This document shows positions 1 through 64,000 of a stretch of DNA of 64,000 nt, one piece after another; position 1 is the stretch's first letter, and each line of letters starts with the position of its first letter. A program made the position numbers and the translations under genes. A model generated the notes under the pieces. The model had not been told where the DNA came from. It did not search any database and saw only the letters and a list, made by a program, of their open reading frames with translations. The stretch is taken from the NCBI GenBank assembly GCA_900258555.1, contig LT984857.1, positions 447,795 through 511,794 of the forward strand, given 5' to 3'. This stretch comes from an uncultured Desulfobacterium sp. GTDB taxonomy: Bacteria > Desulfobacterota > DSM-4660 > Desulfatiglandales > Desulfatiglandaceae.

Positions 1-369
1 GGTGCGGTATTTTTCATATGCGGCAATGGAATTGACTATGCGGTCTGTCCCGACCTCTTTGGGATTATCATAGAGTACGGGCATGCCGATTTTTATTTCC
101 GGTCCGACAATCAGTGGTTTTGCCTTAAAGTATTTGTCGGAAAAATTTACAAATGTATCCAGGAGAGGTGGAACAACGCATGAGATTATTACATCATTAA
201 TCCTTGCGGGTTTGATGCCCCCGGACTTGAAAAGGGCATTCACTATTATTGCAAGCTCATCAACAGTGATATCCCTTTCAGTCCTGATGCGCCAGGACTT
301 TAATATCTTTCCATTATCCGCCACACCCAAGACAATGTTGGTATTGCCTATATCAATACAAAAAAGCAT
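1..369 (-). CDS. coaX: Type III pantothenate kinase, C-terminal part cut by window edge
   Basis: This gene phosphorylates pantothenate, the first step of coenzyme A synthesis, in the cytoplasm. I translated the minus strand from the ATG at 369. The N-terminus has the phosphate-binding DIGNTN motif of the ASKHA fold (residues 5-10), and further on comes GTDRIVNSIAA, which matches the conserved G-x-D-R substrate motif of type III kinases. The reading frame stays open to base 1, so roughly half of the usual ~255 residues is visible. A purine-rich ribosome site (GGGGGAATAAGG) precedes the ATG. It lies 23 bases after folP on the same strand, an order (ftsH, folP, coaX) that suggests one operon. 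The type III assignment is firm from the motifs; the missing C-terminus cannot be judged. Confidence 0.9.
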   Translation of the reverse strand, partial: MLFCIDIGNTNIVLGVADNGKILKSWRIRTERDITVDELAIIVNALFKSGGIKPARINDVIISCVVPPLLDTFVNFSDKYFKAKPLIVGPEIKIGMPVLYDNPKEVGTDRIVNSIAAYEKYRT

Positions 370-392
370 ACCTTATTCCCCCCTTTACTCCT

Positions 393-1238
393 TTAAATAT
401 ATCCCCTTTTAATGGCATCAGCCACCCTGACCGTATCCGCGGCCTTTTTTACATTATGCACCCTGACAATGTTCGCCCCATTGATTACGGCGCAGGCGAT
501 TGCCGCCATGGTTCCGACATCTCTTTGATGTGGCCCGGCGTCGAGTATTTGCCCCAGAAATGCCTTATTGGAGACGCCCAACATAATCGGCCTGCCTGCC
601 TCCAAAAACCGGTTGAGACCCCTTATAATCTGCAGGTTATGGTTAAGCGTCTTTCCAAATCCGATCCCCGGGTCCAGAATGATCATTTCCTCTTTAACGC
701 CTGCCTTTACAGCGGCCTCTGATGCTGAATTCAGAAAACCGACAATTTCCGCTATGACATCAGAATAGACAGGGTTTTCCTGCATATTTTCAGGTGTACC
801 CTTCATATGCATGAGGACAAGGGGGACTTCACTGTCTGCGGCAACGGAGACCATGTCCGGGTCAAATCTCAGCGCGCTTATGTCATTGATAATAACCGCA
901 CCGGCCTTTATGGCCTCTCTTGCAACCGCTGCCTTGTAAGTGTCAATACTGATAGGGATTGATATCTGTCCTGAAAGGGCCTCAATGACGGGAATTACTC
1001 GATCCACTTCCTCATCAACAGATATCTTTTTGGAAAAGGGCCTGGTGGACTCACCGCCCACATCAATGATATCGGCTCCGTCCACGGCCATTTTAATGCC
1101 GTGCGCAACCGCCTTTTCCTCTTCAAGGTATCGGCCCCCATCTGAAAAGGAATCAGGTGTAACATTTAAGATCCCCATCACGTGGGTCCTTTGTCCCAGA
1201 TTAAGGGTGTGCCCCAACCAGCTCAATGACGGATGCAT
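393..1238 (-). CDS. folP: Dihydropteroate synthase
   Basis: The enzyme condenses p-aminobenzoate with hydroxymethyl-dihydropterin pyrophosphate in folate synthesis. The 281-residue product has the family signatures in order: MGILNVTPDSFSDGG near residue 21, DVGGESTRP near 60, the DPGIGFGKT pterin-binding loop near 190, and a C-terminal RVHNV segment. Length is normal for a single-domain bacterial enzyme. The ATG at 1238 is preceded by an AGAGG ribosome site. It lies between ftsH (43 bases upstream) and coaX (23 bases downstream), all on the minus strand, so co-transcription is likely. Nothing is unusual in the active-site motifs. Confidence 0.96.
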   Translation of the reverse strand: MHPSLSWLGHTLNLGQRTHVMGILNVTPDSFSDGGRYLEEEKAVAHGIKMAVDGADIIDVGGESTRPFSKKISVDEEVDRVIPVIEALSGQISIPISIDTYKAAVAREAIKAGAVIINDISALRFDPDMVSVAADSEVPLVLMHMKGTPENMQENPVYSDVIAEIVGFLNSASEAAVKAGVKEEMIILDPGIGFGKTLNHNLQIIRGLNRFLEAGRPIMLGVSNKAFLGQILDAGPHQRDVGTMAAIACAVINGANIVRVHNVKKAADTVRVADAIKRGYI

Positions 1239-1281
1239 GATTCAAGCCTCTTGAGACACGGTGTTGTCGGGTATGTATCCC

Positions 1282-3111
1282 TTAACCATCTGCTTCCTGC
1301 CCTTGCCCCAGTAGGTTATCTTTTTTCTGTTCCATCCCGGCGATTATTTCGTCAATATCAGAACCGGTCAGCGTCTCCCTTTCAAGCAGGGCCTTGGCAA
1401 GATTGTGCAGGGTGTCAATATTGTCGTTAATCAATTGGCATATCCTGCTATAAGCACTGGTTACGATGTTTCTGACCTCCATATCTATCTTTTCCGCGGT
1501 CTGTTCACTGTAATCTCTGTGCTGTGCGATCTCCCTGCCAAGGAATATCTGCTCGTCCGTCTTTCCGAAGCTCAAAGGACCAAGCTCATCACTCATGCCG
1601 TAATCGCAGACCATCCTGCGGGCGATGTCCGACGCCCTTTCGATATCATTGCCGGCACCTGTTGTCTGTGTATGGAGGACTATCTCCTCTGCGGCCCTTC
1701 CACCCATCAAGATTGCGATGGTATTTAGGAGATAGTCTTTGGGGTGGGTGTGCTTTTCATCCATGGGAAGCTGTTGGGTCAGGCCCAATGCCCTTCCCCT
1801 GGGGATAATGGTCACCTTATGTACAGGATCGGTCTTCGGGAGCAGTTTGGCGGCCAGGGCATGACCTGATTCATGATAGGCGGTGAGCCTCTTTTCATCA
1901 TCGCTGATAATCATGGTCCTCCGCTCCGTCCCCATCATTACCTTGTCTTTTGCATCTTCAAACTCCGCCATCTCGACCCTGTCTTTTCCGCGTCTTGCTG
2001 CAAGAAGAGCCGCCTCATTGGCCATGTTTTCAAGGTCAGCACCTGTAAAACCCGGGGTCCCCCTGGCCAAGACAGAGACATCCACATTATCCGAGACAAG
2101 CCTCTGCTTGAGGTGGACCTTCAATATCCCCTCCCTGCCTTTGAGATCAGGGACCGGCACAACCACCTGGCGGTCGAACCTTCCCGGCCTGAGCAGTGCC
2201 GGGTCCAGCACATCAGGTCTGTTTGTGGCCGCTATCAGGATAACGCCCTCATTTGATTCAAAACCGTCCATCTCAACAAGGAGTTGATTTAAGGTCTGCT
2301 CCCTCTCATCATGACCTCCTCCGAGGCCTGCACCCCGATGTCGGCCAACCGCGTCAATTTCATCAATAAATATAATACAGGGTGCATTCTTAATACCCTG
2401 GGCGAACAGGTCTCTTACCCTGGAGGCGCCGACACCCACGAACATCTCGACAAAATCAGAGCCGCTAATGCTGAAAAAGGGCACATCGGCCTCCCCTGAT
2501 ATGGCCCTGGCAAGAAGTGTCTTGCCTGTTCCAGGGGAACCTACCAGGAGGACCCCCTTTGGTATCCTTCCACCAAGCCTCGTGAATTTTTTGGGGTCGC
2601 GCAGGAAATCAATTATCTCTTCAAGCTCTTCCTTTGCCTCGTCAACACCGGCCACGTCGGCAAATGTGACCTTTTGCTGGGAATCGCTCATCAGTCTCGC
2701 CCTGCTCTTGCCGAATGATAAGGCCTTGCCGCCCCCCACCTGCATCTGGCGCATGAAAAACACCCATACGCCGATCAAAAGGAGCATGGGTATCCAGCCG
2801 ACAAACACTTGAAACCATGAGGAATCATCCTCGGGTTTTGCCGTGATCTTAACCCCTTTGCTTCTCAAGAGTTTTATCAGCTCAGGATCCTTCGGGCTGT
2901 AAGTCTTAAACATCCCATTGGCCGACATCCCTGTAATGTTGTCCCCTTGAATCGTGACATGGATTATGCTTTCCGCCTCCACCATACTAAGAAAGTCGCT
3001 ATAGCTTATGACAGATGCACCCCTGTCGGGCTGTCTGAAGATATGGATTAGTATGACCATCATTAGGGTGATCACAAGCCAGAGGGCAAGGTTTTTGTAA
3101 AACTGGTTCAA
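1282..3111 (-). CDS. ftsH: ATP-dependent membrane zinc metalloprotease FtsH
   Basis: A membrane-anchored AAA+ protease that degrades misfolded membrane proteins and regulatory substrates. I chose the TTG at 3111 (product [13 protein letters not shown]..., 609 residues) because it has a GGAGG site and matches the usual family start; a TTG at 3135 is in frame but overlaps that site. Two membrane segments (about residues 6-24 and 106-119) flank a periplasmic domain. Walker A is G-S-P-G-T-G-K-T (191-198), with Ser where most members have Pro; Walker B (CIIFIDEID) follows. The second region of homology contains [20 protein letters not shown]. The zinc site is H-E-S-G-H (413-417) with a later acidic ligand in [10 protein letters not shown]. 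It leads the ftsH-folP-coaX run. Confidence 0.97.
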
Positions 3112-3249
3112 TATATTCCTCCATAGATTTTTCAACTGTAAAAATTTGAAGATATATTATAATAACTCTTTATCAGAATTCCATAAAAATCGCTGGTGGC
3201 AGGTCTCCAGGTTCAACTTCGCTTATATTCCGGTTACAGGAGGCATTGG

Positions 3250-4827
3250 ATGAGTAGGATGGATATCTTTTCTGAGGAGGACTTGAATCGAATCAAGGAA
3301 TATGGACTTGACCTCCATGAGGTGCTGAGGCAGCTTGATGTATTTAAGACATCTGCCCCATACATGGATCTCGTGAGACCATGCAGGCCGGGGGACGGAA
3401 TCAGGATCATTTACCTTGATGATGAGCATGAACTAATTGAAACATATGACAAAAGGGTGCAGTCAGGAGGTATTGTCAAGTTTGTTCCTGCTTCGGGCGC
3501 AGCATCGAGGATGTTTAAGGTACTTCAAAACGGGCTGAAAAACGGGGAGGAGATCCTCCGTGAATCAGTTGAAAAGGAGGCACTGGCAGGCCGTAAAGAT
3601 AAAAAGGAACTCCTGGAATTTATAGCCGGCATTAATAACTTTGCCTTTTTTGAAGACCTAAAATCCGTGATGTCAAAACAAGGGCTCCGGATCCATTCGC
3701 TTATAAGAGAGGGCAGGTTCAGGGACATTATCCACTTTCTGATAGACAAGACAGGTCTTGATTACAGCAATCTTCCGAAGGGTCTGTTAAAGTTTCACTC
3801 ATATCCTGACAGGTCGCGTACTGCCTTTGAAGAGCAACTGGTAGAAGGTGCCTCATATGTGGCTGACATCAACAGACGCTGCCGCTTACACTTTACAGTT
3901 TCGCCGGAACACAGGGAAAAATTTATATCCCACCTGGAGGAGGTAAGACCCTATTACGAGCAGCGATATCAGGTCTCTTTTGATGTGAGCTTTTCTGTTC
4001 AGAAAAAATCCACAGATACAATCGCTGTAGACAGTGATAACAACCCCTTCAGGGATGAACATGAAAAGATCCTGTTTCGACCTGGGGGACACGGCTCTCT
4101 GATAGAAAACCTGAATGACCTTGACGCGGAGATTGTCTTTATAAAAAACATAGATAATGTGGTCCCGGACAGGCTCAAGCCCGATACGGTCAGGTGGAAA
4201 AAGATATTGGGCGGATACCTGATTGCACTGCAGACCCGGGTCTTCGGCTATTTGAAGAAACTTTCCGGATCAATGGCCGATCAATCAATACTAAATGAGA
4301 TAACAGGATTTATTGAGAGGGATCTGTTTCTAAAAATCCCTGAACACATAGATGCTGCCCCGACCAGCGAAAAGGTTGAATTCCTGAAAAACAGGCTCAA
4401 CAGACCCATAAGGGTCTGCGGACTGGTCAGGAACCAGGGGGAGCCTGGAGGCGGGCCATTTTGGGTGCGCGATCAACATGGCGAGATCTCGGCCCAGATT
4501 GTTGAGTCCGCCCAGATTGATCCGGCCTCTGCAGGTCAACAGGAGATTCTGGCCTCTTCAACACATTTTAATCCCGTAGACCTTGTGGCAGGAATCAGGA
4601 ATTTTGAAAACAGGCGATTTGATTTGAGGCGATATATTGATAAAGGGGCCGTATTCATCTCGCAGAAATCACAAAACGGCAGGGAACTCAAGGCCCTGGA
4701 ACATCCGGGCCTGTGGAACGGGGCAATGGCCGGGTGGATCACGGCCTTTGTAGAGGTGCCGATCACAACATTTAATCCCGTAAAGACGGTCAATGACCTC
4801 TTGCGTAAGGAACATCAACAGGGGTAG
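3250..4827 (+). CDS. DUF4301-family protein, function unknown
   Basis: A 525-residue soluble protein. The segment KFVPASGAASRMFK (residues 77-90) is what I recognise as the DUF4301 hallmark; it resembles the nucleotide-binding loop of sugar-phosphate nucleotidyltransferases, but no activity is established. A second conserved-looking stretch is FRPGGHGSLIENLNDLDAEIVFIKNIDNV near 280-310. I chose the ATG at 3250 because an ACAGGAGG ribosome site sits just upstream; an in-frame GTG at 3196 would add 18 poorly supported residues. The next gene, a zinc-binding protein, starts 3 bases after the stop, so the two are probably translated from one message. No signal peptide. It is divergent from ftsH. 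Confidence 0.8.
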   Translation: MSRMDIFSEEDLNRIKEYGLDLHEVLRQLDVFKTSAPYMDLVRPCRPGDGIRIIYLDDEHELIETYDKRVQSGGIVKFVPASGAASRMFKVLQNGLKNGEEILRESVEKEALAGRKDKKELLEFIAGINNFAFFEDLKSVMSKQGLRIHSLIREGRFRDIIHFLIDKTGLDYSNLPKGLLKFHSYPDRSRTAFEEQLVEGASYVADINRRCRLHFTVSPEHREKFISHLEEVRPYYEQRYQVSFDVSFSVQKKSTDTIAVDSDNNPFRDEHEKILFRPGGHGSLIENLNDLDAEIVFIKNIDNVVPDRLKPDTVRWKKILGGYLIALQTRVFGYLKKLSGSMADQSILNEITGFIERDLFLKIPEHIDAAPTSEKVEFLKNRLNRPIRVCGLVRNQGEPGGGPFWVRDQHGEISAQIVESAQIDPASAGQQEILASSTHFNPVDLVAGIRNFENRRFDLRRYIDKGAVFISQKSQNGRELKALEHPGLWNGAMAGWITAFVEVPITTFNPVKTVNDLLRKEHQQG

Positions 4828-4830
4828 ACT

Positions 4831-5712
4831 ATGATTTTATTTCGCTTGATTTGCATCACAGTCCTGTTATCTGCCTTCTCCTCTTTAGAGGTCCATGCCT
4901 CAGAACCCTTGAAGGTCATCGTCAGCATCCAGCCGCAGGAATATTTTGTTAAAAAGATCGGCGGAGAATTTGTTGATATCACCGTAATGGTCCTGCCGGG
5001 CGCCAGCCCCCACACCTATGAGCCCAAGCCCAGGCAGATGGCGGATCTTCAGAAGGCTGTTTTGTACTTCGCCATAGGAGTCCCTTTTGAAGATACGTGG
5101 TTAAAGAAGTTTGAGGCCGCCAATGAAAAGATGAAAATTATTCACACAGAACAAGGCATAGAAAAGATAGAGATGAAGGGCCACTACTGTGAGGAAGACA
5201 GTCACCATGAAAAAGATCATCATGCAACAACCGATCCCCACATCTGGCTCAGCCCTGATTTGGTCATGATCCAGGCCCGTAACATAAAGGAAGCGCTTGT
5301 AGATATAGACCCGGGACATAAGTCGGCATTTGAGACCAATTATGAGGCCTTTGTCAGAGAACTAACGGATCTTGATCAAAGGATCAGGGGCATTTTTTCT
5401 GGAAAGGATGGCAGCAGGTTCATGGTCCAGCATCCTTCGTGGGGCTATTTTGCCAAGGCCTATGGGCTTGAACAGATACCTGTTGAGATAGAGGGAAAGG
5501 AACCAAAGGCCAAAGCCCTTCAGGATCTCATGATAAATGCAAGGCAAATGAATGTGAAGGCTGTTTTTGTTCAGCCACAGTTTTCAGCAAAAAGCGCCCG
5601 GACAATTGCAGATGCGGTCGGCTGTAAGGTTATATCCGCCGACCCGCTTGCCCTGGCCTGGTCGGAAAACCTCCTGAAGGTGGCGGAGGAATTCAGGGAT
5701 GCCTTGAGATAG
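4831..5712 (+). CDS. Zinc/manganese ABC transporter substrate-binding protein (ZnuA-like)
   Basis: A periplasmic cluster A-I metal-binding protein of 293 residues that would deliver zinc (or manganese) to an ABC importer. Residues 1-23 form a signal peptide (ending VHAS). The four expected ligands are visible: H61 in SPHTYEP, H137 in DPHIWLSP, H201 in VQHPSWGYF and D271 in SADPLA. A His- and acid-rich loop (about residues 117-134) sits where ZnuA proteins carry their flexible metal-sensing loop, which favours zinc. No permease or ATPase gene follows; the next plus-strand sequence is a gene relic. It would therefore depend on a transporter elsewhere. It starts 3 bases after the DUF4301 gene. 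Confidence 0.9.
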   Translation: MILFRLICITVLLSAFSSLEVHASEPLKVIVSIQPQEYFVKKIGGEFVDITVMVLPGASPHTYEPKPRQMADLQKAVLYFAIGVPFEDTWLKKFEAANEKMKIIHTEQGIEKIEMKGHYCEEDSHHEKDHHATTDPHIWLSPDLVMIQARNIKEALVDIDPGHKSAFETNYEAFVRELTDLDQRIRGIFSGKDGSRFMVQHPSWGYFAKAYGLEQIPVEIEGKEPKAKALQDLMINARQMNVKAVFVQPQFSAKSARTIADAVGCKVISADPLALAWSENLLKVAEEFRDALR

Positions 5713-5744
5713 TTCTACTCCGTCAAATAGAAAGCAGTGAAATC

Positions 5745-5885
5745 ATGAACATCCGAATAGCAACAAACCAGGATCGCGATGATGTACAAAGGGTTCATAT
5801 GCGCGCCTTTCCCGATTGTTCCAAATTTATCGGTGGCAAGAAATTGCTTTTTAATCTCAGGAAGTTATGGAAATTAATCTTGTGA
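5745..5885 (+). pseudogene. GNAT acetyltransferase N-terminal remnant
   Basis: An ATG-initiated frame of 46 residues begins MNIRIATNQDRDDVQRVHMRAF, which resembles the first strand and helix of GNAT N-acetyltransferases (RxATxxDxxxVxxLxxxAF). It then changes to basic sequence with no GNAT character and stops. Full-length GNAT proteins are ~150 residues, and no continuation is visible in any frame downstream. I read it as a decayed gene. A short genuine peptide gene cannot be excluded. Confidence 0.4.
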
Positions 5886-6194
5886 ATAAACGGCTAAATT
5901 GATCAGGATGAAGTCTCCGTGGTATAAAAAAATACTCCTCCGATTTTGGGCATGACATTCAACGGCCCTTGCTGCGGGAGATGAGACTGATCAAGATGGG
6001 ATCTGCACATCGAAATATTGTTATTTTCAGCGACATTGACAGCACATTCATAGTTTATTTCACCTGTTCCTTACACGAATTCCGAATATAAATCTCGCAC
6101 AACAAATTGGGCCTGTCGGGTGGAATGAAATGGTGTTAAAATTGTTGGCTCAAATGTAGGGTGCCTATTTGATAACTTCTCAAAAGAAGTCCTC
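5886..6194. other. Gene-free stretch between GNAT relic and RND pump
   Basis: About 310 bases with no supported gene. A short open plus-strand frame without a good start occurs around 5950-6090, but I recognise nothing in it. This region lies past the 3' end of the minus-strand RND operon, and no clear intrinsic terminator is visible. Confidence 0.5.
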
Positions 6195-9100
6195 TTATTT
6201 GCCCTTAAGCGGCAGATAAAACACCGGTACTACAAACAGGGTAAACAGGGTGCCCACAAGCATGCCGGAGGCGATCATAAGTCCAATGGCAAAGCGGCTG
6301 TTGGCACCGGCTCCAAAGGCAAGGAGAAGCGGAGTCACTCCAACCACTGTGGCTGCCGTTGTCATCAGGATAGGTCTCAGGCGCAAAGAGGCAGCCTCCA
6401 AGACCGCTTCTCGCCTGGATAGGCCTTGTGCAGTCAAGTGGTTGGCAAAGTCGACAATGAGAATGCCATGCTTGCTGATAAGCCCGATCAAGGTGAGCAG
6501 TCCGACCTGGGTGTAGATATTAAACGTTGTAAGACCCAGGGAGATCGGCACCACTGCCCCGAATATGGATAAGGGTACTGTCACAAGCACCACAAAGGGG
6601 TCTCGAAAACTGTTAAACTGGGCTGCCAGCACCAGAAAGATCAGGAGCAGCGACAGGGTGAACAAACGGGGAAAGCTCTTGCTTTCCTGTTTAAAACGGC
6701 GCGACTCACCTTCGTAACCTACACGAAACCCGACCGGTGCAACCTTTTTTACCGCCTGTTCAAGAAATTCAAGCCCTGTGCCCATTGTATTGGGCGGCAT
6801 GAGCATTCCCTTGATGTTGGTACAGTTTAGCTGCTGATACTGGGTCAGGCTGTTAGGTTCCACACTTTCCGATAGTTTAATGACAGTTGACAGGGGGACA
6901 AGTTCGCCTTTTGCCGTACGGATGTAATATTTACTAAGATTCTCCTTTGTGAGTCTGAAGCCTGGTTCAGCCCGTGGTATCACCTTGTAACTGCGGCCTT
7001 CCATGCTGAATCTGTTGATATCGGCCTCTCCCAGCATAATGGCTAAGGTATCTCCGATAGATTGCATGGAGATGCCCAGCCTGGAGGCCTTGTCCCTGTC
7101 TATGGATACAGTGGTTTCAGGCCTGGTAAAATTCAGGTCCTTTGTTAAAAAGATAAAAAGGCCGGACTCCCTGGCCAGCTGCATTACTTCCTCAGCAATC
7201 CGGTCAATTTCCTTATAATCAGCAGTGGAGGCCAGAACAAAATTTACCGGCAGTCCTGAATCCGAGCCGGGCAGGGAAGCCTCACCGAAACTGAATAATT
7301 CAAGGCCGCTGATTTTTATCAAACCGGCCTGAAGCTCATCTTGGATCTCCTTCTGGGTGCGCTTACGTTCCTTCCAGGGTTTTAGCACCAGCCCGCCGAT
7401 AATCATCTTGGGCGAACTTTCCTGCCAGGAATGACTGACCTCAGGTATGCCCTTCCACAGGGTCACTACTTCATTGAGAAATTTATTGATGTATTGGAGG
7501 CTTGCATACTGTGGTGCATTGGCCATCACGTAGATATGGCCTGAATCCTCTTCAGGTGCCAGTTCATTCCGGGTCAGACTAAAGAGCACAGGGAGGCTTA
7601 AGATGATTACTGCACTGAACAAAAGCACTGCCCCGCGGTTATTAAGGCTGTGGACCAGAAGCCGCCGATAAGAACGCTTGAGGGCTTGAAAGCGCGCATC
7701 CAACCAGTCGGTAAATCTGCCCTGATGTTTCTGGTCCCTGAGCACATAGGCGCACATCATGGGGCTTAGGGTAAGCGCTATGATGCCGGAGATAAACACT
7801 GCACCTGCAAGGGTCAGGGCGAACTCAGTGAAAAGGGCCCCGGTCAGGCCGCCCAAAAAGCCTATGGGTGCATACACTGCTGCCAGGGTAAGCGTCATGG
7901 CGATCACAGGAAACGCCACTTGCCTTGCGCCCCGCAAGGCTGCCTCCCAGGGGCTTGCCCCGGACTCTATATGACGATGAACGTTTTCAACCACCACAAT
8001 GGCATCATCCACCACCAGGCCTATAGCAATAACCATGGCAAGGAGCGTGAGGATGTTTAGGGAAAAACCCATGGCGTAAATAAGAAACATCACCCCGATA
8101 AGCGATAAGGGAATAACCACCAGGGGGATTAAGACCACCCGGATAGAGCCCAGAAAAAGGTAGATGACCAGCACCACAATAGCAGCCGCCTCCAGCAGGG
8201 TCTTAACCACCTTGATCAAAGCCTCATCAATATACATAGATGCATCAAAGTCCATAACAACTTCCATGTCGGCAGGCATCTGGTCCCTGAGCCTTGGAAG
8301 AAAGTCATGGACCTGTTTGGCAACATCAAGGGGGTTTGCCCCAGGGGCTGTGAAGATAGACATGAAAACCGTGTCCCTGCCGCTTGAAAAGGCGGACGAC
8401 TCGGTTTTTTCCCTTGAAAGATCCAGCCTTGCCACATCTCCCAGACAGACCCGCCTGTCGCCTTCCTGCCGTACTACAATTTTGGCAAAGGCTTCCGGGT
8501 CCTCCATGTCGGTTTGCGCGTCAACGCTTGCGCGGACAAGGTTTCCCTCAGTGCTTCCTGCTGCTGAGATATAGTTTTCCCGCTGAATGGCATTTCGTAC
8601 ATCTTCTGCCGTAACCCCGCAGGCGGCCATGAGTTCGGGATTCATCCATACCCTCATGGCAAAATATTTGTCGCCCAGGATGTCCGCGGAACCCACGCCC
8701 TCCATGCTTGTGAGCTCTGGCTGCACGGATCGCAGGAGATAGTCGGTAATCTGTTCTATGGAGAGTTTCTTGCTGTAACAGGCAAGGTACATCAAGGCAT
8801 CACTTCCTGTGGCAGTAATGACCACTGGGTCCTCTATTTGTCGGGGCAGTACGTGGCGGGCCTCGTTGATTTTGGCGATCACCTCTGTCAGCACGTCACT
8901 GGAATTTTCTCCAAGGCGTACATGGACATTTATGGTGGAGGTCCCGGGAACGCTGTTGGAGGTGATGTATTCCACACCCCGCGCACTTGCGATTCGTTGC
9001 TGTAAGGGCGTGGTGACAAAGCCCTGAACGGTCCTGGCGCTTGCGCCAGGGTAATCGGTGGTAACGTAAATTACGCTTTTCTCTATATCAGGAAAATGCC

Positions 9101-9203
9101 GTACTGAGAGCTTGCTTGCCGCCTGCGCACCCAGAAGCAATAGCACGCTGCTCACAACAATGGCCAGGACCGGACGCTTGATGAAAATGTCGGTAAAATT
9201 CAT
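6195..9203 (-). CDS. RND efflux pump permease (HAE1/AcrB-like family)
   Basis: Inner-membrane proton-driven exporter of 1002 residues, shorter than the ~1040 of AcrB but complete at both ends. It has the family's double repeat: a first membrane helix at 9-28, a large periplasmic porter domain, six helices including the proton-relay pair D399-D400 in IGLVVDDAIVVVENV, then a second half with the SKHGILIVDFAN segment carrying the partner lysine. It ends after a final helix (LFTLFVVPVFYLPL). Substrates cannot be read from the sequence; drugs, dyes, lipids or fatty acids are all possible. The adaptor gene lies 9 bases upstream. No TolC-type outer-membrane gene is adjacent, so the channel must be borrowed. 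Confidence 0.94.
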   Translation of the reverse strand: MNFTDIFIKRPVLAIVVSSVLLLLGAQAASKLSVRHFPDIEKSVIYVTTDYPGASARTVQGFVTTPLQQRIASARGVEYITSNSVPGTSTINVHVRLGENSSDVLTEVIAKINEARHVLPRQIEDPVVITATGSDALMYLACYSKKLSIEQITDYLLRSVQPELTSMEGVGSADILGDKYFAMRVWMNPELMAACGVTAEDVRNAIQRENYISAAGSTEGNLVRASVDAQTDMEDPEAFAKIVVRQEGDRRVCLGDVARLDLSREKTESSAFSSGRDTVFMSIFTAPGANPLDVAKQVHDFLPRLRDQMPADMEVVMDFDASMYIDEALIKVVKTLLEAAAIVVLVIYLFLGSIRVVLIPLVVIPLSLIGVMFLIYAMGFSLNILTLLAMVIAIGLVVDDAIVVVENVHRHIESGASPWEAALRGARQVAFPVIAMTLTLAAVYAPIGFLGGLTGALFTEFALTLAGAVFISGIIALTLSPMMCAYVLRDQKHQGRFTDWLDARFQALKRSYRRLLVHSLNNRGAVLLFSAVIILSLPVLFSLTRNELAPEEDSGHIYVMANAPQYASLQYINKFLNEVVTLWKGIPEVSHSWQESSPKMIIGGLVLKPWKERKRTQKEIQDELQAGLIKISGLELFSFGEASLPGSDSGLPVNFVLASTADYKEIDRIAEEVMQLARESGLFIFLTKDLNFTRPETTVSIDRDKASRLGISMQSIGDTLAIMLGEADINRFSMEGRSYKVIPRAEPGFRLTKENLSKYYIRTAKGELVPLSTVIKLSESVEPNSLTQYQQLNCTNIKGMLMPPNTMGTGLEFLEQAVKKVAPVGFRVGYEGESRRFKQESKSFPRLFTLSLLLIFLVLAAQFNSFRDPFVVLVTVPLSIFGAVVPISLGLTTFNIYTQVGLLTLIGLISKHGILIVDFANHLTAQGLSRREAVLEAASLRLRPILMTTAATVVGVTPLLLAFGAGANSRFAIGLMIASGMLVGTLFTLFVVPVFYLPLKGK

Positions 9204-9212
9204 GGTGCGTCC

Positions 9213-10400
9213 CTAAAACTTGACCTTCTCGTCTATCACGATTCTTGCGTCGCGATACATTTTGTTCTGCCCTGCAGTGACGACCTTAGTCTCAGGGCCA
9301 AGGCCTGAGAGTATGCTGATCCGTTCATTTCGGGTCTCACCCACTGTAACGACCGCAGGGTTAGCGATGAGCTCTCCTTGTTCATTCTGCTCGATGACAA
9401 ATACCGTGTTTCCGCTCAAAGAATAGGTCACAGCAGTCTGAGGGACAGTAACCAGGTCATGCAAAACGCCTGTGGCCACACGCAGCTTGGCGAACATGCC
9501 GGGAAGGAGCCCCTCGCCTTCATTGATCTTTGCCCGTACCGTAATGTTTCTAGTGTCCGGGTCGACCTTTGAATCCAGGGCGAACAGTGAGGCGTGGAAG
9601 GACTTTTCAGGATAGGCCGCTACCCTAAGCTCAATATCAAGCCCCGGCTTAAGCAATGCCGTTGTCTGGGAGGGCAAGGTAAAGTCTATTTCAAGCTCGC
9701 TCAGATCCTGCAATGTGGTGATAACAGTGCCCGGGGAGATATAGTCTCCTACCGCCACCTTGCTAATACCTGTCACACCACTAAAGGGCGCGCGGATATG
9801 CTTGTTGGCCAGGCGCGCTTCAGCCTCTGCCAATTGCGCCTGGGCCCGCTCCCGATCAGCCTTGGTACGGTCGTACTGGGTTTGAGAGATGGATTTTTGT
9901 TGGACCAGTTTTTTGTCTTTTTCAAATAATAAGCCTGCCAACTCCAGGGTAGCCTTCCTGCTTTGTACCTCGGCCTGCTCCACCTTATCGTTCAATACCA
10001 CCATCAACTGCCCTTGTTCTACCCGTCCGCCTGACTCAAAATTGATCCGGATGATTTCTCCGTTTTCCTCTGATGTCAATTCGACCCCGCGAACTGCCTT
10101 GACTGTCCCTACGGCATCCAGGTAGCTCTCCCAACTTTCCTGCCTGGAGACAGAGGCGGCTACAGTTACAGGAGGGGGCTTAAGGTCTATGCCGGCAAGG
10201 GCGCTAAAGCGGATATACAGATAACCGGCAATGGAGCCAAAAATCACGAGTAATAAAAGTAAAACAGTAAGATAGGCGCGCAATAGATGACCTATAATCT
10301 TATTCCAAATAGTAGGAATGGGACTTATTGAGAAGTTTCCACAGCTAAAATTAACCTTATGCCTTTTATGCAGAATAGTCAACCCCGCCGCATAATCCAC
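9213..10400 (-). CDS. RND efflux periplasmic adaptor (membrane fusion protein)
   Basis: The adaptor bridges the inner-membrane RND pump to an outer-membrane channel. A single membrane anchor (LTVLLLLLVIFGSIAGYLYI, about 44-63) is followed by the lipoyl half-motifs, a short helical hairpin (about residues 140-195, rich in Q, K, E and A), the beta-barrel and the membrane-proximal domain ending with VVTAGQNKMYRDARIVI. The start is uncertain. The in-frame ATG at 10400 gives a 35-residue leader that looks non-coding and overlaps a sensor-kinase relic, so the native start may be a TTG near 10283 (LLRAYLTVLL) or may have been lost with upstream DNA. It is followed 9 bases later by the pump gene. Confidence 0.9.
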   Translation of the reverse strand: MDYAAGLTILHKRHKVNFSCGNFSISPIPTIWNKIIGHLLRAYLTVLLLLLVIFGSIAGYLYIRFSALAGIDLKPPPVTVAASVSRQESWESYLDAVGTVKAVRGVELTSEENGEIIRINFESGGRVEQGQLMVVLNDKVEQAEVQSRKATLELAGLLFEKDKKLVQQKSISQTQYDRTKADRERAQAQLAEAEARLANKHIRAPFSGVTGISKVAVGDYISPGTVITTLQDLSELEIDFTLPSQTTALLKPGLDIELRVAAYPEKSFHASLFALDSKVDPDTRNITVRAKINEGEGLLPGMFAKLRVATGVLHDLVTVPQTAVTYSLSGNTVFVIEQNEQGELIANPAVVTVGETRNERISILSGLGPETKVVTAGQNKMYRDARIVIDEKVKF

Positions 10401-10588
10401 GATAAGGATACGTCCTGATTCTCAAATAGGTTGGAAATTCCATATAGGCAATTGAGCTCCTTGATCCGTTCGGCAAGCGCATTCGACAAGCAAGAATCAG
10501 GCAATGGTTTGCAATAATCTTTATCCGTGGTATTTTCCGATCGTTCATGATCTGCGATCGAACTGTCTTTTGAGCGCTTGCAGCTCAT
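10379..10588 (-). pseudogene. Sensor-kinase/PAS-type N-terminal remnant
   Basis: A 69-residue frame contains ALAERIKELNCLYGISNLFE followed by NQDVSLSWIMRRG. This matches, from memory, the conserved linker found in many deltaproteobacterial signalling proteins just before a PAS or GAF region (RIKELNCLYxIS...). The frame stops where the family would continue toward a kinase. It overlaps the start region of the RND adaptor and probably marks a recombination joint. No kinase or receiver domain remains. Confidence 0.45.
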
Positions 10589-11033
10589 GTCTGGACCTGT
10601 TTACCACTCCTAGCCGATTTGGTTAACAGCAAAATTCGCAAGATGTGGAACCGTGAATATCAACAAAAATTCCCCACTGTAAAACAGTAGGAATATACCT
10701 TTATGGAGTTCGGATGCCAAGCAATTTCCAATTCTGTTGATACAGACTTCTTTTTGTATTGATGCCTTCATTTTATTTTCTGACCGAATATCACCATAAT
10801 TGCTTAAATGTCGAACAGGTTAATGAAAAAATTACTTTTTGTTCGTCCAGCCACCTGAAATTAGATCACCAGGAAAGCTGGTAACGAACTAGTCGTACGT
10901 ATTGGCTGTGGGTCAGGTGCAGGTTGGAAATAGAGGTATGCGTTCCCACGCCCCAGCGTGGGAACGAGGGGAAAGGTTCAGGTTTGAGATGGCAAGGACC
11001 TCTGCTTTTCAACTTAACTGGATTGGAATTATT
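10589..11033. other. Gene-free stretch with one strong palindrome
   Basis: About 445 bases without a credible gene. It contains the palindrome at 10941-10966 listed separately. The rest is AT-rich with no motif I can name. Confidence 0.6.
10941..10966. repeat. Palindromic element of the CGTTCCCACGC...GCGTGGGAACG type
   Basis: Two perfect 11-base arms (10941-10951 and 10956-10966) enclose a 4-base loop, CCCA. I recall this same core palindrome as a dispersed intergenic repeat in many unrelated bacterial genomes. Only one copy lies in this window. It could fold as an RNA hairpin beyond the 3' end of the PNPOx-like gene, but no T tract follows. Confidence 0.75.
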
Positions 11034-11477
11034 TTATACTTCAATCAGTTCGTTATGTCCAAATCCCAGCTCATAGTTAAGAACTGAAATGATCTTCGGG
11101 CTAATCTTGACCACTGCATATGGTTCTTCCGGCTCAGGCATTTCTGCTAAAAATGGGAACTTTTTTACAAGACAGTCCATGGCTTTCTTTATCGCATCAG
11201 GACTTGTTAGAATTTCAGCGGTCGCTGCCATAGAAAGGCCCTTGATTTTACTCCAGTCCTCATAATCTCTATCAATTGTAAGGGATACTTTGTTAATATT
11301 TTTAATATTTTTTATTTTTTGGCTATCTTGTGCCGTACTAAAATAAATGGTCAAACCATCATTTGCAAAAGTAACAGTGTTGGCCTGGGGAAACCCGTCC
11401 TCTCGTAGGGTAGCCAGGGTCAAAATGTTATGATCTTTCATAAGATCAATCACAAAATTTTCAATTTTTTTATCCAT
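11034..11477 (-). CDS. Pyridoxamine 5'-phosphate oxidase-like FMN-binding protein
   Basis: A 147-residue single-domain split-barrel flavoprotein. The N-terminal helix followed by ILTLATLREDGFPQANTVTF and a strand LTIYFSTAQDSQKIKNI is the usual FMN-binding half of the PNPOx/general-stress-protein-26 group; the central segment EDWSKIKGLSMAATAEIL fits the same fold. It is too short for a true PdxH and lacks its C-terminal substrate region, so the reaction is unknown; flavin-dependent reduction of small molecules is the usual guess. A GAAAGGGGG ribosome site precedes the ATG. It stands alone. Confidence 0.82.
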   Translation of the reverse strand: MDKKIENFVIDLMKDHNILTLATLREDGFPQANTVTFANDGLTIYFSTAQDSQKIKNIKNINKVSLTIDRDYEDWSKIKGLSMAATAEILTSPDAIKKAMDCLVKKFPFLAEMPEPEEPYAVVKISPKIISVLNYELGFGHNELIEV

Positions 11478-11913
11478 GATGATTTCCCCCTTTCTTTTTC
11501 AAAGGCATTATGCAGCAATTAAGATTATAGATCATTTATCTAAACTGATTCGAAGGAATAAACCACCGCCATCCCAATGGTATGAATAATGGCTTTGCCA
11601 GCTGATAGCTGAGCAGATGTTGATAAAAACTCGCTTTTTCAGGTGTAAAAGATAGGATGATTAGCCTTATGTGTCAAGACGAAACCGATGTCTGCATATT
11701 GTGGCTATGATCTTATGGTGTTAAGCCAGATAAAAAATGTGAGCATTAAAGGAGCTTGATGCACTGCTCCCTTTGATGCCATTACTTTTTGAAAATCAGG
11801 AAGACATGGACGCTGGGTACTCCACATCCTCATAAAGATATTTATCTGAATGTGGAACGTGCGAATCCCCGGCCCAGACCGATCGCCTATGTTGCACACA
11901 TTAGAAGCCAAAT
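11478..11913. other. Gene-free stretch
   Basis: About 436 bases with no convincing gene. A 68-residue minus-strand frame at 11705-11911 has no recognisable domain and no good ribosome site, and I treat it as chance. I see no promoter that I would defend. Confidence 0.5.
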
Positions 11914-12639
11914 CTACTCCGTCAGATAAAATGTGATCGTTGTCACAACACCGACATCCTTTTCTATTTTTACCGTGTCTCCATAATCCTCTCCTGCATC
12001 ACGTATATAAAAGCTCCCCTGCCTTGCACTTCGGATACCACCGACTTTGACCCCGGCATTTTCTGCAAACTCGGTCGCGGCAATGCGGGCGTTTTTTGTG
12101 GCCTCACGGAGCATTTCAGGCTTAATTTCATTGAGTTTGGTGAAACGATAGGTCGGCGCCATGTTCTTTATGTCTATCCCCTGCTCAATTAATTTGTTCA
12201 CATTAGCGCGCACCTTGCCCACCAGCTCAACCTTATTAGTCTCTACACTTATGTTGCCGACCAACTTATGGGTCTGATCAACAAGCATTTGTTTATCATC
12301 GCGGAATTCCAGATATTCATAGTCCAGGACCCCCAGTCCTATTTCATTATCTGTGAATCCGCTTTCCCTCAGCAGGCCGATAATTGTTTGTTGGTGTTGT
12401 TCGGCCTCCTTATACAGTCTTGGAATGTCCTCCCGGCTCGTCCCTGACACAGCGAAGGAGATCTTCCAATTGGCGCGGTCGGCAGATACACGCCTTTCAG
12501 CCAGACCCTTTGCCTCTGCCGTGTTAAGGGCAACCTTGGCGTTATACATGGTCTGTCCGATAAAATAGCCCGCCAGGGCCAAACCTGCAGCGACAAACAA
12601 CCCGAAAAAGAAAAAACCTCCCTGATTATCCCTGCTCAT
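11914..12639 (-). CDS. SIMPL-domain (DUF541) periplasmic protein
   Basis: A 241-residue protein with one N-terminal membrane segment (GGFFFFGLFVAAGLALAGYFIGQ) followed by the SIMPL/DUF541 domain: an N-terminal strand with RRVSADRANWKISFAVSG, a helix with an EHQQTIIGLL core, and a C-terminal half with AATKNARIAATEFAENAGVKVGGI. Family members are predicted periplasmic proteins, often with envelope-stress links, but no biochemical role is settled. The ATG at 12639 is preferred over 12651 because GGAGG lies just upstream of it and inside the longer version. It follows the M29 aminopeptidase gene by ~50 bases on the same strand and is probably the last gene of that operon. Confidence 0.85.
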   Translation of the reverse strand: MSRDNQGGFFFFGLFVAAGLALAGYFIGQTMYNAKVALNTAEAKGLAERRVSADRANWKISFAVSGTSREDIPRLYKEAEQHQQTIIGLLRESGFTDNEIGLGVLDYEYLEFRDDKQMLVDQTHKLVGNISVETNKVELVGKVRANVNKLIEQGIDIKNMAPTYRFTKLNEIKPEMLREATKNARIAATEFAENAGVKVGGIRSARQGSFYIRDAGEDYGDTVKIEKDVGVVTTITFYLTE

Positions 12640-12690
12640 ATAATCCTCCATAGCTTATCCCTGTTTCTGTGATTAGCCTATGTTGCCTTG

Positions 12691-13809
12691 TTATTTCAAA
12701 TTTTCCGGATTAAGGGGGATTAAATCATCAACCACAAAAATGCCGTCCTTGCGGATCAATTCTCCGTCGAAATAGATCTCACCGCCGCCGAATTCCGGCG
12801 TCTGCATGAGCACCATGTCCCAGTGAATGTCGGATTTATTGCCGTTATCCGCCTCCTGGTAGGCGCTGCCGGGCGTGAAATGGATGGAACCGGTGATCTT
12901 TTCATCAAACAATATATCCTTCATCGCCTTTGTGCAGTGGGGATTGAGCCCAATGGCGAATTCCCCCACATAACGGGCACCTTCGTCCGTATCCAGTACT
13001 TCGTTAAGTTTGGCAGTATTTGAGCCTGTCGCCTCGATTATCTTTCCGTCCTTAAACACCAAGCGGATGTCATTATGGGTCGTACCGTGGTAAATTGTTG
13101 GGGCATTGTAATGGATAACGCCGTTTACAGAGAGCTTAACAGGTGCGGTAAAGACCTCCCCGTCCGGGATGTTGAGTTTTCCATCACATCCTATGACCGG
13201 CATTCCCTTAATGGAAAAGGACAGATCCGTATCGCGGGGGCCTTTGATATGGACTTGATCGGTATTTTCCATCCGGGCGATCAGCGGCTTCATGCCATTT
13301 GACATCTTCTTAAAATCCATGGTGCAGACATTGAAATAGAAATCTTCAAATGCCTCAGTGGACATCTCCGCCATCTGGGCCATGGAGGAGCCGGGCCAGC
13401 GAAGTACAACCCAACGGGTGTTGGGAATGCGGACACCGACATGCACACGGTTCCAGACCGTTTTTTCATAGATCTTCTGAAGCTCTCCGGAGACGTCGGA
13501 CAATTCGCTCACATTGGGATTGCCCCGTGCCCCGATGTAACACTGGACATTTTCCATAACCAGTTTTTCCGCGTCAGCAACCAATTCCCACCCTTCATAG
13601 GTGCCGTTTTTCATGAGGGATCTGCGGATCTGATGGGAATCCAACTTGACAATGGGAATTGCGCCTGCCGCTCTTGCCAGACGAATGCATTCGCAGGTAA
13701 ATTCATGAGGCACATCTATGGCCTCAATCAGAATCCTTTCCCCCTCCCTGACCTCGCATGAGTAGTTTATCAAGACGTCGGCCAGTCGTGTAATACGAGG
13801 ATCGAGCAT
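12691..13809 (-). CDS. M29-family metallo-aminopeptidase
   Basis: A 372-residue cytosolic aminopeptidase of the AmpS/PepS (M29) family, which removes N-terminal residues using two metal ions. The ligand regions are visible: NIPDGEVFTAP near residue 220, a second glutamate in GEFAIGLNP near 287, GSIHFTPGSAY near 314, and SDIHWDMVL near 330, with a late DGEL loop. The length fits a slightly short family member. A GAGGAGATATT site precedes the ATG. It sits 9 bases after the GH26 lipoprotein gene in the surface-glycan operon; whether that is functional or only shared transcription is unknown. Confidence 0.9.
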   Translation of the reverse strand: MLDPRITRLADVLINYSCEVREGERILIEAIDVPHEFTCECIRLARAAGAIPIVKLDSHQIRRSLMKNGTYEGWELVADAEKLVMENVQCYIGARGNPNVSELSDVSGELQKIYEKTVWNRVHVGVRIPNTRWVVLRWPGSSMAQMAEMSTEAFEDFYFNVCTMDFKKMSNGMKPLIARMENTDQVHIKGPRDTDLSFSIKGMPVIGCDGKLNIPDGEVFTAPVKLSVNGVIHYNAPTIYHGTTHNDIRLVFKDGKIIEATGSNTAKLNEVLDTDEGARYVGEFAIGLNPHCTKAMKDILFDEKITGSIHFTPGSAYQEADNGNKSDIHWDMVLMQTPEFGGGEIYFDGELIRKDGIFVVDDLIPLNPENLK

Positions 13810-13818
13810 AATATCTCC

Positions 13819-14943
13819 TCAACGGCCTTTAAGTACCGGCCGGTCCAGCCAAAATGGGTTGGAGATCTCCTTGCGGTATGCAGCAAGGGACTGTGGAGAG
13901 GAGTTTACCCGAAGGTTACTGTAGCTTAAGTCGCTGTTCTGCCAGCGCTCGTGCCAGAAGACAGCGGCCTTTAAACGGGGGAACTCCTTGGACATGCGGC
14001 TTAGGGCTTCTGTAATAAACGCCGCCTTGCTCCCGCTTTTGGGAAACTCTCCCACTCCCCACTCTGCAAGGATAAAGGGTTTATCCGGGTCGAGCGCACA
14101 GATCTCCTTGTAGAACTTCGGCAGCACGATCTCAAACTCGGTCCACTTCTCTGTGTTCGGGTATTGCTTGCCGTAAGCGCTGAGCCCCAGCCAGTCAACA
14201 TACTCGGCCCCGGGCCAGTAATTGGCCATACGGTTCCAGTGCTCATCAGGCTCTGATGTGTTGTTTGGGTGAAACACCCAGGCGATATTGTCCGCCCCTT
14301 GCGCCCGCACACGGTCCACTACATGTCTGTAAGCCTTTTTGAACAGTTCAGGGCCCTGAAAGAGCGGGGGATCTGTCCCGGGAACAGGCCGTCCGCCTCC
14401 GTAGAAAAAACCGGACCATGGAAACCATGTCCCGTTCATCTCAAGGCCCCACGATACCAGCATGGGTGCTCCGAACTGCCTTGCCTCCTGCGCCCACATG
14501 TCAATGTAATTATCCCACTTGCCTTCAACAATATTTACCAGGCTGAAGCGGTCCGGCTTCATGTCCCCGGCAGGAGGCCCGTCCCAAGGGTTCCAGTATA
14601 TCAGCGCCACCGCACCATATGCATAGACCACCTGCAAGGCCTCTTTGGGGAACGACTGTTTGGCCCAGTAACTGGAAAATCCTATGACTGCCTGTCTCTT
14701 TCCCACCAGTGCATCAAACGACTCAATGGCCTCCAGTGTAACATCATCTTCTGTGGGGCCAAAGTCTATATATGCCCCTGTATACGCCTGGGCCTCTGGC
14801 AAGGCCAGCGCCATTTTCCCCGGCTGACTGACCGTGGGGGCAATTTTCTGTTCATCAGGCTCAGAGGAACATGCATATGCGCCTAGCACAATAAATGCCC
14901 CCAGAAAGGCCATGGATATATAAATCGGGGAAAACATCTTCAT
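13819..14943 (-). CDS. GH26-like glycoside hydrolase, probable lipoprotein
   Basis: A 374-residue exported protein. The N-terminus has a hydrophobic stretch ending LGAYAC-SS, so Cys25 is a plausible lipidation site although the -2 Tyr is atypical. The rest reads as a GH26 (beta-mannanase-type) TIM barrel. The acid/base region is SWGLEMNGTWFPW with Glu168, and the nucleophile region is FILAEWGVGEF with Glu294. These are the two signatures of the family. Its start overlaps the stop of the big fusion gene by 4 bases (ATGA), so translation is coupled. Synthase-dependent polysaccharide systems normally carry such a periplasmic glycanase; the sugar here may be mannan-like or something else, which the sequence alone does not settle. 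Confidence 0.85.
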   Translation of the reverse strand: MKMFSPIYISMAFLGAFIVLGAYACSSEPDEQKIAPTVSQPGKMALALPEAQAYTGAYIDFGPTEDDVTLEAIESFDALVGKRQAVIGFSSYWAKQSFPKEALQVVYAYGAVALIYWNPWDGPPAGDMKPDRFSLVNIVEGKWDNYIDMWAQEARQFGAPMLVSWGLEMNGTWFPWSGFFYGGGRPVPGTDPPLFQGPELFKKAYRHVVDRVRAQGADNIAWVFHPNNTSEPDEHWNRMANYWPGAEYVDWLGLSAYGKQYPNTEKWTEFEIVLPKFYKEICALDPDKPFILAEWGVGEFPKSGSKAAFITEALSRMSKEFPRLKAAVFWHERWQNSDLSYSNLRVNSSPQSLAAYRKEISNPFWLDRPVLKGR

Positions 14944-17900
14944 CCCTTCGTTACTCCTTTGTCTACATCCTGCGATATATGTTCAACAGAATAAAACGGC
15001 ACAGTGCCTCTTCTCTCCTGCCTTCCCCAGCCGACCCACACACCCCGCAGGGCGCGGAACAGCGAACGCCACACAGCATAGCTCAAAAGCGGCCTGTAGA
15101 TCAGTCTCATCGGAATTATAGCCCATGCAGTGCGTAGTCTCTCTCCTTCCATCATGCATGCTACCAAAGCCAGCACCAAATCAAGAAGGATAAACATCAG
15201 GGCGTATTCTGCAATAGCCCCTCCAGCGCCCGTTACAAGGGAGGCAATCAAAAGCGCATCAACAACCGGGACCAAGGCCACCAGAAAAACGTGACAGAAC
15301 CATACAGTAGGAAGGCTGAAAAATGCCAGGGCACTGTAAGCGGGGTCAAAGAGCATATCAATATGCTTAAACAGGCACTGAAGTGTTCCAAAGGCCCACC
15401 TGGTCCTCTGTCTTATAAGGGCCTTGACCGTCTCCGGGGCCTCTGTCAGCCCTATTGCCCCATCAGAGTAACGGATCTTGTAACCATGTCTGTGCATGTT
15501 CAGTGTCATGTCCGTATCCTCGGCCAGTGTCTCTGTCGGTATACCCCCTGACTTTAAGACAGCGCTGCGCCTTAATGCGCTCACCGCACCCGGTACGACC
15601 GTGATGCAGTTTAGGACATCGTAGGCGCGGCGGTCAAGATTGAACCCGCATGTATATTCAAGTGACTGAAACCGGCCTATCCATGTGCCAAGGTTTCCCA
15701 CCCTGGCATGCCCTGATACGGCGCCCACATCATTGTCCGCAAAAAATGCGACAAGCCTTCCTATGGTATCCCGGTTGAAGTGGGTGTCGGCATCGAGTGT
15801 GATGATATATTCATTTTCTGTCGCCTCAAGCCCTGCGTTCAGGGCACTGGCCTTGCCCTTGTTCTCCTGGCGCACCAGACGAACGCGGGGATCCGCAGCC
15901 GCGATATCCTCTACAATCCTGGCAGTGTTGTCGGTTGATCCGTCATCCACTACAACCACCTCAAGTTTGCCCCGATATGCGGTATCCAGCACTGAAAGCA
16001 ATGTGGCCCGGATAAGCTTGGACTCGTTAAAGGCCGCAATTATGACTGACACAGGCTCAGTGATTGAATATGTATCTGTAATGGTTTCCTTCCATAGTTT
16101 GTGCCGCACTGCAAAGACAAGGACAATCAGGGTACGAAAAAAGACTATCGCAGTGCTTGCTATCATAAAGGCCCAGGCAAGTTCTTCCAGGATATGCAGG
16201 ATCTTAAGGCCTGTCTGTGCCACAAGGCGGGACTGGTAAGGGTCGTCTTTTGGTATGGGAGGCATGAGGGAGTCCACTGGTACACTGATAAGAGTGTTCA
16301 AGGGAACGATCTCATCGCCGCGCATACGCAGGTAGTCAATGACTGCAGGCAGGGCCTCCACTGTCTGTGAGCGGTCGCCGCCCGCATCATGCAGCAGCAC
16401 GATATTGCCTTCACGTCTGCTATCCTTGACCAGGTCAAGGATAGCCTTTGTTCCTGGTTCTTTCCAGTCTTCAGCATCAATACTTGCGCTGACAGGCATA
16501 TAACCCAGGCCCTGGGCGTCAACCAGGGTCATGAACTCCTCGATTGACTGCGGCAAGCGATCCGCGTTATAGGGCGGCCGAAACAGTACCGTGGATCTGC
16601 CGGTGATTCCCTCAATCAGTCTTTGGGTTGCATTGAACTCAAGCTGAAGCCTTGCCTGAGAGATCCTGCCCAGGTCCGGGTGGCTGTAGGTGTGATTGCC
16701 TATCTCGTGACCTTCGGCTGAGATGCGCCGCACCAGATCCGGGTGGGATTCAGCGTTTGACCCGGTTATAAAAAAGCCCGCCTTGACACCCTTTTGCCGT
16801 AGGATATCCAGGACCTTCGGGGTCCACTCGGGATTGGGGCCGTCATCAAATGTTATAGCGACCTGATCTCCTCGGCTTTCACCCTGGTGGTAAAGTAGCG
16901 GATATTTCGGATATCGAACATAAATGGAACTCCAAAGGCCGGTTTCATCCTGACTTATATTACGAAGCCCTTCAGCAGTTTCATTTACTGCGGTAAGGAA
17001 GTCACCCTTACCGATGTTGCTGATGGCCTTTGTTGCCTTCATCTCTTCAAAGGAACCGGGCTCACAGAAATTGACGCAGTTAAAGGTGTCCCACACCTGC
17101 GGGTCCTCTGTTCCCATACGCCAAAGTGCGACACCTCTGACACCTTTTTTTTCGGCCTCGAATTTTTGATTGCGAAAGCTGATGGCATCCAGGAACCAGA
17201 CTGAATGATTTAATCCATCAACCACATAGTCAAAATGGGGGCCGTCATAAGGCGCCATGTTCTCTATTCTGGTCTCCCCTGCGGAATTGGCCCGAGCCAT
17301 CGAGTCCGGGAAGCTAAGAGTTTGCGGCGTTTCTCCTGCCTGCCAGTCATAGCCGTATGAACCTATACCGATCACCAGTTGGCCGGGGGGAATTTTATCC
17401 GCAAGCACGTCCAGCCATTCTTTGAACCAATTATGTGAGGCCAGAGGGCCCGGCGGGTCTTCCTCTCCTGTCTCGTCGTAGAGCATTGCCACAAATCGGT
17501 CAACCACGGCGGGGAGTTTATCCAGATCAAAGATCTTGATGTCGTTACCCACCGGTATACAGAGCCACAGCTCAAGGTCCTTATGCATCAGATTTTCATG
17601 CATCCTGCTGAAGAACAATGTAAGCTCCTGCTGGTAGGTCGGGTCAACCTGTTCAAAGTCAACCACCAACCCCTTTGCGCCTATCTTTGTAAGCCTGTCG
17701 CAGAGCTTGGCAAAAAAGCGGTCCTGGATCTCTTCGTCCGAAAGGATCAGGGCCTCCACCGCCTCCGGTTGCCACTGATCTATCTTGAGATTGCTCATAA
17801 GCGGCAGCAGAGCTATACCGTGGGCCTCGGCAATCCGGCAGACCTCTTCGTCGGGTTCGCTATCCAGCATGGGCGGGGTCCCTGCCAGGGTGAACCACTC

Positions 17901-18365
17901 GGGGCATAGATGGGTCAATTTATCCGCATGGTTGATAAGAGAGAGATAGCTGTTTTTGTCCCAGTTGACATAATAGCCCAGCCTCACGGGACGTTGATCA
18001 CCGGGGTTGACAAATGCCCCTTTAACCGCACTAGGGGAAGCAGGCTTATTAAGCAGCCAGGCCGGTGGAGGTTCAGGGCTGTGGACAGCAGTCTCAGACC
18101 TGGTTATGGCCTTCAGTCTGCTGGTCATGTTATGGACCTTGTCCAATTGCTGAAGACGGGGCAGAATAAGCAAAGATCGGATAAACAGAATAAGCGCAAT
18201 AAATGAAACAAACACAACAATGAAGGAGGTTAGCCGGAACCTAGGCCAGCGTTTGCCCTTCATGTCCAGAAATATGAAGTTTTTTTTATCCACGTGGTTA
18301 ATTCCAAAGCTTAAGCCTGGGCCATCTGCCTGCACTAAGATAGGAGGGTAGACAGGCTGAGTCAA
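14940..18365 (-). CDS. Three-domain fusion: GH18-like / NodB polysaccharide deacetylase / GT2 synthase
   Basis: A 1141-residue inner-membrane protein joining three enzymes. One membrane helix (about 46-68) anchors a periplasmic GH18-like domain (about 127-435) whose active-site strand reads GLVVDFEQV, with Glu238 as the candidate acid. Next is a NodB deacetylase (about 500-690) with TFDDGP (D507, D508), the H558-x3-H562 metal pair, RPPYN and LLHD. Another helix (about 728-752) leads to a family 2 glycosyltransferase (about 770-1000) with VVDDGS, DAD (858-860), AEDTD and QRTRW, then several helices. This is the logic of poly-N-acetylglucosamine systems (PgaB plus PgaC) in one chain. The start is a TTG with AAGGA upstream; an ATG at residue 35 is an alternative. 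Confidence 0.92.
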   Translation of the reverse strand: MTQPVYPPILVQADGPGLSFGINHVDKKNFIFLDMKGKRWPRFRLTSFIVVFVSFIALILFIRSLLILPRLQQLDKVHNMTSRLKAITRSETAVHSPEPPPAWLLNKPASPSAVKGAFVNPGDQRPVRLGYYVNWDKNSYLSLINHADKLTHLCPEWFTLAGTPPMLDSEPDEEVCRIAEAHGIALLPLMSNLKIDQWQPEAVEALILSDEEIQDRFFAKLCDRLTKIGAKGLVVDFEQVDPTYQQELTLFFSRMHENLMHKDLELWLCIPVGNDIKIFDLDKLPAVVDRFVAMLYDETGEEDPPGPLASHNWFKEWLDVLADKIPPGQLVIGIGSYGYDWQAGETPQTLSFPDSMARANSAGETRIENMAPYDGPHFDYVVDGLNHSVWFLDAISFRNQKFEAEKKGVRGVALWRMGTEDPQVWDTFNCVNFCEPGSFEEMKATKAISNIGKGDFLTAVNETAEGLRNISQDETGLWSSIYVRYPKYPLLYHQGESRGDQVAITFDDGPNPEWTPKVLDILRQKGVKAGFFITGSNAESHPDLVRRISAEGHEIGNHTYSHPDLGRISQARLQLEFNATQRLIEGITGRSTVLFRPPYNADRLPQSIEEFMTLVDAQGLGYMPVSASIDAEDWKEPGTKAILDLVKDSRREGNIVLLHDAGGDRSQTVEALPAVIDYLRMRGDEIVPLNTLISVPVDSLMPPIPKDDPYQSRLVAQTGLKILHILEELAWAFMIASTAIVFFRTLIVLVFAVRHKLWKETITDTYSITEPVSVIIAAFNESKLIRATLLSVLDTAYRGKLEVVVVDDGSTDNTARIVEDIAAADPRVRLVRQENKGKASALNAGLEATENEYIITLDADTHFNRDTIGRLVAFFADNDVGAVSGHARVGNLGTWIGRFQSLEYTCGFNLDRRAYDVLNCITVVPGAVSALRRSAVLKSGGIPTETLAEDTDMTLNMHRHGYKIRYSDGAIGLTEAPETVKALIRQRTRWAFGTLQCLFKHIDMLFDPAYSALAFFSLPTVWFCHVFLVALVPVVDALLIASLVTGAGGAIAEYALMFILLDLVLALVACMMEGERLRTAWAIIPMRLIYRPLLSYAVWRSLFRALRGVWVGWGRQERRGTVPFYSVEHISQDVDKGVTKG

Positions 18366-18525
18366 GATCCTTCAAGCCCTTTACTGGCTTATCCTCAAGG
18401 TACTGTGGAGAAATCTCATGGTCTTTGAATTCATATGGACAAAGACGGCGCACTTGCCTATACTACCGCCACCTTATTGCAGACCGCTGTTTTTTCTATC
18501 CCCCTTTAAACAGGACCAAAAGCCC

Positions 18526-19743
18526 ATGTCAGATCCGGAAATCCTGCAACTTAAGATTGATCCCTCCATGAAGTCCCTGAGACCGATTAGACGAAGACGC
18601 CGGCTGTACGCGGCGCTGGCATTGTGCCTTGCTGCCCTTCTGCTGCTGTTTTTTAAAAGACAGACTATCTTCGCAGTACCGGTTGAGGTGGTGACCGCCA
18701 CCCGGCTCTACCCTTCCCAAACCCTTTCCCTTCTTTATGCAAGCGGTTACGTGGTTCCACAAAGAAAGGCCGCAGTGGCCTCCAAGGTGACAGGAAGGCT
18801 GGTTGAACTCCTGGTGGAAGAAGGGACCAGGGTAAAAAAGGGGGATGTGGTGGCAAGGCTCGAAGATGACGACGTGCTTGCACAAAAGGCCCAGGCGGAG
18901 GCCAATGTCAATAACGCCGCCTTTCAACTTGATTCGGCAAGGGCCGCACGAAAGGAAGCGGACATCCTCTTTGAAAGGGACAGGAGGCTCGTGGAGAAAG
19001 GGGCGGTTTCCATGATACAATTTAGGCTCTCAGAGGCCAATCTTAACAGGGCAGCGGCAGCGGTCAAGGCCGCAGAGGCAGGGCTTGAGGCAAGCAGGGC
19101 AGCCTTAAAAAACGCACTTGTCGCCCTGGAATACACCAGAATACTTGCCCCCTTTGATGCGGTAGTGCTCACAAAGGATGCGGATGTCGGTGATATCGTC
19201 ACCCCCATTGGTTCGGCCGTGAATGCAAAGGCGGCGGTGGTTACCATTGCAGACATGGATAGCCTGGAGGTCGAGGCGGATGTCTCCGAGACCAACCTGG
19301 CCAGGGTCAAAATCGGGCAACCCTGTGAGATCATGGTGGATGCCATCCCGGACGTCCGCTTCAGGGCCGCTGTGCACATGATCGTGCCTACGGCGGACCG
19401 TTCAAAGGCATCTGTAATGATCAAGGTGCGCTTTCTGGATAAAGATCCCCGTATACTCCCGCAGATGAGTGCAAAGGTAAATTTTCTGACCAGAGAGCTC
19501 GGTCCGCAGGATCAGACGCCTGTAACCGTGGTCTCGAAGACCGCAATCGTCAATAAAAAAGACCGATCCGTTGTGTATTTTATCCGTGGCGAGAGGGTTT
19601 CGGAAGCTGTTGTGGAGACCGGCAAGGCATGGGATGACCTTGTCGAGATCAGAAAGGGCCTTGGGTCCGGCGACAAGGTAGCAGTCGCAAAGGATGGAAG
19701 ACTTAAAGACCGGACGGTTATTAAAGTTATTGAAAAGGAATAA
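18526..19743 (+). CDS. Periplasmic adaptor of a MacAB-like ABC exporter
   Basis: A 405-residue membrane fusion protein. A basic N-terminus (RPIRRRRR) precedes one membrane helix (LYAALALCLAALLLLFF), then the lipoyl half (AAVASKVTGRLVELLVEEG), a long alanine-rich helical hairpin with a QAEANVNNAAFQLDSARAA pattern, the returning lipoyl half (ILAPFDAVVLTKDADVGD) and the barrel domain. I prefer the ATG at 18526; an in-frame ATG at 18418 would add 36 residues unlike any adaptor. The stop codon overlaps the start of the ATPase gene by one base. It works with the next three genes to move a substrate across the envelope. Confidence 0.9.
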   Translation: MSDPEILQLKIDPSMKSLRPIRRRRRLYAALALCLAALLLLFFKRQTIFAVPVEVVTATRLYPSQTLSLLYASGYVVPQRKAAVASKVTGRLVELLVEEGTRVKKGDVVARLEDDDVLAQKAQAEANVNNAAFQLDSARAARKEADILFERDRRLVEKGAVSMIQFRLSEANLNRAAAAVKAAEAGLEASRAALKNALVALEYTRILAPFDAVVLTKDADVGDIVTPIGSAVNAKAAVVTIADMDSLEVEADVSETNLARVKIGQPCEIMVDAIPDVRFRAAVHMIVPTADRSKASVMIKVRFLDKDPRILPQMSAKVNFLTRELGPQDQTPVTVVSKTAIVNKKDRSVVYFIRGERVSEAVVETGKAWDDLVEIRKGLGSGDKVAVAKDGRLKDRTVIKVIEKE

Positions 19744-20462
19744 TGTCAGGCGAATCCACCATTGTTAAGGTAAGGGACCTGAAAAAATCCTACCAGAGGG
19801 GCGGGCTTCCGGTCCCGGTTTTACACGGGATCAGCCTGGATATCAAAGAAGGAGATTTTCTTGTCCTGATGGGCCCGTCCGGTTCCGGAAAGACCACACT
19901 CCTTAATATAATTGCCGGGATAGACAGAGCGGACAGCGGCACCGTGACCGTGGGGGGCATTGAGATCGGGGACTTGACCGAGGCGGAACTTGCTTTCTGG
20001 CGCGCAAACCATGTGGGTTTTGTCTTTCAGTTCTATAACCTGATTCAGGTGCTGACCGCCATTGAAAATGTGGAACTGCCCCTTCACCTGACATCTCTGC
20101 CGGGATCTGTGCAGAGGCAGCATGCACTATTGGCCCTAAACCTGGTCAATCTGGGTCACCGAATCCACCATTACCCCTCCCAATTATCAGGAGGAGAGCA
20201 GCAACGGGTGGCCATTGCAAGGGCCATTGTCACAGACCCGACCATCCTGGTGGCTGATGAGCCCACAGGCGACCTGGACAGGACATCTGCAGAAGAGATC
20301 CTGGACATCATGCAGGGGCTCACTCAAGAGATGGGAAAGACCATCATAATGGTAACCCATGATCCCAGGGCGGCCAGGAGGGCGAAGATTATAAAGCACC
20401 TGGACAAGGGGTTTCTGAACAATGCTGATCTACAAGATCCTGATAAGGAATGCCTTCCGTAA
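19743..20462 (+). CDS. ABC transporter ATP-binding protein (MacB/LolD-like)
   Basis: A 239-residue ATPase. Walker A is GPSGSGKTT (44-52), followed by a Q-loop in GFVFQFYNL, the signature [14 protein letters not shown], Walker [13 protein letters not shown] and the switch histidine in VTHD. The LDRTSAEEI segment after Walker B is typical of the MacB/LolD branch that powers mechanotransmission exporters rather than importers. Start and stop overlap its neighbours (1 base upstream, 41 bases into the first permease gene), showing a tightly coupled operon. Confidence 0.95.
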
Positions 20463-21579
20463 CAGGTTGCGCGCCGCACTCACTGTCATAGGTATAGGGG
20501 TCGCCATACTGGCCTTCTGTCTTTTGCGGACCATTGTAGGCGCATGGTATGCAGGCGTGGAGGCCTCCTCGGCCACAAGACTTATCACCAGAAACGCCAT
20601 ATCCATAATATTTCCCCTCCCCCTCTCATATATGGAAAGAATTCGGCAGATAGAAGGGGTTGAAATGGTGTCTTACGGAAACTGGTTCGGGGGCATATAT
20701 ATTGATGAAAAAAATTTTTTCCCCAACTTCTGTGTAGATCCTGAGACCTATCTTGGACTCTACCCTGAGTTTATGTTGAAGGATTCGGAGAAAACGGCCT
20801 TTTTTAGGGACAGAAAATCCTGTATCGTAGGCAGGAAGCTTGCCACCCGCTTCGGTTGGAAGGTAAACGATATTATCACACTAAAAGGCACCATATTTCC
20901 CGGCAATTGGGACTTTGTCGTGCGCGGCATATACGTGGGTCGAGATCAGACCATTGATGAGACCCAGTTCTTTTTCCATTGGGACTATTTAAATGAAGAG
21001 TTAAAAAAAACCGGCCACGAATGGGCGGATAACCCGAATTTTTACATCGTAGGCGTAAAGAGGCCTGATTATGCAGCGACCGTTTCCGACACCATTGACC
21101 GGATGTTTAAGAATTCATATGCAGAGACCTTAACAGAGACAGAGAAGGCCTTTCAACTGGGTTTTGTCGCCATGACCAGCGCCATTGTCTCTGTAATCCA
21201 GGTCGTATCCTTCATGGTGATTGTAATAATAATGGCGGTGGCTGCAAACACCATGGCCATGACCACCAGGGAGAGGATAGGAGAGTATGCAACCCTTAAG
21301 AGCCTTGGCTTTGGGCCCAAGCACATAGCCACACTGGTCTTCGGGGAATCCGCAGTCATATCCTTATCCGGTTATATACTGGGGATAGCAGCCACATACC
21401 CGGCAGCGGATAAGTTCAGAACGGAGCTGGGGCACATCTTCCCGGTCTTCAACGTGGAGATTAAAACGGTTTTTTTCGCCCTGCTGGCAGCCATTGCTGT
21501 CGCCATTGTGGCAGGCATCGTGCCGACCGTCAGGGCTGCCGGAATAAGTATCGCCGATGGATTAAGGAGAATGGGCTAA
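20422..21579 (+). CDS. MacB/FtsX-type ABC permease, first copy
   Basis: A 385-residue permease with the MacB architecture: one helix near the N-terminus (ALTVIGIGVAILAFCLL), a large periplasmic domain (about residues 40-250), then three helices (VVSFMVIVIIMAVAANTMAM, then two near the C-terminus). The cytoplasmic loop after helix 2 holds the family motif RERIGEYATLKSLGFGPKHI, the coupling site for the ATPase. The gene begins inside the end of the ATPase gene. It pairs with the following permease, so the exporter is probably a heterodimer. Confidence 0.92.
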   Translation: MLIYKILIRNAFRNRLRAALTVIGIGVAILAFCLLRTIVGAWYAGVEASSATRLITRNAISIIFPLPLSYMERIRQIEGVEMVSYGNWFGGIYIDEKNFFPNFCVDPETYLGLYPEFMLKDSEKTAFFRDRKSCIVGRKLATRFGWKVNDIITLKGTIFPGNWDFVVRGIYVGRDQTIDETQFFFHWDYLNEELKKTGHEWADNPNFYIVGVKRPDYAATVSDTIDRMFKNSYAETLTETEKAFQLGFVAMTSAIVSVIQVVSFMVIVIIMAVAANTMAMTTRERIGEYATLKSLGFGPKHIATLVFGESAVISLSGYILGIAATYPAADKFRTELGHIFPVFNVEIKTVFFALLAAIAVAIVAGIVPTVRAAGISIADGLRRMG

Positions 21580-22743
21580 TTGCATATCCCCATATTTTAC
21601 AGCATCAAAAATCTGTGGACCAGGAGGCTCACCACAATTCTTACAGTTGCCGGCATGGCCCTGGTGGTCTTTGTCTTCGCGGCCATCCTGATGCTGGCCG
21701 AGGGGCTGGAAAAGACACTGGTGGATACGGGTTCATATGATAATGTTGTTGTGATCAGAAAAGGCTCCGGCTCAGAGGTCCAAAGCGGCATCGAAAGGGA
21801 AAAGGCCGCTATCCTTCAGACCCTCCCGGAGATCGCCACTGCAGGTCAGGGGCAACCCCTTTCAGCAAGGGAGATGCTGGTACTGATCAGCCTGCCGAAG
21901 AAGGCTACAAAGAAGCTATCCAATGTCGCAGTACGGGGCATTGAACAGACATCCCTGACCCTCAGGCCCCAGGTACGGATCACTGAGGGCCGGGCGCCTC
22001 AATTCGGCGCCTTGGAGATTATGGTGGGAAAGAGTATTGTCAAACATTTTTCCGGCATGGCGATCGGGCAGAGTCTGACATTCGGGATGAGGAGATGGCG
22101 GATTGTAGGCATATTTGATGCCGGAAACACCGGCTTCAACTCGGAGGTCTGGGGGGATGTTGACCAGATGATGCCGGCCTTCAGAAGACCTGTATATTCA
22201 TCTGTCATCTTCAAACTAAGGGATGCAACTACTTTCTCTCAGGTAAAATCCCTCATTGACCGTGACCCGCGCTTAAGCCTGGATGCCAGGAGGGAGACCC
22301 AATATTATAAAGATCAATCCGAGATGATGGCAAAATTTCTTCGCATCCTTGGAACATCACTTACCATTATCTTCTCTATCGGCGCAACCGTAGGAGCGAT
22401 GATCACCATGTATTCCGCGGTGGCCAACAGGACAAGAGAGATAGGGGTCTTAAGGGCCCTTGGATTTCCAAGGAAGAGCATCCTTTCAGCCTTTCTGATC
22501 GAGGCCATGCTGTTCGGGGTTTTAGGAGGCGCATTCGGACTCTTCTTTGCATCCTTCATGCAGTTGATCACAGTGTCAACTCTCAACTTCCAGAGTTTTG
22601 CAGAGCTGTCCTTTTCCTTTACCCTCTCATCAAAGATAGCCTCTCAGGCAATGCTGTTTTCCATATTCATGGGGTTTGCAGGGGGCCTTCTGCCCGCCAT
22701 ACGGGCCTCGCAAATGAAGATCGTGGACAGCCTCAGGGCCTAG
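21580..22743 (+). CDS. MacB/FtsX-type ABC permease, second copy
   Basis: A 387-residue partner permease starting with TTG directly after the stop of the first permease, with AAGGAG 8-10 bases upstream. It has the same plan: helix near residues 16-38, a periplasmic domain, and three C-terminal helices with the coupling motif RTREIGVLRALGFPRKSIL between them. Two different permeases, one ATPase and one adaptor form a complete MacAB-like inner-membrane unit. Such systems export lipoproteins, peptides or lipids, or use force to act on the envelope; the substrate is unknown here. Confidence 0.92.
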   Translation: MHIPIFYSIKNLWTRRLTTILTVAGMALVVFVFAAILMLAEGLEKTLVDTGSYDNVVVIRKGSGSEVQSGIEREKAAILQTLPEIATAGQGQPLSAREMLVLISLPKKATKKLSNVAVRGIEQTSLTLRPQVRITEGRAPQFGALEIMVGKSIVKHFSGMAIGQSLTFGMRRWRIVGIFDAGNTGFNSEVWGDVDQMMPAFRRPVYSSVIFKLRDATTFSQVKSLIDRDPRLSLDARRETQYYKDQSEMMAKFLRILGTSLTIIFSIGATVGAMITMYSAVANRTREIGVLRALGFPRKSILSAFLIEAMLFGVLGGAFGLFFASFMQLITVSTLNFQSFAELSFSFTLSSKIASQAMLFSIFMGFAGGLLPAIRASQMKIVDSLRA

Positions 22744-22826
22744 TGCCTGGACCAATAAATCGTCATAACAGGTTCAAGTCCTTAAGCTAATTGCTGATTG
22801 CTAACAGCCAATAACCTTTTTTAGGA

Positions 22827-23393
22827 TTATCTCCGTCTTCCAATATCAAACGCCCTCCCTATAAAATTTCCGATACCGTGATACCTTCGGACTTCTGGAG
22901 ATAAGACGAAAGGGCGAATTTTTTCGATATCCGGTTCACCCTGCTCAGTCAGCATGCCTCCTTCCACCTTAACGTCCAGGATCTCGCCCACAAAATGGGT
23001 ATGGAGACCGATTTCATAATGATGAATCACCTTGCACTCCAAAACCATGGGGAACTCTTCCACATAGGGGGCATTTACAAGATCGGACCTTGTCGGTGTG
23101 AGGCCGGTTTCCTTGAATTTATCTACATCGCGGCCTGATACAATGCCGAAATAATCAGCCTCTTTGACATGCAGCTCGGAAGGAACACTGAGGGTATAGG
23201 CCCTTCGTTCCATGATATTGCCATATGTATATGTAGCCTTACGAAGAGAAATGGTCACGCAAGGCGGCGCCGAACAGCAGATGCCGCCCCACGCGATTGT
23301 CATCACATTCGGTTTATTGTTCTTGTCGTACGATCCCACACACCAGACCGGTGCGGGAAAGATCAGTGTCCTGGCCCCGAATGATTTTTTCAT
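22827..23393 (-). CDS. Flavin reductase-like / flavoredoxin-family protein
   Basis: A 188-residue FMN-binding split-barrel protein of the flavoredoxin group, electron carriers found in sulfate reducers and other anaerobes. Typical segments are PAPVWCVGSYDKNNKPNVMTIAWGG near the start, CVTISLRKATYTYGNI and a C-terminal IEKIRPFVLSPEVRRYHGIG. The ATG at 23393 lies 8 bases after AGGAGG; the earlier in-frame GTG at 23402 overlaps that site and is rejected. No partner gene is adjacent. A relic of a second copy of its C-terminus lies at 37683-37820, on the far side of the accessory island. Confidence 0.9.
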   Translation of the reverse strand: MKKSFGARTLIFPAPVWCVGSYDKNNKPNVMTIAWGGICCSAPPCVTISLRKATYTYGNIMERRAYTLSVPSELHVKEADYFGIVSGRDVDKFKETGLTPTRSDLVNAPYVEEFPMVLECKVIHHYEIGLHTHFVGEILDVKVEGGMLTEQGEPDIEKIRPFVLSPEVRRYHGIGNFIGRAFDIGRRR

Positions 23394-23482
23394 AATAAAC
23401 ACCTCCTGCTAATGCTCTCCAAATGAAATCCGCTGATATGTTGTCTTCATTTGATAGGTCCTTTTTCAGAGAAGCCGAGTAA

Positions 23483-23881
23483 TTAATCTGCAAAGAACTC
23501 CTCAAAGGCGTGCTGATCTACAGGAATCGTTTGCCCTTCAAGCAACTTTCCCTTTCGGAACCGATACAGATACGCCTGGTAATTGTCATACTCGCGACCA
23601 TCTGGCCGCCTCCCAGTAACGCGCATATACATCATGACCTCGTCGCCTTTCGCCAAGACGACCTCGGGCTTTCCAGCCATGGTGCCGTCCGTCAACTCCT
23701 TGATGCGCCGAAGCGCACCTGCCATCTCCTCACGGCCTTTGTATACACCACTCACCCTGGCGCGTCCTCGGATGATATAGGTTACATCCGGATCCAGGCC
23801 TTCAGTCGCAGCTATCATATCGTTGCGATTGAACCCCTCAAGCACCGCCATAAGGGTTTCAAGGTTCTCTTTCTCTCCCAT
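23483..23881 (-). CDS. SnoaL/NTF2-like small protein
   Basis: A 132-residue protein with the NTF2-like cone fold pattern: an N-terminal helix (LMAVLEGFNRNDMIAATEGL), a strand pair DVTYIIRGRARVSGVYKGREEM, and a later GREYDNYQAYLYRFRKGKLLEGQ strand pair. Members range from enzymes to carriers and unknowns, and the active-site residues vary, so no reaction can be named. An AAGGAA site precedes the ATG. It is 89 bases upstream of the flavoredoxin gene on the same strand and could be co-transcribed with it. Confidence 0.75.
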   Translation of the reverse strand: MGEKENLETLMAVLEGFNRNDMIAATEGLDPDVTYIIRGRARVSGVYKGREEMAGALRRIKELTDGTMAGKPEVVLAKGDEVMMYMRVTGRRPDGREYDNYQAYLYRFRKGKLLEGQTIPVDQHAFEEFFAD

Positions 23882-23998
23882 AACTCAATTCCTTTCCAAA
23901 CCCGACAATAAGCCGTAACAAGGTTTCATGATCAGTAAACAATGTTCAGCTTGAAAGGTGCGAATGAAGCGAAATGAGCATCTTTCTCAAAGCTGATG

Positions 23999-24448
23999 TT
24001 ATGGCAAATGCTCCAGATCCTCCAAGTCCTTATGCCTTCCGGCTGCCTGTTTATTCTTTTTCAGGTCCTGAAGTGAAATAAAGCTTAATAGGATTCCATC
24101 AATCTCAACAACCTCACGATTTGAATAACATTTCTCAAAGTCTACCCCGGAAGCACCCGTGATAACTTCAATTCGTACCGGCGGTACGCCCATTCGAATA
24201 ACCTTGTTCTTTTCCAAGAATAGGCCTTCTGAAATCGATTGATCGGACATGCCAAAATCACGAAATGCGGAGACAACTCTCTTAGAATTCTGTTCGCTCA
24301 ATTCAATCCAGATGTCCATATCGCCGGTTGCCCGTGGATAGCCATGATAACCTACGGCGTACCCTCCAACCAGAAGATATCTGACATCATGAAAGGTCAG
24401 CAGTCTCAAAAAATCTTTGAAGTCTGGATGTAACTCTATTTTGGCCAT
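23999..24448 (-). CDS. Nucleotidyltransferase of the MNT/AbiEii-like type
   Basis: A 149-residue protein with a nucleotidyltransferase core: YLLVGGYAVGYHGYPRATGDMDIWIE, where GG followed by D-x-D (in GDMDIW) is the metal-binding site, and a later RIEVITGASGVDFEKC strand supplying the third acidic position. Such proteins occur as toxins in AbiE- and MenT-like systems and as uncharacterised enzymes. I chose the ATG at 24448 because AGAAGGATGG lies upstream. Its start lies inside the upstream small gene (overlap of ~60 bases), as in two-gene toxin-antitoxin modules. Confidence 0.8.
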   Translation of the reverse strand: MAKIELHPDFKDFLRLLTFHDVRYLLVGGYAVGYHGYPRATGDMDIWIELSEQNSKRVVSAFRDFGMSDQSISEGLFLEKNKVIRMGVPPVRIEVITGASGVDFEKCYSNREVVEIDGILLSFISLQDLKKNKQAAGRHKDLEDLEHLP

Positions 24449-24587
24449 AAACCATCCTTCTGTTGATTTCGATAGCTTCAATTCGTTCTAGCGGACTCTT
24501 AGAAAACCAATATTTCTTTTCCTCCTCAATATCATCCAAGGAAGCTACATTCACAATTTTCTTATCAAGACTCGGAAGCTTATCCAT
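24387..24587 (-). CDS. Small partner protein of the nucleotidyltransferase
   Basis: A 66-residue protein with the pattern E-E-E-K-K-Y-W followed by KSPLERIEAIEINRRMVYG and RLQRFFET. From memory, short proteins with the core YW-x-S-x(T/S)PxERLxALExxR and a C-terminal RLQR are repeatedly found directly upstream of this nucleotidyltransferase family. It has a GAGG site and an ATG at 24587, and its 3' end overlaps the enzyme gene in another frame. An antitoxin or regulatory role is inferred from the arrangement only. Confidence 0.65.
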   Translation of the reverse strand: MDKLPSLDKKIVNVASLDDIEEEKKYWFSKSPLERIEAIEINRRMVYGQNRVTSRLQRFFETADLS

Positions 24588-24630
24588 ATCATAAATCCTC
24601 TATATTTCTGTCTTGCTATAATGCTGCGCT

Positions 24631-25638
24631 TCAGCCGCGCAGATTTTTCGCGTCGGCTGGAAGCACCTTGTTAGATCTTATATATTCTCGGTATTGCCCG
24701 AAATGAGCCTGTTTATGGCAATTTGGGCATAGGGCGCCAACGTTATCAACAGTGTCCTCTCCACCTTCAGCTAAGGTAACCCAATGATGAACTTCTAAAT
24801 AAGGCGAGCCGTCAGAAGCTTTAAAAAAGGGCGCTCTCAATTGGCACAACTCACATTTTCCACTTGCTCTTTTCAATACCTCTGCAACCACGTCTGGGTT
24901 TCTTCTATAATCATATGATACAGTCTGGATCTTTTCGGGAACTTTTGGTGCATCTTCCAGACGCATTTTTCTTACATCATCACTATCAGCCAATGAATGA
25001 GAAAGGGCATCATCAAATTGCTCTGTTAGTTGTTCTTTAACAATTGTATTTTCGATTGACAGCAAGGGCAAAGCATGTACGTAACTCCAACCACCTGCGC
25101 GTGTATGAGGCTTGAGCGGTTTCCCATCACTCTCCTTGATTAGATTTGCAGTTGAAAGTTGGTTATTCAGCTTTTTCAGGTTGACGATTGAGATTAAATT
25201 AACACATTTCTTACCATTAGCTTCGAAATATACCCTGTGTTCACGAGGCTGAAATTTTATCATGTGTTCATTCAGAAAATTCAGTCTATCTGGTGGCAAT
25301 TCGGTTTTATTTTCCCAGCCAACTATATCTGCGACGTAGCATATGTTATTAAGCTGGTTGGTCGTTGAAATGTAAAGGGGAAGAGGGGAAGTTATACTGG
25401 GAGGGTCTGACTGCAATTGTTTTATTGCACTTTCAGAATATGGTTGAAGGTAAAAAATCTTATCACTATTGTTCTTTTGATATTTGAAGATTTCATCGAG
25501 TACAGTTTCGTAAACACCGTTTATCAGAATAGCTTTATCCAAATTATCCTCCAGAATATAACAAATGGTTGAGCTGTTCCGGTGACCAAACACATTTTTA
25601 ATGCTAGCCAGAAAGATTAAAAGTGGAGTGGCCACCAA
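24631..25638 (-). CDS. HNH endonuclease with an unassigned N-terminal domain
   Basis: A 335-residue protein. The C-terminus is a clear HNH zinc-finger nuclease: CELC, then EVHHWVTLAEGGEDTVDNVGALCPNCHKQAHFG. The first ~190 residues form a separate domain containing LQPYSESAIKQLQ, a strand NNICYVADIVGWENK, and HTRAGGWSYVHALP. That layout reminds me of PUA/EVE-like domains that read modified bases, but I cannot prove this. An HNH joined to such a reader would suggest a modification-dependent restriction enzyme. The gene is AT-rich compared with its neighbours and sits in the accessory island, which fits horizontal acquisition. It is monocistronic, 43 bases upstream of the nucleotidyltransferase pair. 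Confidence 0.82.
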   Translation of the reverse strand: MVATPLLIFLASIKNVFGHRNSSTICYILEDNLDKAILINGVYETVLDEIFKYQKNNSDKIFYLQPYSESAIKQLQSDPPSITSPLPLYISTTNQLNNICYVADIVGWENKTELPPDRLNFLNEHMIKFQPREHRVYFEANGKKCVNLISIVNLKKLNNQLSTANLIKESDGKPLKPHTRAGGWSYVHALPLLSIENTIVKEQLTEQFDDALSHSLADSDDVRKMRLEDAPKVPEKIQTVSYDYRRNPDVVAEVLKRASGKCELCQLRAPFFKASDGSPYLEVHHWVTLAEGGEDTVDNVGALCPNCHKQAHFGQYREYIRSNKVLPADAKNLRG

Positions 25639-26062
25639 AAAGCCATAAAAAATACTTTATATCAGTATGTTATTAGTTTGCAGGCTCTTTTTGAGCCTTT
25701 GGCTCTCCGTCGCCCAACGCATTTTACTGGCCTTGACTAAAAAAGCTTACTATACTGAGTGTAAATCAAAAATTGGATGTATTCAGGCATTACTTATAAC
25801 TTATATGGAAAAATGGGGTCAAGTCGGCTCTTGACTCACCTTTAATTCAAGTTTTAGTTTCTCAATCCACCCTTTAGGTCTTCAATCTATGGTAGCGTTT
25901 TCTCTTGTACCATCAATTATCGTGATGAATGGAATTCAAATACGAACGCCAAACCCATAGCCTCTTTTCCTCCAGATTACTTTTCCCTTTCTGTCTTGGA
26001 CAAAATGGGGGTGCCACCCAAATAACGTAAACGAAATGATCCTTTGGTCCACACCTGTTTGA
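25639..26062. other. Gene-free stretch holding one copy of a long repeat
   Basis: No gene is supported in these 424 bases. The stretch at 25815-25894 is repeated at 37153-37233. A small AGGCTC/GAGCCT hairpin lies at 25682-25698 but lacks a terminator T tract. Confidence 0.6.
25815..25894. repeat. Long dispersed repeat, copy 1
   Basis: Eighty bases beginning GGGGTCAAGTC match 37153-37233 with roughly 85% identity by eye; the core cctttaattcaagttttag is identical in both copies. The two copies lie in the same orientation, on opposite sides of the island's toxin and restriction genes. They may be relics of an insertion-sequence flank. Confidence 0.7.
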
Positions 26063-27160
26063 TCATCTTGCCCATTTGAATCTTTTTTTGAGATCATTGC
26101 AATGGGTTACAGGTAAGAGGCCATCGTGCTGAAGACGTCCAACAACAATTCCCGGTGCAATACAAAGTTGTGCGGCTAATTCCCTGATTTTTGCTTTTGA
26201 ATAAGGAGCGTTTCCAACCAAACGGTTATATTCAGAAAGAGGGATCAGACACTCTGCGGCGAACCGGTTCGCCTCTTCCTCTTTATTGTCATCCATACTA
26301 ATATCTGACCCTTCAATGAATATATCCTTCCTACCGTGTTTAATAATGTGCCCGGCTTCATGAAAGAATGAAAACCACAGATGGTCGTCTGATTTATATC
26401 GAAGGCTCAGTTGAATTAAGGCCTTACTGGCTGTTAGCCATCTGGTTGCCCCGCTGACTCTTGTTTTAGGCAACTCAGGAACAAAAACGACTGCAACCCC
26501 ACAGGCTGAACACATTTCAGGCAGTTTCTGCTGGAATACCTCAGGGGGTTCAACGGTTAAGTTCCGAACTGAATTCAGCGTTGCCCTGAATGTCTTTTCA
26601 TCGTAGTCTTTACAATGGATTTGTTTTGCATCCAGTTGACCTTTGCGCAGCCATGCCATAAGGGCGCCATTATCAACAGTAAAGGCATTTGATTTTCTAT
26701 AGGCAACCTGACGTCCCAGGCTCTCGGTAACTGCCTGCCATTGATCCGGCGAGGCAATTCCAAAAAACCGCAAGGCTTCCTGAAGCTGAGGTACTTTCTC
26801 CTTAAATCCTTTTATCCATCCCCACTTGACCATGTCACTAACTGGAATGGAATCAAGCCATTTCACATGTTCTTCTAAGCGGGCATGCTCTTCTCTGCGC
26901 GCCAGGTTCTCACGATAATCACGCTCCCGATTGTTCCAGAAAGATGCCGGGATATCCAGGACGCGCTCCAGCTCGATTGACATCCTGGGCGTTATCGGCG
27001 CTTTTCCTTTTATGATTTCATTTATCATTTTTGGTGTATGGCCTGTTCGCTCCGCCAAATCAGCTTGCGACATTCCAAGTGCCTCAAGCGTCTCCTGTAA
27101 AGTTTCGCCTGGAGGGGAAACGCTATCAGGTATATATTGATTTGCGATTCTATTACCCAT
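26063..27160 (-). CDS. HigA-type antitoxin fused to an ImmA/IrrE-like metallopeptidase
   Basis: A 365-residue protein. The N-terminal helix-turn-helix (about 19-75; LGMSQADLAERTGHTPKMINEIIKG) is the HigA/XRE DNA-binding domain. The C-terminal part carries a zinc-protease motif H-E-A-G-H (267-271) with the later acidic cluster KEEEANRFAAECLIP, as in ImmA/IrrE (COG2856) proteins that cleave repressors. I chose the ATG at 27160, with GGAGG just before it, and not the in-frame start at 27220. It overlaps the toxin gene by 8 bases. Ordinary HigA antitoxins are ~100 residues, so this long form may couple antitoxin control to proteolysis. Confidence 0.87.
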   Translation of the reverse strand: MGNRIANQYIPDSVSPPGETLQETLEALGMSQADLAERTGHTPKMINEIIKGKAPITPRMSIELERVLDIPASFWNNRERDYRENLARREEHARLEEHVKWLDSIPVSDMVKWGWIKGFKEKVPQLQEALRFFGIASPDQWQAVTESLGRQVAYRKSNAFTVDNGALMAWLRKGQLDAKQIHCKDYDEKTFRATLNSVRNLTVEPPEVFQQKLPEMCSACGVAVVFVPELPKTRVSGATRWLTASKALIQLSLRYKSDDHLWFSFFHEAGHIIKHGRKDIFIEGSDISMDDNKEEEANRFAAECLIPLSEYNRLVGNAPYSKAKIRELAAQLCIAPGIVVGRLQHDGLLPVTHCNDLKKRFKWAR

Positions 27161-27491
27161 GGGTATCCTCCACGCCAATAATTTCAATAGCAGTAACATT
27201 GGCCCAATCCAAGCCTCCATCGGCTTTTAGTGGTATGGGTTCATTTGCCGGTCTAAGTATGAGACGATAAGGGTGGTCTAAGTCCACAGAGAGATCTCCT
27301 TTTTTGCTGCCCTTGAGTTCATGGCAACGGGCCTGGGGGAGATATCGAATATCCTGAAGAGAATTCGCTGCCCGCAGCTCATCGAGTCGGCGTCTAATTA
27401 GACCGGCACGGGGTGAACCGTATGTGCGGACCAACATTTTCTGGCTGTTGCATTGTTTTTCTAATTTTTGAGTCTTAAATATGATATCCAT
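27153..27491 (-). CDS. HigB-like (RelE superfamily) toxin
   Basis: A 112-residue toxin candidate of the plasmid-maintenance killer group: an N-terminal helix, a YGSPRAGLIRRRLDELRAA helix, the segment ARCHELKGSKKGDLSVDLDHPYRLILRP and a C-terminal strand VTAIEIIGVEDTHG. Family members are mostly ribosome-dependent mRNA endonucleases. It precedes and overlaps the HigA-like gene, in the toxin-first order typical of higBA loci. No good ribosome site is visible before the ATG. Confidence 0.85.
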   Translation of the reverse strand: MDIIFKTQKLEKQCNSQKMLVRTYGSPRAGLIRRRLDELRAANSLQDIRYLPQARCHELKGSKKGDLSVDLDHPYRLILRPANEPIPLKADGGLDWANVTAIEIIGVEDTHG

Positions 27492-27569
27492 CTATCGGCA
27501 AGAAGTCAAAATTTAATCAACGTATCAGGTTAATCAAAAATATACCAATGCTTAACTATCTCATCTGTC

Positions 27570-28229
27570 TCACATTTCCCCTTGTTCCAAAAAACTATAA
27601 TAGCCTTTATGATTAAATATGATGTGATCCAACACCTTAATCCCCAAAGTATCTCCGGCGGATTTCAATTGCTTGGTGACTTCAAAGTCTTCTTTGCTGG
27701 GGATTAGGCCGCCGTTGGGGTGGTTGTGGGCTACGATGATGGCGGAGGCGCGGTCTGTGATGGGGTCGGCGAAGACCTCTCTGGGGTGGACCTGTGTTTT
27801 GTTTACAAGGCCCACTGAGACAACCCGGCTGGTGATGACCTCATTTGCGCCGTTAAGTGATATACAGATAAAATGCTCCTGTTTTCTGTCTGCATAATGG
27901 CGGATCAACGGGAGGACATCAGGGGGAAAGGATATTTTGAGACCTTCTGGTTTTATGCGACGGCGGTAGAATTCATTGGCGGATTTTATCAGGGCCGCCT
28001 TAGCCGGACCCATGCCCTCGATTTCCTGGAGTTCTTTTATGGTGGGATTGCAGTTGGTTGAGTCCAATATTTTGAGGACCTGCCCGGCCATTGCCATGAC
28101 ATCGTGCTTTTCCGTACCTTTTCCAAGCAGTATGGCAATGAGTTCCTGGTCGGAAAGCGCTTCCGCCCCTTTACGAAGCAGTTTTTCCCTTGGCCGATCC
28201 TCAATGGGCATGTCCTTTATCTTTTTCAT
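27570..28229 (-). CDS. radC: RadC/JAB-domain protein (DUF2466)
   Basis: A 219-residue protein. The N-terminal helix-hairpin-helix part (EALSDQELIAILLGKG, then LQEIEGMGPAKAALIKSANEF) is followed by a JAB1/MPN metal site: E151 in VHPREVF, H168-x-H170 in AHNHPNGG, and D181 in SKEDFEVT. The original DNA-repair role of RadC is doubted; copies are often carried by mobile islands near restriction genes, as here. I start at the ATG at 28229; a longer frame to 28352 adds 41 residues with no family character. No strong ribosome site is seen. Confidence 0.88.
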   Translation of the reverse strand: MKKIKDMPIEDRPREKLLRKGAEALSDQELIAILLGKGTEKHDVMAMAGQVLKILDSTNCNPTIKELQEIEGMGPAKAALIKSANEFYRRRIKPEGLKISFPPDVLPLIRHYADRKQEHFICISLNGANEVITSRVVSVGLVNKTQVHPREVFADPITDRASAIIVAHNHPNGGLIPSKEDFEVTKQLKSAGDTLGIKVLDHIIFNHKGYYSFLEQGEM

Positions 28230-28365
28230 GGCTTCGTTATTCCATTTAGGTAATATCGCGTCGCGGATAATACATAAAACGATACTCAAGCTGTAAATGG
28301 TTTCCACCGTTATTGCAGCGAACTTATGCGGCCCACCTGCGACAACCAACAATGAAAGTCCTCGT

Positions 28366-28435
28366 CGTCATTCCGGCGAAGGCCGGAATCCAGTATCCCA
28401 AAAACCTCTGGACCCCGGCCTTCGCCGGGGTGACG
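28366..28435. repeat. Island palindromic repeat, inverted pair
   Basis: Copy one (28366-28393) is cgtcattccggcgaaggc followed by cggaatccag; copy two (28408-28435) is the same family in opposite orientation with ccccgg/ccgggg arms. Each copy is itself palindromic, and the pair can form a larger cruciform. It lies upstream of radC. Confidence 0.85.
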
Positions 28436-28601
28436 GTATGTCTAAGTAATGTCCATATTTCAACATAACAACAGCAGATTATGAATTATGGAATCCTATA
28501 GCCTTAAATGCCCCTACTCCCGCTATATGTCAAACCTCGTCGAGTCGCACTGGACAAACCAGTGGTTTACCCAATGAGTTATTACTCCGGAAACTAAACC
28601 A

Positions 28602-28622
28602 CCCTCGACTATAAGTCGAGGG
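28602..28622. repeat. Hairpin end of the IS200-like relic
   Basis: CCCTCGACT-ATA-AGTCGAGGG forms a perfect 9-base stem with a 3-base loop. IS200/IS605 elements have subterminal hairpins recognised by their Y1 transposase; this one lies on the 3' side of the tnpA remnant. Confidence 0.6.
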
Positions 28623-28656
28623 GTTTTATGAGGGGTCGATTTCAAATCGACTATCA

Positions 28657-28836
28657 TCAGGAATCGGCTCCCCTTCTTGCTTTTGAAAATATTGCTGGAT
28701 CATTTCGTCCGTGCAAAACATCACGAGTCCGTATCGCCACCGCACCAGCCATTCCGCGCTTCAGATATTTGTGAAGCCAGATTTGGTGGACTTTGAGGTC
28801 TGTTTTGGTATGGGCACCCAGTTGATAACGTCGCAT
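28657..28836 (-). pseudogene. IS200-family TnpA (Y1 transposase) N-terminal remnant
   Basis: A 59-residue frame starts MRRYQLGAHTKTDLKVHQIW and continues LHKYLKRGMAGAVAIRTRDV. This matches the beginning of IS200 Y1 transposases (Y-x-LGSHT-x-x-x-LxxHxVWxxKYR...G-x-VAxRTR). After residue ~45 the homology ends; the HUH metal motif and the catalytic tyrosine are absent. With hairpins on both sides (28602-28622 and 28859-28872), the ~290-base unit looks like an internally deleted element. It could still be mobilised in trans. Confidence 0.72.
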
Positions 28837-28878
28837 AGCGACATGTATTAACTTTTCTTCGCCTAAAGGCGAGGGATT

Positions 28879-29259
28879 TCAACCATCCCTGAAAGGGACA
28901 TTAAATACTTTAAAATCGTCATTCCGGCGGAGCCTGTCCCGGACTGCGTTCCGGGAGTCGGAATCCAGGCAGACAATTGTATAATACAAATCTTCCCAGT
29001 TTGGATTACCTTTCTCAATCAAATTCAATTTCCAGGCTCTTTTCCATTCTTTTAGGCTTTTTTCCCTTTGTATGGCGCCCGCAATGTCCTCATGAAGTTC
29101 ATACCAAACCAACTGATGCACACCATACTTTTTAGTAAAACCCTCTGCGAGGTCGTTCTTATGTTCCCATATCCTCTTGACGAGATCTGAGGTCACACCA
29201 ATATACAAGGTCCCATTTCTTCTGCTGGCCAGGATATATACGGCAGGCTGTTTATTCAA
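28879..29259 (-). CDS. GIY-YIG family endonuclease, single domain
   Basis: A ~126-residue nuclease with the GIY-YIG core: VYILASRRNGTLYIGVTSDL, the catalytic-type arginine in KRIWEHK, and the glutamate in QREKSLKEWKR. I place the start at the TTG at 29259 (LNKQPAVYIL) because the second copy shares that start and lacks the ATG at 29286. Sequence upstream of the start matches the island repeat (ggaatccagag), and the last ~25 codons are encoded by another repeat copy (LDSDSRNAVRDRLRRNDD). The gene is thus bracketed by repeats. Chromosomal GIY-YIG proteins of this size have no settled function. Confidence 0.8.
   Translation of the reverse strand: MNKQPAVYILASRRNGTLYIGVTSDLVKRIWEHKNDLAEGFTKKYGVHQLVWYELHEDIAGAIQREKSLKEWKRAWKLNLIEKGNPNWEDLYYTIVCLDSDSRNAVRDRLRRNDDFKVFNVPFRDG
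28918..28969. repeat. Island palindromic repeat, long variant
   Basis: gtcattccggcgg...ggaatccagg with an inner cccgg/ccggg palindrome. It forms the 3' coding end of the GIY-YIG gene. Confidence 0.75.
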
Positions 29260-29334
29260 TCTTGCGCCTTTTTCTCTGGATTCCAATCTGCGAGATTGTG
29301 TCAGAATGCAAGTACTGCTGCTGTCCCGCGTTTT

Positions 29335-29440
29335 GTCATTCCGGGCTTGACCCGGAATCCAGAAAGACTACGCGATGCGGAAAAAATGGATGCCCCCGGC
29401 TTACAGCATGCCGGGGCAGGCTTATCAAGTCCAGAATGAC
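29335..29440. repeat. Island palindromic repeats, two copies
   Basis: 29335-29362 is gtcattccgggcttgacc plus cggaatccag. 29388-29440 is a variant in the opposite sense with cccccggc and gccgggg arms ending in gaatgacagg. They lie just upstream of the GIY-YIG gene. Confidence 0.75.
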
Positions 29441-29550
29441 AGGATGACAAGATCTCATTTTCTGATTGCTACAGAACATTTTCGCCGGAATGACGAAAAT
29501 TTGTGATTTTCGACTTTTTACGAGGCTATCACCTATAATAAGTCAATTGG

Positions 29551-29573
29551 ATTTTTTAGCTTTTTCCTCCGGT
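29551..29573. repeat. Duplicate of the hsdS 3' end
   Basis: 23 bases here match 29765-29787, which encode the last residues of HsdS, at 21 of 23 positions. The ~190 bases between carry an inverted repeat pair, suggesting that a repeat cassette entered the hsdS tail. Confidence 0.6.
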
Positions 29574-29660
29574 TATCCCACACTACCACAATAGATAAAC
29601 ATCCAACAAGCCCTTAACATCGAATGAGTTCACTGCACTAAGATGCCGCAGTCCCCCGCC

Positions 29661-29739
29661 GTCACTCCGGCGTAGGCCGGAGTCCAGTTTGTCATCCACC
29701 GTATGAAAAATCTGGATTCCGGCCTTCGCCGGAATGACG
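29661..29739. repeat. Island palindromic repeat, inverted pair
   Basis: Copy 29661-29687 (gtcactccggcgtaggccgg then agtccag) and the opposite-sense copy 29712-29739 (ctggattccggccttcgccg then gaatgacg), 24 bases apart, immediately 3' of hsdS. Confidence 0.85.
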
Positions 29740-29761
29740 ATTTGATTGACGACATTCCATC

Positions 29762-31276
29762 TTAATTTTTTGCCTTTTTCCTCCGGTCCGGTCTTTGGGC
29801 TTCGATCTCTTTCTTTTCGGCCTTGATCCGCGCCAAGAGCTCAGAGGCAGGCGGGTCATTTGGGTCCTGAGGGACAAGTTCTCCCCTGAATGCCTTGGCC
29901 AGAATGGATTGGGTGAGCTTGTCTACATAGGCCTTGGCCTTATTGTAACGTTCTTCGATCTGGTCGGCGATTTTGAAAAGGGCTTCAACTCGGCGGACTA
30001 TTTCCTGTTGTTCTTTGAGAGGGGGTAGCGGAATAGGGTATTTCTTAATGTCTCCAACATTTACATGTGGGGAAGCGCTGCCGCCAATTAACGATTGTAC
30101 ATGTCTCAGAACCAGAGGAGAATTCAATAGGAAATTAAGGAACATGTTGGAGGTATTGATACTCGGCCTGATCAGCATCATTCTTTGGCCTAGGCAGACA
30201 TCAACTTTCCTGTCTAGCAGACACGCAATACCTAAAATCCCCCCTTCACGGCTATACAAAATATCCCCCAGCCGCGGTTTTAATCTGTTAATTCGGGACT
30301 TGTATGTTGTTTCAGAAACAAAATGAACTTCAGACCAGTCTAACTGCTGCGGCCTAAAATTCGTTGCCCTCAAACAAATTTTTCCTTTGGTGTTCCATTT
30401 GGGGGTAGAGTGAGGACAATCTACAATATCTAAACACACAGATTCCAGATTGGTCAATTTCCACTTGTTTGGTAACCTAATAGCAATCGTGCTCTCATCA
30501 ACTTCAGTGGACAGGTCTATTTTTTTTGGTTTTTTCTTTCCTGCTTTTATTGAAATGCAACGTTCTAAGTTATGCTTATGTATTCTTTCCTCAATTATGC
30601 GATTTAGCAAGGTGCCAGCATCTTCTATACCAGAATTGTGTTCCCTCCACCCCTTCGTCAATCCCCCTGAACAAGCAGCAGCGAGCACCGACTGGCGGAA
30701 GCGTTTGAGGATCGTGGGAATCTTTTCCAGACGCGCCTTGCATTGGTCCACCTTGGCCATCAGTTTTTCGAGCTTGGCTACAATGCGTTGTTGCTCATTC
30801 AAAGGAGGAATAGGTATCAACAACTTTGAAAGCTTAGAAGCATTAACATTAGGAACAGCAATTCCAGCCGAATATTCTGATATTGAGCGCCAATACGCAT
30901 CGGATTGCAGGTAGAATTCTATGTATTTGGGATGAGTGTCGCTAATGGGTTTAAATCTTATTAAATACGAGGCAAATATAGCGTCAACAGGAAGATTATC
31001 AACTCTGTAACTTACGCCCACTGAACCAGCTCGTGAAACCAAAATATCGTTTATCTCAATTTTATATTGATCGGCATCCTTGGGTTCTATGCTGCAATAT
31101 GGAACAGAATTCCAATCAACTCTGTTCTTTGAAGTATCGGTAGTTCTAAGGATTTTCAGTTTTCCCTTTTTAGATGCTTTACATGTCCAACCATATTGAG
31201 GCCTTGAGCATACATCGCCTAAAGTAGCAAACACCCATTTCGTGGGGAGGCTATTCATTGAATTCATTTCCCCCAT
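29762..31276 (-). CDS. hsdS: Type I restriction-modification specificity subunit
   Basis: A 504-residue specificity subunit. Two target-recognition domains are visible (about 8-185 and 265-430), each followed by a conserved helix: IPPLNEQQRIVAKLEKLMAKVDQ and LPPLKEQQEIVRRVEALFKIADQ. Each recognises one half of a split DNA site. The C-terminus (AKAFRGELVPQDPNDPPASELLARI) is typical, ending in a lysine-rich tail. The start overlaps the end of hsdM; ATGs at 31267 and 31258 are also possible. The gene itself is intact, unlike hsdM and hsdR. A fragment of its 3' end is repeated downstream at 29551-29573. Confidence 0.93.
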   Translation of the reverse strand: MGEMNSMNSLPTKWVFATLGDVCSRPQYGWTCKASKKGKLKILRTTDTSKNRVDWNSVPYCSIEPKDADQYKIEINDILVSRAGSVGVSYRVDNLPVDAIFASYLIRFKPISDTHPKYIEFYLQSDAYWRSISEYSAGIAVPNVNASKLSKLLIPIPPLNEQQRIVAKLEKLMAKVDQCKARLEKIPTILKRFRQSVLAAACSGGLTKGWREHNSGIEDAGTLLNRIIEERIHKHNLERCISIKAGKKKPKKIDLSTEVDESTIAIRLPNKWKLTNLESVCLDIVDCPHSTPKWNTKGKICLRATNFRPQQLDWSEVHFVSETTYKSRINRLKPRLGDILYSREGGILGIACLLDRKVDVCLGQRMMLIRPSINTSNMFLNFLLNSPLVLRHVQSLIGGSASPHVNVGDIKKYPIPLPPLKEQQEIVRRVEALFKIADQIEERYNKAKAYVDKLTQSILAKAFRGELVPQDPNDPPASELLARIKAEKKEIEAQRPDRRKKAKN

Positions 31277-32672
31277 TCACTTCTACCAACGCCAAGATAT
31301 CCCGCAAATCATCCACCACCGCCTCAAGCTCTGTAATCGCCTCAGCTACCAGCACCTCAGGCTCCGGCAGATCATTGGCATCTTCCAATGTTTCATCCCT
31401 GAGCCATGTAATATCCAGCTTGTAATTCCGCTCCTTGATCTCACTGATATGAAACTTTCGAAATCTCCCCTCCTCTCCCAGATCCTTACGTTTGCCCTGC
31501 CCGTTTGGGTCGTTGCCGTAACACCTTTCAAACTCCTTAAAGTGTTCATGGGTCAACGGACGTTCCTTCTTGGTAATGCCTGGGACATTGGAGCGGCCGT
31601 CGAATATCCAGGTGCTTTCCGTTGGAAGTCCCTTCTGAAGAAAGACTACATTTGCCTTTACACCGGGGCTGTAAGGTGTAAATGTCCCCCTGGGAAGGCG
31701 CAGCACCGTGTGCACATTACAATCCTGCATGAGGATCTAAAAGACCTCTCCGGCCTTGCCCTCGAACAGGCAGTTGTCAGGCAGCACAATGGCGGCCCTG
31801 CCTCCTGGCTTTAGGATGTTTGAGCAGTGCTGAACGAAATTGAGCTGCTTGTTGCTGGTCTCGATGGTGAAATCATCACGCTCCGGGGCCTGGTTGGCGC
31901 CTTTAGTTCCGAAGGGCGGATTGGTCAGGATGCAACTGTACCTTACCCCTCGATCAGGCTCGTAGATGGTATCTCCCAGATATATGTGTGTTTCAAGGCC
32001 GTGGAGGTACAGGTTCATCAGGGCCAGACGCCGGGGGCGGGGAACCAGTTCCTGGCCGTAATAGGTCTTGGTCTTTATGCGTTTGATATCCTTGCGGTCC
32101 AGGGCGCCTTTGGTCTCTTCCATCAGCCACTCATAGGCGCACATCAAAAAACCGCCTGTCCCGCAGGCAGGATCGCAAAGGGTAAACTCCGGATCATGTT
32201 TCGGGTCAGGCTTCATGACCCGCACCATGGATTTGATCAGCTCGCGGGGGGTGAAATACTGGCCTGCCCCCTTTTTTCCCTCGCTTGCGGATTTTTCCAA
32301 AAGCCCTTCAAATGCCGCTCCCTTTACATCCACGCCCAGGGCAGACCATTCTTCCTCGTCTATCATGGTGATCAGGCGTTTGAGGTTTACAGGGTTGTTG
32401 AACCGTGGCATGGCCTGGGTGAAGATGTCGCCTAAAAGGCCTGGTTCCTTTCGGAGGTTTCGCAATACGTCCGCGTAATGATCCAGGAGTTTCTGGCCGG
32501 ATTCCTTCTTGATGCCCTCCCAATTGTATTTTACTGGAATATGCACGGCCTTTTCATCGGCCATCTTCAGGAAGAGCAGGTAGGTCAACTGTTCGATATA
32601 GTCGCCATAATCAATACCATCATGCCGCAGGGTATGGCAGAATCCCCACAGCTTGTTTACAATATCCGTCAT
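31251..32672 (-). pseudogene. hsdM: Type I methyltransferase subunit interrupted by an amber codon
   Basis: The N-terminal part (31737-32672, 311 residues) has the HsdM helical domain, motif I CDPACGTGGFL and motif IV ILTNPPFGTKG, and ends at GKAGEVF followed by TAG (31737-31739). The same frame continues without any shift as ILMQDCNVHTVLRLPRGTF and runs to 31251. So a single codon, most simply GAG to TAG, breaks the gene. The stop falls after both catalytic motifs but removes the last third, needed for HsdS contact. It could be a real nonsense mutation, a base-call error, or a read-through site. Confidence 0.9.
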
Positions 32673-32709
32673 GCAATGCCTCTCTTGTATTTCTGTGATG
32701 AAATGGGAA

Positions 32710-32737
32710 CTGGATTCCGGCCTTCGCCGGAATGACG
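32710..32737. repeat. Island palindromic repeat
   Basis: ctggattccggccttcgccg then gaatgacg, just upstream of hsdM. Confidence 0.85.
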
Positions 32738-32913
32738 AAGGATCATGTCTTCAGATATTTTGTGATGTCAAGATAGTTGTTGGTCGATCAAAACCAACTA
32801 CCGGTATTCCGCGGCCTAATGGAATAGAAACACATACCCCTTAATGTTTTTCCGCCGTCATTCTGGCGGAGAGGCTGTGTCATAATTGGGAGAACAGGGT
32901 TTCATCGTTTTTC

Positions 32914-32996
32914 GTCATTCCGGGCTTGACCCGGAATCCAGAATAATTACAGGCTGGTGCAAATCTGGATGCCGGATCGGGGTCCGGCATGACGGG
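32914..32996. repeat. Island palindromic repeats, two copies
   Basis: 32914-32941 (gtcattccgggcttgacc then cggaatccag) and 32965-32996 (ctggatgccgg...ccggcatgacggg), in inverted arrangement. A partial third (ctcgaaggccggaatccag) follows at 33031-33049. They border the 3' end of the broken GIY-YIG gene. Confidence 0.8.
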
Positions 32997-33340
32997 AAGA
33001 ACAGAGCCCATTTTATAATTACGACACAGTCTCGAAGGCCGGAATCCAGCCAAATAATGGTATAATACAAATCCTCCCAGTTTGGATTCTCTTTTTCTAT
33101 CAAGCTCAATTTCCACTCTCTATTCCATCCCTTCAGTCTTTTCTCCCTTGTAATGGCGGACGACATGTCCTCGTGAAGTTCTTACCAAACCAGATGGTGC
33201 ATACTATAACGTTTCGTAAAGCCTTCCACCATGTTGTTCTTGTGTTCCCATAACCTTTTTACGAGATCTGAAGTCACACCAATATACAGGGTCCCATTCC
33301 TTTTGCTGGCCAGGATATATACGGCAGGCTGTTTATTCAA
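32915..33340 (-). pseudogene. Second GIY-YIG endonuclease copy, with nonsense codon
   Basis: Starting from TTG at 33340 the frame reads LNKQPAVYILASKRNGTLYI and continues as a close relative of the intact gene at 28879-29259. At 33182-33184 a TAA replaces the tyrosine codon of LVWYELHED. After it the same frame continues (MSSAITREKRLKGWNREWKL) and then runs into repeat sequence. The glutamate-bearing segment (REK) lies beyond the stop, so the truncated product should be inactive. A palindromic repeat ends 16 bases upstream of the start. Confidence 0.85.
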
Positions 33341-33356
33341 TCTTAAGCCTCTTGCT

Positions 33357-33384
33357 CTGGATTCCGGCCTTCGCCGGAATGACG
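33357..33384. repeat. Island palindromic repeat
   Basis: ctggattccggccttcgccg then gaatgacg, directly upstream of the broken GIY-YIG gene and 12 bases past the end of the XRE antitoxin gene. Confidence 0.85.
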
Positions 33385-33396
33385 AGGAATAAACGT

Positions 33397-33738
33397 TTAC
33401 ATACCGTACCGTGCCCCTTTCTCAGCCACGGCATATTTGTCCGGACCGATTTTTCGCTGGATCTTCACCTGCACAGTTGCACCAAGCACCTCGGCCACCC
33501 GGCGCAACATGCTCAGGGAATGGCCTTCATATGACGGTGATTCCAGGCGACTGATCTGTTGCTGGGATGTGCCCAAACGCCGGGCCAGCTCCTTCTGGGA
33601 CAATCCGGCATCTTTACGCAGTGCAGCAATCTGCAAGGCAATATCCCAGGCGTTTCCGGCGCTTTTAAACCGCTCAGCAAAATCTCTGTCTTTCAGCTGC
33701 TCCTCCAGGTACTTGTCAAAGTTCGTTCTTGTTTTCAT
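33397..33738 (-). CDS. XRE-family antitoxin (HigA-like)
   Basis: A 113-residue protein. The N-terminal helical part (about 1-30) is followed by a helix-turn-helix: QIAALRKDAGLSQKELARRLGTSQQQISRLES, then SLSMLRRVAEVLGATVQVKI. It is the second gene of a toxin-first pair; its ATG overlaps the toxin stop by 4 bases. Such antitoxins bind the toxin and repress their own promoter. The pair sits between hsdM and hsdR and probably stabilises the restriction locus. Confidence 0.88.
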   Translation of the reverse strand: MKTRTNFDKYLEEQLKDRDFAERFKSAGNAWDIALQIAALRKDAGLSQKELARRLGTSQQQISRLESPSYEGHSLSMLRRVAEVLGATVQVKIQRKIGPDKYAVAEKGARYGM

Positions 33739-34088
33739 TTTTTAAACCTCTTCAACCAGTCGTGTCGTCGCTGGTTGGCTACCTGGAGATCGTGTTTGAG
33801 GATCTTCATTGCCTTGGTTCGAACCCCATGAACAGCCACAATCCGCCGATCTTTGAAAAAGAAATAGATCACCCGAGTATTCAACTTACCCACATGCCGG
33901 AGCTCGAATAGATCATCCCCAATGGCCTTGGACAGAGGGGGCCGGTGGTAATGCCTGTTTTTCAGCTTTGAAAGACCGGCAAGGACAGCGGCAAAATCGT
34001 CTGGATCAGATGCCTTCAGATCATCCAGGAATTCCCTTAAAGGGCACCTTCCAGCGTCTGTTTCATAAAATTCTATAGAAAATTCCAT
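33735..34088 (-). CDS. RelE/HigB-type toxin (phage-derived Gp49-like family)
   Basis: A 117-residue toxin candidate with the pattern FYETDAGRCPLREFLDDL, LSKLKNRHYHRPPLSKAIGDDLFELRH and a C-terminal TRVIYFFFKDRRIVAVHGVRTKAMKILKHDLQVA. The Y/F-rich strand and the K-T/K-x-P region are typical of Gp49-like HigB ribosome-dependent RNases. It precedes and overlaps its XRE antitoxin gene. It differs in sequence from the other HigB-like protein at 27153. Confidence 0.88.
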   Translation of the reverse strand: MEFSIEFYETDAGRCPLREFLDDLKASDPDDFAAVLAGLSKLKNRHYHRPPLSKAIGDDLFELRHVGKLNTRVIYFFFKDRRIVAVHGVRTKAMKILKHDLQVANQRRHDWLKRFKK

Positions 34089-34137
34089 ATGGGGTCAACA
34101 TCAAATTTGATGTATAAAAGTCTACGATATTAAAACC

Positions 34138-34232
34138 GTCGTCACCCCGGCGAAGCCTGTCCCGGACCGCGATCCGGGAGCCGGGGTCCAGAGACCCTAA
34201 CATACCTGGATTCCGGCCTTCGCCGGAATGAC
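34138..34232. repeat. Island palindromic repeat, inverted pair
   Basis: 34138-34191 is a long variant (gtcgtcaccccggcg...gccggggtccag) and 34206-34232 the standard form in the opposite sense (ctggattccggccttcgccg then gaatgac). They lie between the higBA pair and hsdR. Confidence 0.85.
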
Positions 34233-34273
34233 TTCAGAGACTCTTGGGTGGAAAACCTAATTTAATGACATTG

Positions 34274-34304
34274 TCTTTAAGGTCACATTTTGTGACCTTA
34301 AAGA
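34274..34304. repeat. Perfect 14-base palindrome with 3-base loop
   Basis: TCTTTAAGGTCACA (34274-34287), TTT, TGTGACCTTAAAGA (34291-34304). It is 27 bases past the end of hsdR. On the hsdR strand no T tract follows, so it is not a standard terminator. It could be a protein-binding dyad or an element end. Confidence 0.85.
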
Positions 34305-34330
34305 TCTTTTCTCTCCATGAATGTGTCCTG

Positions 34331-37017
34331 CTACGCTGCAACGGCAAAATTGATATCCTGAATCAATGGGTGCAGGTCATCACCAAAGATCTTTTTGGCT
34401 CTGCTTCGGCCGCCCTGGCGTGCAAAAATAGGCATATTGTCAAAGTCATCCATCTCAATGGTCAAGTTTTCAACCAGGTGCTCCCGGATCATGCCCAGCC
34501 ATTGCTGCTGATCCTTGTCAAATGTCTTGCCCTTCATGACCCTGGCCATAGCCCTGTCCACCCGTTCCGCTGAGGTCCAAAGCGGGGCCTCACTGCGGGC
34601 GCCATGCTTGACCATGGAAATGATGTCAGCAAGGGCCTTGTTGTAGACGAGCTGATGGGCCTTTTGGAGGGTCTTTTCGGAAAAATCTTCGTGGGCCAGT
34701 TTTTCCCGCAGCTCTTCCAGGGCATCTGTTCGCCATTCCCTGGGACGTTCCAGCAATATCCGGATGGCCTCTATCTGATCTCGGTTTTCTAGAACAAAGC
34801 GGGCAAAGGCATCCAGGTAGTCTTCAGGCTTCTGGTATTCGCTTCCCTTTTTAAAGGCCACCTCAGAAGAAACTTCATCCGCAACTTCATAACCCACCAG
34901 AAAACTGCGTTTTGCCTTGGGGTAGTTGATCAGCAGATTCTGGAATGCCGGGTTACGGAGGATATTCATTGTCCCAGTAAAGTCATCCCGGAGCAGATTC
35001 TTTAGGTTGCCCGCAAACTTGCCCATGTCTCCCTCCGGGATAAAGGCTGCAAATTCTTCACGGGCCTTACCGCTCATGCTGCGTTCAATCCTGCGCAATC
35101 GTTTGGTCAGGACCTTTACATAATATACACGGTCTACATTCTGGTAGATGTTCTCTATGACCTGGACAATTGACAAAGACTCCTTTTGGGGCAGCTCGAC
35201 AGTAAAGTCCGTGGCATCCTGAAAATACTTGATCAGGGTTCCGTCAAAACAGTCGAAGATAACAAATTTTTCCTTATGAATATCCGGACAGCGTCTGGTG
35301 CCGCGACCGAGCATCTGGACCCAGAGTATTCGGGACTTGACTGGTCTCAAAAACACCAGAAGTTCCAGGGCCGGGATATCCACCCCTGTGGTGAGCATGT
35401 CTACGGTTACAACGATCTTTGGATTGGGCCGATTCCTGAATTCCCTGATCCGTTGCAGGGGCCTGTCTACGCTGGGACTGCCCGTGATCTTTTTGACAAA
35501 ATCATCCCCCTGTCCGAATTCCTCTTTGCAGATTTGAACCAGTTGATCGCAGTGGGATGTATGATCCAGATCATTTGCAGCAAAGATCAGAATCTTGGGA
35601 AAACGGCCTGTGTCTTCCTGATGCTGATAGGCATATCTGGCCACTTCATGAATGATCTTTCGATTACTCTCAGGGGCGGTGATCTTCTGTTCAATATCAT
35701 TGACGGCAAACTCCCGCTCGTCTTCCAGTTCATCATAGTTTTCCTGCCCTGTTTCCGTATCCACAACCCGACGTGTTCACCAGGTTTCAGGAAAATGCCG
35801 TTAATGCGCACATCGGATTTGATCTTTACGGCCTCATAATCTACCAGAACTCCGTCCAGAACAGCCTGTTCCGTGGTGTAGCGGTAAATGACCTCCCTGA
35901 AAAGGGCAAGGGTATGTGAAGCAGGTGTGGCGGTCAGGCCCACTTTGACAGCATCAAAATGATCCATTACCCGCCGCCAGGTGGCCGTCTCCTTGGCCGT
36001 ATAGCCCCGATGACATTCATCCGCAATGATTATGTCAAAGGCATGGATGGGGATGTCAAGCTGCTGGGTCTCCCCCTCAAAATCAGGATCATTCGGATTC
36101 TGTGCAAAGGCATGCTCCCATCCCAGCAGGTTGATGGTCATCCTTTGGATGGTGGAAACATAGACAAAGGTGTGTGTCGCCTGGGGCGCTGTCAGATAAT
36201 CATTGGGGAGCACCTTGGGATCAAAGGACTTGTCATCGCCAAAGTCCTCTTTTCGAAAGCTCTGGCTGTAGACTTCGTATTCTTTGTTAAACTTGGTGCC
36301 GGAGGGCGTGGTAAAAGACGCAAATTCCCTTACTGCCTGGGCGGCCAAGGCACGACGATCCACCAGGAACAGAACGCGACGGGCAGCCCCGGACTCCAGC
36401 AGGCGGTAGATCAGGGAGACTGTAGTAAAGGTCTTTCCAGTGCCTGTCGCCATTGCCAGCAGCATGGCCCTCTTGCCCCTGGCAATGGCGGCTTCAACCG
36501 ATTCCACGGCCTGAAGCTGATAAGGCCAAAGACCTTCAACTGGAGCGGGATTTTGAATCAGTTTTTCCAGCCCTGATGAAAAGTCGTAAGCAAAAAAGTC
36601 GGACAAGGCGTCCGCAGTGTGAAAATTGGAGATCTGTCGGCTTATATTTCTGGGGTTACGGACATCAATATGCCATATGATCTCACCATTGGTGGCATAC
36701 AAAAAAGGCACCCTATAGCCGTCCCAATTGCCCGGCCCTGAAAAAGCGCCCCTGGAATAGCGCTTGGCCTGTTCCAGGACATTTTGAGGACCCACCGACA
36801 CCTTTTTGGCCTCGATGATCCCCAGCAGTTTGCCCCTTACAAAAAGGGCATAGTCTGCCGGTCCATTAGCCGTTGGATATTCTTCAACAGCATGCCGGTC
36901 AAGACTGGATGTATCCAGTCCATCTTTGTATTTAATAATTTTCCAGGGAGGCTTTAAGGCTTCTAACTTTTTGTTTATTCGATCTCTTCTGGTCTGCCAT
37001 TCCAGTTCTTCGGACAT
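34331..37017 (-). pseudogene. hsdR: Type I restriction endonuclease subunit with a frameshift
   Basis: The N-terminal frame (from 37017) holds the nuclease domain (GIIEAKKVSVGP), Walker A MATGTGKTFT and the DECH box IIIADECHRGYTAKE. Near 35765-35775 it shifts: after KPGEHVG the reading continues correctly only in the next frame, as DTETGQENYDELEDEREF, to 34331. The second part contains the later helicase motifs (TTGVDIPALELLVFLRPV, QMLGRGTRR) and the C-terminal domain. The span of 2687 bases is one short of a multiple of three, consistent with loss of a single base in the run CAACCCG. Either the gene is dead or there is an assembly error. Confidence 0.9.
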
Positions 37018-37487
37018 TTGGTTTGCCTAGTCGAGCCTTTTCAAAAAGATGATTTCTGCATTTATAAACCAATATTTAGTGGGTCCTTTAAGGTAAGTCG
37101 CGCTATAATCACATAAAATCCTTGATTAAATCCAGCAAAATCTGAAAAGGAATAGGGTCAAGCCAGATCTTGATCCACCTTTAATTCAAGTTTTAGTTTC
37201 TCAATCCACCCCTTAGGTCTCCAATCTACTGTAATAAATTAACCACAGAGGAACACCAGGTTTCATTCTGCTCGTTGTAATGATGGCGGATTTTATAGTC
37301 TTCAAAATGGGTAAGGCTTTATCATTCATTTGATTCTACCCCCGCCGGCTACCCAATTGGACAGCCTTAAAATGCAAGTAGCTGCTGTAAGACGGAAATA
37401 GCCTTTATGCCAATGTACTTTGCTCCTAATTCCCTTCATCCGATAAAAGGGGCAACGGTGAAAGGCTTGAGACGACTGATTCTTGTA
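37018..37487. other. Gene-free stretch with second long-repeat copy
   Basis: No gene is supported. It contains the long repeat at 37153-37233, and the island palindromes begin at 37488. A 107-residue minus-strand frame (37326-37649) is built mostly from repeat sequence and is not credible. Confidence 0.6.
37153..37233. repeat. Long dispersed repeat, copy 2
   Basis: Matches 25815-25894 in the same orientation over ~80 bases. It lies upstream of hsdR. Confidence 0.7.
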
Positions 37488-37603
37488 GTCATGCCGGACT
37501 TGATAAGCCTGCCCCGGCATGCAGTTAGCCGGGGGCATCCAGATTATCAATATTATCAAACTGTTCTCAGAGCTACTGGATTCCGGCCTTCGCCGGAATG
37601 ACG
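37488..37603. repeat. Island palindromic repeat, inverted pair
   Basis: 37488-37542 is a variant (gtcatgccggact...gggggcatccag) and 37576-37603 the standard form in the opposite sense (ctggattccggccttcgccg then gaatgacg). These are the last copies before the molybdate locus. Confidence 0.85.
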
Positions 37604-37682
37604 TCCTAGAAATTTCAGCACAGGCTCCAAGCTGATAATTTCCTTCCAATTTTGAAAACGTAAGCGTGATATTAGGAGCTAA

Positions 37683-37820
37683 CTACACAGGCATTTTACC
37701 TAAATTGTAATATCTTCGGACTCCAGGATCTAAGACAGCTGGACGAATTTTCTCGATATCCGCTTCACACTGGTAAGTGAGTATGCAGCCTTTACTTTGT
37801 GCTGTGAAGCTAAAATTCAT
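37683..37820 (-). pseudogene. Flavoredoxin-family C-terminal remnant
   Basis: A 45-residue minus-strand frame contains EADIEKIRPAVLDPGVRRYY, closely matching EPDIEKIRPFVLSPEVRRYH at the C-terminus of the intact flavoredoxin-like gene at 22827-23393. The DNA is related but diverged (about 75% by eye), so this is an old paralogue or ortholog relic. The rest of the gene is missing. It borders the molybdate operon promoter. Confidence 0.75.
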
Positions 37821-37856
37821 TGACATGGCCGATATATTTTGGCATATATAGCGGCC
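37820..37856 (+). promoter_or_regulatory. Promoter and ModE-like operator of the molybdate operon
   Basis: TTGACA (37820-37825) with CATATA 17 bases later forms a plausible sigma-70 promoter. An imperfect dyad covers 37827-37856: GGCCGATATAT, a short spacer, and ATATATAGCGGCC. The arms resemble the CG-x-TATAT...ATATA-x-CG arms of known ModE boxes. The dyad overlaps the -10 region and ends at the modE ATG, which would give molybdate-bound autorepression and an almost leaderless message. Confidence 0.65.
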
Positions 37857-38222
37857 ATGAGAATCAAGGTTAAAGTCAGCATCATCAATAATTCCGGTGT
37901 GCCTGTAATGGGGCCCGGGCCTTTAGACTTACTGGCAAAGGTTAAGGAGCACAGTTCGATCAGCCAGGCAGCGAAAGGCATGAACTTATCCTATGTCAAA
38001 GCGCTAAATATGCTCAACCGCCTTGAGAAGAGCCTGGGGCATAAATTATTTTTAAGAAGGCGGGGGGGAAATGACCGTGGCGGGACAGAGCTCACCCCAT
38101 TTGCCGAATATTATCTTGATCACTACAGCAACCTGGAAAAAAGGGTCACAGAATTTGCGAATGCGGAGTTTCAATCGTTCTTAAAAGAGATTGAAAGCAG
38201 AGGTGAAGATAGTCGGAATTAA
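37857..38222 (+). CDS. modE: ModE-type molybdate regulator, DNA-binding domain only
   Basis: A 121-residue winged-helix protein like the N-terminal half of ModE: GPGPLDLLAKVKEHSSISQAAKGMNLSYVKALNMLNRLEKSLGHKLFLRRRGGNDRGG, then LTPFAEYYLDHY. There is no C-terminal molybdate-binding (Mop/TOBE) domain, so ligand sensing must occur another way. I start at the ATG at 37857, giving MRIKVKVSIINNSG as in relatives; an in-frame ATG at 37839 lies inside the dyad. No ribosome site is visible before it. It heads the modE-A-B-C operon. Confidence 0.87.
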   Translation: MRIKVKVSIINNSGVPVMGPGPLDLLAKVKEHSSISQAAKGMNLSYVKALNMLNRLEKSLGHKLFLRRRGGNDRGGTELTPFAEYYLDHYSNLEKRVTEFANAEFQSFLKEIESRGEDSRN

Positions 38223-38277
38223 AGGATGCAGTCAAAAATTATCATTTTGCAATTACGTTGTTACGAGGAAAATTGAA

Positions 38278-39036
38278 ATGTCTAAAAGAATAAACAAGCT
38301 TAATATAATCTATTTGCTCCTGGCCTGCTGCTTTTTATTGAGGACCCTTTGCTTTGCTGAAGAACAATTGACCGTAGGTGTTGCAGCAAATTTTATGTTA
38401 CCCTTTCATGAGATAGCCGCCCGATACGAAAAGGAGTTCAAAGTTCGGATTAACGCAACATTTACATCCACAGGAAACCTATACGCCCAGATCAAAAACG
38501 GTGCGCCTTACGACCTATTACTCACTGCAGACGAGGCCACTCCGCGGCGATTACTTGAGGAAGGGCTGGCCGCAGAGCCATTTATCTATGCCAGGGGAAA
38601 GGCTGTACTGTGGACTGCAAATAGACAGATTTGCGCATCCCAGGACTGGCAGAAGGCATTGAAGATGCCGGAGATCAAAAAAATCTCCATTGCAAAACCA
38701 GAAACCGCCCCCTATGGGGCGGCATCCGTGACCGCCCTCAGGGCCGTAGGCATGGAAGACCTGGTCAAAGACCGGCTCGTATTTGCCCAGGACGTGGCAC
38801 AGTCATTTCAATACGCCCACACCGAATCAGTGGATGCGGCCTTCTGCGCCCTGTCATCTGCGCTTTCAGAAGAGGGGAAAAAGGGCTGCTATTTTGAGGT
38901 GGATCAGGCCCCCTTAATTGTTCAAGCGGGCTGTGTCATTAAAGGTTCAAAAAGCAAAGGCGTTGCAGAGGATTTCGCCGGATTTGTCTGCTCTCCTACC
39001 TCCCAAGCCATCATACATAAATATGGTTATCAATAA
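38278..39036 (+). CDS. modA: Molybdate-binding periplasmic protein
   Basis: A 252-residue substrate-binding protein. A signal peptide (IIYLLLACCFLLRTLCFA) is followed by LTVGVAANFMLPFHEIAARYE, the FTSTGNLYAQI oxyanion-binding segment, the DLLLTADEATPRRL segment and PETAPYGAASVTALRAVG, all typical of ModA. I start at the ATG at 38278, with GAGG upstream; the in-frame start at 38191 lies in modE. It captures molybdate or tungstate for the ModBC importer, supplying molybdenum enzymes common in anaerobes. Confidence 0.94.
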   Translation: MSKRINKLNIIYLLLACCFLLRTLCFAEEQLTVGVAANFMLPFHEIAARYEKEFKVRINATFTSTGNLYAQIKNGAPYDLLLTADEATPRRLLEEGLAAEPFIYARGKAVLWTANRQICASQDWQKALKMPEIKKISIAKPETAPYGAASVTALRAVGMEDLVKDRLVFAQDVAQSFQYAHTESVDAAFCALSSALSEEGKKGCYFEVDQAPLIVQAGCVIKGSKSKGVAEDFAGFVCSPTSQAIIHKYGYQ

Positions 39037-39708
39037 TTGGATTGGCTCCCCCTATATATATCAGCAAAACTTGCGCTGATCACGACCATAATTCTGATGA
39101 TGCTTGGAACACCTGCGGCATGGTTTCTGGCCTTTACACGTTTCAAAGGCAAGTTGCTTTGTGAGGCCCTTATCACCCTGCCCCTGGTTCTCCCTCCAAC
39201 TGTTCTGGGTTTTTACCTTTTAACAATTATGGGCCCGAAGGGGTTTCTGGGGCAATGGTGGCGATGTTTGGTACATGAGCCCCTGGTATTTACCTTCTCA
39301 GGCATTGTATTTGCCTCTATAGCCTACAGCCTCCCCTTTGCCATTATGCCGATGAAAGCGGTCTTTACGAAGATAGACAGACGCCTACTTGAAAGCGCTT
39401 TTGTCCTTGGTCTTTCCCGGACGGCAGCCTTTTTTCGTGTGGTCTTACCAAATACTGTCGGAGGCATAGTTTCCTCGGCCATCCTGGTATTTGTCCATAC
39501 ACTTGGAGAGTTCGGTGTAATTTTGATGGTGGGAGGCAGCATCCCGGGGCAAACAAAGGTGGTGTCAATAGCCATATTTGAGGCAGTGGAGGCCTTACGT
39601 TACAGGGATGCCGGGCTCATGTCCATTACACTTTTAATTATTTGCTATGCAGTTTTAATTATGGTTAATCTGTTAACCGAGAAAAGACAAGGTGATGCTA
39701 GAAGTTGA
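39037..39708 (+). CDS. modB: Molybdate ABC transporter permease
   Basis: A 223-residue permease with about five helices. It starts with TTG directly after the modA stop. The EAA coupling loop is seen in LLESAFVLGLSRTAAFFRVVLPNTVGGI, and the LVLPPTVLGFYLL segment is a ModB hallmark. It forms the membrane channel with ModC. It overlaps modC by 14-17 bases. Confidence 0.94.
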   Translation: MDWLPLYISAKLALITTIILMMLGTPAAWFLAFTRFKGKLLCEALITLPLVLPPTVLGFYLLTIMGPKGFLGQWWRCLVHEPLVFTFSGIVFASIAYSLPFAIMPMKAVFTKIDRRLLESAFVLGLSRTAAFFRVVLPNTVGGIVSSAILVFVHTLGEFGVILMVGGSIPGQTKVVSIAIFEAVEALRYRDAGLMSITLLIICYAVLIMVNLLTEKRQGDARS

Positions 39709-40441
39709 CATAAAGAAAAGGCTCCCTGATTTTGACCTTGAAATCTCCTTTGCCTGTAAGAAAGGGGAATTAGGTGTCTTCATAGGGCCTTCAGGGGCCG
39801 GCAAAACAACGCTTATAAGAATCATTGCAGGACTTGAAAGGCCGGACCAGGGCTATATCGCATATGATGGAAAAATCTGGGTGGACACCAGGCGAAGGAT
39901 ATTCTTGCCTCCACAAAAAAGGCATCTTGGCTATGTGTTTCAGGACTACACCCTGTTTCCCCATTTGACGGTATACCAAAATGTTGCATTTGCTTCTATG
40001 GATCAGGGGGAGATAGAGGCCCTTTTGAAATTCTTCGGCATATGGCATTTGAGGAATTCCATGCCTGATAAAATTTCCGGCGGCGAGCGGCAGCGGGCGG
40101 CCATCTGCCAAAATCTTGCCCGGCATCCCCAGGTCCTTTTACTGGATGAACCATTTTCGGCCCTTGATTTTCCGATCAGGAAAAGACTGCGTCAGGAATT
40201 TAAGGCACTGAAAAAAAACCTGGCGTTTCCGACGGTCTATGTGACCCACGATCTTACTGAGGCACTTTTTCTGGGGGATAACGTCATGCCGATTGTAAAC
40301 GGAAGGCATGAACCCGCCTGGCTCAGTAATCAACTGGAAGATGTAATGGACGATTATAAGTGGATGGGAAGATTCTTTGACTCTTACGTCCCTAAAAAAC
40401 CTTATGGCTATCCAGCATCAGAGTCACAGGGCCGTCGTTGA
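39692..40441 (+). CDS. modC: Molybdate ABC transporter ATPase, short form
   Basis: A 249-residue ATPase with Walker [11 protein letters not shown]-loop [13 protein letters not shown], signature [13 protein letters not shown], Walker [13 protein letters not shown] and VTHD. E. coli ModC is ~350 residues because of a C-terminal TOBE domain; that domain is absent here, matching the truncated ModE. The start is GTG at 39692 or ATG at 39695. The 3' end overlaps dtd on the other strand by 50 bases. Confidence 0.93.
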
Positions 40442-40841
40442 CAAGATAGACATCCATCATCTCCTGGAACATCCCCGTTTCCACCTTGAGCCCTTTTACT
40501 TTCATCAAGCCGACAAAATGCTCATAAAGCCTATTTGCATGTTCAGGCCTTGCGGCCTTGGCAAATGAAGGCCTGCGCCCCTTCCGGCAATCTCCCAGGA
40601 GAGTAAATTGTGAAACTACCAAGGCCGCTCCCCCGGTATCAGCTATAGAAAGGTTCATAAGGTCCTTTTCATCCGGAAAAATCCTTAGATTTGCGATCTT
40701 TTCCGCCAGATAGAGTGCATCTTTTTCCGTATCGCTGTCTCCTACTCCGAGCAGTATCAGAAGACCGGGACCAATAGAACCTATTGTCTCACCCTTGACT
40801 TCAACCCTTGACTCTTTTACCCTCTGAACCACTGCCCTCAT
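40392..40841 (-). CDS. dtd: D-aminoacyl-tRNA deacylase
   Basis: A 149-residue proofreading enzyme that removes D-amino acids and glycine from mischarged tRNAs. The two hallmark motifs are present: [17 protein letters not shown] near residue 78 and the [11 protein letters not shown] region near 134 with the cross-subunit G-P-V-T. It is full length. It converges with modC (50-base overlap) and is only 18 bases from the divergent radical SAM gene, so their promoters must overlap. Confidence 0.95.
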
Positions 40842-40859
40842 CAGGATATCCTTTTTATT

Positions 40860-42206
40860 ATGAAAACATCGTTAGTGCTTATTAATCCGTGGATCTATGA
40901 CTTTGCCGCCTATGACCTATGGTCAAAGCCCCTGGGGCTCCTCTATATAGGCGCCTATTTACGAGATTGCGGCTTTGACATCCACCTTATTGACTGTCTC
41001 AATGTGCACCATCCAATGATGCCGGGAACCACATCCCAGAGACAACCCAAACGGGGCCTTTACGGAACCGGGAAATTCTGGAGAAATAAGGTGCCCAAGC
41101 CCCTTCTTCTCAAAGATATTCCAAGGCCATACAGCCGCTACGGCATTTCACCAGAGGCATTTACCGCAGAGCTTAACATAGCAGGAAGACCCGGTGCATT
41201 CCTTGTCACATCTCTTATGACTTACTGGCATCTTGGGGTCAAGGAGGTAATTAGGCTGGTAAGACAGAATTACCCTGATGTCCCTGTAATCTTGGGAGGG
41301 ATATATGCAAGGCTTTGCCAAGATCACGCTGTCACATCCTCAGGGGCCGATTATGTCATAGCCGATAACAACGCACTCTTGTCATTGCTCGATAATATCG
41401 GCCTTTCAGCGCCCAACCCTATTCCAAAGGCGACCCCTTATCCGGCCTTTGATCTGTTAAGCCGCATTGACTACATTTGTATCTTAACCTCCAGGGGCTG
41501 TCCTTACCGATGCAGCTATTGCGCAAGCCATTTCCTTGAACCTGCTTACAGCAGAAGAGATCCCCTCGAGGTCGTGGAGGAGATCCTGTTCTGGCACAGG
41601 CATTATGGAGTCAAGGACTTTGCTTTCTATGATGACGCCCTCCTGGTCCAATCCGATACCCATGCAGCCAAATTATTTGAGGAGATAGCAAAGCAGGCCT
41701 TAGGGATCAGGTTTCACACCCCAAATGCCCTTCATGTAAGAGAGATATCTCCCGGCATCGCGATTCTGATGCACAGAAGCGGTTTTAATACAATACGTCT
41801 TGGATTTGAGACAGCCGATTTTTCACTCCACCATGACCTCGACAACAAGGTTCAAACAGGTGATTTCGAAATGGCTGTTAACAATCTCCTCAACGCCGGT
41901 TTTGCCCGAAAAGATATCGGGGCATATCTGCTCGCAGGCCTTCCCGGTCAATCAGTGGATTCCGTGGTCAAGACAATTGACTTTGTAAGAAGAGTCGGCG
42001 TAATGCCTTATCTAGCGGAATACTCGCCCATTCCCCACACAGCACTTTGGGATAAGGCTGTGGAAAGTTCCCGATATGATCTGACAGGGGAGCCCCTTTT
42101 TCACAACAATACCCTGATTCCCTGCTGGGATGATTCTCAAAAAAAGGAGTTCCCAAAACTAAAGCAACTGGTGCTGGAGGCAAGAATGGGGGTTACAGCC
42201 TGTTGA
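40860..42206 (+). CDS. Radical SAM protein with cobalamin-binding-type N-terminus
   Basis: A 448-residue enzyme. The iron-sulfur motif is C214-x3-C218-x2-C221 in [10 protein letters not shown]. The N-terminal ~190 residues have the B12-binding-like Rossmann layout ([24 protein letters not shown], then [13 protein letters not shown]), but no clear DxHxxG cobalamin motif, so B12 use is doubtful. The later [13 protein letters not shown]-like segment and [10 protein letters not shown] fit the B12-radical SAM superfamily. The reaction is unknown. It overlaps larB at the 3' end by 14 bases (convergent). Confidence 0.85.
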
Positions 42207-42942
42207 TAAGACTTGCGGCATACCCTGCGCCGAACCCATTGTCAATATTGACCACGGTAACTCCCGAGGCACACGAATTGAGCATACCTAAAAGTGCTGC
42301 AATGCCGCCGAAACTTGCGCCATAGCCGATGCTTGTTGGGACTGCAATTACCGGTTTATCAACCAGCCCCGCCACCACACTGGGTAGTGCCCCCTCCATG
42401 CCCGCGGCTACGATAATAACAGATGCCTTCTTGAGCCTTTCACTGTGGGCAAAGAGCCTGTGGATGCCGGATACGCCAACGTCATAAACAGTTTCAACAC
42501 TGTTTCCCATAAACCCAGCGGTGATGGCCGCTTCTTCAGCCACAGCAATATCAGAGGTGCCGGCGCTCATCACAAGGATTGTGCCTTTGCCTCTGATATC
42601 TATTGGCCTCTTAATCAGTGTCAAGAGCCTAGACCTTTTGTGATAGCTTGCTTCCGGAAAACGACTGATGATCTGTTCCGATTTTTCAGACGAAAGTCTG
42701 GTGACCAGCACCCTTTCTTCATGGTCAAGCATACTTTGCATGATGGCAAGGATTTCACCCGCTTCCTTACCTTCACCGTAGATTACCTCAGATAGCCCCC
42801 TCCTCAAAGCCCTGTGGTGATCCACACAGGCATTGTCAAGGTTCTCAAAAGGCAGGGTTTTAAGCCTTTCAAGGGCATATTCAACGGTGACTTCCCCTCT
42901 GCCCAGGCGAACCAGCAGATCTTTTACAACCTCTTGATCCAA
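42193..42942 (-). CDS. larB: LarB-like nickel-pincer cofactor biosynthesis protein
   Basis: A 249-residue protein of the LarB family, which carboxylates nicotinic acid adenine dinucleotide in making the nickel-pincer nucleotide of lactate racemase and relatives. The C-terminal half is PurE-like: ILVMSAGTSDIAVAEEAA, VGVSGIHRLFAH, VIIVAAGMEGALPSVVAGLVDKPVIAVPTSIGYG and a final NIDNGFGAGYAA. The start is TTG at 42942 with AGGA upstream. No larC or larE is adjacent. Confidence 0.92.
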   Translation of the reverse strand: MDQEVVKDLLVRLGRGEVTVEYALERLKTLPFENLDNACVDHHRALRRGLSEVIYGEGKEAGEILAIMQSMLDHEERVLVTRLSSEKSEQIISRFPEASYHKRSRLLTLIKRPIDIRGKGTILVMSAGTSDIAVAEEAAITAGFMGNSVETVYDVGVSGIHRLFAHSERLKKASVIIVAAGMEGALPSVVAGLVDKPVIAVPTSIGYGASFGGIAALLGMLNSCASGVTVVNIDNGFGAGYAASLINRL

Positions 42943-42960
42943 TCGAGTCCTGACCGTTTC

Positions 42961-43443
42961 CTATCCGCGGAGTTTCTTTGTTATCTCTGCAACCCTCTTG
43001 CCCAGTTTTGCGCCGTTTTGCTCTGCGCTGCTGTCAGGCACCCCGACGCATGCGGTTCCATAATGGCCTGTAGCGGACATCGGGTCACCCACGATCACCA
43101 TACCGTAGATCAGCAGGGCCTGGATAATGGACATCATCGTGGTCTCTTTGCCGCCTGTGACATCGCCCGATGTGCTGAATGCGGCCCCCACCTTGCCCTC
43201 CATCTTTTTGCGCACAGGTACAAACTGATCAAAGACCTTTTTGAGATCTGCAGCCATTAGACCAAAATATACCGGAGAGCCTGCTATGATCCCATCACAG
43301 GCAAGAAAATCATCCTGTGTCACCTCATCCGTCCTTTTCAAGACGGCCTCTACACCTTTCACCTTATCAACGCCCCCGGCAATTGCCTCGGCAAGCCTTC
43401 TGGTGTTTCCGCTCTTTGAATAATAGAGAACCAATACTTGCAT
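42961..43443 (-). CDS. Flavodoxin/WrbA-like NAD(P)H-dependent flavoprotein
   Basis: A 160-residue flavodoxin-fold protein. The FMN phosphate loop is YYSKSGNTRRLAEAI, and GIIAGSPVYFGLMAADLKKVFDQF followed by KVGAAFSTSGDVTGGKETT are the other flavin-contact loops of the WrbA/NAD(P)H:quinone oxidoreductase group. A strong AGGAGG site precedes the ATG. It is 18 bases upstream of larB and probably co-transcribed, but no functional link is known. Confidence 0.88.
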   Translation of the reverse strand: MQVLVLYYSKSGNTRRLAEAIAGGVDKVKGVEAVLKRTDEVTQDDFLACDGIIAGSPVYFGLMAADLKKVFDQFVPVRKKMEGKVGAAFSTSGDVTGGKETTMMSIIQALLIYGMVIVGDPMSATGHYGTACVGVPDSSAEQNGAKLGKRVAEITKKLRG

Positions 43444-43715
43444 GACACACCTCCTGATATCCTTCTTGGAAAAGAAGTAAATAAGTGGTTGCAGTTTAGC
43501 CCATCGTCAAAAAAGCTATTACGAAATGAATATCAGAAGTATTAAGTCAAATCAAGCTGTGATTATGTGCTGAAAAACGTGGCGAGCCTTAATATTGTTG
43601 AAGGGCTGCGGCTCCAAGCAAATCAAGGACTCGATCACCTTTCAAAAACCCTTTACAATTAACAAGCAATCATCTATAACTTCCCGAAATATTAAGATAT
43701 GGCGGCGAGGTCATT

Positions 43716-44369
43716 ATGCCGAAGACGACGATTTTGATTGTTGATGACCACAACGTAGTGATTGAGGGCATAAGACGTACCCTGGATTACAACCAGGAAG
43801 TCGAGGTTGTGGGTGAGGCCTGTGACGGTGCACAGGCTATAGAAAAGGTCAAGGAACTCCACCCTGATATGGTGATAATGGACATCTCAATGCCTGACAT
43901 GGATGGACTTTACGCCACCAGGCAGATAAAACAGTTCGCTCCCAACATCAAAATAATAATCTTTTCAGCCCATTTTAAAAAGGATTTGCTTATCAGTCTC
44001 TTCACTTCAGGCATATCAGGTTATGTCCTCAAGCAGGACCATATCTCTGAGCTTATCCTCGCCATTGATGCCGTGCGGGCCGGAGGGACCTATTTTACCA
44101 GGATAGCCCCTGCGGTTCTCTTGACCCATATGAGCGAATTGGAGAGCAAATCTCTCAAGGATTCACAGTACGGGCGACTAACCCGCCGCGAACGGGAGAT
44201 CTTTATCATGCTGGCGGATGGTTATTCATCAAAGGAAATAGCAGAAAAACTGGAGGTGAGCAAAAAGACCATTGATGCTCATAAATACAAGATCATGAAA
44301 AAGTTAGACGTCAAGACCAGCTCAGAGCTTACCAAAATTGCAGTCAGACGTGGCTTGCTCAATCCTTAG
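43716..44369 (+). CDS. NarL/FixJ-type response regulator
   Basis: A 217-residue two-domain regulator. The receiver has D10-D11 (LIVDDHNVV), phosphoacceptor D56 in VIMDISMPDMDG and the lysine in GYVLKQDH. The C-terminal LuxR helix-turn-helix reads LTRREREIFIMLADGYSSKEIAEKLEVSKKTIDAHKYKIMKKL. No sensor kinase is adjacent. It converges with the FN3 secreted protein gene, 12 bases away, and an imperfect dyad GGACCA-G-TGGTCC lies between the two stops. Confidence 0.93.
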   Translation: MPKTTILIVDDHNVVIEGIRRTLDYNQEVEVVGEACDGAQAIEKVKELHPDMVIMDISMPDMDGLYATRQIKQFAPNIKIIIFSAHFKKDLLISLFTSGISGYVLKQDHISELILAIDAVRAGGTYFTRIAPAVLLTHMSELESKSLKDSQYGRLTRREREIFIMLADGYSSKEIAEKLEVSKKTIDAHKYKIMKKLDVKTSSELTKIAVRRGLLNP

Positions 44370-44381
44370 GACCAGTGGTCC

Positions 44382-45251
44382 TTAATACCCCATTTCAGAT
44401 GCAATGCTGGACATCACAGCATTACTACCAATAATATCCTGCGCACCGCCGATTGAAAGACCGGATAATAATACACCACTTTTTCGGGCCTTAATAACTG
44501 CCTTATCCCAACTTTTCACAAACCTCGCATCCGCCTTTTCTATAGCACGTTCAAGTTTATCGGCACTCATGGCCTTGAAGTATGCGCTTTGTGCGTTTAG
44601 TATGTCTCTATGCCATTGTCCTGCGGCCTTAAGCAGTGATTGTCCAAGAATGGTTGCCTTTTTATCCTCCAAATCAAGCTGATCGGAAATCTGCAGGTAA
44701 AGATCTCCGAATCCATTAAAAAGAATATCTCCGATATAGGTGGCTGCGGCAGTGGAACAATTAAGTCCTGCTGCTCCTGACACTGATTCCGCCTTGTCCC
44801 AGGCGGATACAAACTTTTCCTCAGCCTCTGAGACACAACCTTCAAGGTTAAGGACCGAACCCTTCATCGTTTTCATATAGCATTTTGTATAGGCACTGCA
44901 TAACTTGCTTGTGGCCTTCAGTTTTGCAGACAGACAATTGGGATTAAGATCAGCTGCTAACTTGCAGGATATTTCATCCGAATATCCGCTTTCGCCGTAG
45001 CTGTTATAGGCGGTTACTGCAAAATAATATGTGCCCGGATCAAGCGAAAGGGAGCAGTCAGTCTGACTTGCCACATCCTGTGATGAGGTATAATCCCCAC
45101 TCTCCGGACCGTAATAAACCTTATATCCGTCAGCCTCTGCAACGGAATTCCATTGAAGAGTTACTTGAGCACAATTAGCGGCCGCGGCCCAAAAAAAGAA
45201 GGCCATGACAACAATCAACATGAGACAAGACTTGATAAAGCCCTTATACAT
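44382..45251 (-). CDS. Secreted FN3-domain protein with W-D-K-A repeats, function unknown
   Basis: A 289-residue exported protein. Signal peptide 1-28 (FFFWAAAANCA). Residues 29-98 are a fibronectin type III domain (VTLQWNSVAEADGYKVYYG, then TYYFAVTAYNSYGESGYS). The rest is helical with six or more cysteines and two imperfect copies of A-x-x-K/R-F-V-x-A/S-W-D-K-A (143-155 and 240-251). I know such W-D-K-A repeats only from uncharacterised environmental secreted proteins. A sigma-54 promoter lies at 45325-45340, with an AGGAG site before the ATG. Confidence 0.8.
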   Translation of the reverse strand: MYKGFIKSCLMLIVVMAFFFWAAAANCAQVTLQWNSVAEADGYKVYYGPESGDYTSSQDVASQTDCSLSLDPGTYYFAVTAYNSYGESGYSDEISCKLAADLNPNCLSAKLKATSKLCSAYTKCYMKTMKGSVLNLEGCVSEAEEKFVSAWDKAESVSGAAGLNCSTAAATYIGDILFNGFGDLYLQISDQLDLEDKKATILGQSLLKAAGQWHRDILNAQSAYFKAMSADKLERAIEKADARFVKSWDKAVIKARKSGVLLSGLSIGGAQDIIGSNAVMSSIASEMGY

Positions 45252-45324
45252 TATCCATTGCTCCTGAAGTCAAAGACTATGAAATGATCTCAGCGATGAA
45301 AAAGCTTGGTTAAGCAGGGATAAG

Positions 45325-45340
45325 AGCAATGAACGTGCCA
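45325..45340 (-). promoter_or_regulatory. Sigma-54 promoter of the FN3 protein gene
   Basis: On the minus strand the sequence is TGGCACG-TTCA-TTGCT, a full match to the -24/-12 consensus TGGCACG-N4-TTGCW. It lies about 75 bases upstream of the gene start. Sigma-54 promoters need an enhancer-binding activator, none of which is encoded in this window. Confidence 0.85.
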
Positions 45341-45661
45341 TCAAGGGCCTATGCCCAAAACAATGGTAGCATGTCTAACTAAATTATGTTTTTATACTAA
45401 ATAGTTATATAGGGGGAGGGATTGAGGACTATATGATTGGATCTTAGCTCGAAGACGATTAAAGCATAGGAAAACGATATATTCGCGTATGAAATAGAAT
45501 ACGTCTTTTGGGTCACTGTGTATTAAATATCAGACAGGATCAAAAGAATCAAACAGCAAAATGCCCCTTTGTTGGGGGGTAGAAAAAGGCATTATTTCTT
45601 ACGTATTACCGCATCCTATTGTTGGGCATTGAGATTGGCCAAATATCACCCAGGGCCAGTA
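45341..45661. other. Gene-free stretch with a possible terminator
   Basis: No gene is visible. A hairpin with AATGCC and GGCATT arms at 45560-45593 could terminate the beta-solenoid gene on the minus strand (TTTTGCTGTTTG follows), but the stem is short. Confidence 0.45.
45560..45593 (-). terminator. Possible weak terminator after the beta-solenoid gene
   Basis: AATGCC (45588-45593 read on the minus strand) pairs with GGCATT (45560-45565), with an AC-rich loop, followed by a TTTTGCTGTTTG tail. It lies ~70 bases after the stop codon. The stem is only 6 bases, so confidence is low. Confidence 0.3.
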
Positions 45662-46600
45662 TCACTCAGGACATGAAATATCCAATGGATCACCACCCCG
45701 TGCAGTATAATCCAGAACCATCTGAGAGGTTATAACAGCGGGTTCGTTATCAGCATCAGTTTCAACGGCGCTGTTTTCTATGAACTTGCTCATCAAATAA
45801 AAATCCGTAGAAAGGCCGTCGTCCTGAACAATTCTATCATTATCGCCCTTCCCGCCGTTTATTGTGACCGTTCCAGTAAGATTTGCCGTGCTTGCGAACA
45901 GGATCTTATCATCATCTCTACCCAAGAAGATTTTGACACGGTTTACGTTGATGTATTGACTGATGTAGAGTTCATCAATGCCCTTGCCGGTATCCAGTGC
46001 CAGTCTGCCAAGATAGTAGCCCTGCAGGTTGATCAAATCATTACCGGAATTGGTCTTGATTATTGTCTTGCCGTAATTACTGGCGCACTCCGCAATTTCG
46101 ATGCTGTCATCCCCTCCAGATGTTTTTATGGCCAACTTTTCAGCGATCAAGGTATCCCCCGCAAGAACAATAAAATCATTTCCATGACCCGTGTTAAGTG
46201 AGACATCGTCAACCAAAGTGGCGTTGAAGATGCCGATGGTATTATCTCCATGACCACATTTGAGTTGCATCTTTTTAATGACAGTTATGTCCCTTATTTC
46301 GACATAGTTGTCTCCGCCCTTCAGGATTATATCCAATTTGCCTTCTAGGGTATTACTTGTGGTAATGGCGAAATCCACTCCTCCGTTCCCCCCATTGACG
46401 GTTGTTCCGGACATCCCTTCAACTCGAATATCTCCAATTCCGTTATTGGTCACCACGATCTGATTGCTTCTCTTGTCTCCTGTAATCTTCAAATTTCCGC
46501 TGCTTGACATTGTGGCCCGCACATTGCCATCGGCCATGGCCGGCAGTACATGCCAGAGAACAAATACCAGCATAAGCATTAACATCTCCGCTCGCTTCAT
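45662..46600 (-). CDS. Secreted beta-solenoid, RTX-like repeat protein
   Basis: A 312-residue exported protein. Signal peptide 1-23 (ending PAMA). Residues 60-270 form repeated short strands separated by glycine/aspartate turns (GGNGGVDF, GGDNYVEI, GHGDNTIG, GHGNDFIV, GGDDSIEI, SGNDLINL, GRDDDKILF, GGKGDNDRI). This is the look of calcium-binding parallel beta-rolls, though the turns are less regular than true RTX nonapeptides. No enzyme domain is visible. A GGGAGGGG site precedes the ATG. It is divergent from the sigma-54-driven gene at 46890. Confidence 0.8.
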   Translation of the reverse strand: MKRAEMLMLMLVFVLWHVLPAMADGNVRATMSSSGNLKITGDKRSNQIVVTNNGIGDIRVEGMSGTTVNGGNGGVDFAITTSNTLEGKLDIILKGGDNYVEIRDITVIKKMQLKCGHGDNTIGIFNATLVDDVSLNTGHGNDFIVLAGDTLIAEKLAIKTSGGDDSIEIAECASNYGKTIIKTNSGNDLINLQGYYLGRLALDTGKGIDELYISQYINVNRVKIFLGRDDDKILFASTANLTGTVTINGGKGDNDRIVQDDGLSTDFYLMSKFIENSAVETDADNEPAVITSQMVLDYTARGGDPLDISCPE

Positions 46601-46838
46601 TTTTTCCCCTCCCAGAACAAAAAATAAAACTTGAAATTCATTCCTTACGAAAAATTACTATTTATTGGCGGTTATGAGGTTTGGGAATTGCCATTGGATC
46701 CTTGAACCATAAAGCCTGGCTTATTAGATGTCAAGGATGAATGTATCCCATATATTGTGTTTTCAGGCGACCTCCCCCCAAAATTGTCAGGAGGCACTTT
46801 CCATCGAATAATCCTGAGGGGGATTATCGTACAATTGC

Positions 46839-46854
46839 TGGCATATTAATTGCA
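46839..46854 (+). promoter_or_regulatory. Sigma-54 promoter of the small exported protein gene
   Basis: TGGCATA-TTAA-TTGCA has exact GG and GC cores at the required -24/-12 spacing. The gene starts 36 bases further on. An ATAATCC/GGATTAT inverted repeat (46808-46827) lies just upstream and could be part of a regulatory site. Confidence 0.85.
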
Positions 46855-46889
46855 AAATGATTCAAATAAATTTCAAAAGAAAGGGTTTC

Positions 46890-47483
46890 ATGAAAAGACT
46901 TTTTGCGTTTATCGTAATACTTATTTTCTGCCGTCCTGTGTATGGCGAAGTCCTTGTATACACCATATCATGCAGCACAAAGGGTGTTGACATCGAGACG
47001 GGAAGCTATGTCAAGCAGAAACTGCGTGGCTATTTTGTGGCGGATATTACTATCAATCAAAACAAGGTCAATAGTTCCGCAATGATATTTAAAGGCATTG
47101 ATCCAAGTAACGCAAAGATTCAGGAGACTATTCCGGACACTGTCTTCGAATTTAGAAAGACAACCGGATCTTCAGGGACTGAATGGGTCTCTATGGAATT
47201 ATATGATGAATCATATGGGATGGACTGTATTTTAACCGGGGGGGCTAAGCGTTCGGATATAGGGTCTTCCAACAGGGAAAATATTGCTAATGGACTTAAT
47301 GGCAACATTGTTATTTCGGGTACTTTGCCGCTTATTGATTGCGATGCAAGGAGTTCGGGCCCTATGAAACTGAAATTGGATGTCAATAAGACAAAAGATG
47401 CCAACAAAGCAACAAAGAACTTTCCTCAGGTGGTGGAATCCCTGCAATCAGAGCTTTTGAGCAGAGGCTATCAGTATTACTGA
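46890..47483 (+). CDS. Small exported protein of unknown function
   Basis: A 197-residue protein with a signal peptide (MKRLFAFIVILIFCRPVYG). The mature part starts EVLVYTISCSTKGVDIETGS and has a beta-rich pattern with three later cysteine-free strands, a GTEWVSMELYDESYGMDC segment and a basic C-terminal helix. I recognise no family. I chose the ATG at 46890, with AAAGGG upstream, and not 46857, which overlaps the promoter. The sigma-54 promoter and the secreted neighbours suggest a shared surface function. Confidence 0.75.
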   Translation: MKRLFAFIVILIFCRPVYGEVLVYTISCSTKGVDIETGSYVKQKLRGYFVADITINQNKVNSSAMIFKGIDPSNAKIQETIPDTVFEFRKTTGSSGTEWVSMELYDESYGMDCILTGGAKRSDIGSSNRENIANGLNGNIVISGTLPLIDCDARSSGPMKLKLDVNKTKDANKATKNFPQVVESLQSELLSRGYQYY

Positions 47484-47736
47484 AAGACTCGTTCCGACAA
47501 TCCGTCAAACATATGACAGCCCTTTATATCCCATAAATTCTCGCCGGAAAACCTGATAAATTTTCATTTCATAAAGCAATGCCGTTGGCTTGAAAGAGGC
47601 ATCAGGCATATGCTATAATTAGAATCAACCCTAATAATACCTTGGGTTTTCGTTTCATAGTGGCTACCGTACCGGTAAAATTGTGCCTGATACAAACCGG
47701 CTATCCGTTATCAATTTGTTATGCATTTGAGGTTAT

Positions 47737-48921
47737 ATGGAAAAGTACAGGATTAAAACATTCAATAAGATAGCGGCAGAAGGACTTTCAATGTTTGATG
47801 ACCATTTTGTTGTTGGCCCGGATGTGGAAGATCCTCATGGAATTATTGTCAGGAGCGCAAAGATTGATACAGAAGAATTCCCATCGCTTTTTGCTGTTGC
47901 AAGGGCCGGCGCCGGGGTGGATAACATCACTGTTGACAAGGCCACCGGGCAGGGAATCTGCGTCTTTAATGCCCCGGGCGCAAACGCCAATGCAGTGGCG
48001 GAACTGGTATTTGTGATGGCAGGCATTGGGGCCCGCAACATACATCTGGCCATTGATTTTTGTAAGACCCTCTCATCGCTTGCCGACAGTGAACTCTCCG
48101 CACGGGTTGAAGGGAATAAGTCAAAATTCAAGGGTTTTGAGCTAGCAGGAAAGACTCTTGGGGTGATCGGGCTCGGGCAGGTGGGTGTGAGAGTCGCAAA
48201 CGGCGGCGCCAGAAGACAGATGAGAACCATAGGTTTTGATCCGTTTCCCGCACTTGAAAACATTCATATGCTCTCCCCTGATGTCACTATCGCCCGCTCG
48301 CTTAAAGAGGTGCTCCGCAATGCGGATATACTGACCGTACACGTCCCATCCAATGAAAAGACCAAAGGATTCGTAAGCAACGATATGCTCTCCCAATTGC
48401 CTAAGGGCGCCATGTTGATCAACTTTTGCAGAAAGGATGTGTTTGATGAACAGGCCGTACTAAGTGCCCTTGATTCAGGTAAATTGAGCCGCTATATAAC
48501 TGACTTTCCGACGAGCGCAACACTAAAAAATCCTAAGGTGATCGCATCTCCCCACCTGGGGGCGAGCACGGAAGAATCCGAGGAACAGAGTGCAGTGATG
48601 GCTGTAAAGGAACTTATCGCCTATATGGAACACGGCACCATCATACACAGCGTAAACTTTCCCACAGCAGAGTCCATTCCCGGTGACTCTGTTCATACCC
48701 GGCTGATAATGATCAACAAGGACACCCCCGGCATGATCGGCTTCGCCTCACAGACAATCGGTAGACATGGAATAAATATCGCAAGTTACTTAAATGAGAG
48801 CAATGGTACTATAGGCTACAATATCATTGACTGTGAGAATCCGATCCCACCACATGTCATTGATCATATCGAGGCCCATGAGGGGGTGATTCGGACAAGG
48901 ACGATCCATTATCAGCAGTAA
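47737..48921 (+). CDS. serA: 3-phosphoglycerate dehydrogenase-like 2-hydroxyacid dehydrogenase
   Basis: A 394-residue NAD-dependent dehydrogenase, first step of serine synthesis. The NAD loop is LGVIGLGQVGVRVA; the substrate arginine lies in NFCRKDVFDE (R232) and the catalytic histidine in SPHLGAST (H273). A C-terminal ACT domain (MINKDTPGMIGFASQTIGRHGINIASYL) fits the short regulated form. The usual catalytic glutamate loop is shortened (TDFPTSATLKNPKV), which I recall as normal for this subgroup. A GAGG site precedes the ATG. No serB or serC is nearby. Confidence 0.88.
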   Translation: MEKYRIKTFNKIAAEGLSMFDDHFVVGPDVEDPHGIIVRSAKIDTEEFPSLFAVARAGAGVDNITVDKATGQGICVFNAPGANANAVAELVFVMAGIGARNIHLAIDFCKTLSSLADSELSARVEGNKSKFKGFELAGKTLGVIGLGQVGVRVANGGARRQMRTIGFDPFPALENIHMLSPDVTIARSLKEVLRNADILTVHVPSNEKTKGFVSNDMLSQLPKGAMLINFCRKDVFDEQAVLSALDSGKLSRYITDFPTSATLKNPKVIASPHLGASTEESEEQSAVMAVKELIAYMEHGTIIHSVNFPTAESIPGDSVHTRLIMINKDTPGMIGFASQTIGRHGINIASYLNESNGTIGYNIIDCENPIPPHVIDHIEAHEGVIRTRTIHYQQ

Positions 48922-48947
48922 TACTTTCTGATGCGGCATCTGTGTAT

Positions 48948-49160
48948 TTACCCCGGCCTCTTGTCAGACGGAGTCTTGTTTTTCTCTTCGTAGTCAACAC
49001 AATGATAAGAAGGAAGCAGAAAGCGATTGTGAAGATTGCAGATACCCGCATCCCCCCTGGTTGAACCGTGAACGGAGCTTAAGGCGTTGATCCCCTTAAA
49101 GGTGCGCTCAAGCATAAGGGGATCATTGTCAAAATGCTTGCAGCTGCCGCAGTCAGGCAT
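48948..49160 (-). CDS. Small four-cysteine protein coupled to the YeiH gene
   Basis: A 70-residue protein with C4-x2-C7 at the N-terminus (PDCGSCKHF), C41 in DAGICNLH and C54 in YHC. The spacing suggests a small zinc or iron-sulfur knuckle. The ATG overlaps the stop of the exporter gene (TAATG), so the two are translationally coupled. I recall similar short proteins in related bacteria but know no function. An in-frame start at 49178 lies inside the exporter gene and is rejected. Confidence 0.7.
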   Translation of the reverse strand: MPDCGSCKHFDNDPLMLERTFKGINALSSVHGSTRGDAGICNLHNRFLLPSYHCVDYEEKNKTPSDKRPG

Positions 49161-50821
49161 TATTTGATAGCCTGCCAATAGCCACTGAAAACTATGGTGG
49201 ATAGTGCATAGCCCAGGGGGACATTGACTATTACCCCGATGGTAAATGCCCAGAATGGCTTCATGCCGAAGATCATCAAATCTTTAAAACGCGTTGACAG
49301 GCCTATACAGAGAAAGCAGAAGACAAATGCCCATGACCTTAGCTCCTTTATCGGTGCAATGGCTTTTGAAGACAGCTCACTGTGGAACCAGTCCGATTTA
49401 AACTGTAGATTTTTAAGCGCCAGTTTCTGATCGGGCGTGGTTGCTGCTGAGATGAGTATATTCAGCTCATCAGAAGACATCTTACCGTTAAACGTGATCT
49501 GCCCGGCTGCTTGATCATAGGCGAATTTGCCGGCAAGCTGTTGGGGACTCTGGAATGCGGAAAAATCGGCCTTATACGCAGACTGCTGGGTCTTGGCCTT
49601 ATAAACGCCTTCCACCGGGGCCTTGCCTACATGGGTCTTGGGGGCAAGGCCTGCAATAATGCTCATTATGACACAGGCAGCAAAAAAGCCCAGAACAAAT
49701 TTCGGAAAACGGTCCCATATAACACGCGCCCCTACCGCCTTTGTCTGATCCTTTTCCCAGAAGGTGCATGATACAATCGCAAGAATAAAGGCCCATATCC
49801 CTATCCAGATATCCCTGCCGATCACCTTCATCAGAGTGAACGCCTGTATAGGGGCGTCCCCGTAATCCTTTGCTATTTCAGCTACAACTGCAAAGCCGGC
49901 GGCATCCGCATATTCTGATGTGCCCACCCAGGCCCCTGCCTCTCCCGCTGATATCGCATACCATGGGGAGGCATCTGTTACAGCCTCGCCAGGCGGGACA
50001 AGCATAAACTTGGTGACAATGGCAAGAGCAAAGACCATGACAATCGCCCATACAGAGACCACCCCGATACTGATTGAGATATGTTCCTTGTCCGCCCTCA
50101 CAGCCCCTCCGATTGCAATGGAGCCTGACACACCGCAAACAGCCCCTGCCGTACCCAGCACTGCCCCAAAACGGTTATCGAGCTTAAATAACTTTGTGGC
50201 CGCCAGAAATATGGTCATCCATGTGCATACCGATACAATAGTCGCCTGAAAAAAGGCGATGGCCCCTGCCTCAAAAATAAGTGTTAAAGGCAGTGTTGCG
50301 CCCAATAGCACGATTCCGGTTTTTATATAGTATTCCGTACGCATGGCGGTATGAAACCATGTCGGCATTTTTTTGAAATTGCCTATAATTATCCCGATCA
50401 ACAGGGCAAGCAGAGGAGCGCCAAGATCCCATTTCTGCATTACATCCCATGCCGCCAGATAGAATATGCCAAGAGAGCCCGCAAATACTATGAGATAGCC
50501 TGGGATAAACTCTTTGAGGCTCCTTCCCATTGCTGCGATACTAATGGAGAAAATCACCCCGAAACACAGGCATATTACCCCGTATATCCAGACATTTTTT
50601 GCCAGGTCGTTTCCGATTGAGCTGATATTGGACCAGGAACCAGGCGTGATGGTAAAGGCCCTTATGGATCCGCCCATCCAGAAAAAAACCATGGACAGGG
50701 CTATAATCCCTAATCCCAACCAGATCGCCCAATAGTCTTCTGTCGTTAAAAACGGTGATCTTGATTTTGCCGGAGCAGCCGGCACCCCTTGACTAGAAAT
50801 CCGATTTCCCTGAGCTGCCAT
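49160..50821 (-). CDS. YeiH-family membrane protein (putative sulfate exporter), enlarged
   Basis: A 553-residue membrane protein of the UPF0324/YeiH family. Characteristic segments are APLLALLIGIIIGNFKKMP, TGIVLLGATLPLTLIFEAGA and the signature LGTAGAVCGVSGSIAIGGAVRADKEH. The C-terminal half has a soluble insert (about residues 394-490) between helices that typical ~350-residue members lack. Transport of sulfate or sulfonates has been proposed for the family without firm proof. The ATG at 50821 has GGAGG upstream; 50839 is rejected. A small cysteine protein follows. Confidence 0.87.
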   Translation of the reverse strand: MAAQGNRISSQGVPAAPAKSRSPFLTTEDYWAIWLGLGIIALSMVFFWMGGSIRAFTITPGSWSNISSIGNDLAKNVWIYGVICLCFGVIFSISIAAMGRSLKEFIPGYLIVFAGSLGIFYLAAWDVMQKWDLGAPLLALLIGIIIGNFKKMPTWFHTAMRTEYYIKTGIVLLGATLPLTLIFEAGAIAFFQATIVSVCTWMTIFLAATKLFKLDNRFGAVLGTAGAVCGVSGSIAIGGAVRADKEHISISIGVVSVWAIVMVFALAIVTKFMLVPPGEAVTDASPWYAISAGEAGAWVGTSEYADAAGFAVVAEIAKDYGDAPIQAFTLMKVIGRDIWIGIWAFILAIVSCTFWEKDQTKAVGARVIWDRFPKFVLGFFAACVIMSIIAGLAPKTHVGKAPVEGVYKAKTQQSAYKADFSAFQSPQQLAGKFAYDQAAGQITFNGKMSSDELNILISAATTPDQKLALKNLQFKSDWFHSELSSKAIAPIKELRSWAFVFCFLCIGLSTRFKDLMIFGMKPFWAFTIGVIVNVPLGYALSTIVFSGYWQAIK

Positions 50822-50976
50822 ACAGTTTCCTCCATGCAATAATATGGTATGTAGAGTTATAAGTAAGAATAATTTTAAAGTGCCTATTTTTTGATCTATA
50901 CGGGTGTATAGGAAGATCAGAAGTGTGTGTCAAGGGCAAATCCTACAGTTGAACTCTGAGAAGGCGAACCGGCAAC

Positions 50977-51738
50977 TCAGGTGCTTGCAGAACTCAGGCC
51001 CAGATCTCCCAGTTCGTACTGTACAATGACTGCAATGGCAAGGGCCGCGGTCTCTGCTCGCAATATCCTCACCCCCAGTGATACAGGGATAAAACCTGCG
51101 CCCCTGCCGGCAAGGACCTCACCCTCTGTAAAGCCGCCTTCAGGCCCGATGATCCCTACAAAGTCTTTAATAGAACAGGTAGATTTAAGTAAAGATTTGA
51201 GATCATTTTCCGCCTCCTTTTCCCACAGGATAACCTTCAGGGCATCCTTTTCACGCCACTTTTCCAGCAAGCTGCTCAATTCCAATGGGGATTCAACCTG
51301 CATCGTAACCGCCCTGCCGCACTGTTTGGCAGAACTTTCCGCCACCCCTTTCCAATGCATCATCTTATTTGTAATTCTGTCCTGGTCGAGCCTGACCACG
51401 GATCTTTCGGAGAAAAAAGGCGTCAGGCTTTCAACGCCGAGTTCGGATGCCTTCTGGATAATAAGATCCATCGCGTTGGATTTTGTAACGGCCTGACATA
51501 GTGTGATACTCAGATCTGTGGAGGCCTGTTTTTCAAGGGGCCTTTTCAACCTGACCTTCACTTCACGGGAAGAGATAGATTCTATGCTTGACTCAAAGCG
51601 GCCGCCTTTTTTGTCCATCAGGACGATATGATCTCCCTGTTTCATCCTCAGCACGCGAGATATATGCCACGCCTCTGACCCTCTAATCAGGCAGACTCCA
51701 TTAATAGCAGATATCTCTTCAACTAAGAAGTTTCTCAA
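50977..51738 (-). CDS. rsmE: 16S rRNA (uracil1498-N3)-methyltransferase
   Basis: A 253-residue SPOUT-fold enzyme that methylates U1498 of 16S rRNA. The N-terminal PUA-like part (HISRVLRMKQGDHIVLMD) precedes the knot: KASELGVESLTPFFSERSVVR, then the SAM-binding loop GIIGPEGGFTEGEV and LGVRILRAETAALA. The preferred start is the TTG at 51738, because TAGGAG lies 7 bases upstream and the product begins RNFLVEEI as in relatives; an ATG at 51783 adds 15 unrelated residues. Divergent from fliL. Confidence 0.94.
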   Translation of the reverse strand: MRNFLVEEISAINGVCLIRGSEAWHISRVLRMKQGDHIVLMDKKGGRFESSIESISSREVKVRLKRPLEKQASTDLSITLCQAVTKSNAMDLIIQKASELGVESLTPFFSERSVVRLDQDRITNKMMHWKGVAESSAKQCGRAVTMQVESPLELSSLLEKWREKDALKVILWEKEAENDLKSLLKSTCSIKDFVGIIGPEGGFTEGEVLAGRGAGFIPVSLGVRILRAETAALAIAVIVQYELGDLGLSSAST

Positions 51739-51909
51739 GCTCTTACTCCTAATTATTTGACATATGGAGTCCTTTAATATCATAATATTCTAATTATGCC
51801 AAATAGATGGTCTAAAAAATAATTGATGTTTTCTTGCGTCTGACTTATTTTTGATTGTAATAAATCCTATCAATCCCATTGACTCTTCAAATACAAAAGG
51901 GGAACACTT

Positions 51910-52416
51910 ATGGCAAAAGAACCGGAAGAGGAAGAAATACTCGAGGCAAAGCCGGGCCTTCTTAAAAATAAACCCATGCTTTTGATCATTATTATTTCCG
52001 TTGCGTTTCTGTTCCTAATGGGAGGAGGTTTTTATTTCTTGTGGCATAAGGTAACCCCCGAGGAACCTAAGACAGAACAAAAGAAAGATGAGGTCAAGGA
52101 AGAAAAGGATGAGGTCAAGCCCATGTATGCCCTGACCCCCTTCATAGTCAACCTTGCCGACCAGGATGTTACGCGCTATATGCGTATCACAATGGAACTT
52201 GAGCTTGCCGGTGAAGAAACAACGGCGGAGGTTGAAAAGAGACTCCCCCAAATAAGAGATGCGATCTTGACCATAATACCATCAAAAACAGCCAAGGATA
52301 TCAGTTCGGTCGAAGGGAAAACCGCACTGCGCGATGAAATCATACAACGCCTCAACAGCTTCATCAAAAAGGGAAAAATAACAAATATATATTTTACCGA
52401 ATTTGTTATCCAGTAA
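51910..52416 (+). CDS. fliL: Flagellar basal-body-associated protein FliL
   Basis: A 168-residue inner-membrane protein with one helix (MLLIIIISVAFLFLMGGGFYFLW), a charged linker (EEPKTEQKKDEVKEEKDE) and a periplasmic stomatin-like domain with YALTPFIVNLADQDVTRYMRITMELEL and FITNIYFTEFVIQ-type ending. FliL surrounds the stator and supports motor torque. No other flagellar gene lies in the window, which is odd because fliL usually precedes fliM. Confidence 0.88.
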   Translation: MAKEPEEEEILEAKPGLLKNKPMLLIIIISVAFLFLMGGGFYFLWHKVTPEEPKTEQKKDEVKEEKDEVKPMYALTPFIVNLADQDVTRYMRITMELELAGEETTAEVEKRLPQIRDAILTIIPSKTAKDISSVEGKTALRDEIIQRLNSFIKKGKITNIYFTEFVIQ

Positions 52417-52439
52417 GACCAGGCGGAAACCTGTTGCCG

Positions 52440-53042
52440 TTAGTGGTTACGGCCGGCGGACGGGCAATAGAAAACATACTCAAGCGAGATGATGTCAAAC
52501 ATTTCATCTGTCCCATCCTTAATTGTTTTATAAAGCTCTTTCATGGTGCCTGCCTTGGACACCATGGCCTTGTACTCATTCTCGTCGAATAACACGGAAT
52601 CAATAGGCAGTAATATCTGTGAGATATTGCCGTGCCAGTGGATCTTAAGATCTTCCCGCATCTTAAAGACCTTTCTGTACATATCCCTGATAATATCGGT
52701 CCTTAGAAGCGGATTGACCTGGTTTATCATACAGTCTACAAGCCCTACGAAGTAATAAATCTCCCTCATCTTCTGTTCATCTTCTCTGTGAATAAACAAT
52801 GCCCTTATGGTGCTGTCCATACCCCCGGTCAATAAATGATGCGGGGGAATTTGTCCAAAGGCCGCACCGCCTTTATTGTGAGCCTCTTTCCGGTGACGTT
52901 CAAGTCCTTTGGAACTGGCCCTTCCCATCTGAATAAAATGGGTGGTATCCCAAAAAGACCTCCTGAACTCAATAGGTCTTGCGGTAATTATATTATTGGT
53001 AGGACCTGTTATTTTAGTTTCTAGATGTAATATCTTGGCCAT
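52440..53042 (-). CDS. Conserved-looking soluble protein, function unknown
   Basis: A 200-residue protein with no recognised domain. It is rich in charged residues, with a histidine-bearing region ERHRKEAHNKGGAAFGQIPPHHLLTGG, a long helical stretch EDEQKMREIYYFVGLVDCMINQVNPLLR, and CPSAGRNH at the end. No signal peptide or membrane helix. It converges with fliL (23 bases) and is 7 bases downstream of xerD on the same strand, so it is the last gene of the PilZ-xerD-unknown run. Confidence 0.65.
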   Translation of the reverse strand: MAKILHLETKITGPTNNIITARPIEFRRSFWDTTHFIQMGRASSKGLERHRKEAHNKGGAAFGQIPPHHLLTGGMDSTIRALFIHREDEQKMREIYYFVGLVDCMINQVNPLLRTDIIRDMYRKVFKMREDLKIHWHGNISQILLPIDSVLFDENEYKAMVSKAGTMKELYKTIKDGTDEMFDIISLEYVFYCPSAGRNH

Positions 53043-53049
53043 CAGGTTC

Positions 53050-53994
53050 CTATGGTCTGGGGTGAAATTTTTCGTGCACCCCCCTCAGTTGCCCCCTTGT
53101 GACATGGGTGTATATCTGGGTGGTGGATATGTCCGCATGGCCCAGCATAACCTGAACCGATCTCAGATCCGCCCCTGCCCCCAACAGGTGCGTGGCAAAA
53201 GAGTGTCTTATGCTGTGTGGTGTTATCTTCTTTGTAATGCCTGCCATCAGCCCATATTTTTTAATTATCTTCCAGAATCCCTGACGAGTCATGGGCCTGC
53301 CGCTGGGATTCAGAAACAGGTAAGGCGAACTCTTCCCCTTTGTCAACTGAATACGTCCAAGCAGGGTATAGTTTTTGATTGCCTCTTTGGCCTTATCGCC
53401 TATGGGGACGATCCTCTCCTTTGAACCCTTACCCATGGTCCTGATATAGCCGTGCTCAAGGTTGATATTGGAGACCTTCAGATTTACGAGCTCTGAAACC
53501 CTAAGCCCCGTGGCATAAAGGACTTCAAGCATCGCCAGGTCCCTTAGTCCCCTTGGATCAACGCCTTTAGGTTGGCCCAGAAGGGCCTCCACTTCCTCAG
53601 CGGTCAGGACACCTGGAAGCCTTTGTCCCGCCCGGGGTGTCTCCAAAAGCCTTGCCGGACTCTTTTCGATTTTGCCTTCTGCGACCAGAAACCTGTAAAA
53701 TGTCTTTAGGGCCGAAATGTTTCTTGCAATGCTTCTCGATGACACCCTCTCTGCTAAAAGACTTATATACGGAACGATTTGATCATGTGTGATTTTAAAT
53801 GGAGAAAGGCCATTATCCTGTATGTACCTGAAAAAAACCAACAGATCTCTGCGATAAGATTCAACTGTGTTTTCAGCTAATCCACGCTCGACCCTAAGGT
53901 AGGAAGCGAAATGGTCCGACAACTTATGGTCTTGACGGGAGGGACTATAATTGCTGCTTTGGTCTTTGGGATTTTTGTCGCGCTTTCTGATCAA
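53050..53994 (-). CDS. xerD: Tyrosine recombinase XerC/XerD
   Basis: A 314-residue site-specific recombinase with all six catalytic residues: R165 in ATGLRVSEL, K192 in GKGSKER, H260 and R263 in PHSIRHSFATHLL, H286 in LGHADISTTQIYTHV and the nucleophile Y295. The N-terminal SAM-like domain (YLRVERGLAENTVESYRRDL) is also present. The type and position in a core region suggest chromosome dimer resolution at dif, not a phage integrase. The start is TTG, overlapping the PilZ gene stop by 4 bases; ~20 residues at the N-terminus are unconserved. Confidence 0.93.
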   Translation of the reverse strand: MIRKRDKNPKDQSSNYSPSRQDHKLSDHFASYLRVERGLAENTVESYRRDLLVFFRYIQDNGLSPFKITHDQIVPYISLLAERVSSRSIARNISALKTFYRFLVAEGKIEKSPARLLETPRAGQRLPGVLTAEEVEALLGQPKGVDPRGLRDLAMLEVLYATGLRVSELVNLKVSNINLEHGYIRTMGKGSKERIVPIGDKAKEAIKNYTLLGRIQLTKGKSSPYLFLNPSGRPMTRQGFWKIIKKYGLMAGITKKITPHSIRHSFATHLLGAGADLRSVQVMLGHADISTTQIYTHVTRGQLRGVHEKFHPRP

Positions 53995-54473
53995 AACAGA
54001 TAGAACCCCAGGGCCTTGTCGCTCGGATCTGAAGGATCAATACTGCAAAACTCCACACCAACAAACTGGCCGACCAGTCTCATGACGCTAACCTGCTTCT
54101 TGATCAAGGTATGCTGTTTGTCGTCCAGGTTAAATTCTACAACAAAAACTGATCCGATCTGAATGGGGGGAATTGTCCTGAAGTTTAATCCTAGCCCTCT
54201 TCTGGAGATATCCACAACGGTCAAGGCGCCGTTTTGAACCTTTCCATGAAAGGAATTAAATACATATTTTCCGGGTATACTTACCTGCTTGCGGTAATGC
54301 CTCCTCATTTCCATGAGCACCGAATAAACATTTCCGCAAGGGCATTTGATAGTGAGTTTGACTGATTTATTGATCCGCTTGTATTTTGAAACGTCAGCCG
54401 ACTTTGAAACGTTGCAATTGGGACATACGAATATGGCGATATTGTTGTCTGAAACAAAAATTTTTTGTATCAT
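53991..54473 (-). CDS. PilZ-domain protein with N-terminal zinc-ribbon-like motif
   Basis: A 160-residue c-di-GMP receptor candidate. The PilZ signatures are R57-x3-R61 in MRRHYRKQV and D88-x-S90-x2-G93 in VVDISRRGLGL. The N-terminal 50 residues carry CPNC (17-20) and CPCG (44-47), a four-cysteine knuckle that may bind zinc. It overlaps xerD. A link to motility or surface glycan control is plausible but not shown. Confidence 0.86.
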   Translation of the reverse strand: MIQKIFVSDNNIAIFVCPNCNVSKSADVSKYKRINKSVKLTIKCPCGNVYSVLMEMRRHYRKQVSIPGKYVFNSFHGKVQNGALTVVDISRRGLGLNFRTIPPIQIGSVFVVEFNLDDKQHTLIKKQVSVMRLVGQFVGVEFCSIDPSDPSDKALGFYLF

Positions 54474-54670
54474 TTCAATAACGGAGCCTTAGCTTATTTG
54501 ATCAAGAACGATACCTTGTTCCTAACCGAATTCTCTGCCTCATAAAACGCCCTGTCAGCCATCTTCTGAACTCGCAACCAGCAATATCATGCACTTGGGC
54601 TGCTTTGTGGTTGATCTATCTACCGGCGAAAATCCCTCCATTATCTTACCCTGTTTATCCCATGCAATGC

Positions 54671-55339
54671 CTATGCCAGTATCTCTGACATAAAACCATA
54701 TCCTGATATCCCTGCGAATTTCTTCAGCCTTTTGCAAACATTATCGGCCTCTTGTTTGGATGTAGGAATAATGATATCATCAAGCCGCCGTTTGGGCACA
54801 TGGTGGGCATCATTATCGTCCCGCCAGTATCTGATGTCATTATCAGGGCGGACTGTTTCAAGCACAACCGTCTCCCTGGGCCTTCCAATCGCCAGGGCCA
54901 GAAGTATTTCATAGTACTGAGGCAATGAAAGCGCATGCTGGAGGTCTTGTCGTCTGATTGCGCCTATAATGCACCCGCCAAGGCCTTTTTCCGTGGCCCC
55001 CAGCATAATGCTCTGAGCCGCAATTCCATGGTCACAGCCAAAAGAGTTACTTATCCTCTTGTCTCCAACAATTATAATATATGCTGCTGGTCGCTCGCCC
55101 TCTCCGGGGCCGGGCCATTCCTTTAGGTAGGCAGCCCAGGAAAGGTGCGGAAAGATTAAGGCATTATCTTGAGCGTTATTTGAAAGAACGTATTTCAACG
55201 GCTGGAGGTTCGCTGCCGAGGCGGAGTTTCTTGCCAGATCAACAAGCTTTTCCAGTGTTTCAAGCTCAACATGGTCTGTTTCATAAAAGCGTCTATAACT
55301 TCTGTTTTTTAATATCAGCTCTCTTAAGATATTAGGCAT
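54671..55339 (-). CDS. Nitroreductase-family flavoprotein
   Basis: A 222-residue FMN oxidoreductase. The N-terminal flavin loop KNRSYRRFYE, the ARNSASAANLQPLKYVLS segment and the later GATEKGLGGCIIGAIRR are typical. Substrate unknown. I start at the ATG at 55339, with AGAGG upstream; a GTG at 55351 is too close to that site. It is monocistronic, with ~200 bases of gene-free sequence downstream (54474-54670). Confidence 0.9.
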   Translation of the reverse strand: MPNILRELILKNRSYRRFYETDHVELETLEKLVDLARNSASAANLQPLKYVLSNNAQDNALIFPHLSWAAYLKEWPGPGEGERPAAYIIIVGDKRISNSFGCDHGIAAQSIMLGATEKGLGGCIIGAIRRQDLQHALSLPQYYEILLALAIGRPRETVVLETVRPDNDIRYWRDDNDAHHVPKRRLDDIIIPTSKQEADNVCKRLKKFAGISGYGFMSEILA

Positions 55340-55437
55340 TTCGGGGAACACCTCTTGGTTCTTACTGAAAATTGACTAGCGCCTGCTAATATGACACAAT
55401 CATTGGCTCAGTGGAGGGATAGGGAATCAGGTTCCAA

Positions 55438-55513
55438 TGGAGCCACCGTGCGGAATCGAACCGCAGACATCCTCATTACGAGTGAGGTGCTCTACCGACT
55501 GAGCTACGGTGGC
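55438..55513 (-). tRNA. tRNA-Thr (anticodon CGT)
   Basis: Read on the minus strand the 76-base sequence folds into a standard cloverleaf: acceptor GCCACCG/CGGTGGC, D stem GCTC/GAGC, anticodon stem CCTCA/TGAGG around loop CTCGTAA, and T stem TGCGG/CCGCA with loop TTCGATT. Anticodon CGT reads ACG (Thr). The discriminator is T, and the terminal CCA is encoded. Confidence 0.97.
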
Positions 55514-55587
55514 CGTGTAACTGGCAAAATATAGAGCCTTTTGTTTTCCATGTCCATTAGTTTTTGCCGTGTAACCAGGGTATGCCA

Positions 55588-56316
55588 ATGATAAGAGAAC
55601 CAAAAGACTATATTATTTTTCCCCTTGACATGCCTGACTATGACCAAGCCATGCATTATGTGGAAATGCTCAAAGATCACATAGGGCTTTTTAAGGTAGG
55701 GCTTGAGCTCTTTATCAGTCAGGGTCCGGAAATTCTTTCATCCATCCGTAAGGCCGGCGGCGCAGGCATATTCCTAGACCTCAAGCTTCACGACATTCCT
55801 GCCACGGTAAAAAGGGCCTTTATGGCGGCAAGCAGGCATCTACCTGAGTTTGTATCTGTCCACTGCGATGAGGGTAAAGAAACCTTAAAGGGTATTGCTG
55901 AAAGCAGTCCAAAGGGGACAAAGATACTGGCAATTACTGTCTTAACCAGTCTCAATCAAAAAAACCTCTCTGAGCTGGGCTATAGGGAGGAATTTGCCAA
56001 TGACCTCTCACGCCTTGTACTCCTTAAGGCACGGATCGCCAAGGAAGCGGGATGTCACGGAATAGTATGCTCAGGTCATGAAGTGGCCATGATAAAAGAG
56101 GCATTGGGCGCTGACCTGATTGCGGTTACCCCCGGGATCAGGCCTCAATGGTCTATAGTCGGCCAGGACGATCAAAAACGTATCGTGACCCCTGGGACCG
56201 CAGTCAAAATGGGCGCTGATTATATCGTGGTCGGCCGACCCATTCGCGATGCAAATGACCCGGTCAGGGCGGCAAGGCTTATAGCAGATGAAATAGCCAA
56301 AACCCGGAACCCCTGA
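55588..56316 (+). CDS. pyrF: Orotidine 5'-phosphate decarboxylase
   Basis: A 242-residue TIM-barrel enzyme, last step of UMP synthesis. The catalytic D-x-K-x2-D is in LDLKLHDIPATVKRA; the phosphate loop reads TPGIRPQW and VGRPIRDANDP. I start at the ATG at 55588, because AGGG lies 8 bases upstream; earlier in-frame starts at 55582 and 55564 are worse. It faces away from the tRNA gene. Confidence 0.95.
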   Translation: MIREPKDYIIFPLDMPDYDQAMHYVEMLKDHIGLFKVGLELFISQGPEILSSIRKAGGAGIFLDLKLHDIPATVKRAFMAASRHLPEFVSVHCDEGKETLKGIAESSPKGTKILAITVLTSLNQKNLSELGYREEFANDLSRLVLLKARIAKEAGCHGIVCSGHEVAMIKEALGADLIAVTPGIRPQWSIVGQDDQKRIVTPGTAVKMGADYIVVGRPIRDANDPVRAARLIADEIAKTRNP

Positions 56317-56690
56317 GCATAACAGTTACAAGTGTGTAATGTTACATATATGTAAATGTTACATAATTTTTGCCTGTTTATAAATATCCTTCTCTACGAC
56401 CTCTAGGCCTCAACCATCTGATATTACCGTATCTTATATTTTATTCCCTCTTGTTCTGTCTATGGCATGCATTTTGATATATAATAGAGTGGGATTAGGA
56501 CATTGTATGCTGCATGACCTGGTAAAGATTGCGATTCTGCAAAAGAAATACACATGTTTTGCCGATAACCTATAAAACCATATATAAATAGCCTGATAGG
56601 AAGGATGTAATCTTATCGACAGTATCCGACAAACGGACATTGAATTCATTTATAAAAAGGACACTACCTGGCCTAGAGGATGGAATAGAT
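56317..56690. other. Intergenic region pyrF to response regulator
   Basis: 374 bases without a gene apart from the dyads at 56335-56363. AT-rich; no promoter that I would defend. Confidence 0.5.
56335..56363. promoter_or_regulatory. Tandem TGTAA/TTACA dyads
   Basis: TGTAA-TG-TTACA (56335-56346) and TGTAA-ATG-TTACA (56351-56363) are spaced 16 bases start to start, with TTACATATATGTAA between their inner arms. They lie 19 bases past pyrF and ~330 bases before the response regulator gene. They could be operators; AT-rich hairpins followed by TAATTTTT could also end pyrF transcription. Confidence 0.5.
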
Positions 56691-57074
56691 ATGACAAAGG
56701 TCCTTATTATTGATGACGAAGAGGCCATAAGATTTGTGTTCCATAGATTCCTGACAGATGCCGGCTATGAGGTCTCGCTCGCTGGACACGAGATTGACGC
56801 CAGAAAGTTCCTGTCGTCACATAGATTCGACGTTGCGGTTGTAGACAGGTTACTGCCCGGCGGCAGCAGCGGGCTGGCTCTCAAAGAGGAGATAAACCGG
56901 ACACAGCCGGAATGCGAAGTGATTATGATGTCAGGGCTTCCTATATTTGAATTAGCTGCTGAAGCATCCTGTGAGGAGGGTCAAACTTATCTTACAAAAC
57001 CTGTGAAAAAAGACGTGATAATCCAGGCGGTAAAAGAAGCAGCGGAAAAGAGTAAGACAAAAAGGCTGATGTAA
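56691..57074 (+). CDS. Single-domain response regulator
   Basis: A 127-residue CheY-like receiver: D8-D9 (IIDDEEAI), phosphoacceptor D52 in VVDRLLPGGSSG, S81 in MMSGLP and K103 in YLTKPVKK. There is no output domain, so it signals by protein contact. I start at the ATG at 56691 rather than TTG at 56640; GAGGA lies upstream. The Hpt gene follows 104 bases later, suggesting a phosphorelay pair. Confidence 0.9.
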   Translation: MTKVLIIDDEEAIRFVFHRFLTDAGYEVSLAGHEIDARKFLSSHRFDVAVVDRLLPGGSSGLALKEEINRTQPECEVIMMSGLPIFELAAEASCEEGQTYLTKPVKKDVIIQAVKEAAEKSKTKRLM

Positions 57075-57178
57075 CAGGGGATAAAGCCGACTTTCAGCCC
57101 ATACACCCTCAACTCATGTTCGATTCCAAACAGGCTATTTGATGTTATGGTCAATTATTCAATATGGAGGTGGTAACA

Positions 57179-57541
57179 ATGTCTCAAAAATCCGTCCAGG
57201 CGGAAGAACTATTTGATAAGGATGCCTTTTTCAGTCGCCTGCTGGGAGATGAAGAACTGGCCAGGGAAGTGATTGGAGTGTTTCTGGCTGACGTGCCAAA
57301 CAAAATTAATGCCTTAACCCAGGTGCTCAACAGAAGAGATGCCCCCAAAGTGCGTGATCATGCCCATTCAATAAAGGGCGCCGCATTGAACGTCAGCGCC
57401 GTGGCGCTCAGTGCCGTGGCCCTTGAAATGGAAAAGGCGGGAGAATCTTCAGATATAGACCATGCTGTATCCCTGATGCCGAATATAGACAGGCAGTTTG
57501 AGCTATTCAAAAATGAGTTGGTCTTGGCCGGGCTTGTCTGA
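57179..57541 (+). CDS. Histidine phosphotransfer (Hpt) protein
   Basis: A 120-residue helical-bundle protein with the phospho-accepting H63 in RDHAHSIKGAALNV, followed by LSAVALEMEKAGE as in Hpt domains. The ATG at 57179 follows GGAGGTGG. Together with the preceding receiver it could be the shuttle part of a multi-step phosphorelay whose kinase is elsewhere. Confidence 0.9.
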   Translation: MSQKSVQAEELFDKDAFFSRLLGDEELAREVIGVFLADVPNKINALTQVLNRRDAPKVRDHAHSIKGAALNVSAVALSAVALEMEKAGESSDIDHAVSLMPNIDRQFELFKNELVLAGLV

Positions 57542-57612
57542 TTATCTGAAAAGCTTCCTGTTGCAGGGACACCCGCCAGGCAGATGGTGCCGGCTACGGC
57601 TATCCGAAATAA

Positions 57613-58677
57613 TTACGGATACATGCCTGGATGCATCAACCCTGCTGCTTCATCCAGCCCAAACATGATGTTCATGTTCTGTACAGCACTGCCCGCCTGG
57701 CCCTTTAGCAGGTTGTCTATAAGGCTTACCACTATAAGCTTGGCGGTCCTGTCATCCACATTGACGGAGAGGTTGCAAAAGTTGCTGCCGCGCACATTAG
57801 TACTGATCTGGGGTTTTTCCGGCCCAAATACCCTGACAAATACGTCGTTCTTGTAAAATTCCCTGTACGCTTCCAACACCTTTCTAATATTTTGTCCCGG
57901 CTTTAGTGTAGCATATAAGGTAGAGAGAATGCCCCTGCACAGGGGAACAGCATGGGGGGTAAAGGTGATCTTGATCTCCGTGCCGGCCTGAAGACTCAAT
58001 TGTCTTTCTATCTCGTAGACATGCTGGTGGCCTGATATCTTGTAGGCGTTTATCGCATCATACCTGGCCGGATAATGATATGCAGCCGTCGGGGTCTTTC
58101 CGGCCCCGGAGATACCGGTCTTTGCGTCACATATGATGGAATCCTGCTCAATCAGCCCTTCCTTGACAGCGGGCGCAAGGCCCAGATTGCAACTAACCGC
58201 AAAACACCCCGGATTTCCCACCAGGTCTGCTGCTGCAATCTTAGGCCGGTGAAATTCGGCTAGGCCGTAAACAGCGCGGGGGAGAAGTTCCGGGGATGCA
58301 TGCTCCTGGGGTTTCCCGATCCTTGCCGCGTATCCCTTATATATCTCCAAGTCATTGAATCTGAAGTCTCCACTGTAGTCAATGACCTTGGCCCCCTTTT
58401 TGAGCCAGTTGGGGGCGTCCTTCTGACCTACGCCATCCGGTGTGGCAAAAAAGACCACATCAAAGTCATCAGGCCGGTTAGGATCCCCTGCGTCAAGCAC
58501 CGGCAGATCGCAGAAACCGGTCAGGTGTGGATAGAGATCACTTATAGGCCTACCTGTATCGTGTTTGGCCATCAAGGCCTTTATCTCAACGTGCGGGTGA
58601 TTGCACAGGATCTCTATTGCCCCGCAACCGCCGTAACCCCCTGCGCCGATAATTCCAACTTTTATCTTGTCACTCAT
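57613..58677 (-). CDS. argC: N-acetyl-gamma-glutamyl-phosphate reductase
   Basis: A 354-residue NADPH-dependent enzyme of arginine synthesis. The nucleotide loop IIGAGGYGGCGAIEIL, the catalytic cysteine in GNPGCFAVSCNLGL and the late HAVPLCRGILSTLYATL match the family. It is full length, with a GAGG site before the ATG. The other arg genes are not in the window. Confidence 0.96.
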   Translation of the reverse strand: MSDKIKVGIIGAGGYGGCGAIEILCNHPHVEIKALMAKHDTGRPISDLYPHLTGFCDLPVLDAGDPNRPDDFDVVFFATPDGVGQKDAPNWLKKGAKVIDYSGDFRFNDLEIYKGYAARIGKPQEHASPELLPRAVYGLAEFHRPKIAAADLVGNPGCFAVSCNLGLAPAVKEGLIEQDSIICDAKTGISGAGKTPTAAYHYPARYDAINAYKISGHQHVYEIERQLSLQAGTEIKITFTPHAVPLCRGILSTLYATLKPGQNIRKVLEAYREFYKNDVFVRVFGPEKPQISTNVRGSNFCNLSVNVDDRTAKLIVVSLIDNLLKGQAGSAVQNMNIMFGLDEAAGLMHPGMYP

Positions 58678-58772
58678 CTCAACCTCGTCTTAATAAGGGT
58701 AAATGCCCTCCCGACTCTTTCAACTCTTTTAACTTTTTTAACTCCTTAAACTTTATTCTTCCAAGTTTACGG

Positions 58773-59819
58773 CTATATGTTGAATCTAAAATTTATGATA
58801 TCTCCGTCTTCTACAATGTATTCCTTTCCCTCGAGCCGGACGAGCCCCGCCTTTTTGGCCGCCTGATAGGTGCCATGGGTCTTTAGATCAGAATATGACA
58901 ATGTCTCAGCCCTGATAAAACCCTTTTCTATGTCCGAGTGCACCGCACCAGCCGCCTTTACTGCCGGCGTGCCTGCGGTGATTGGCCAGGCCTTTACCTC
59001 GTCTTCTCCGACCGTGAAAAAGGATATGCGATTCAAAAGACGGAAGGAGCTTTTGATAACCCGGTCCAGCACAGACTCCCTGATATTATAGGCTTCAAGA
59101 AAGACCTCTGCCTCTTCCTTTGACATGGAGACGATATCTTTTTCAAGGCGGCCTCTCACAGCCATAATCTCTATATTACGCGGTATCTTTTCCCATATTG
59201 GCGCATCCTCATTTTCGTCATCATTGTTGATGATGACAAGCATGGGTCTTGCGGAGAGGAAGGTAAAACCCTTTAGCACAGGGTGAGTCGCAAGCATAGG
59301 ATCATTGCGGATGGGGATGCCCTTTTCCAGGAGTTCGCGGCAGGATTTGACCAAGGCATATTCATCTCCATCCGGCTTTTTTCCCCTCTTTTTGTCGAGA
59401 TCAATCCTCTCAATCCTCTTTTCCGCAATGACAAGATCAGCCAGGATCATCTCTTCCTCGAACCGCCAGAAGTCCTGTTCAGACGAGGGGGTTGATTCAT
59501 CCAGGGCCCTAAAATTTCTGACCACATGGACCAGGGCATCACATGTCCTCAACTGATTTAAGGCCGCTGGGTCTACCTTTGAAGGGGTGGAAGAGGGTAT
59601 CTCTGATGGCAGAAAATATTCGATCTTTGCATAGGTGGTTTTCTTGGGTTTATACATTTTACTTAAGAAGTCCACCCTCTCGTCAAATACCACAAGGGTT
59701 GCAATCCTTGCGTCGCTTTTTTGTGAAACCCGTTCATCCTTCTCGCTTCGCGCACCCGTAAGCGCAGAAAATATGGTCGCCCTGCCGGACTGGGGCAGTC
59801 CCATGATGCCCAATTTCAT
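58773..59819 (-). CDS. YchF/OLA1-like GTPase paralogue with degenerate P-loop
   Basis: A 348-residue protein with the YchF layout: G domain, helical coiled-coil arm (about 120-170), and a C-terminal TGS domain (EKGFIRAETLSYSDLKTHGTYQAAKKAGLVRLEGKEYIVEDGDIINFRFN). The P-loop is G7-LPQS-G12-R-A-T: the invariant lysine is arginine and the next S/T is alanine. So nucleotide hydrolysis is doubtful. The NxxE-type base specificity loop is also altered (INNDDENED). It is probably a second, diverged copy beside a normal YchF elsewhere. Confidence 0.88.
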   Translation of the reverse strand: MKLGIMGLPQSGRATIFSALTGARSEKDERVSQKSDARIATLVVFDERVDFLSKMYKPKKTTYAKIEYFLPSEIPSSTPSKVDPAALNQLRTCDALVHVVRNFRALDESTPSSEQDFWRFEEEMILADLVIAEKRIERIDLDKKRGKKPDGDEYALVKSCRELLEKGIPIRNDPMLATHPVLKGFTFLSARPMLVIINNDDENEDAPIWEKIPRNIEIMAVRGRLEKDIVSMSKEEAEVFLEAYNIRESVLDRVIKSSFRLLNRISFFTVGEDEVKAWPITAGTPAVKAAGAVHSDIEKGFIRAETLSYSDLKTHGTYQAAKKAGLVRLEGKEYIVEDGDIINFRFNI

Positions 59820-59970
59820 ACCGGAAATCGCCTCCGTTTGTATAAAAGTTGTCCTATAGGTATCACGGAAGCAAGCGAAAAATCAATTGTAAGTGACAAT
59901 GAGACAGGAAATAGAATTGAGGAACCAGGAACCGGACTTATGAGGGTTTTTTGTGGAAATAAGATGCAAA

Positions 59971-60687
59971 CTATTTCATCCATCTTCTCAGCAGCACATA
60001 AATCGCACCCGCTCCCCCATCGTAAGGTCTGGCGGTTGAAAAGGCGAGCACTATCTTGTTGATCGGCCCGCGGTTGAGCCAGGATGGCAGCCGCTCTTTC
60101 AGCACAGGTATGTGATCCTGTGAATTAAGCCCCCTTCCGTGCACTATAAGCACACATCTTAGGCCCAGACGATAACTGCGGATAAGAAATTCCCGGACCC
60201 TGGTCTCCGCCTCCTGTTTGTTTAGCCCATGCAAATCAATATGATCCTGGACAGGAAAATCTCCTTTCTTTAGGCGCTCCATCAGCCTGGGGCTGAACCC
60301 TGGCGTGCATCCCTCGATGTATTCGTCCGTGAAAATTATGTCTATCTCAGCAACACCGCTTACCAGATCGGATAAATGCGCAAGGACCTCCAATTCTTCA
60401 TTTGCAGGGGCATGGGCGGGCCTGACATTGGGATCGGGCTGCCTTGCGATCCTCCTTTTGCCACCCTCAAGGCGGGTCACATCCGACATCAAACCAAGGA
60501 ACAGCCCGTCTTCTTCATCCTGCCTTTTTGTCCGCACGGGCGCCTCCTGCATTTCCTGCCTATCCCGAGAGGGGTCGGCCTTCATTAAATAGGCAAGGTC
60601 TCCCTTCAGAGGGTTAAAACTGACCCGTGTCTTTTTCTTTGAATTAGACCCTGGAGAGATTATCTTTTTCTTTTTCCTGCGCGGCAA
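59971..60687 (-). CDS. Smr-domain protein
   Basis: A 238-residue protein. A basic N-terminus (MPRRKKKKIIS) and a low-complexity linker lead to a C-terminal Smr domain: HIDLHGLNKQEAETRVREFL, then LIVHGRGLNSQ and FSTARPYDGGAGAIYVLL. Smr domains bind or cut nucleic acids; recent work links some to ribosome-associated mRNA cleavage. The DLHG and HGRG motifs are intact. Confidence 0.9.
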   Translation of the reverse strand: MPRRKKKKIISPGSNSKKKTRVSFNPLKGDLAYLMKADPSRDRQEMQEAPVRTKRQDEEDGLFLGLMSDVTRLEGGKRRIARQPDPNVRPAHAPANEELEVLAHLSDLVSGVAEIDIIFTDEYIEGCTPGFSPRLMERLKKGDFPVQDHIDLHGLNKQEAETRVREFLIRSYRLGLRCVLIVHGRGLNSQDHIPVLKERLPSWLNRGPINKIVLAFSTARPYDGGAGAIYVLLRRWMK

Positions 60688-60797
60688 TGGAAAACCTCGA
60701 CTAAAGGAAAATAACTTGCAATCAATTACATCATATTATTATATCACGATTGTGTTGTGGAAAATAATTATTTGCTGATAAGGAAAGATGAGGTGAA

Positions 60798-61292
60798 ATG
60801 ATGACAGAGGAAAAGGCCTTGGTTGCTGTGGTTATGGGAAGCGCGTCCGATGCAGACGTAATGCGAGGCTGCATTGAAACATTAAAAGAGCTGGGGATTT
60901 CACATCAAGTCAAGGTGCTTTCCGGGCACCGTACACCTGATGCGGCCAGGCAATACGCAATGTCCGCCTCGAGTCTGGGGATAGAAGTAATAATTGCAGG
61001 GGCTGGCTGGGCCGCGCATCTTGCGGGGTTTATTGCAGGTCTTACCCCGCTTCCCGTTATCGGAGTGCCTATTGATTCATCTCCCCTGAATGGGATGGAT
61101 TCACTATTATCCACCGTCCAGATGCCGCCCGGCATCCCTGTGGCGACCGTATCCATTGGAAAGGGGGGTGCTAAAAACGCCGCTGTACTTGCAGCCCAGA
61201 TCCTGGCCCTGAAATATCCTGCTGTCGCAGAAAGGCTGTTAAATTATCGCAGGCAACTGACACAAAAGGCACTGGAAGCGTCGGGGATCTGA
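60798..61292 (+). CDS. purE: N5-carboxyaminoimidazole ribonucleotide mutase
   Basis: A 164-residue enzyme of purine synthesis. MGSASDADVM, VLSGHRTPDAARQYA, IIAGAGWAAHLAGFIAG and VPIDSSPLNGMDSLLSTVQMPPGIPVATV match class I PurE; GW replaces the more usual GG and SGHR the usual SAHR, both near the substrate. A GAGG site precedes the ATG. No purK or purine gene is adjacent; it is followed by tsaC after 1 base. Confidence 0.92.
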   Translation: MMTEEKALVAVVMGSASDADVMRGCIETLKELGISHQVKVLSGHRTPDAARQYAMSASSLGIEVIIAGAGWAAHLAGFIAGLTPLPVIGVPIDSSPLNGMDSLLSTVQMPPGIPVATVSIGKGGAKNAAVLAAQILALKYPAVAERLLNYRRQLTQKALEASGI

Positions 61293-61293
61293 A

Positions 61294-61926
61294 TTGTTAT
61301 TGGTGGACATCAGCCGCGATTTTCAATCGGCCATAAACCAGGCCAGGAATGCCCTTCTGGCTGGTGGTGTTACAGCGTTTCCAACAGAGACATTTTACGG
61401 GCTAGGCGTTGACATTAGAAACGAGGCGGCGATCAGGAGGCTTTTCGCAATAAAAAAAAGGAGCGACAATAACCCCATACTGATCCTGATACCGTCTATA
61501 GAGTCTTTGACCCAATACGTGACGAATGTTCCGCCTGTCGCACTCCGTCTGATTGAATTATTCTGGCCAGGCGGATTGACTATTGTCTTTGAGGCAAAAG
61601 GAATAATCTCTCCACTCTTAACCGCGGGCACAGGCAACATCGGGGTTCGTTTGTCCAGTCATCCGGTTGCGACCACATTGGCCGGGGCCATCGGATCCGC
61701 AATAACCGGCACCAGCGCCAATATTTCAGGGGAACCCCCCTGCCAGAACGCAGAGGAGGTGCGGGCCTTTCTCGGAGATAAGATAGATCTGATCTTGGAC
61801 GGCGGAAAGACCATTGGAGGCATTGGTTCCACTATACTGGATGCTACCACCGATCCCCCAAGAATCATAAGGCAAGGACTTATCAGTGCGGAACAAATCA
61901 AGGCATGTATATTTAATGTTGAATAA
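61294..61926 (+). CDS. tsaC: Threonylcarbamoyl-AMP synthase (YrdC/Sua5 family)
   Basis: A 210-residue enzyme of tRNA t6A37 modification, making threonylcarbamoyl-adenylate from threonine, bicarbonate and ATP. AFPTETFYGLG, the KKRSDNNP loop, SPLLTAGTGNIGVRLSSHP and TSANISGEPP are the family motifs. The TTG at 61294 begins one base after the purE stop, so coupling is likely. Confidence 0.93.
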   Translation: MLLVDISRDFQSAINQARNALLAGGVTAFPTETFYGLGVDIRNEAAIRRLFAIKKRSDNNPILILIPSIESLTQYVTNVPPVALRLIELFWPGGLTIVFEAKGIISPLLTAGTGNIGVRLSSHPVATTLAGAIGSAITGTSANISGEPPCQNAEEVRAFLGDKIDLILDGGKTIGGIGSTILDATTDPPRIIRQGLISAEQIKACIFNVE

Positions 61927-61929
61927 GTA

Positions 61930-62178
61930 ATGGACTATATCACCTGTCACCACAGAAAATCCTGGCCTTCGATCTCTTTGGCCGTATGCAGAAGATGTAA
62001 GAGAATGGTTAAGTGCAGTGATTATCAGAATTATATTAACCCCTCGTTATTTCCAAGTCTTGTTAAACCTGACACTGTCAAAAGAAAGCTCCGGCGCCAA
62101 AGGATTGAACATAAAAAAACAGAAAATGGTCCTGAACAACTGACTTTTGATCACATATTAAGAAAAGGGGCATTTTAA
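61930..62178 (+). CDS. Small cysteine-rich protein, function unknown
   Basis: An 82-residue basic protein with C6, C20-x2-C23 and C29 (LAVCRRCKRMVKCSDY). The cysteine arrangement suggests a compact zinc knuckle. It begins 3 bases after tsaC, in the same operon. I recognise no named family. Confidence 0.65.
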   Translation: MDYITCHHRKSWPSISLAVCRRCKRMVKCSDYQNYINPSLFPSLVKPDTVKRKLRRQRIEHKKTENGPEQLTFDHILRKGAF

Positions 62179-62260
62179 AAGAGACTATGTTTCAAAAAAA
62201 GCCATGCTGCCGTAAGAGTTACACTTGGCTTTGTGTGAGCTGGCTTTACTTGCTCATTTG

Positions 62261-63091
62261 TCAGAATTCAATTTTTCCGTTTTTGTAAAGGTAGGCCTCA
62301 TTTGGTCTGGTGGGATTTTTGGGGAGGGTCTTTAATATACCTGTTGCTGTGAGCTGTTCAAGGGTTTCCGGCGGGTGACCGAATGACCAAACGTATTGTT
62401 CTATTCCTTTCTCCAAAATCAACACTCCATTGAGGGCCTCAATTCTCCGGGCTATTTCCTCCTTTTGAGCTTCATTTTCAGTTCGCTCATACATGGTTTT
62501 TAAAAAGGCAATGGAGGTGATGGTCTCCCCCCCACGCTGCGCTAACCTGGCACCGAGAAGTCCCAAGGACTTAGCGGCCTCGTGTCTTTTGGCTATCTCC
62601 ATCAGATATCGCGAGGCAGTCAAATTGTCCCTCAAAAAATAGAAGTAATCAAAACCAATAAAAAACCCTGGCTGCCAATCCCAATCGCGATGCGCATTGA
62701 ACAGTTCAAGGATCTCGATACCCTTTTTGACATAATCTCCCTTCCACCAGGGCAAATATCCTTGAACAAAATAACATGTCTGAAAAAAATAGGGATCAAG
62801 ATTAGCGGATTGACTGAAAAGGGTGGAGACCGTTTTTTGATTGGCCTCTGGCATCTCATCCCTGCCGCCAAGGTAAACGCTTGCCTTGAGCAGTAAGTAA
62901 TCAGCCAGAAGAGATGCGAACTCACCACTTGCGATTTTAAGTACCTCGGGGCTTACATTGAGAGCGGATACAATCTGCGTTGGGTCCAGGCGGTCGCGTA
63001 AGGCTTGTACTTTTACAGCGCTTGCCATATAACTGGATATCCCTATGATGAAAAGGACAAAAAAAATGATTGTACTTTTGTTTTTCAGCAT
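62261..63091 (-). CDS. Membrane-anchored helical (TPR-like) protein of the ABC operon
   Basis: A 276-residue protein with one N-terminal helix (TIIFFVLFIIGISSYMASAV), then helical repeats (SANLDPYFFQTCYFVQGYLPWWKGDYVKKGIEIL, LLGARLAQRGGETITSIAFLKTMYERTEN) and a C-terminal PETLEQLTATGILKTLPKNP segment that resembles the end of pilin-like or TPR proteins. Function unknown. Its start overlaps the permease stop by 7 bases, so it belongs to the transporter. Confidence 0.72.
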   Translation of the reverse strand: MLKNKSTIIFFVLFIIGISSYMASAVKVQALRDRLDPTQIVSALNVSPEVLKIASGEFASLLADYLLLKASVYLGGRDEMPEANQKTVSTLFSQSANLDPYFFQTCYFVQGYLPWWKGDYVKKGIEILELFNAHRDWDWQPGFFIGFDYFYFLRDNLTASRYLMEIAKRHEAAKSLGLLGARLAQRGGETITSIAFLKTMYERTENEAQKEEIARRIEALNGVLILEKGIEQYVWSFGHPPETLEQLTATGILKTLPKNPTRPNEAYLYKNGKIEF

Positions 63092-63897
63092 AGGTCCTTT
63101 TGTTTAAATATAACTAGTGTCAGCAGGAACATAATAACAATATATGCGCAACCGTAGAGGCCAGTCCATATCAAATAGGCCCCATCGTAAGGAAGTCCAT
63201 AGGCTAGGTTTGCCTTGAGATCAAAGGCAGAAAGATTGGGAAACAGCCATGACATGCCTTTCATAAGGCCAACATACCAAGGGCTAACCTCCATGAACTC
63301 TCCTTTGATAAGAACCTTGACTATAGTCTCCAGACTGTGCCCGATGAAATAGATGCAGAAGGTAAAAAGCATGGCCAGATATATGCTGGACGAAATAACT
63401 GTGAAGAAAAAAGAGACCGAGAGCACTATAAGCAAAGATAAAAAATGAAAACCAATTGTTGTCAACAGGCTAACCCATGAAAAGTTTCTAGGCATTGTTG
63501 CCCCGGGACGAAGCGCACTGCCTATACCGAAAGAAACCATGGCCAAAAAGCCGAGAATTAACATAACTACAAAGAGGAGAAGGGTCATCCCGCCGAATTT
63601 CCCCATTACATACTGCGCTCTGGTAACCGGTCTTCCCACGATCATATAAACTGTCTTGTTGTGTATATCCTGGCTCAACATGCCGATGCCCAGGAAAAAG
63701 ATGATAGAAAGGCCCGCCAGGGAAAGGGCTGCAAAGCCCAGATCAACCATGACCTTTCCCACCTCCAGTGAAAACAAGTTAGTTAAAACAACATTGGATG
63801 CGAACAAGAGCAATGCCAACAGGGTAATCCCGAAAAGTATCCGATTCCTGATTCCTTCCTTAAAAGTGATTTTAGTGATAAGCCAGATAGGGTTCAT
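63085..63897 (-). CDS. ABC-2-type transporter permease
   Basis: A 270-residue membrane protein with six helices. It begins LITKITFKEGIRNRILFGITLLALLLF; the segment MLSQDIHNKTVYMIVGRPVTRAQYVMGKF is the conserved ABC-2 coupling region. It starts 6 bases after the ATPase gene and overlaps the next gene. The exported substrate is unknown. Confidence 0.9.
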   Translation of the reverse strand: MNPIWLITKITFKEGIRNRILFGITLLALLLFASNVVLTNLFSLEVGKVMVDLGFAALSLAGLSIIFFLGIGMLSQDIHNKTVYMIVGRPVTRAQYVMGKFGGMTLLLFVVMLILGFLAMVSFGIGSALRPGATMPRNFSWVSLLTTIGFHFLSLLIVLSVSFFFTVISSSIYLAMLFTFCIYFIGHSLETIVKVLIKGEFMEVSPWYVGLMKGMSWLFPNLSAFDLKANLAYGLPYDGAYLIWTGLYGCAYIVIMFLLTLVIFKQKDLC

Positions 63898-63903
63898 GGT
63901 ATT

Positions 63904-64000
63904 TTACCTTGTGGACCGGTCTGTTATCTCCTTAACAAATGCCTCTTCAAGTGTGTTGGAATCCTTCTGAAAACCCTGTAAGTCGCCACAGTATAACAGC
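63904..64000 (-). CDS. ABC transporter ATPase, C-terminal end only
   Basis: The last ~31 residues of an ATPase are visible on the minus strand, ending NTLEEAFVKEITDRSTR. The LEEAF segment is typical of ABC-2 ATP-binding subunits. The rest lies beyond the window. It is the first visible gene of the operon with the permease and the helical protein. Confidence 0.75.
   Translation of the reverse strand, partial: LLYCGDLQGFQKDSNTLEEAFVKEITDRSTR

Follow-up and report, generated by a model that had tools for sequence, protein, structure and literature searches.

The 64,000-nucleotide stretch of DNA analysed here (the window) carries two overlapping genes on its reverse strand, which are read, with moderate confidence, as a system of two genes for an amino-sugar exopolysaccharide, with a GH26 enzyme as the conserved cutter and a GH18 domain as an ancestral hydrolase that has decayed in most relatives. 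The larger gene (14940–18365) encodes a GH18-CE4-GT2 fusion protein, and the smaller one (13819–14943) encodes the GH26 enzyme, a probable lipoprotein identified as a conserved partner by its family profile and synteny. Judging from family resemblance, the product would be an N-acetyl-amino-sugar exopolysaccharide, probably poly-GlcNAc.

The open reading frame of the fusion comprises 1141 codons from a TTG. Since homologues align only from about residue 25–28, a GTG at 18293 (codon 25) is the likelier start and may yield a protein of about 1117 residues; thus, the 1141-residue chain described in the first-pass annotation holds as the length of the open reading frame and may not hold as that of the protein. 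The hydropathy profile revealed an N-terminal transmembrane helix with positive charges ahead of it (residues 49–67, 18165–18221), a transmembrane segment between CE4 and GT2 (about 722–757, 16095–16202), and C-terminal transmembrane segments after GT2 (about 1015–1072, 15150–15323). This layout fits a location of GH18 and CE4 outside and of GT2 inside. A structure prediction of the whole chain (2 rows, pLDDT 34) was not used. All three enzyme domains that the same annotation had placed on one membrane protein were recovered by Pfam profiles and motifs.

Residue conservation was assessed in a final alignment of 73 homologue rows, superseding a first one of 22 rows. The clade of the window comprises 59 loci, 57 of which were scored for the GH18 residues, and 55 of which had readable downstream sequence. 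The CE4/NodB-type polysaccharide deacetylase spans residues 496–693 (16287–16880), with Polysacc_deac_1 matched at residues 496–600 (Pfam, E=2e-36) and the motifs TFDDGP, HTYSH, RPPY, and LLHD intact. The catalytic Asp, the D-H-H metal ligands, and the R and H of motifs 1–5 are present (D507, D508, H558, H562, R596, and H659, invariant in 57), and the catalytic residues are otherwise essentially invariant apart from W634, which is changed to Y or H in a few clade rows. The GT2 synthase domain (residues 770–1000, 15366–16058) was matched by Glycos_transf_2 at residues 773–933 (Pfam, E=1e-35) and retains the motifs DDGS, DAD, AED, and QRTRW; across 57–58 rows, DDG, DxD, ED, and QxxRW are invariant save two cases of D807N. 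Its nearest relatives are PgaC/IcaA and NodC, and its best named model is PgaC_IcaA at 192 bits, well under the equivalog cut-off of 422. Together with the NodB-type CE4, this relationship bears out the earlier comparison with the synthase and deacetylase of PNAG-type systems.

The GH18 domain, SleL/YaaH-like, lies at residues 130–418 (17112–17978), where Glyco_hydro_18 was matched over profile positions 4–315 of 317 with 43 bits against a cut-off of 29.6 (Pfam). A single-sequence search matched SleL (4s3j) at E=3e-19, along with other solved GH18 proteins, and a 10-row profile matched 5jh8 at E=3e-45 over profile positions 3–303 of 306. From this near-full-barrel match, the TIM barrel, the absence of which had been named as evidence against the first reading, is established by homology. 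A scan of viral contigs yielded no further GH18 relatives. An ungapped alignment to the DFE of SleL placed the putative catalytic D236-F237-E238 at 17652–17660, and Y296 (17478–17480) aligned with the tyrosine of MxYD. Substrate-assisted catalysis in GH18 enzymes depends on the Glu of the DxE motif, helped by the Tyr. D236, E238, and Y296 are all intact in the window protein, so its GH18 domain may be hydrolytic.

These three residues occur together in only 3 of the 57 clade members, namely the window, its congener (L011), and L059. The acid is Glu in 21/57, being replaced by G, Q, N, A, S, C or D in the others, and position 296 is Tyr in 4/57 and His in 49/57. The conservation of acid and Tyr expected of a working enzyme was not found across the clade. 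The first-pass annotation had listed loss of the acid among homologues as a result that would count against it, and such loss was observed; its tethering of synthesis, deacetylation, and GH18 cutting fails as a general mechanism of the family. Restricted to the genus of the window, the same model, with GH18 actively cutting the polymer during its exit from the membrane and GH26 being second or dispensable, is unlikely. It agrees with the intact residues of the window and its congener and with the full GH18 profile coverage; however, the sister lineage, L055, has Gln at the acid position, and the locus persists in most orthologues despite the loss of the acid and/or the Tyr, therefore GH18 cutting would not be needed for the conserved function of the system. 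The decay argument does not directly cover the window protein, where the three residues persist.

D289, D297, E420, and D421 are invariant in 57/57 clade members, with or without E238, which would be in line with a GH18 domain that is not a pseudoenzyme and is still hydrolytic via another residue (e.g., E420/D421 or D297 and its neighbours). This possibility is very improbable given the dependence of catalysis on the DxE Glu and the Tyr; moreover, E420/D421 align to the ED pair of 5jh8, an ordinary GH18. Because of this matching pair, E420/D421 do not mark a site that arose with the loss of the acid, and they were dropped as a candidate catalytic pair.

Outside the GH26-carrying clade, D/E/Y were retained in 9/9 relatives without a nearby GH26 gene, four of which belong to Desulfobacterota and have no GH26 anywhere in their genomes. 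In the Rhodobacterales relatives, the GH18 acid is lost, and a DUF3131 gene lies directly downstream of the fusion in four of five loci (L073, L157, L159, and L160); at the fifth (L158, 4317–7730), the fusion is split between CE4 and GT2 into a GH18-CE4 ORF and a GT2 ORF, followed by insertion sequences. A sequence search with DUF3131 gave no solved relative, and a glycosidase identity is not claimed for it. A split of the same kind in L068 (2008–5338) may represent a frameshift or an assembly error. A quick tree computed from the CE4 and GT2 columns alone, with SH-aLRT support only, requires at least six changes in the state of the acid; its root and the direction of change were not inferred. 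The constant Glu in the outgroup favours loss of the acid, although parsimony cannot separate loss from regain. An association of GH18 decay with the presence of a partner hydrolase is suggested by one large and one small clade and is confounded by ancestry.

The GH26 gene overlaps the stop of the fusion gene by four bases (ATGA), and its product was matched by the GH26 family profile with 50.5 bits against a cut-off of 20.2 (Pfam). Its predicted acid/base E168 (14440–14442) and nucleophile E294 (14062–14064) are kept in 54/54 homologues. The putative lipidated Cys25 (14869–14871), which would follow a hydrophobic signal helix, sits in GAYAC, a weak lipobox, and Cys occupies this column in 49/55. 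The coupling of fusion and GH26 proposed earlier proved stronger than had been stated. A same-strand GH26 gene lies downstream of the fusion in 54 of the 55 clade loci with readable downstream sequence, with a gap of about 0.4–1.4 kb between the aligned parts in three of the 54; the genome of the lone exception (L066/G305) has a single GH26, an orthologue with 54% identity, on another contig. In the 395 genomes sampled from the phylum Desulfobacterota, the fusion (E<=1e-60) and GH26 (E<=1e-100) were detected in the identical 15 genomes (hypergeometric p about 2e-27, overstated since the genomes are related). No third gene family recurred beside the pair among the homologue neighbourhoods.

The best solved relative of the GH26 enzyme is the lichenase endoglucanase H of C. 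thermocellum (E=3e-28). In 5 of 10 loci (L170, L172, L173, L174, and L176), a more distant GH26 gene (about 30–34% identity) and another GT2 gene lie only a few kb apart, which suggests a wider GH26-synthase association. Both observations would suit a beta-glucan or mixed polymer, in place of poly-GlcNAc, as the product, with GH26 as a matched lichenase- or mannanase-like enzyme. This reading is rather improbable, since the fused NodB-type deacetylase, the catalytic residues of which are complete in every homologue, needs an N-acetyl sugar, and the GT2 is nearest to PgaC/IcaA and NodC, not to CelA. In addition, the lichenase has His immediately ahead of the acid, where all members of the partner family have L/I/V/D; for this reason, lichenase specificity should not be transferred to the partner enzyme.

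The GH18-CE4-GT2 architecture is not unique to the window; it is of a known kind and patchily spread. The fusion was present in 42/243 genomes of one class and in 9/241, 4/56, 4/46, and 1/17 genomes of others, while within the family of the window, it was confined to the window genome and its congener. Beyond Desulfobacterota, where the evidence comes from plasmid records only, it was found at 32–36% identity on plasmids of sphingomonads, Rhodobacterales, Deinococcus, and Prevotella. This patchy distribution suggests horizontal transfer. At two sphingomonad loci (L070 and L072), genes of the VirJ/AcvB type and of the MprF lysyl-phosphatidylglycerol type are found close to the fusion, a neighbourhood that hints at a connection with surface charge. 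A Kocuria plasmid (L161, 4719–8024) encodes a CE4-GT2 protein without GH18 beside a separate chitinase on the opposite strand. A literature search found no published description of the triple architecture or the two-gene locus.

Neither a PgaA exporter over the cut-off nor the PgaB hydrolase domain (GHL13) was detected in the eight genomes tested, in agreement, as regards an exporter of the canonical type, with the first-pass remark that no outer-membrane exporter is visible. In the window, genes for an HlyD-type adaptor, an ABC ATPase, and two FtsX/MacB-like permease ORFs, resembling a MacAB-like exporter, occupy 18418–22743 on the forward strand, divergent from the fusion; this exporter was not linked to the locus because no such cluster recurs beside the homologues. 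An AcrB-family RND pump and an HlyD-type adaptor are encoded at 6195–10400 (reverse strand). Short gaps separate GH26 from the next genes downstream on its strand, which encode a SIMPL/DUF541 protein and an M29 aminopeptidase (11914–13809) and are not conserved beside the homologues.

In the proposed two-gene system, the GT2 domain of the inner-membrane fusion would polymerise and extrude the chain, and CE4 on the outer face would partly deacetylate it. The GH18 barrel, predicted on the same face as CE4, could touch the emerging chain, and the co-translated GH26 enzyme, a probable lipoprotein, would serve as the conserved cutter. A GH18 enzyme depends for catalysis on the N-acetyl group carried by the sugar that it cuts, a requirement that a retaining GH26 does not share. 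CE4 would remove this group; for this reason, GH26 is proposed to be the conserved cutter, and GH18 the ancestral one. The barrel would descend from a SleL-like hydrolase with an active site that was lost in most GH26-carrying lineages, where it probably binds or guides the polymer, while in the genus of the window, in which the catalytic residues survive, it may still cut. The loss of the built-in site in most relatives suggests that the cutting job passed to the GH26 neighbour. A more far-reaching version is put forward only tentatively: GH18 may have been converted several times to a non-catalytic polymer handler because CE4 removes the N-acetyl group it needs, with cutting moved to GH26 and a parallel swap with the DUF3131 protein in Rhodobacterales.

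Like the window locus, the PgaBC/PgaA system of E. coli combines the action of a PgaC-like GT2, a deacetylase, and a polymer hydrolase. Unlike it, the window locus has the synthase and the deacetylase in one chain and GH26 as the presumed cutter, and neither GHL13 nor a PgaA over the cut-off was detected in the eight tested genomes. The PgaB hydrolase cuts deacetylated PNAG (PMC5933820) and, by analogy, sets a functional precedent in which the cutter is matched to polymer that has already been processed. MatB, a bifunctional CE4-GT2 protein required for PNAG in Streptomyces (PMC5972031), also carries its CE4 outside the cell and its GT2 inside, with a membrane helix connecting the two, and homologues on Streptomyces plasmids align to residues 493–1122 of the fusion. 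However, no GH18 barrel is present in MatB, and no known domain in its partner MatA, whereas the window locus has both GH18 and a GH26 gene. Bundalovic-Torma et al. 2020 (PMC7112194) described glycosyltransferases joined to PgaB/IcaB-like deacetylases in the absence of detectable pgaA and pgaD; the parts of that paper dealing with these fusions mention neither a GH18 barrel nor a GH26 partner. Glycan-binding GH18 barrels without chitinase activity are known as chi-lectins (PMC3662789). In contrast to these and to SleL/YaaH, which with 5jh8 are the closest solved structures, the barrel of the fusion sits in a polymer synthase, and the acid/Tyr loss occurs mostly in the GH26-partnered clade. The GH26 partner shares both conserved catalytic Glu with Lic26A (endoglucanase H) and differs from it by the missing His before the acid Glu and by being a probable lipoprotein tied to a synthase.

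These results define a compact, transferable two-gene locus, putatively for exopolysaccharide, in sulfate reducers and their relatives. Its GH18 sites range from complete to lost, a natural series in which a same-chain cutter and a glycan-binding guide can be tested against each other in polymer synthases, and the fusion-GH26 locus offers a way to ask what role GH26 may play in polymer export.

Follow-up and report, generated by a model that had tools for sequence, protein, structure and literature searches.

The locus lies on the reverse strand of a 64,000-nucleotide stretch of contig LT984857.1 from an uncultured Desulfobacterium sp., which we call the window and whose numbering is used throughout. 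It comprises two overlapping genes, one encoding a multidomain fusion synthase and one a putative exported GH26 glycanase:

14940..18365, reverse strand: fusion synthase, 1141 amino acids from a TTG, with an N-terminal transmembrane (TM) segment, GH18, NodB/CE4 and GT2 with TM helices
17112..17978, reverse strand: GH18 domain, residues ~130-418 (PF00704, 43.3 bits), with a DFE motif at residues 236-238
16566..16880, reverse strand: NodB-type CE4 deacetylase domain, residues ~496-600 by Pfam (PF01522, 125 bits), to about residue 693 by NCBIfam
15387..16049, reverse strand: GT2 synthase domain, residues ~773-993 (Pfam; AF2 model, pLDDT 86), followed by C-terminal TM helices
14940..14943, reverse strand: ATGA stop/start overlap joining the fusion (TGA) to the GH26 gene (ATG); the forward strand reads TCAT
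13819..14943, reverse strand: predicted exported GH26 glycanase, 374 amino acids, ATG start, with E168 and E294, WHERWQN at 330-336, and S164 and L167 in an RxxHE position

The product of the smaller gene scores 50.5 bits against the Pfam GH26 profile PF02156 (curated cut-off 20.2) and is the only PF02156 match in its genome. The folds nearest to its AlphaFold2 model (pLDDT 88.6) are GH26 structures, with a (beta/alpha)8 barrel. E168 and E294 are the catalytic glutamates of GH26, and the preliminary description was right about both of them, as it was about the four-base overlap. They are kept in 49/49 alignment rows, and in a larger set the acid/base E168 is present in 71/71 rows and the nucleophile E294 in 70/71. 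The exception (L089, the same place as L174:5924-7210) is the second, unlinked copy of GH26 that genome G344 carries, with R in place of the nucleophile Glu. Moreover, the WHERWQN stretch is a near-invariant signature of the GH26 relatives. The same description had termed the protein a lipoprotein. Its N-terminus is hydrophobic (residues 2-27) and ends in ...LGAYA-C25, a weak lipobox, and a rough lipobox pattern matches 24/48 relatives, including some visibly false matches. Thus, an export signal looks general across the family, whereas lipidation does not look general and is only plausible.

To judge from homologues, translation of the fusion probably begins at a GTG near 18290. Its hydrophobic stretches lie at residues 41-72 and then near 725-757 and 1011-1075, flanking GT2, with two soluble domains between. 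This pattern fits an arrangement in which GH18 and CE4 would face outwards from the inner membrane and GT2 inwards, so that an inner-membrane synthase and a modification enzyme predicted to be periplasmic are found on one polypeptide. The CE4 and GT2 motifs are intact. In NCBIfam searches the best models are PdaB/NodB for CE4, with scores below the cut-offs, and PgaC/IcaA for GT2 (TIGR03937), whose 192.4 bits against a cut-off of 422.3 do not make the domain a PgaC/IcaA equivalog. Hyaluronan synthase (Z 33.7) and the mannosyltransferase PcManGT (Z 32.7) tie as the folds nearest to the GT2 model, and the donor sugar is therefore left unsettled. The GH18 domain has the cortical-lytic enzyme 4s3j as its nearest PDB entry and SleL/YaaH-type proteins as its nearest relatives.

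An M29 metalloprotease gene (12691-13809) starts 9 bases downstream of the GH26 gene and is followed by a SIMPL-domain gene (together 11914-13809, reverse strand); this arrangement does not recur in relatives. About 50 bases from the fusion ORF on the other side lie divergent MacA/MacB-like ABC exporter genes (18418-22743, forward strand) encoding a periplasmic adaptor, an ATPase and two FtsX-type permeases. A Pfam scan of 10 window proteins detected no TPR/outer-membrane pore gene, and none of the window neighbours was reported by Pfam to have a c-di-GMP-binding domain.

Distribution and inheritance of the pair

Searching genome contigs with the GH26 protein as the query yielded 47 loci (48-86% identity), whose records name Desulfobacteraceae and other delta lineages, Competibacteraceae, Thiocystis, Thiobaca and many Verrucomicrobia. 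For 42 of the 48 GH26 ORFs at these loci the fusion lies directly upstream on the same strand, including one pair separated by a gap of ~0.8 kb (L024), and the in-frame ATGA overlap is found in 22 of these 42 adjacent pairs. In three of the six ORFs without an adjacent fusion (L022, L037, L041, L052, L053 and L056) the GH26 gene is located at a contig start (L022, L052 and L053), and all six genomes carry a fusion elsewhere. Clustering of the neighbouring ORFs gave no third gene family in more than 9/47 loci, and we therefore take the conserved unit to consist of two genes; only the fusion and the GH26 gene recur over the 47 loci. A larger operon, with the M29 peptidase downstream or the ABC exporter genes upstream, was rejected, as no third gene recurs beyond a single nine-locus clade. 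In this clade of Spartobacteria (Verrucomicrobia), hisD, folP, cdaA (diadenylate cyclase) and, where the contig reaches far enough, glmM lie after the pair (L039, L042, L045, L046, L047, L050, L051, L052 and L054). GlmM feeds UDP-GlcNAc. Further copies were also seen: one Verrucomicrobia contig has two fusion-GH26 pairs in tandem (L034:3-9077), and Thiocystis violacea (G445) has an unlinked second GH26 of the same family (L150:1384-2511), the translations of whose flanking genes contain CxxCH motifs.

We then surveyed whole genomes, calling fusions at E 1e-60, so that weaker ones are uncounted, and strong GH26 matches at 485 bits or more. Among 395 genomes of the window's own phylum the fusion is found in 15 and a strong GH26 in exactly the same 15, all other genomes scoring at most 329 bits. 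By coordinates 13 of these pairs are adjacent, one is split over contig ends (G421) and one lies on two contigs (G305). The phylum of the Spartobacteria locus L016 (240 genomes) has the fusion in five genomes and a strong GH26 in the same five, all adjacent. In the order of Thiocystis (147 genomes) ten genomes have the fusion, and a strong GH26 is present in eight of these and nowhere else; in G708 and G810 the two genes are on separate contigs. Over the 782 genomes of the three samples all GH26-bearing genomes thus have a fusion (28/28), and Fisher tests for the 395-, 240- and 147-genome samples, which treat genomes as unrelated, give 2e-27, 2e-10 and 1e-11. Chance neighbourhood is ruled out by this co-occurrence in all three samples and by the fusions found elsewhere in all six genomes that lack adjacency. 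A wider sample of 324 genomes from the phylum of Thiocystis contained seven fusion genomes, six of them new, with 37-45% identity to the window fusion. The GH26 search here covered the six divergent fusion genomes, G738, G822 and five plasmid records, and it gave no match to a window-type GH26 in the six new genomes nor in G738 and G822. Fusions at least 50% identical to that of the window are accompanied by GH26 in 26/26 sampled genomes, those at 37-45% in 2/10.

A tree of the fusion was inferred from its CE4-GT2 columns (78 rows), leaving out entries below 200 bits, 31 entries that were shorter than 700 amino acids or identical, two short sequences (L032 and L073), a duplicate (L063) and the window itself under a second label (L058). 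It recovers the 64 GH26-linked fusions as one clade (support 100, stem 0.56). The fusions of G708 and G810 fall outside this clade, and their GH26s are found among Chromatiaceae-type GH26s. Distances between GH26s correlate with those between fusions (r 0.78; 65 rows, L034 excluded; reached in 0/2000 permutations). The window, L011, L012 and L060 group with gammaproteobacteria with a support of 95 (starred) in the GH26 tree and of 94 (not starred) in the fusion tree. Moreover, the gamma genome G794 lies within the same five-row own-phylum clade in both trees (100 and 95, both starred), which suggests that fusion and GH26 move together as a pair. Simple vertical heritage was weighed, and the two trees make joint transfer likely, not proven. 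The preliminary description had proposed that the GH26 protein may be the dedicated glycanase of the synthase, naming conservation of the pair in other genomes as a check. Adjacency in 42/48 cases and the 28/28 genomes show such conservation, and the conserved pair, its co-occurrence and the congruent trees support the proposal.

Loss of GH18 residues and DUF3131 neighbours

Within the clade of GH26-linked fusions the CE4 residues we checked are kept in 64/64 members, as are those of GT2 except for one Asp, which is D in 53 and N in 11. The GH18 domain, in contrast, is decaying. Its catalytic Glu is kept in 27/63 members and lost in 36/63, for which the tree requires 13 changes or more, and just 5/63 retain the whole triad of D, E and Tyr. 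The window is one of these five (DFE plus Tyr), and the hand-over to GH26 proposed below therefore need not have occurred in this species. Outside the clade the triad is intact in 9 of 12 readable rows. For the Glu the difference between clade and outside is weak (27/63 vs 9/12, p 0.06); for the triad the contrast is stronger (5/63 vs 9/12), with rows treated as unrelated in this comparison. In G708 and G810 a GH26 is present together with a fusion from outside the clade, and the GH18, readable in G708 only, is intact there.

Three non-clade fusions that have lost the GH18 Glu (Sulfitobacter L109, G914 and G946) each adjoin a gene for a DUF3131 protein of 816-857 amino acids:

L109:8559-11096: DUF3131 protein, four-base overlap
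L160:8521-11094: DUF3131 protein, four-base overlap
L161:11874-14324: DUF3131 protein

In the fetched stretches around the loci, over which DUF3131 was searched, its profile matched neither the window nor any other locus except the second locus of G914. With three cases, uncorrected for kinship, this is a lead rather than a rule. It is possible that the DUF3131 protein acts as a glycanase partner of the fusion. The open-licence papers listed for DUF3131 were incidental ones.

The GH26 active site and the polymer

Among solved enzymes the lichenase CtLic26A from Clostridium thermocellum is closest to the window GH26, both in sequence (E 3e-28, mannanases 1e-7) and in structure (Z 35.8, rmsd 1.7, 32% identity over 271 residues, mannanases at most Z 26.6), the structure ranking having aligned only top-ranked Foldseek matches, so that families it does not rank are not thereby ruled out. 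The enzyme thus does not place with dietary mannanases, in line with what the preliminary description expected of a dedicated glycanase, and a dietary or mannan-type GH26 was rejected on this ground and on that of its active site. Where CtLic26A reads LRPLHEANG, the window has VSWGLEMNG, and the RxxHE signature of CtLic26A-type lichenases is missing; a Pseudarthrobacter lichenase-like GH26 (E 4e-45 to CtLic26A) and CtLic26A itself both keep it. Around the acid/base residue most relatives read [SA]xx[LNCI]E: position 164 is S, A, V or T and position 167 is L, N, C, I, V or F, never H, so that the usual Arg and His of subsite -1 are absent in 71/71 rows. The accessible text of a study of BoMan26B lists its R197 and H200 among the subsite -1 residues of GH26 mannanases (PMC6556568), and this pair, by which a GH26 beta-mannanase would be recognized, is not found in the window family. 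According to the same text the HE motif is thought of as defining GH26, yet it is not kept in all branches, as those named xylanase and 'unknown' lack the His (PMC6556568). Since accepted branches lack it too, its absence does not by itself exclude membership in GH26. In the Thiocystis order, one genome encodes a more distant GH26 that lacks the HE motif and follows a Polysacc_lyase domain (PF14099; L147:1477-3951), and L146 has a similar long frame.

The preliminary description had taken GH26 to imply a beta-mannan-like or mixed-linkage polymer rather than pure GlcNAc and saw a conflict with the NodB-type deacetylase. Because the mannanase subsite -1 Arg and His are absent throughout, the mannan implication is not supported and the polymer specificity is unreadable from the family name; hence there is no conflict. 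We suggest that the loss of Arg and His would make room for a 2-amino or 2-acetamido group.

We consider it probable that the two genes constitute a minimal unit for making and trimming a surface polysaccharide of the GlcNAc/GlcN type, composed of a GT2-CE4 synthase and a GH26 endo-glycanase that largely replaces a decaying GH18. The GT2 domain, to judge from its hyaluronan-synthase-like fold, would polymerise the chain and extrude it across the inner membrane. The CE4 domain, predicted to be periplasmic and carrying its motifs on the same polypeptide, would deacetylate the chain, which the exported GH26, given its pair of catalytic glutamates, would cut as an endo-glycanase. Within the clade the role of the fused GH18 would largely have passed to GH26. 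As to the polymer, a beta-linked chain containing GlcNAc/GlcN is most likely, because the relatives of GT2, CE4 and GH18 act on GlcNAc-type substrates and because the GH26 lacks the usual subsite -1 Arg and His. The sum of the PgaC/IcaA score, the fold, the GH18 kin and the glmM context favours such a polymer.

Several observations speak against this reading. The nearest characterised GH26, CtLic26A, is a glucanase, and the GT2 fold is as close to PcManGT as to hyaluronan synthase. Removal of O-acetyl groups is also within the reach of CE4 enzymes. Moreover, no outer-membrane pore was found next to the pair, the GH18 of the window keeps the residues checked, and in G708 and G810 the GH26 goes with a fusion from outside the clade. 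The polymer might instead be a neutral mixed-linkage (beta-1,3/1,4) glucan or an O-acetylated gluco(manno)glycan, cut by a lichenase-like GH26 and stripped of O-acetyl by CE4. We regard this as unlikely, since the subsite -1 Arg and His that both lichenase-type enzymes keep are lost in the whole family, GT2 and CE4 match PgaC/IcaA and PdaB/NodB best, albeit below the cut-offs, and the GH18 is nearest to SleL/YaaH-type enzymes. Retaining GH families can transglycosylate, and the GH26 protein could, instead of being a pathway hydrolase, act as a transglycosylase or anchoring factor, attaching the completed polymer at the envelope or remodelling it there. Some GH26 copies look lipidated and the unit has no pore, which would suit such a role; nothing specific argues against it, and the two glutamates, together in 70/71 rows, fit either activity, but we give it a low probability. 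A beta-mannan-type polymer with a GH26 mannanase is very improbable. In its favour, the two large branches of the GH26 tree are filled by all the characterised beta-mannanases (PMC6556568), but mannanases are clearly further from the window enzyme than the lichenase, in sequence as in structure, and it lacks their subsite -1 residues.

Relation to known systems

The proposed GlcNAc/GlcN unit resembles the PNAG system (PgaABCD; GT2, CE4 and GH153) in that a single pathway combines a GT2 synthase with a CE4 deacetylase and a glycoside hydrolase. In PNAG synthesis PgaB deacetylates the polymer and the PgaB hydrolase cuts it once deacetylated (PMC5933820). By analogy, we propose a PNAG-like logic in which GT2 would synthesise and extrude the chain, CE4 would deacetylate it and GH26 would trim it. 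Unlike in PNAG, GT2 and CE4 form one protein, the fused hydrolase is a GH18 and not a GH153, and the GH26 is separate; moreover, neither a PgaA pore nor PgaD was found adjoining the pair, and the PgaC_IcaA model scores below its cut-off. Glycosyltransferases fused to a PgaB-like deacetylase, without pgaA or pgaD, have been described in which a pore could not be detected and a canonical glycosyl hydrolase domain is lacking; they were seen as a possible new way of regulation and export (PMC7112194). Whereas the main text of that study, as far as accessible, does not contain the terms GH26 or GH18, the fusions studied here have a predicted hydrolase partner in trans. The canonical synthase-dependent loci covered there have a pore gene (PMC7112194). 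The fusion-GH26 unit would work like a synthase-dependent system, but we do not file it as a member because it has no pore gene.

CtLic26A shares the catalytic Glu pair with the window GH26, of which it is the closest solved structure; unlike it, CtLic26A keeps RxxHE, and the window family has [SA]xx[LNCI]E together with the WHERWQN loop. WpsE of Actinoplanes is another GH26 whose gene belongs to a cluster for exopolysaccharide biosynthesis, but the pathway there depends on Wzx/Wzy and not on a GT2-CE4 synthase fusion (PMC13390465). Finally, sequence matches at 32-36% identity indicate the same domain order in plasmid fusions of Sphingobium, Deinococcus, Prevotella, Sulfitobacter and others. 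Of five such records scanned, four have no match to a window-type GH26; the Sulfitobacter plasmid, whose fusion has the DUF3131 gene next door, has one weak match of 31.5 bits (L159, NZ_CP084953.1, 72412-72693), ~18 kb from its GH18-CE4-GT2 fusion. Among the open-licence papers listed for precedents of the GH26 or of GH18-CE4-GT2 and for glucosaminoglucan sheaths, none was seen to describe the fusion-GH26 pair.

More tentatively, with somewhat less than an even chance in our view, these observations may point to a replaceable hydrolase. As the GH18 of a GH18-CE4-GT2 synthase decays, an unrelated enzyme would be recruited in trans, either a new amino-sugar-specific GH26 subfamily (WHERWQN, no HE motif), in one lineage over several phyla, or, in another lineage, a DUF3131 protein as a predicted glycanase, giving a new minimal, pore-less exopolysaccharide unit. 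This would offer a first functional guess for DUF3131. The pair provides a function by association for uncharacterised GH26 enzymes of delta lineages, purple sulfur bacteria, Competibacteraceae and Spartobacteria, and a warning that GH26 does not mean mannan. The two-gene locus can be tested in the cultured strains Thiocystis violacea DSM 207 and Thiobaca trueperi DSM 13587, and its GH26 may be the missing hydrolase for the glycosyltransferase-deacetylase fusions that the accessible text of PMC7112194 leaves without one.
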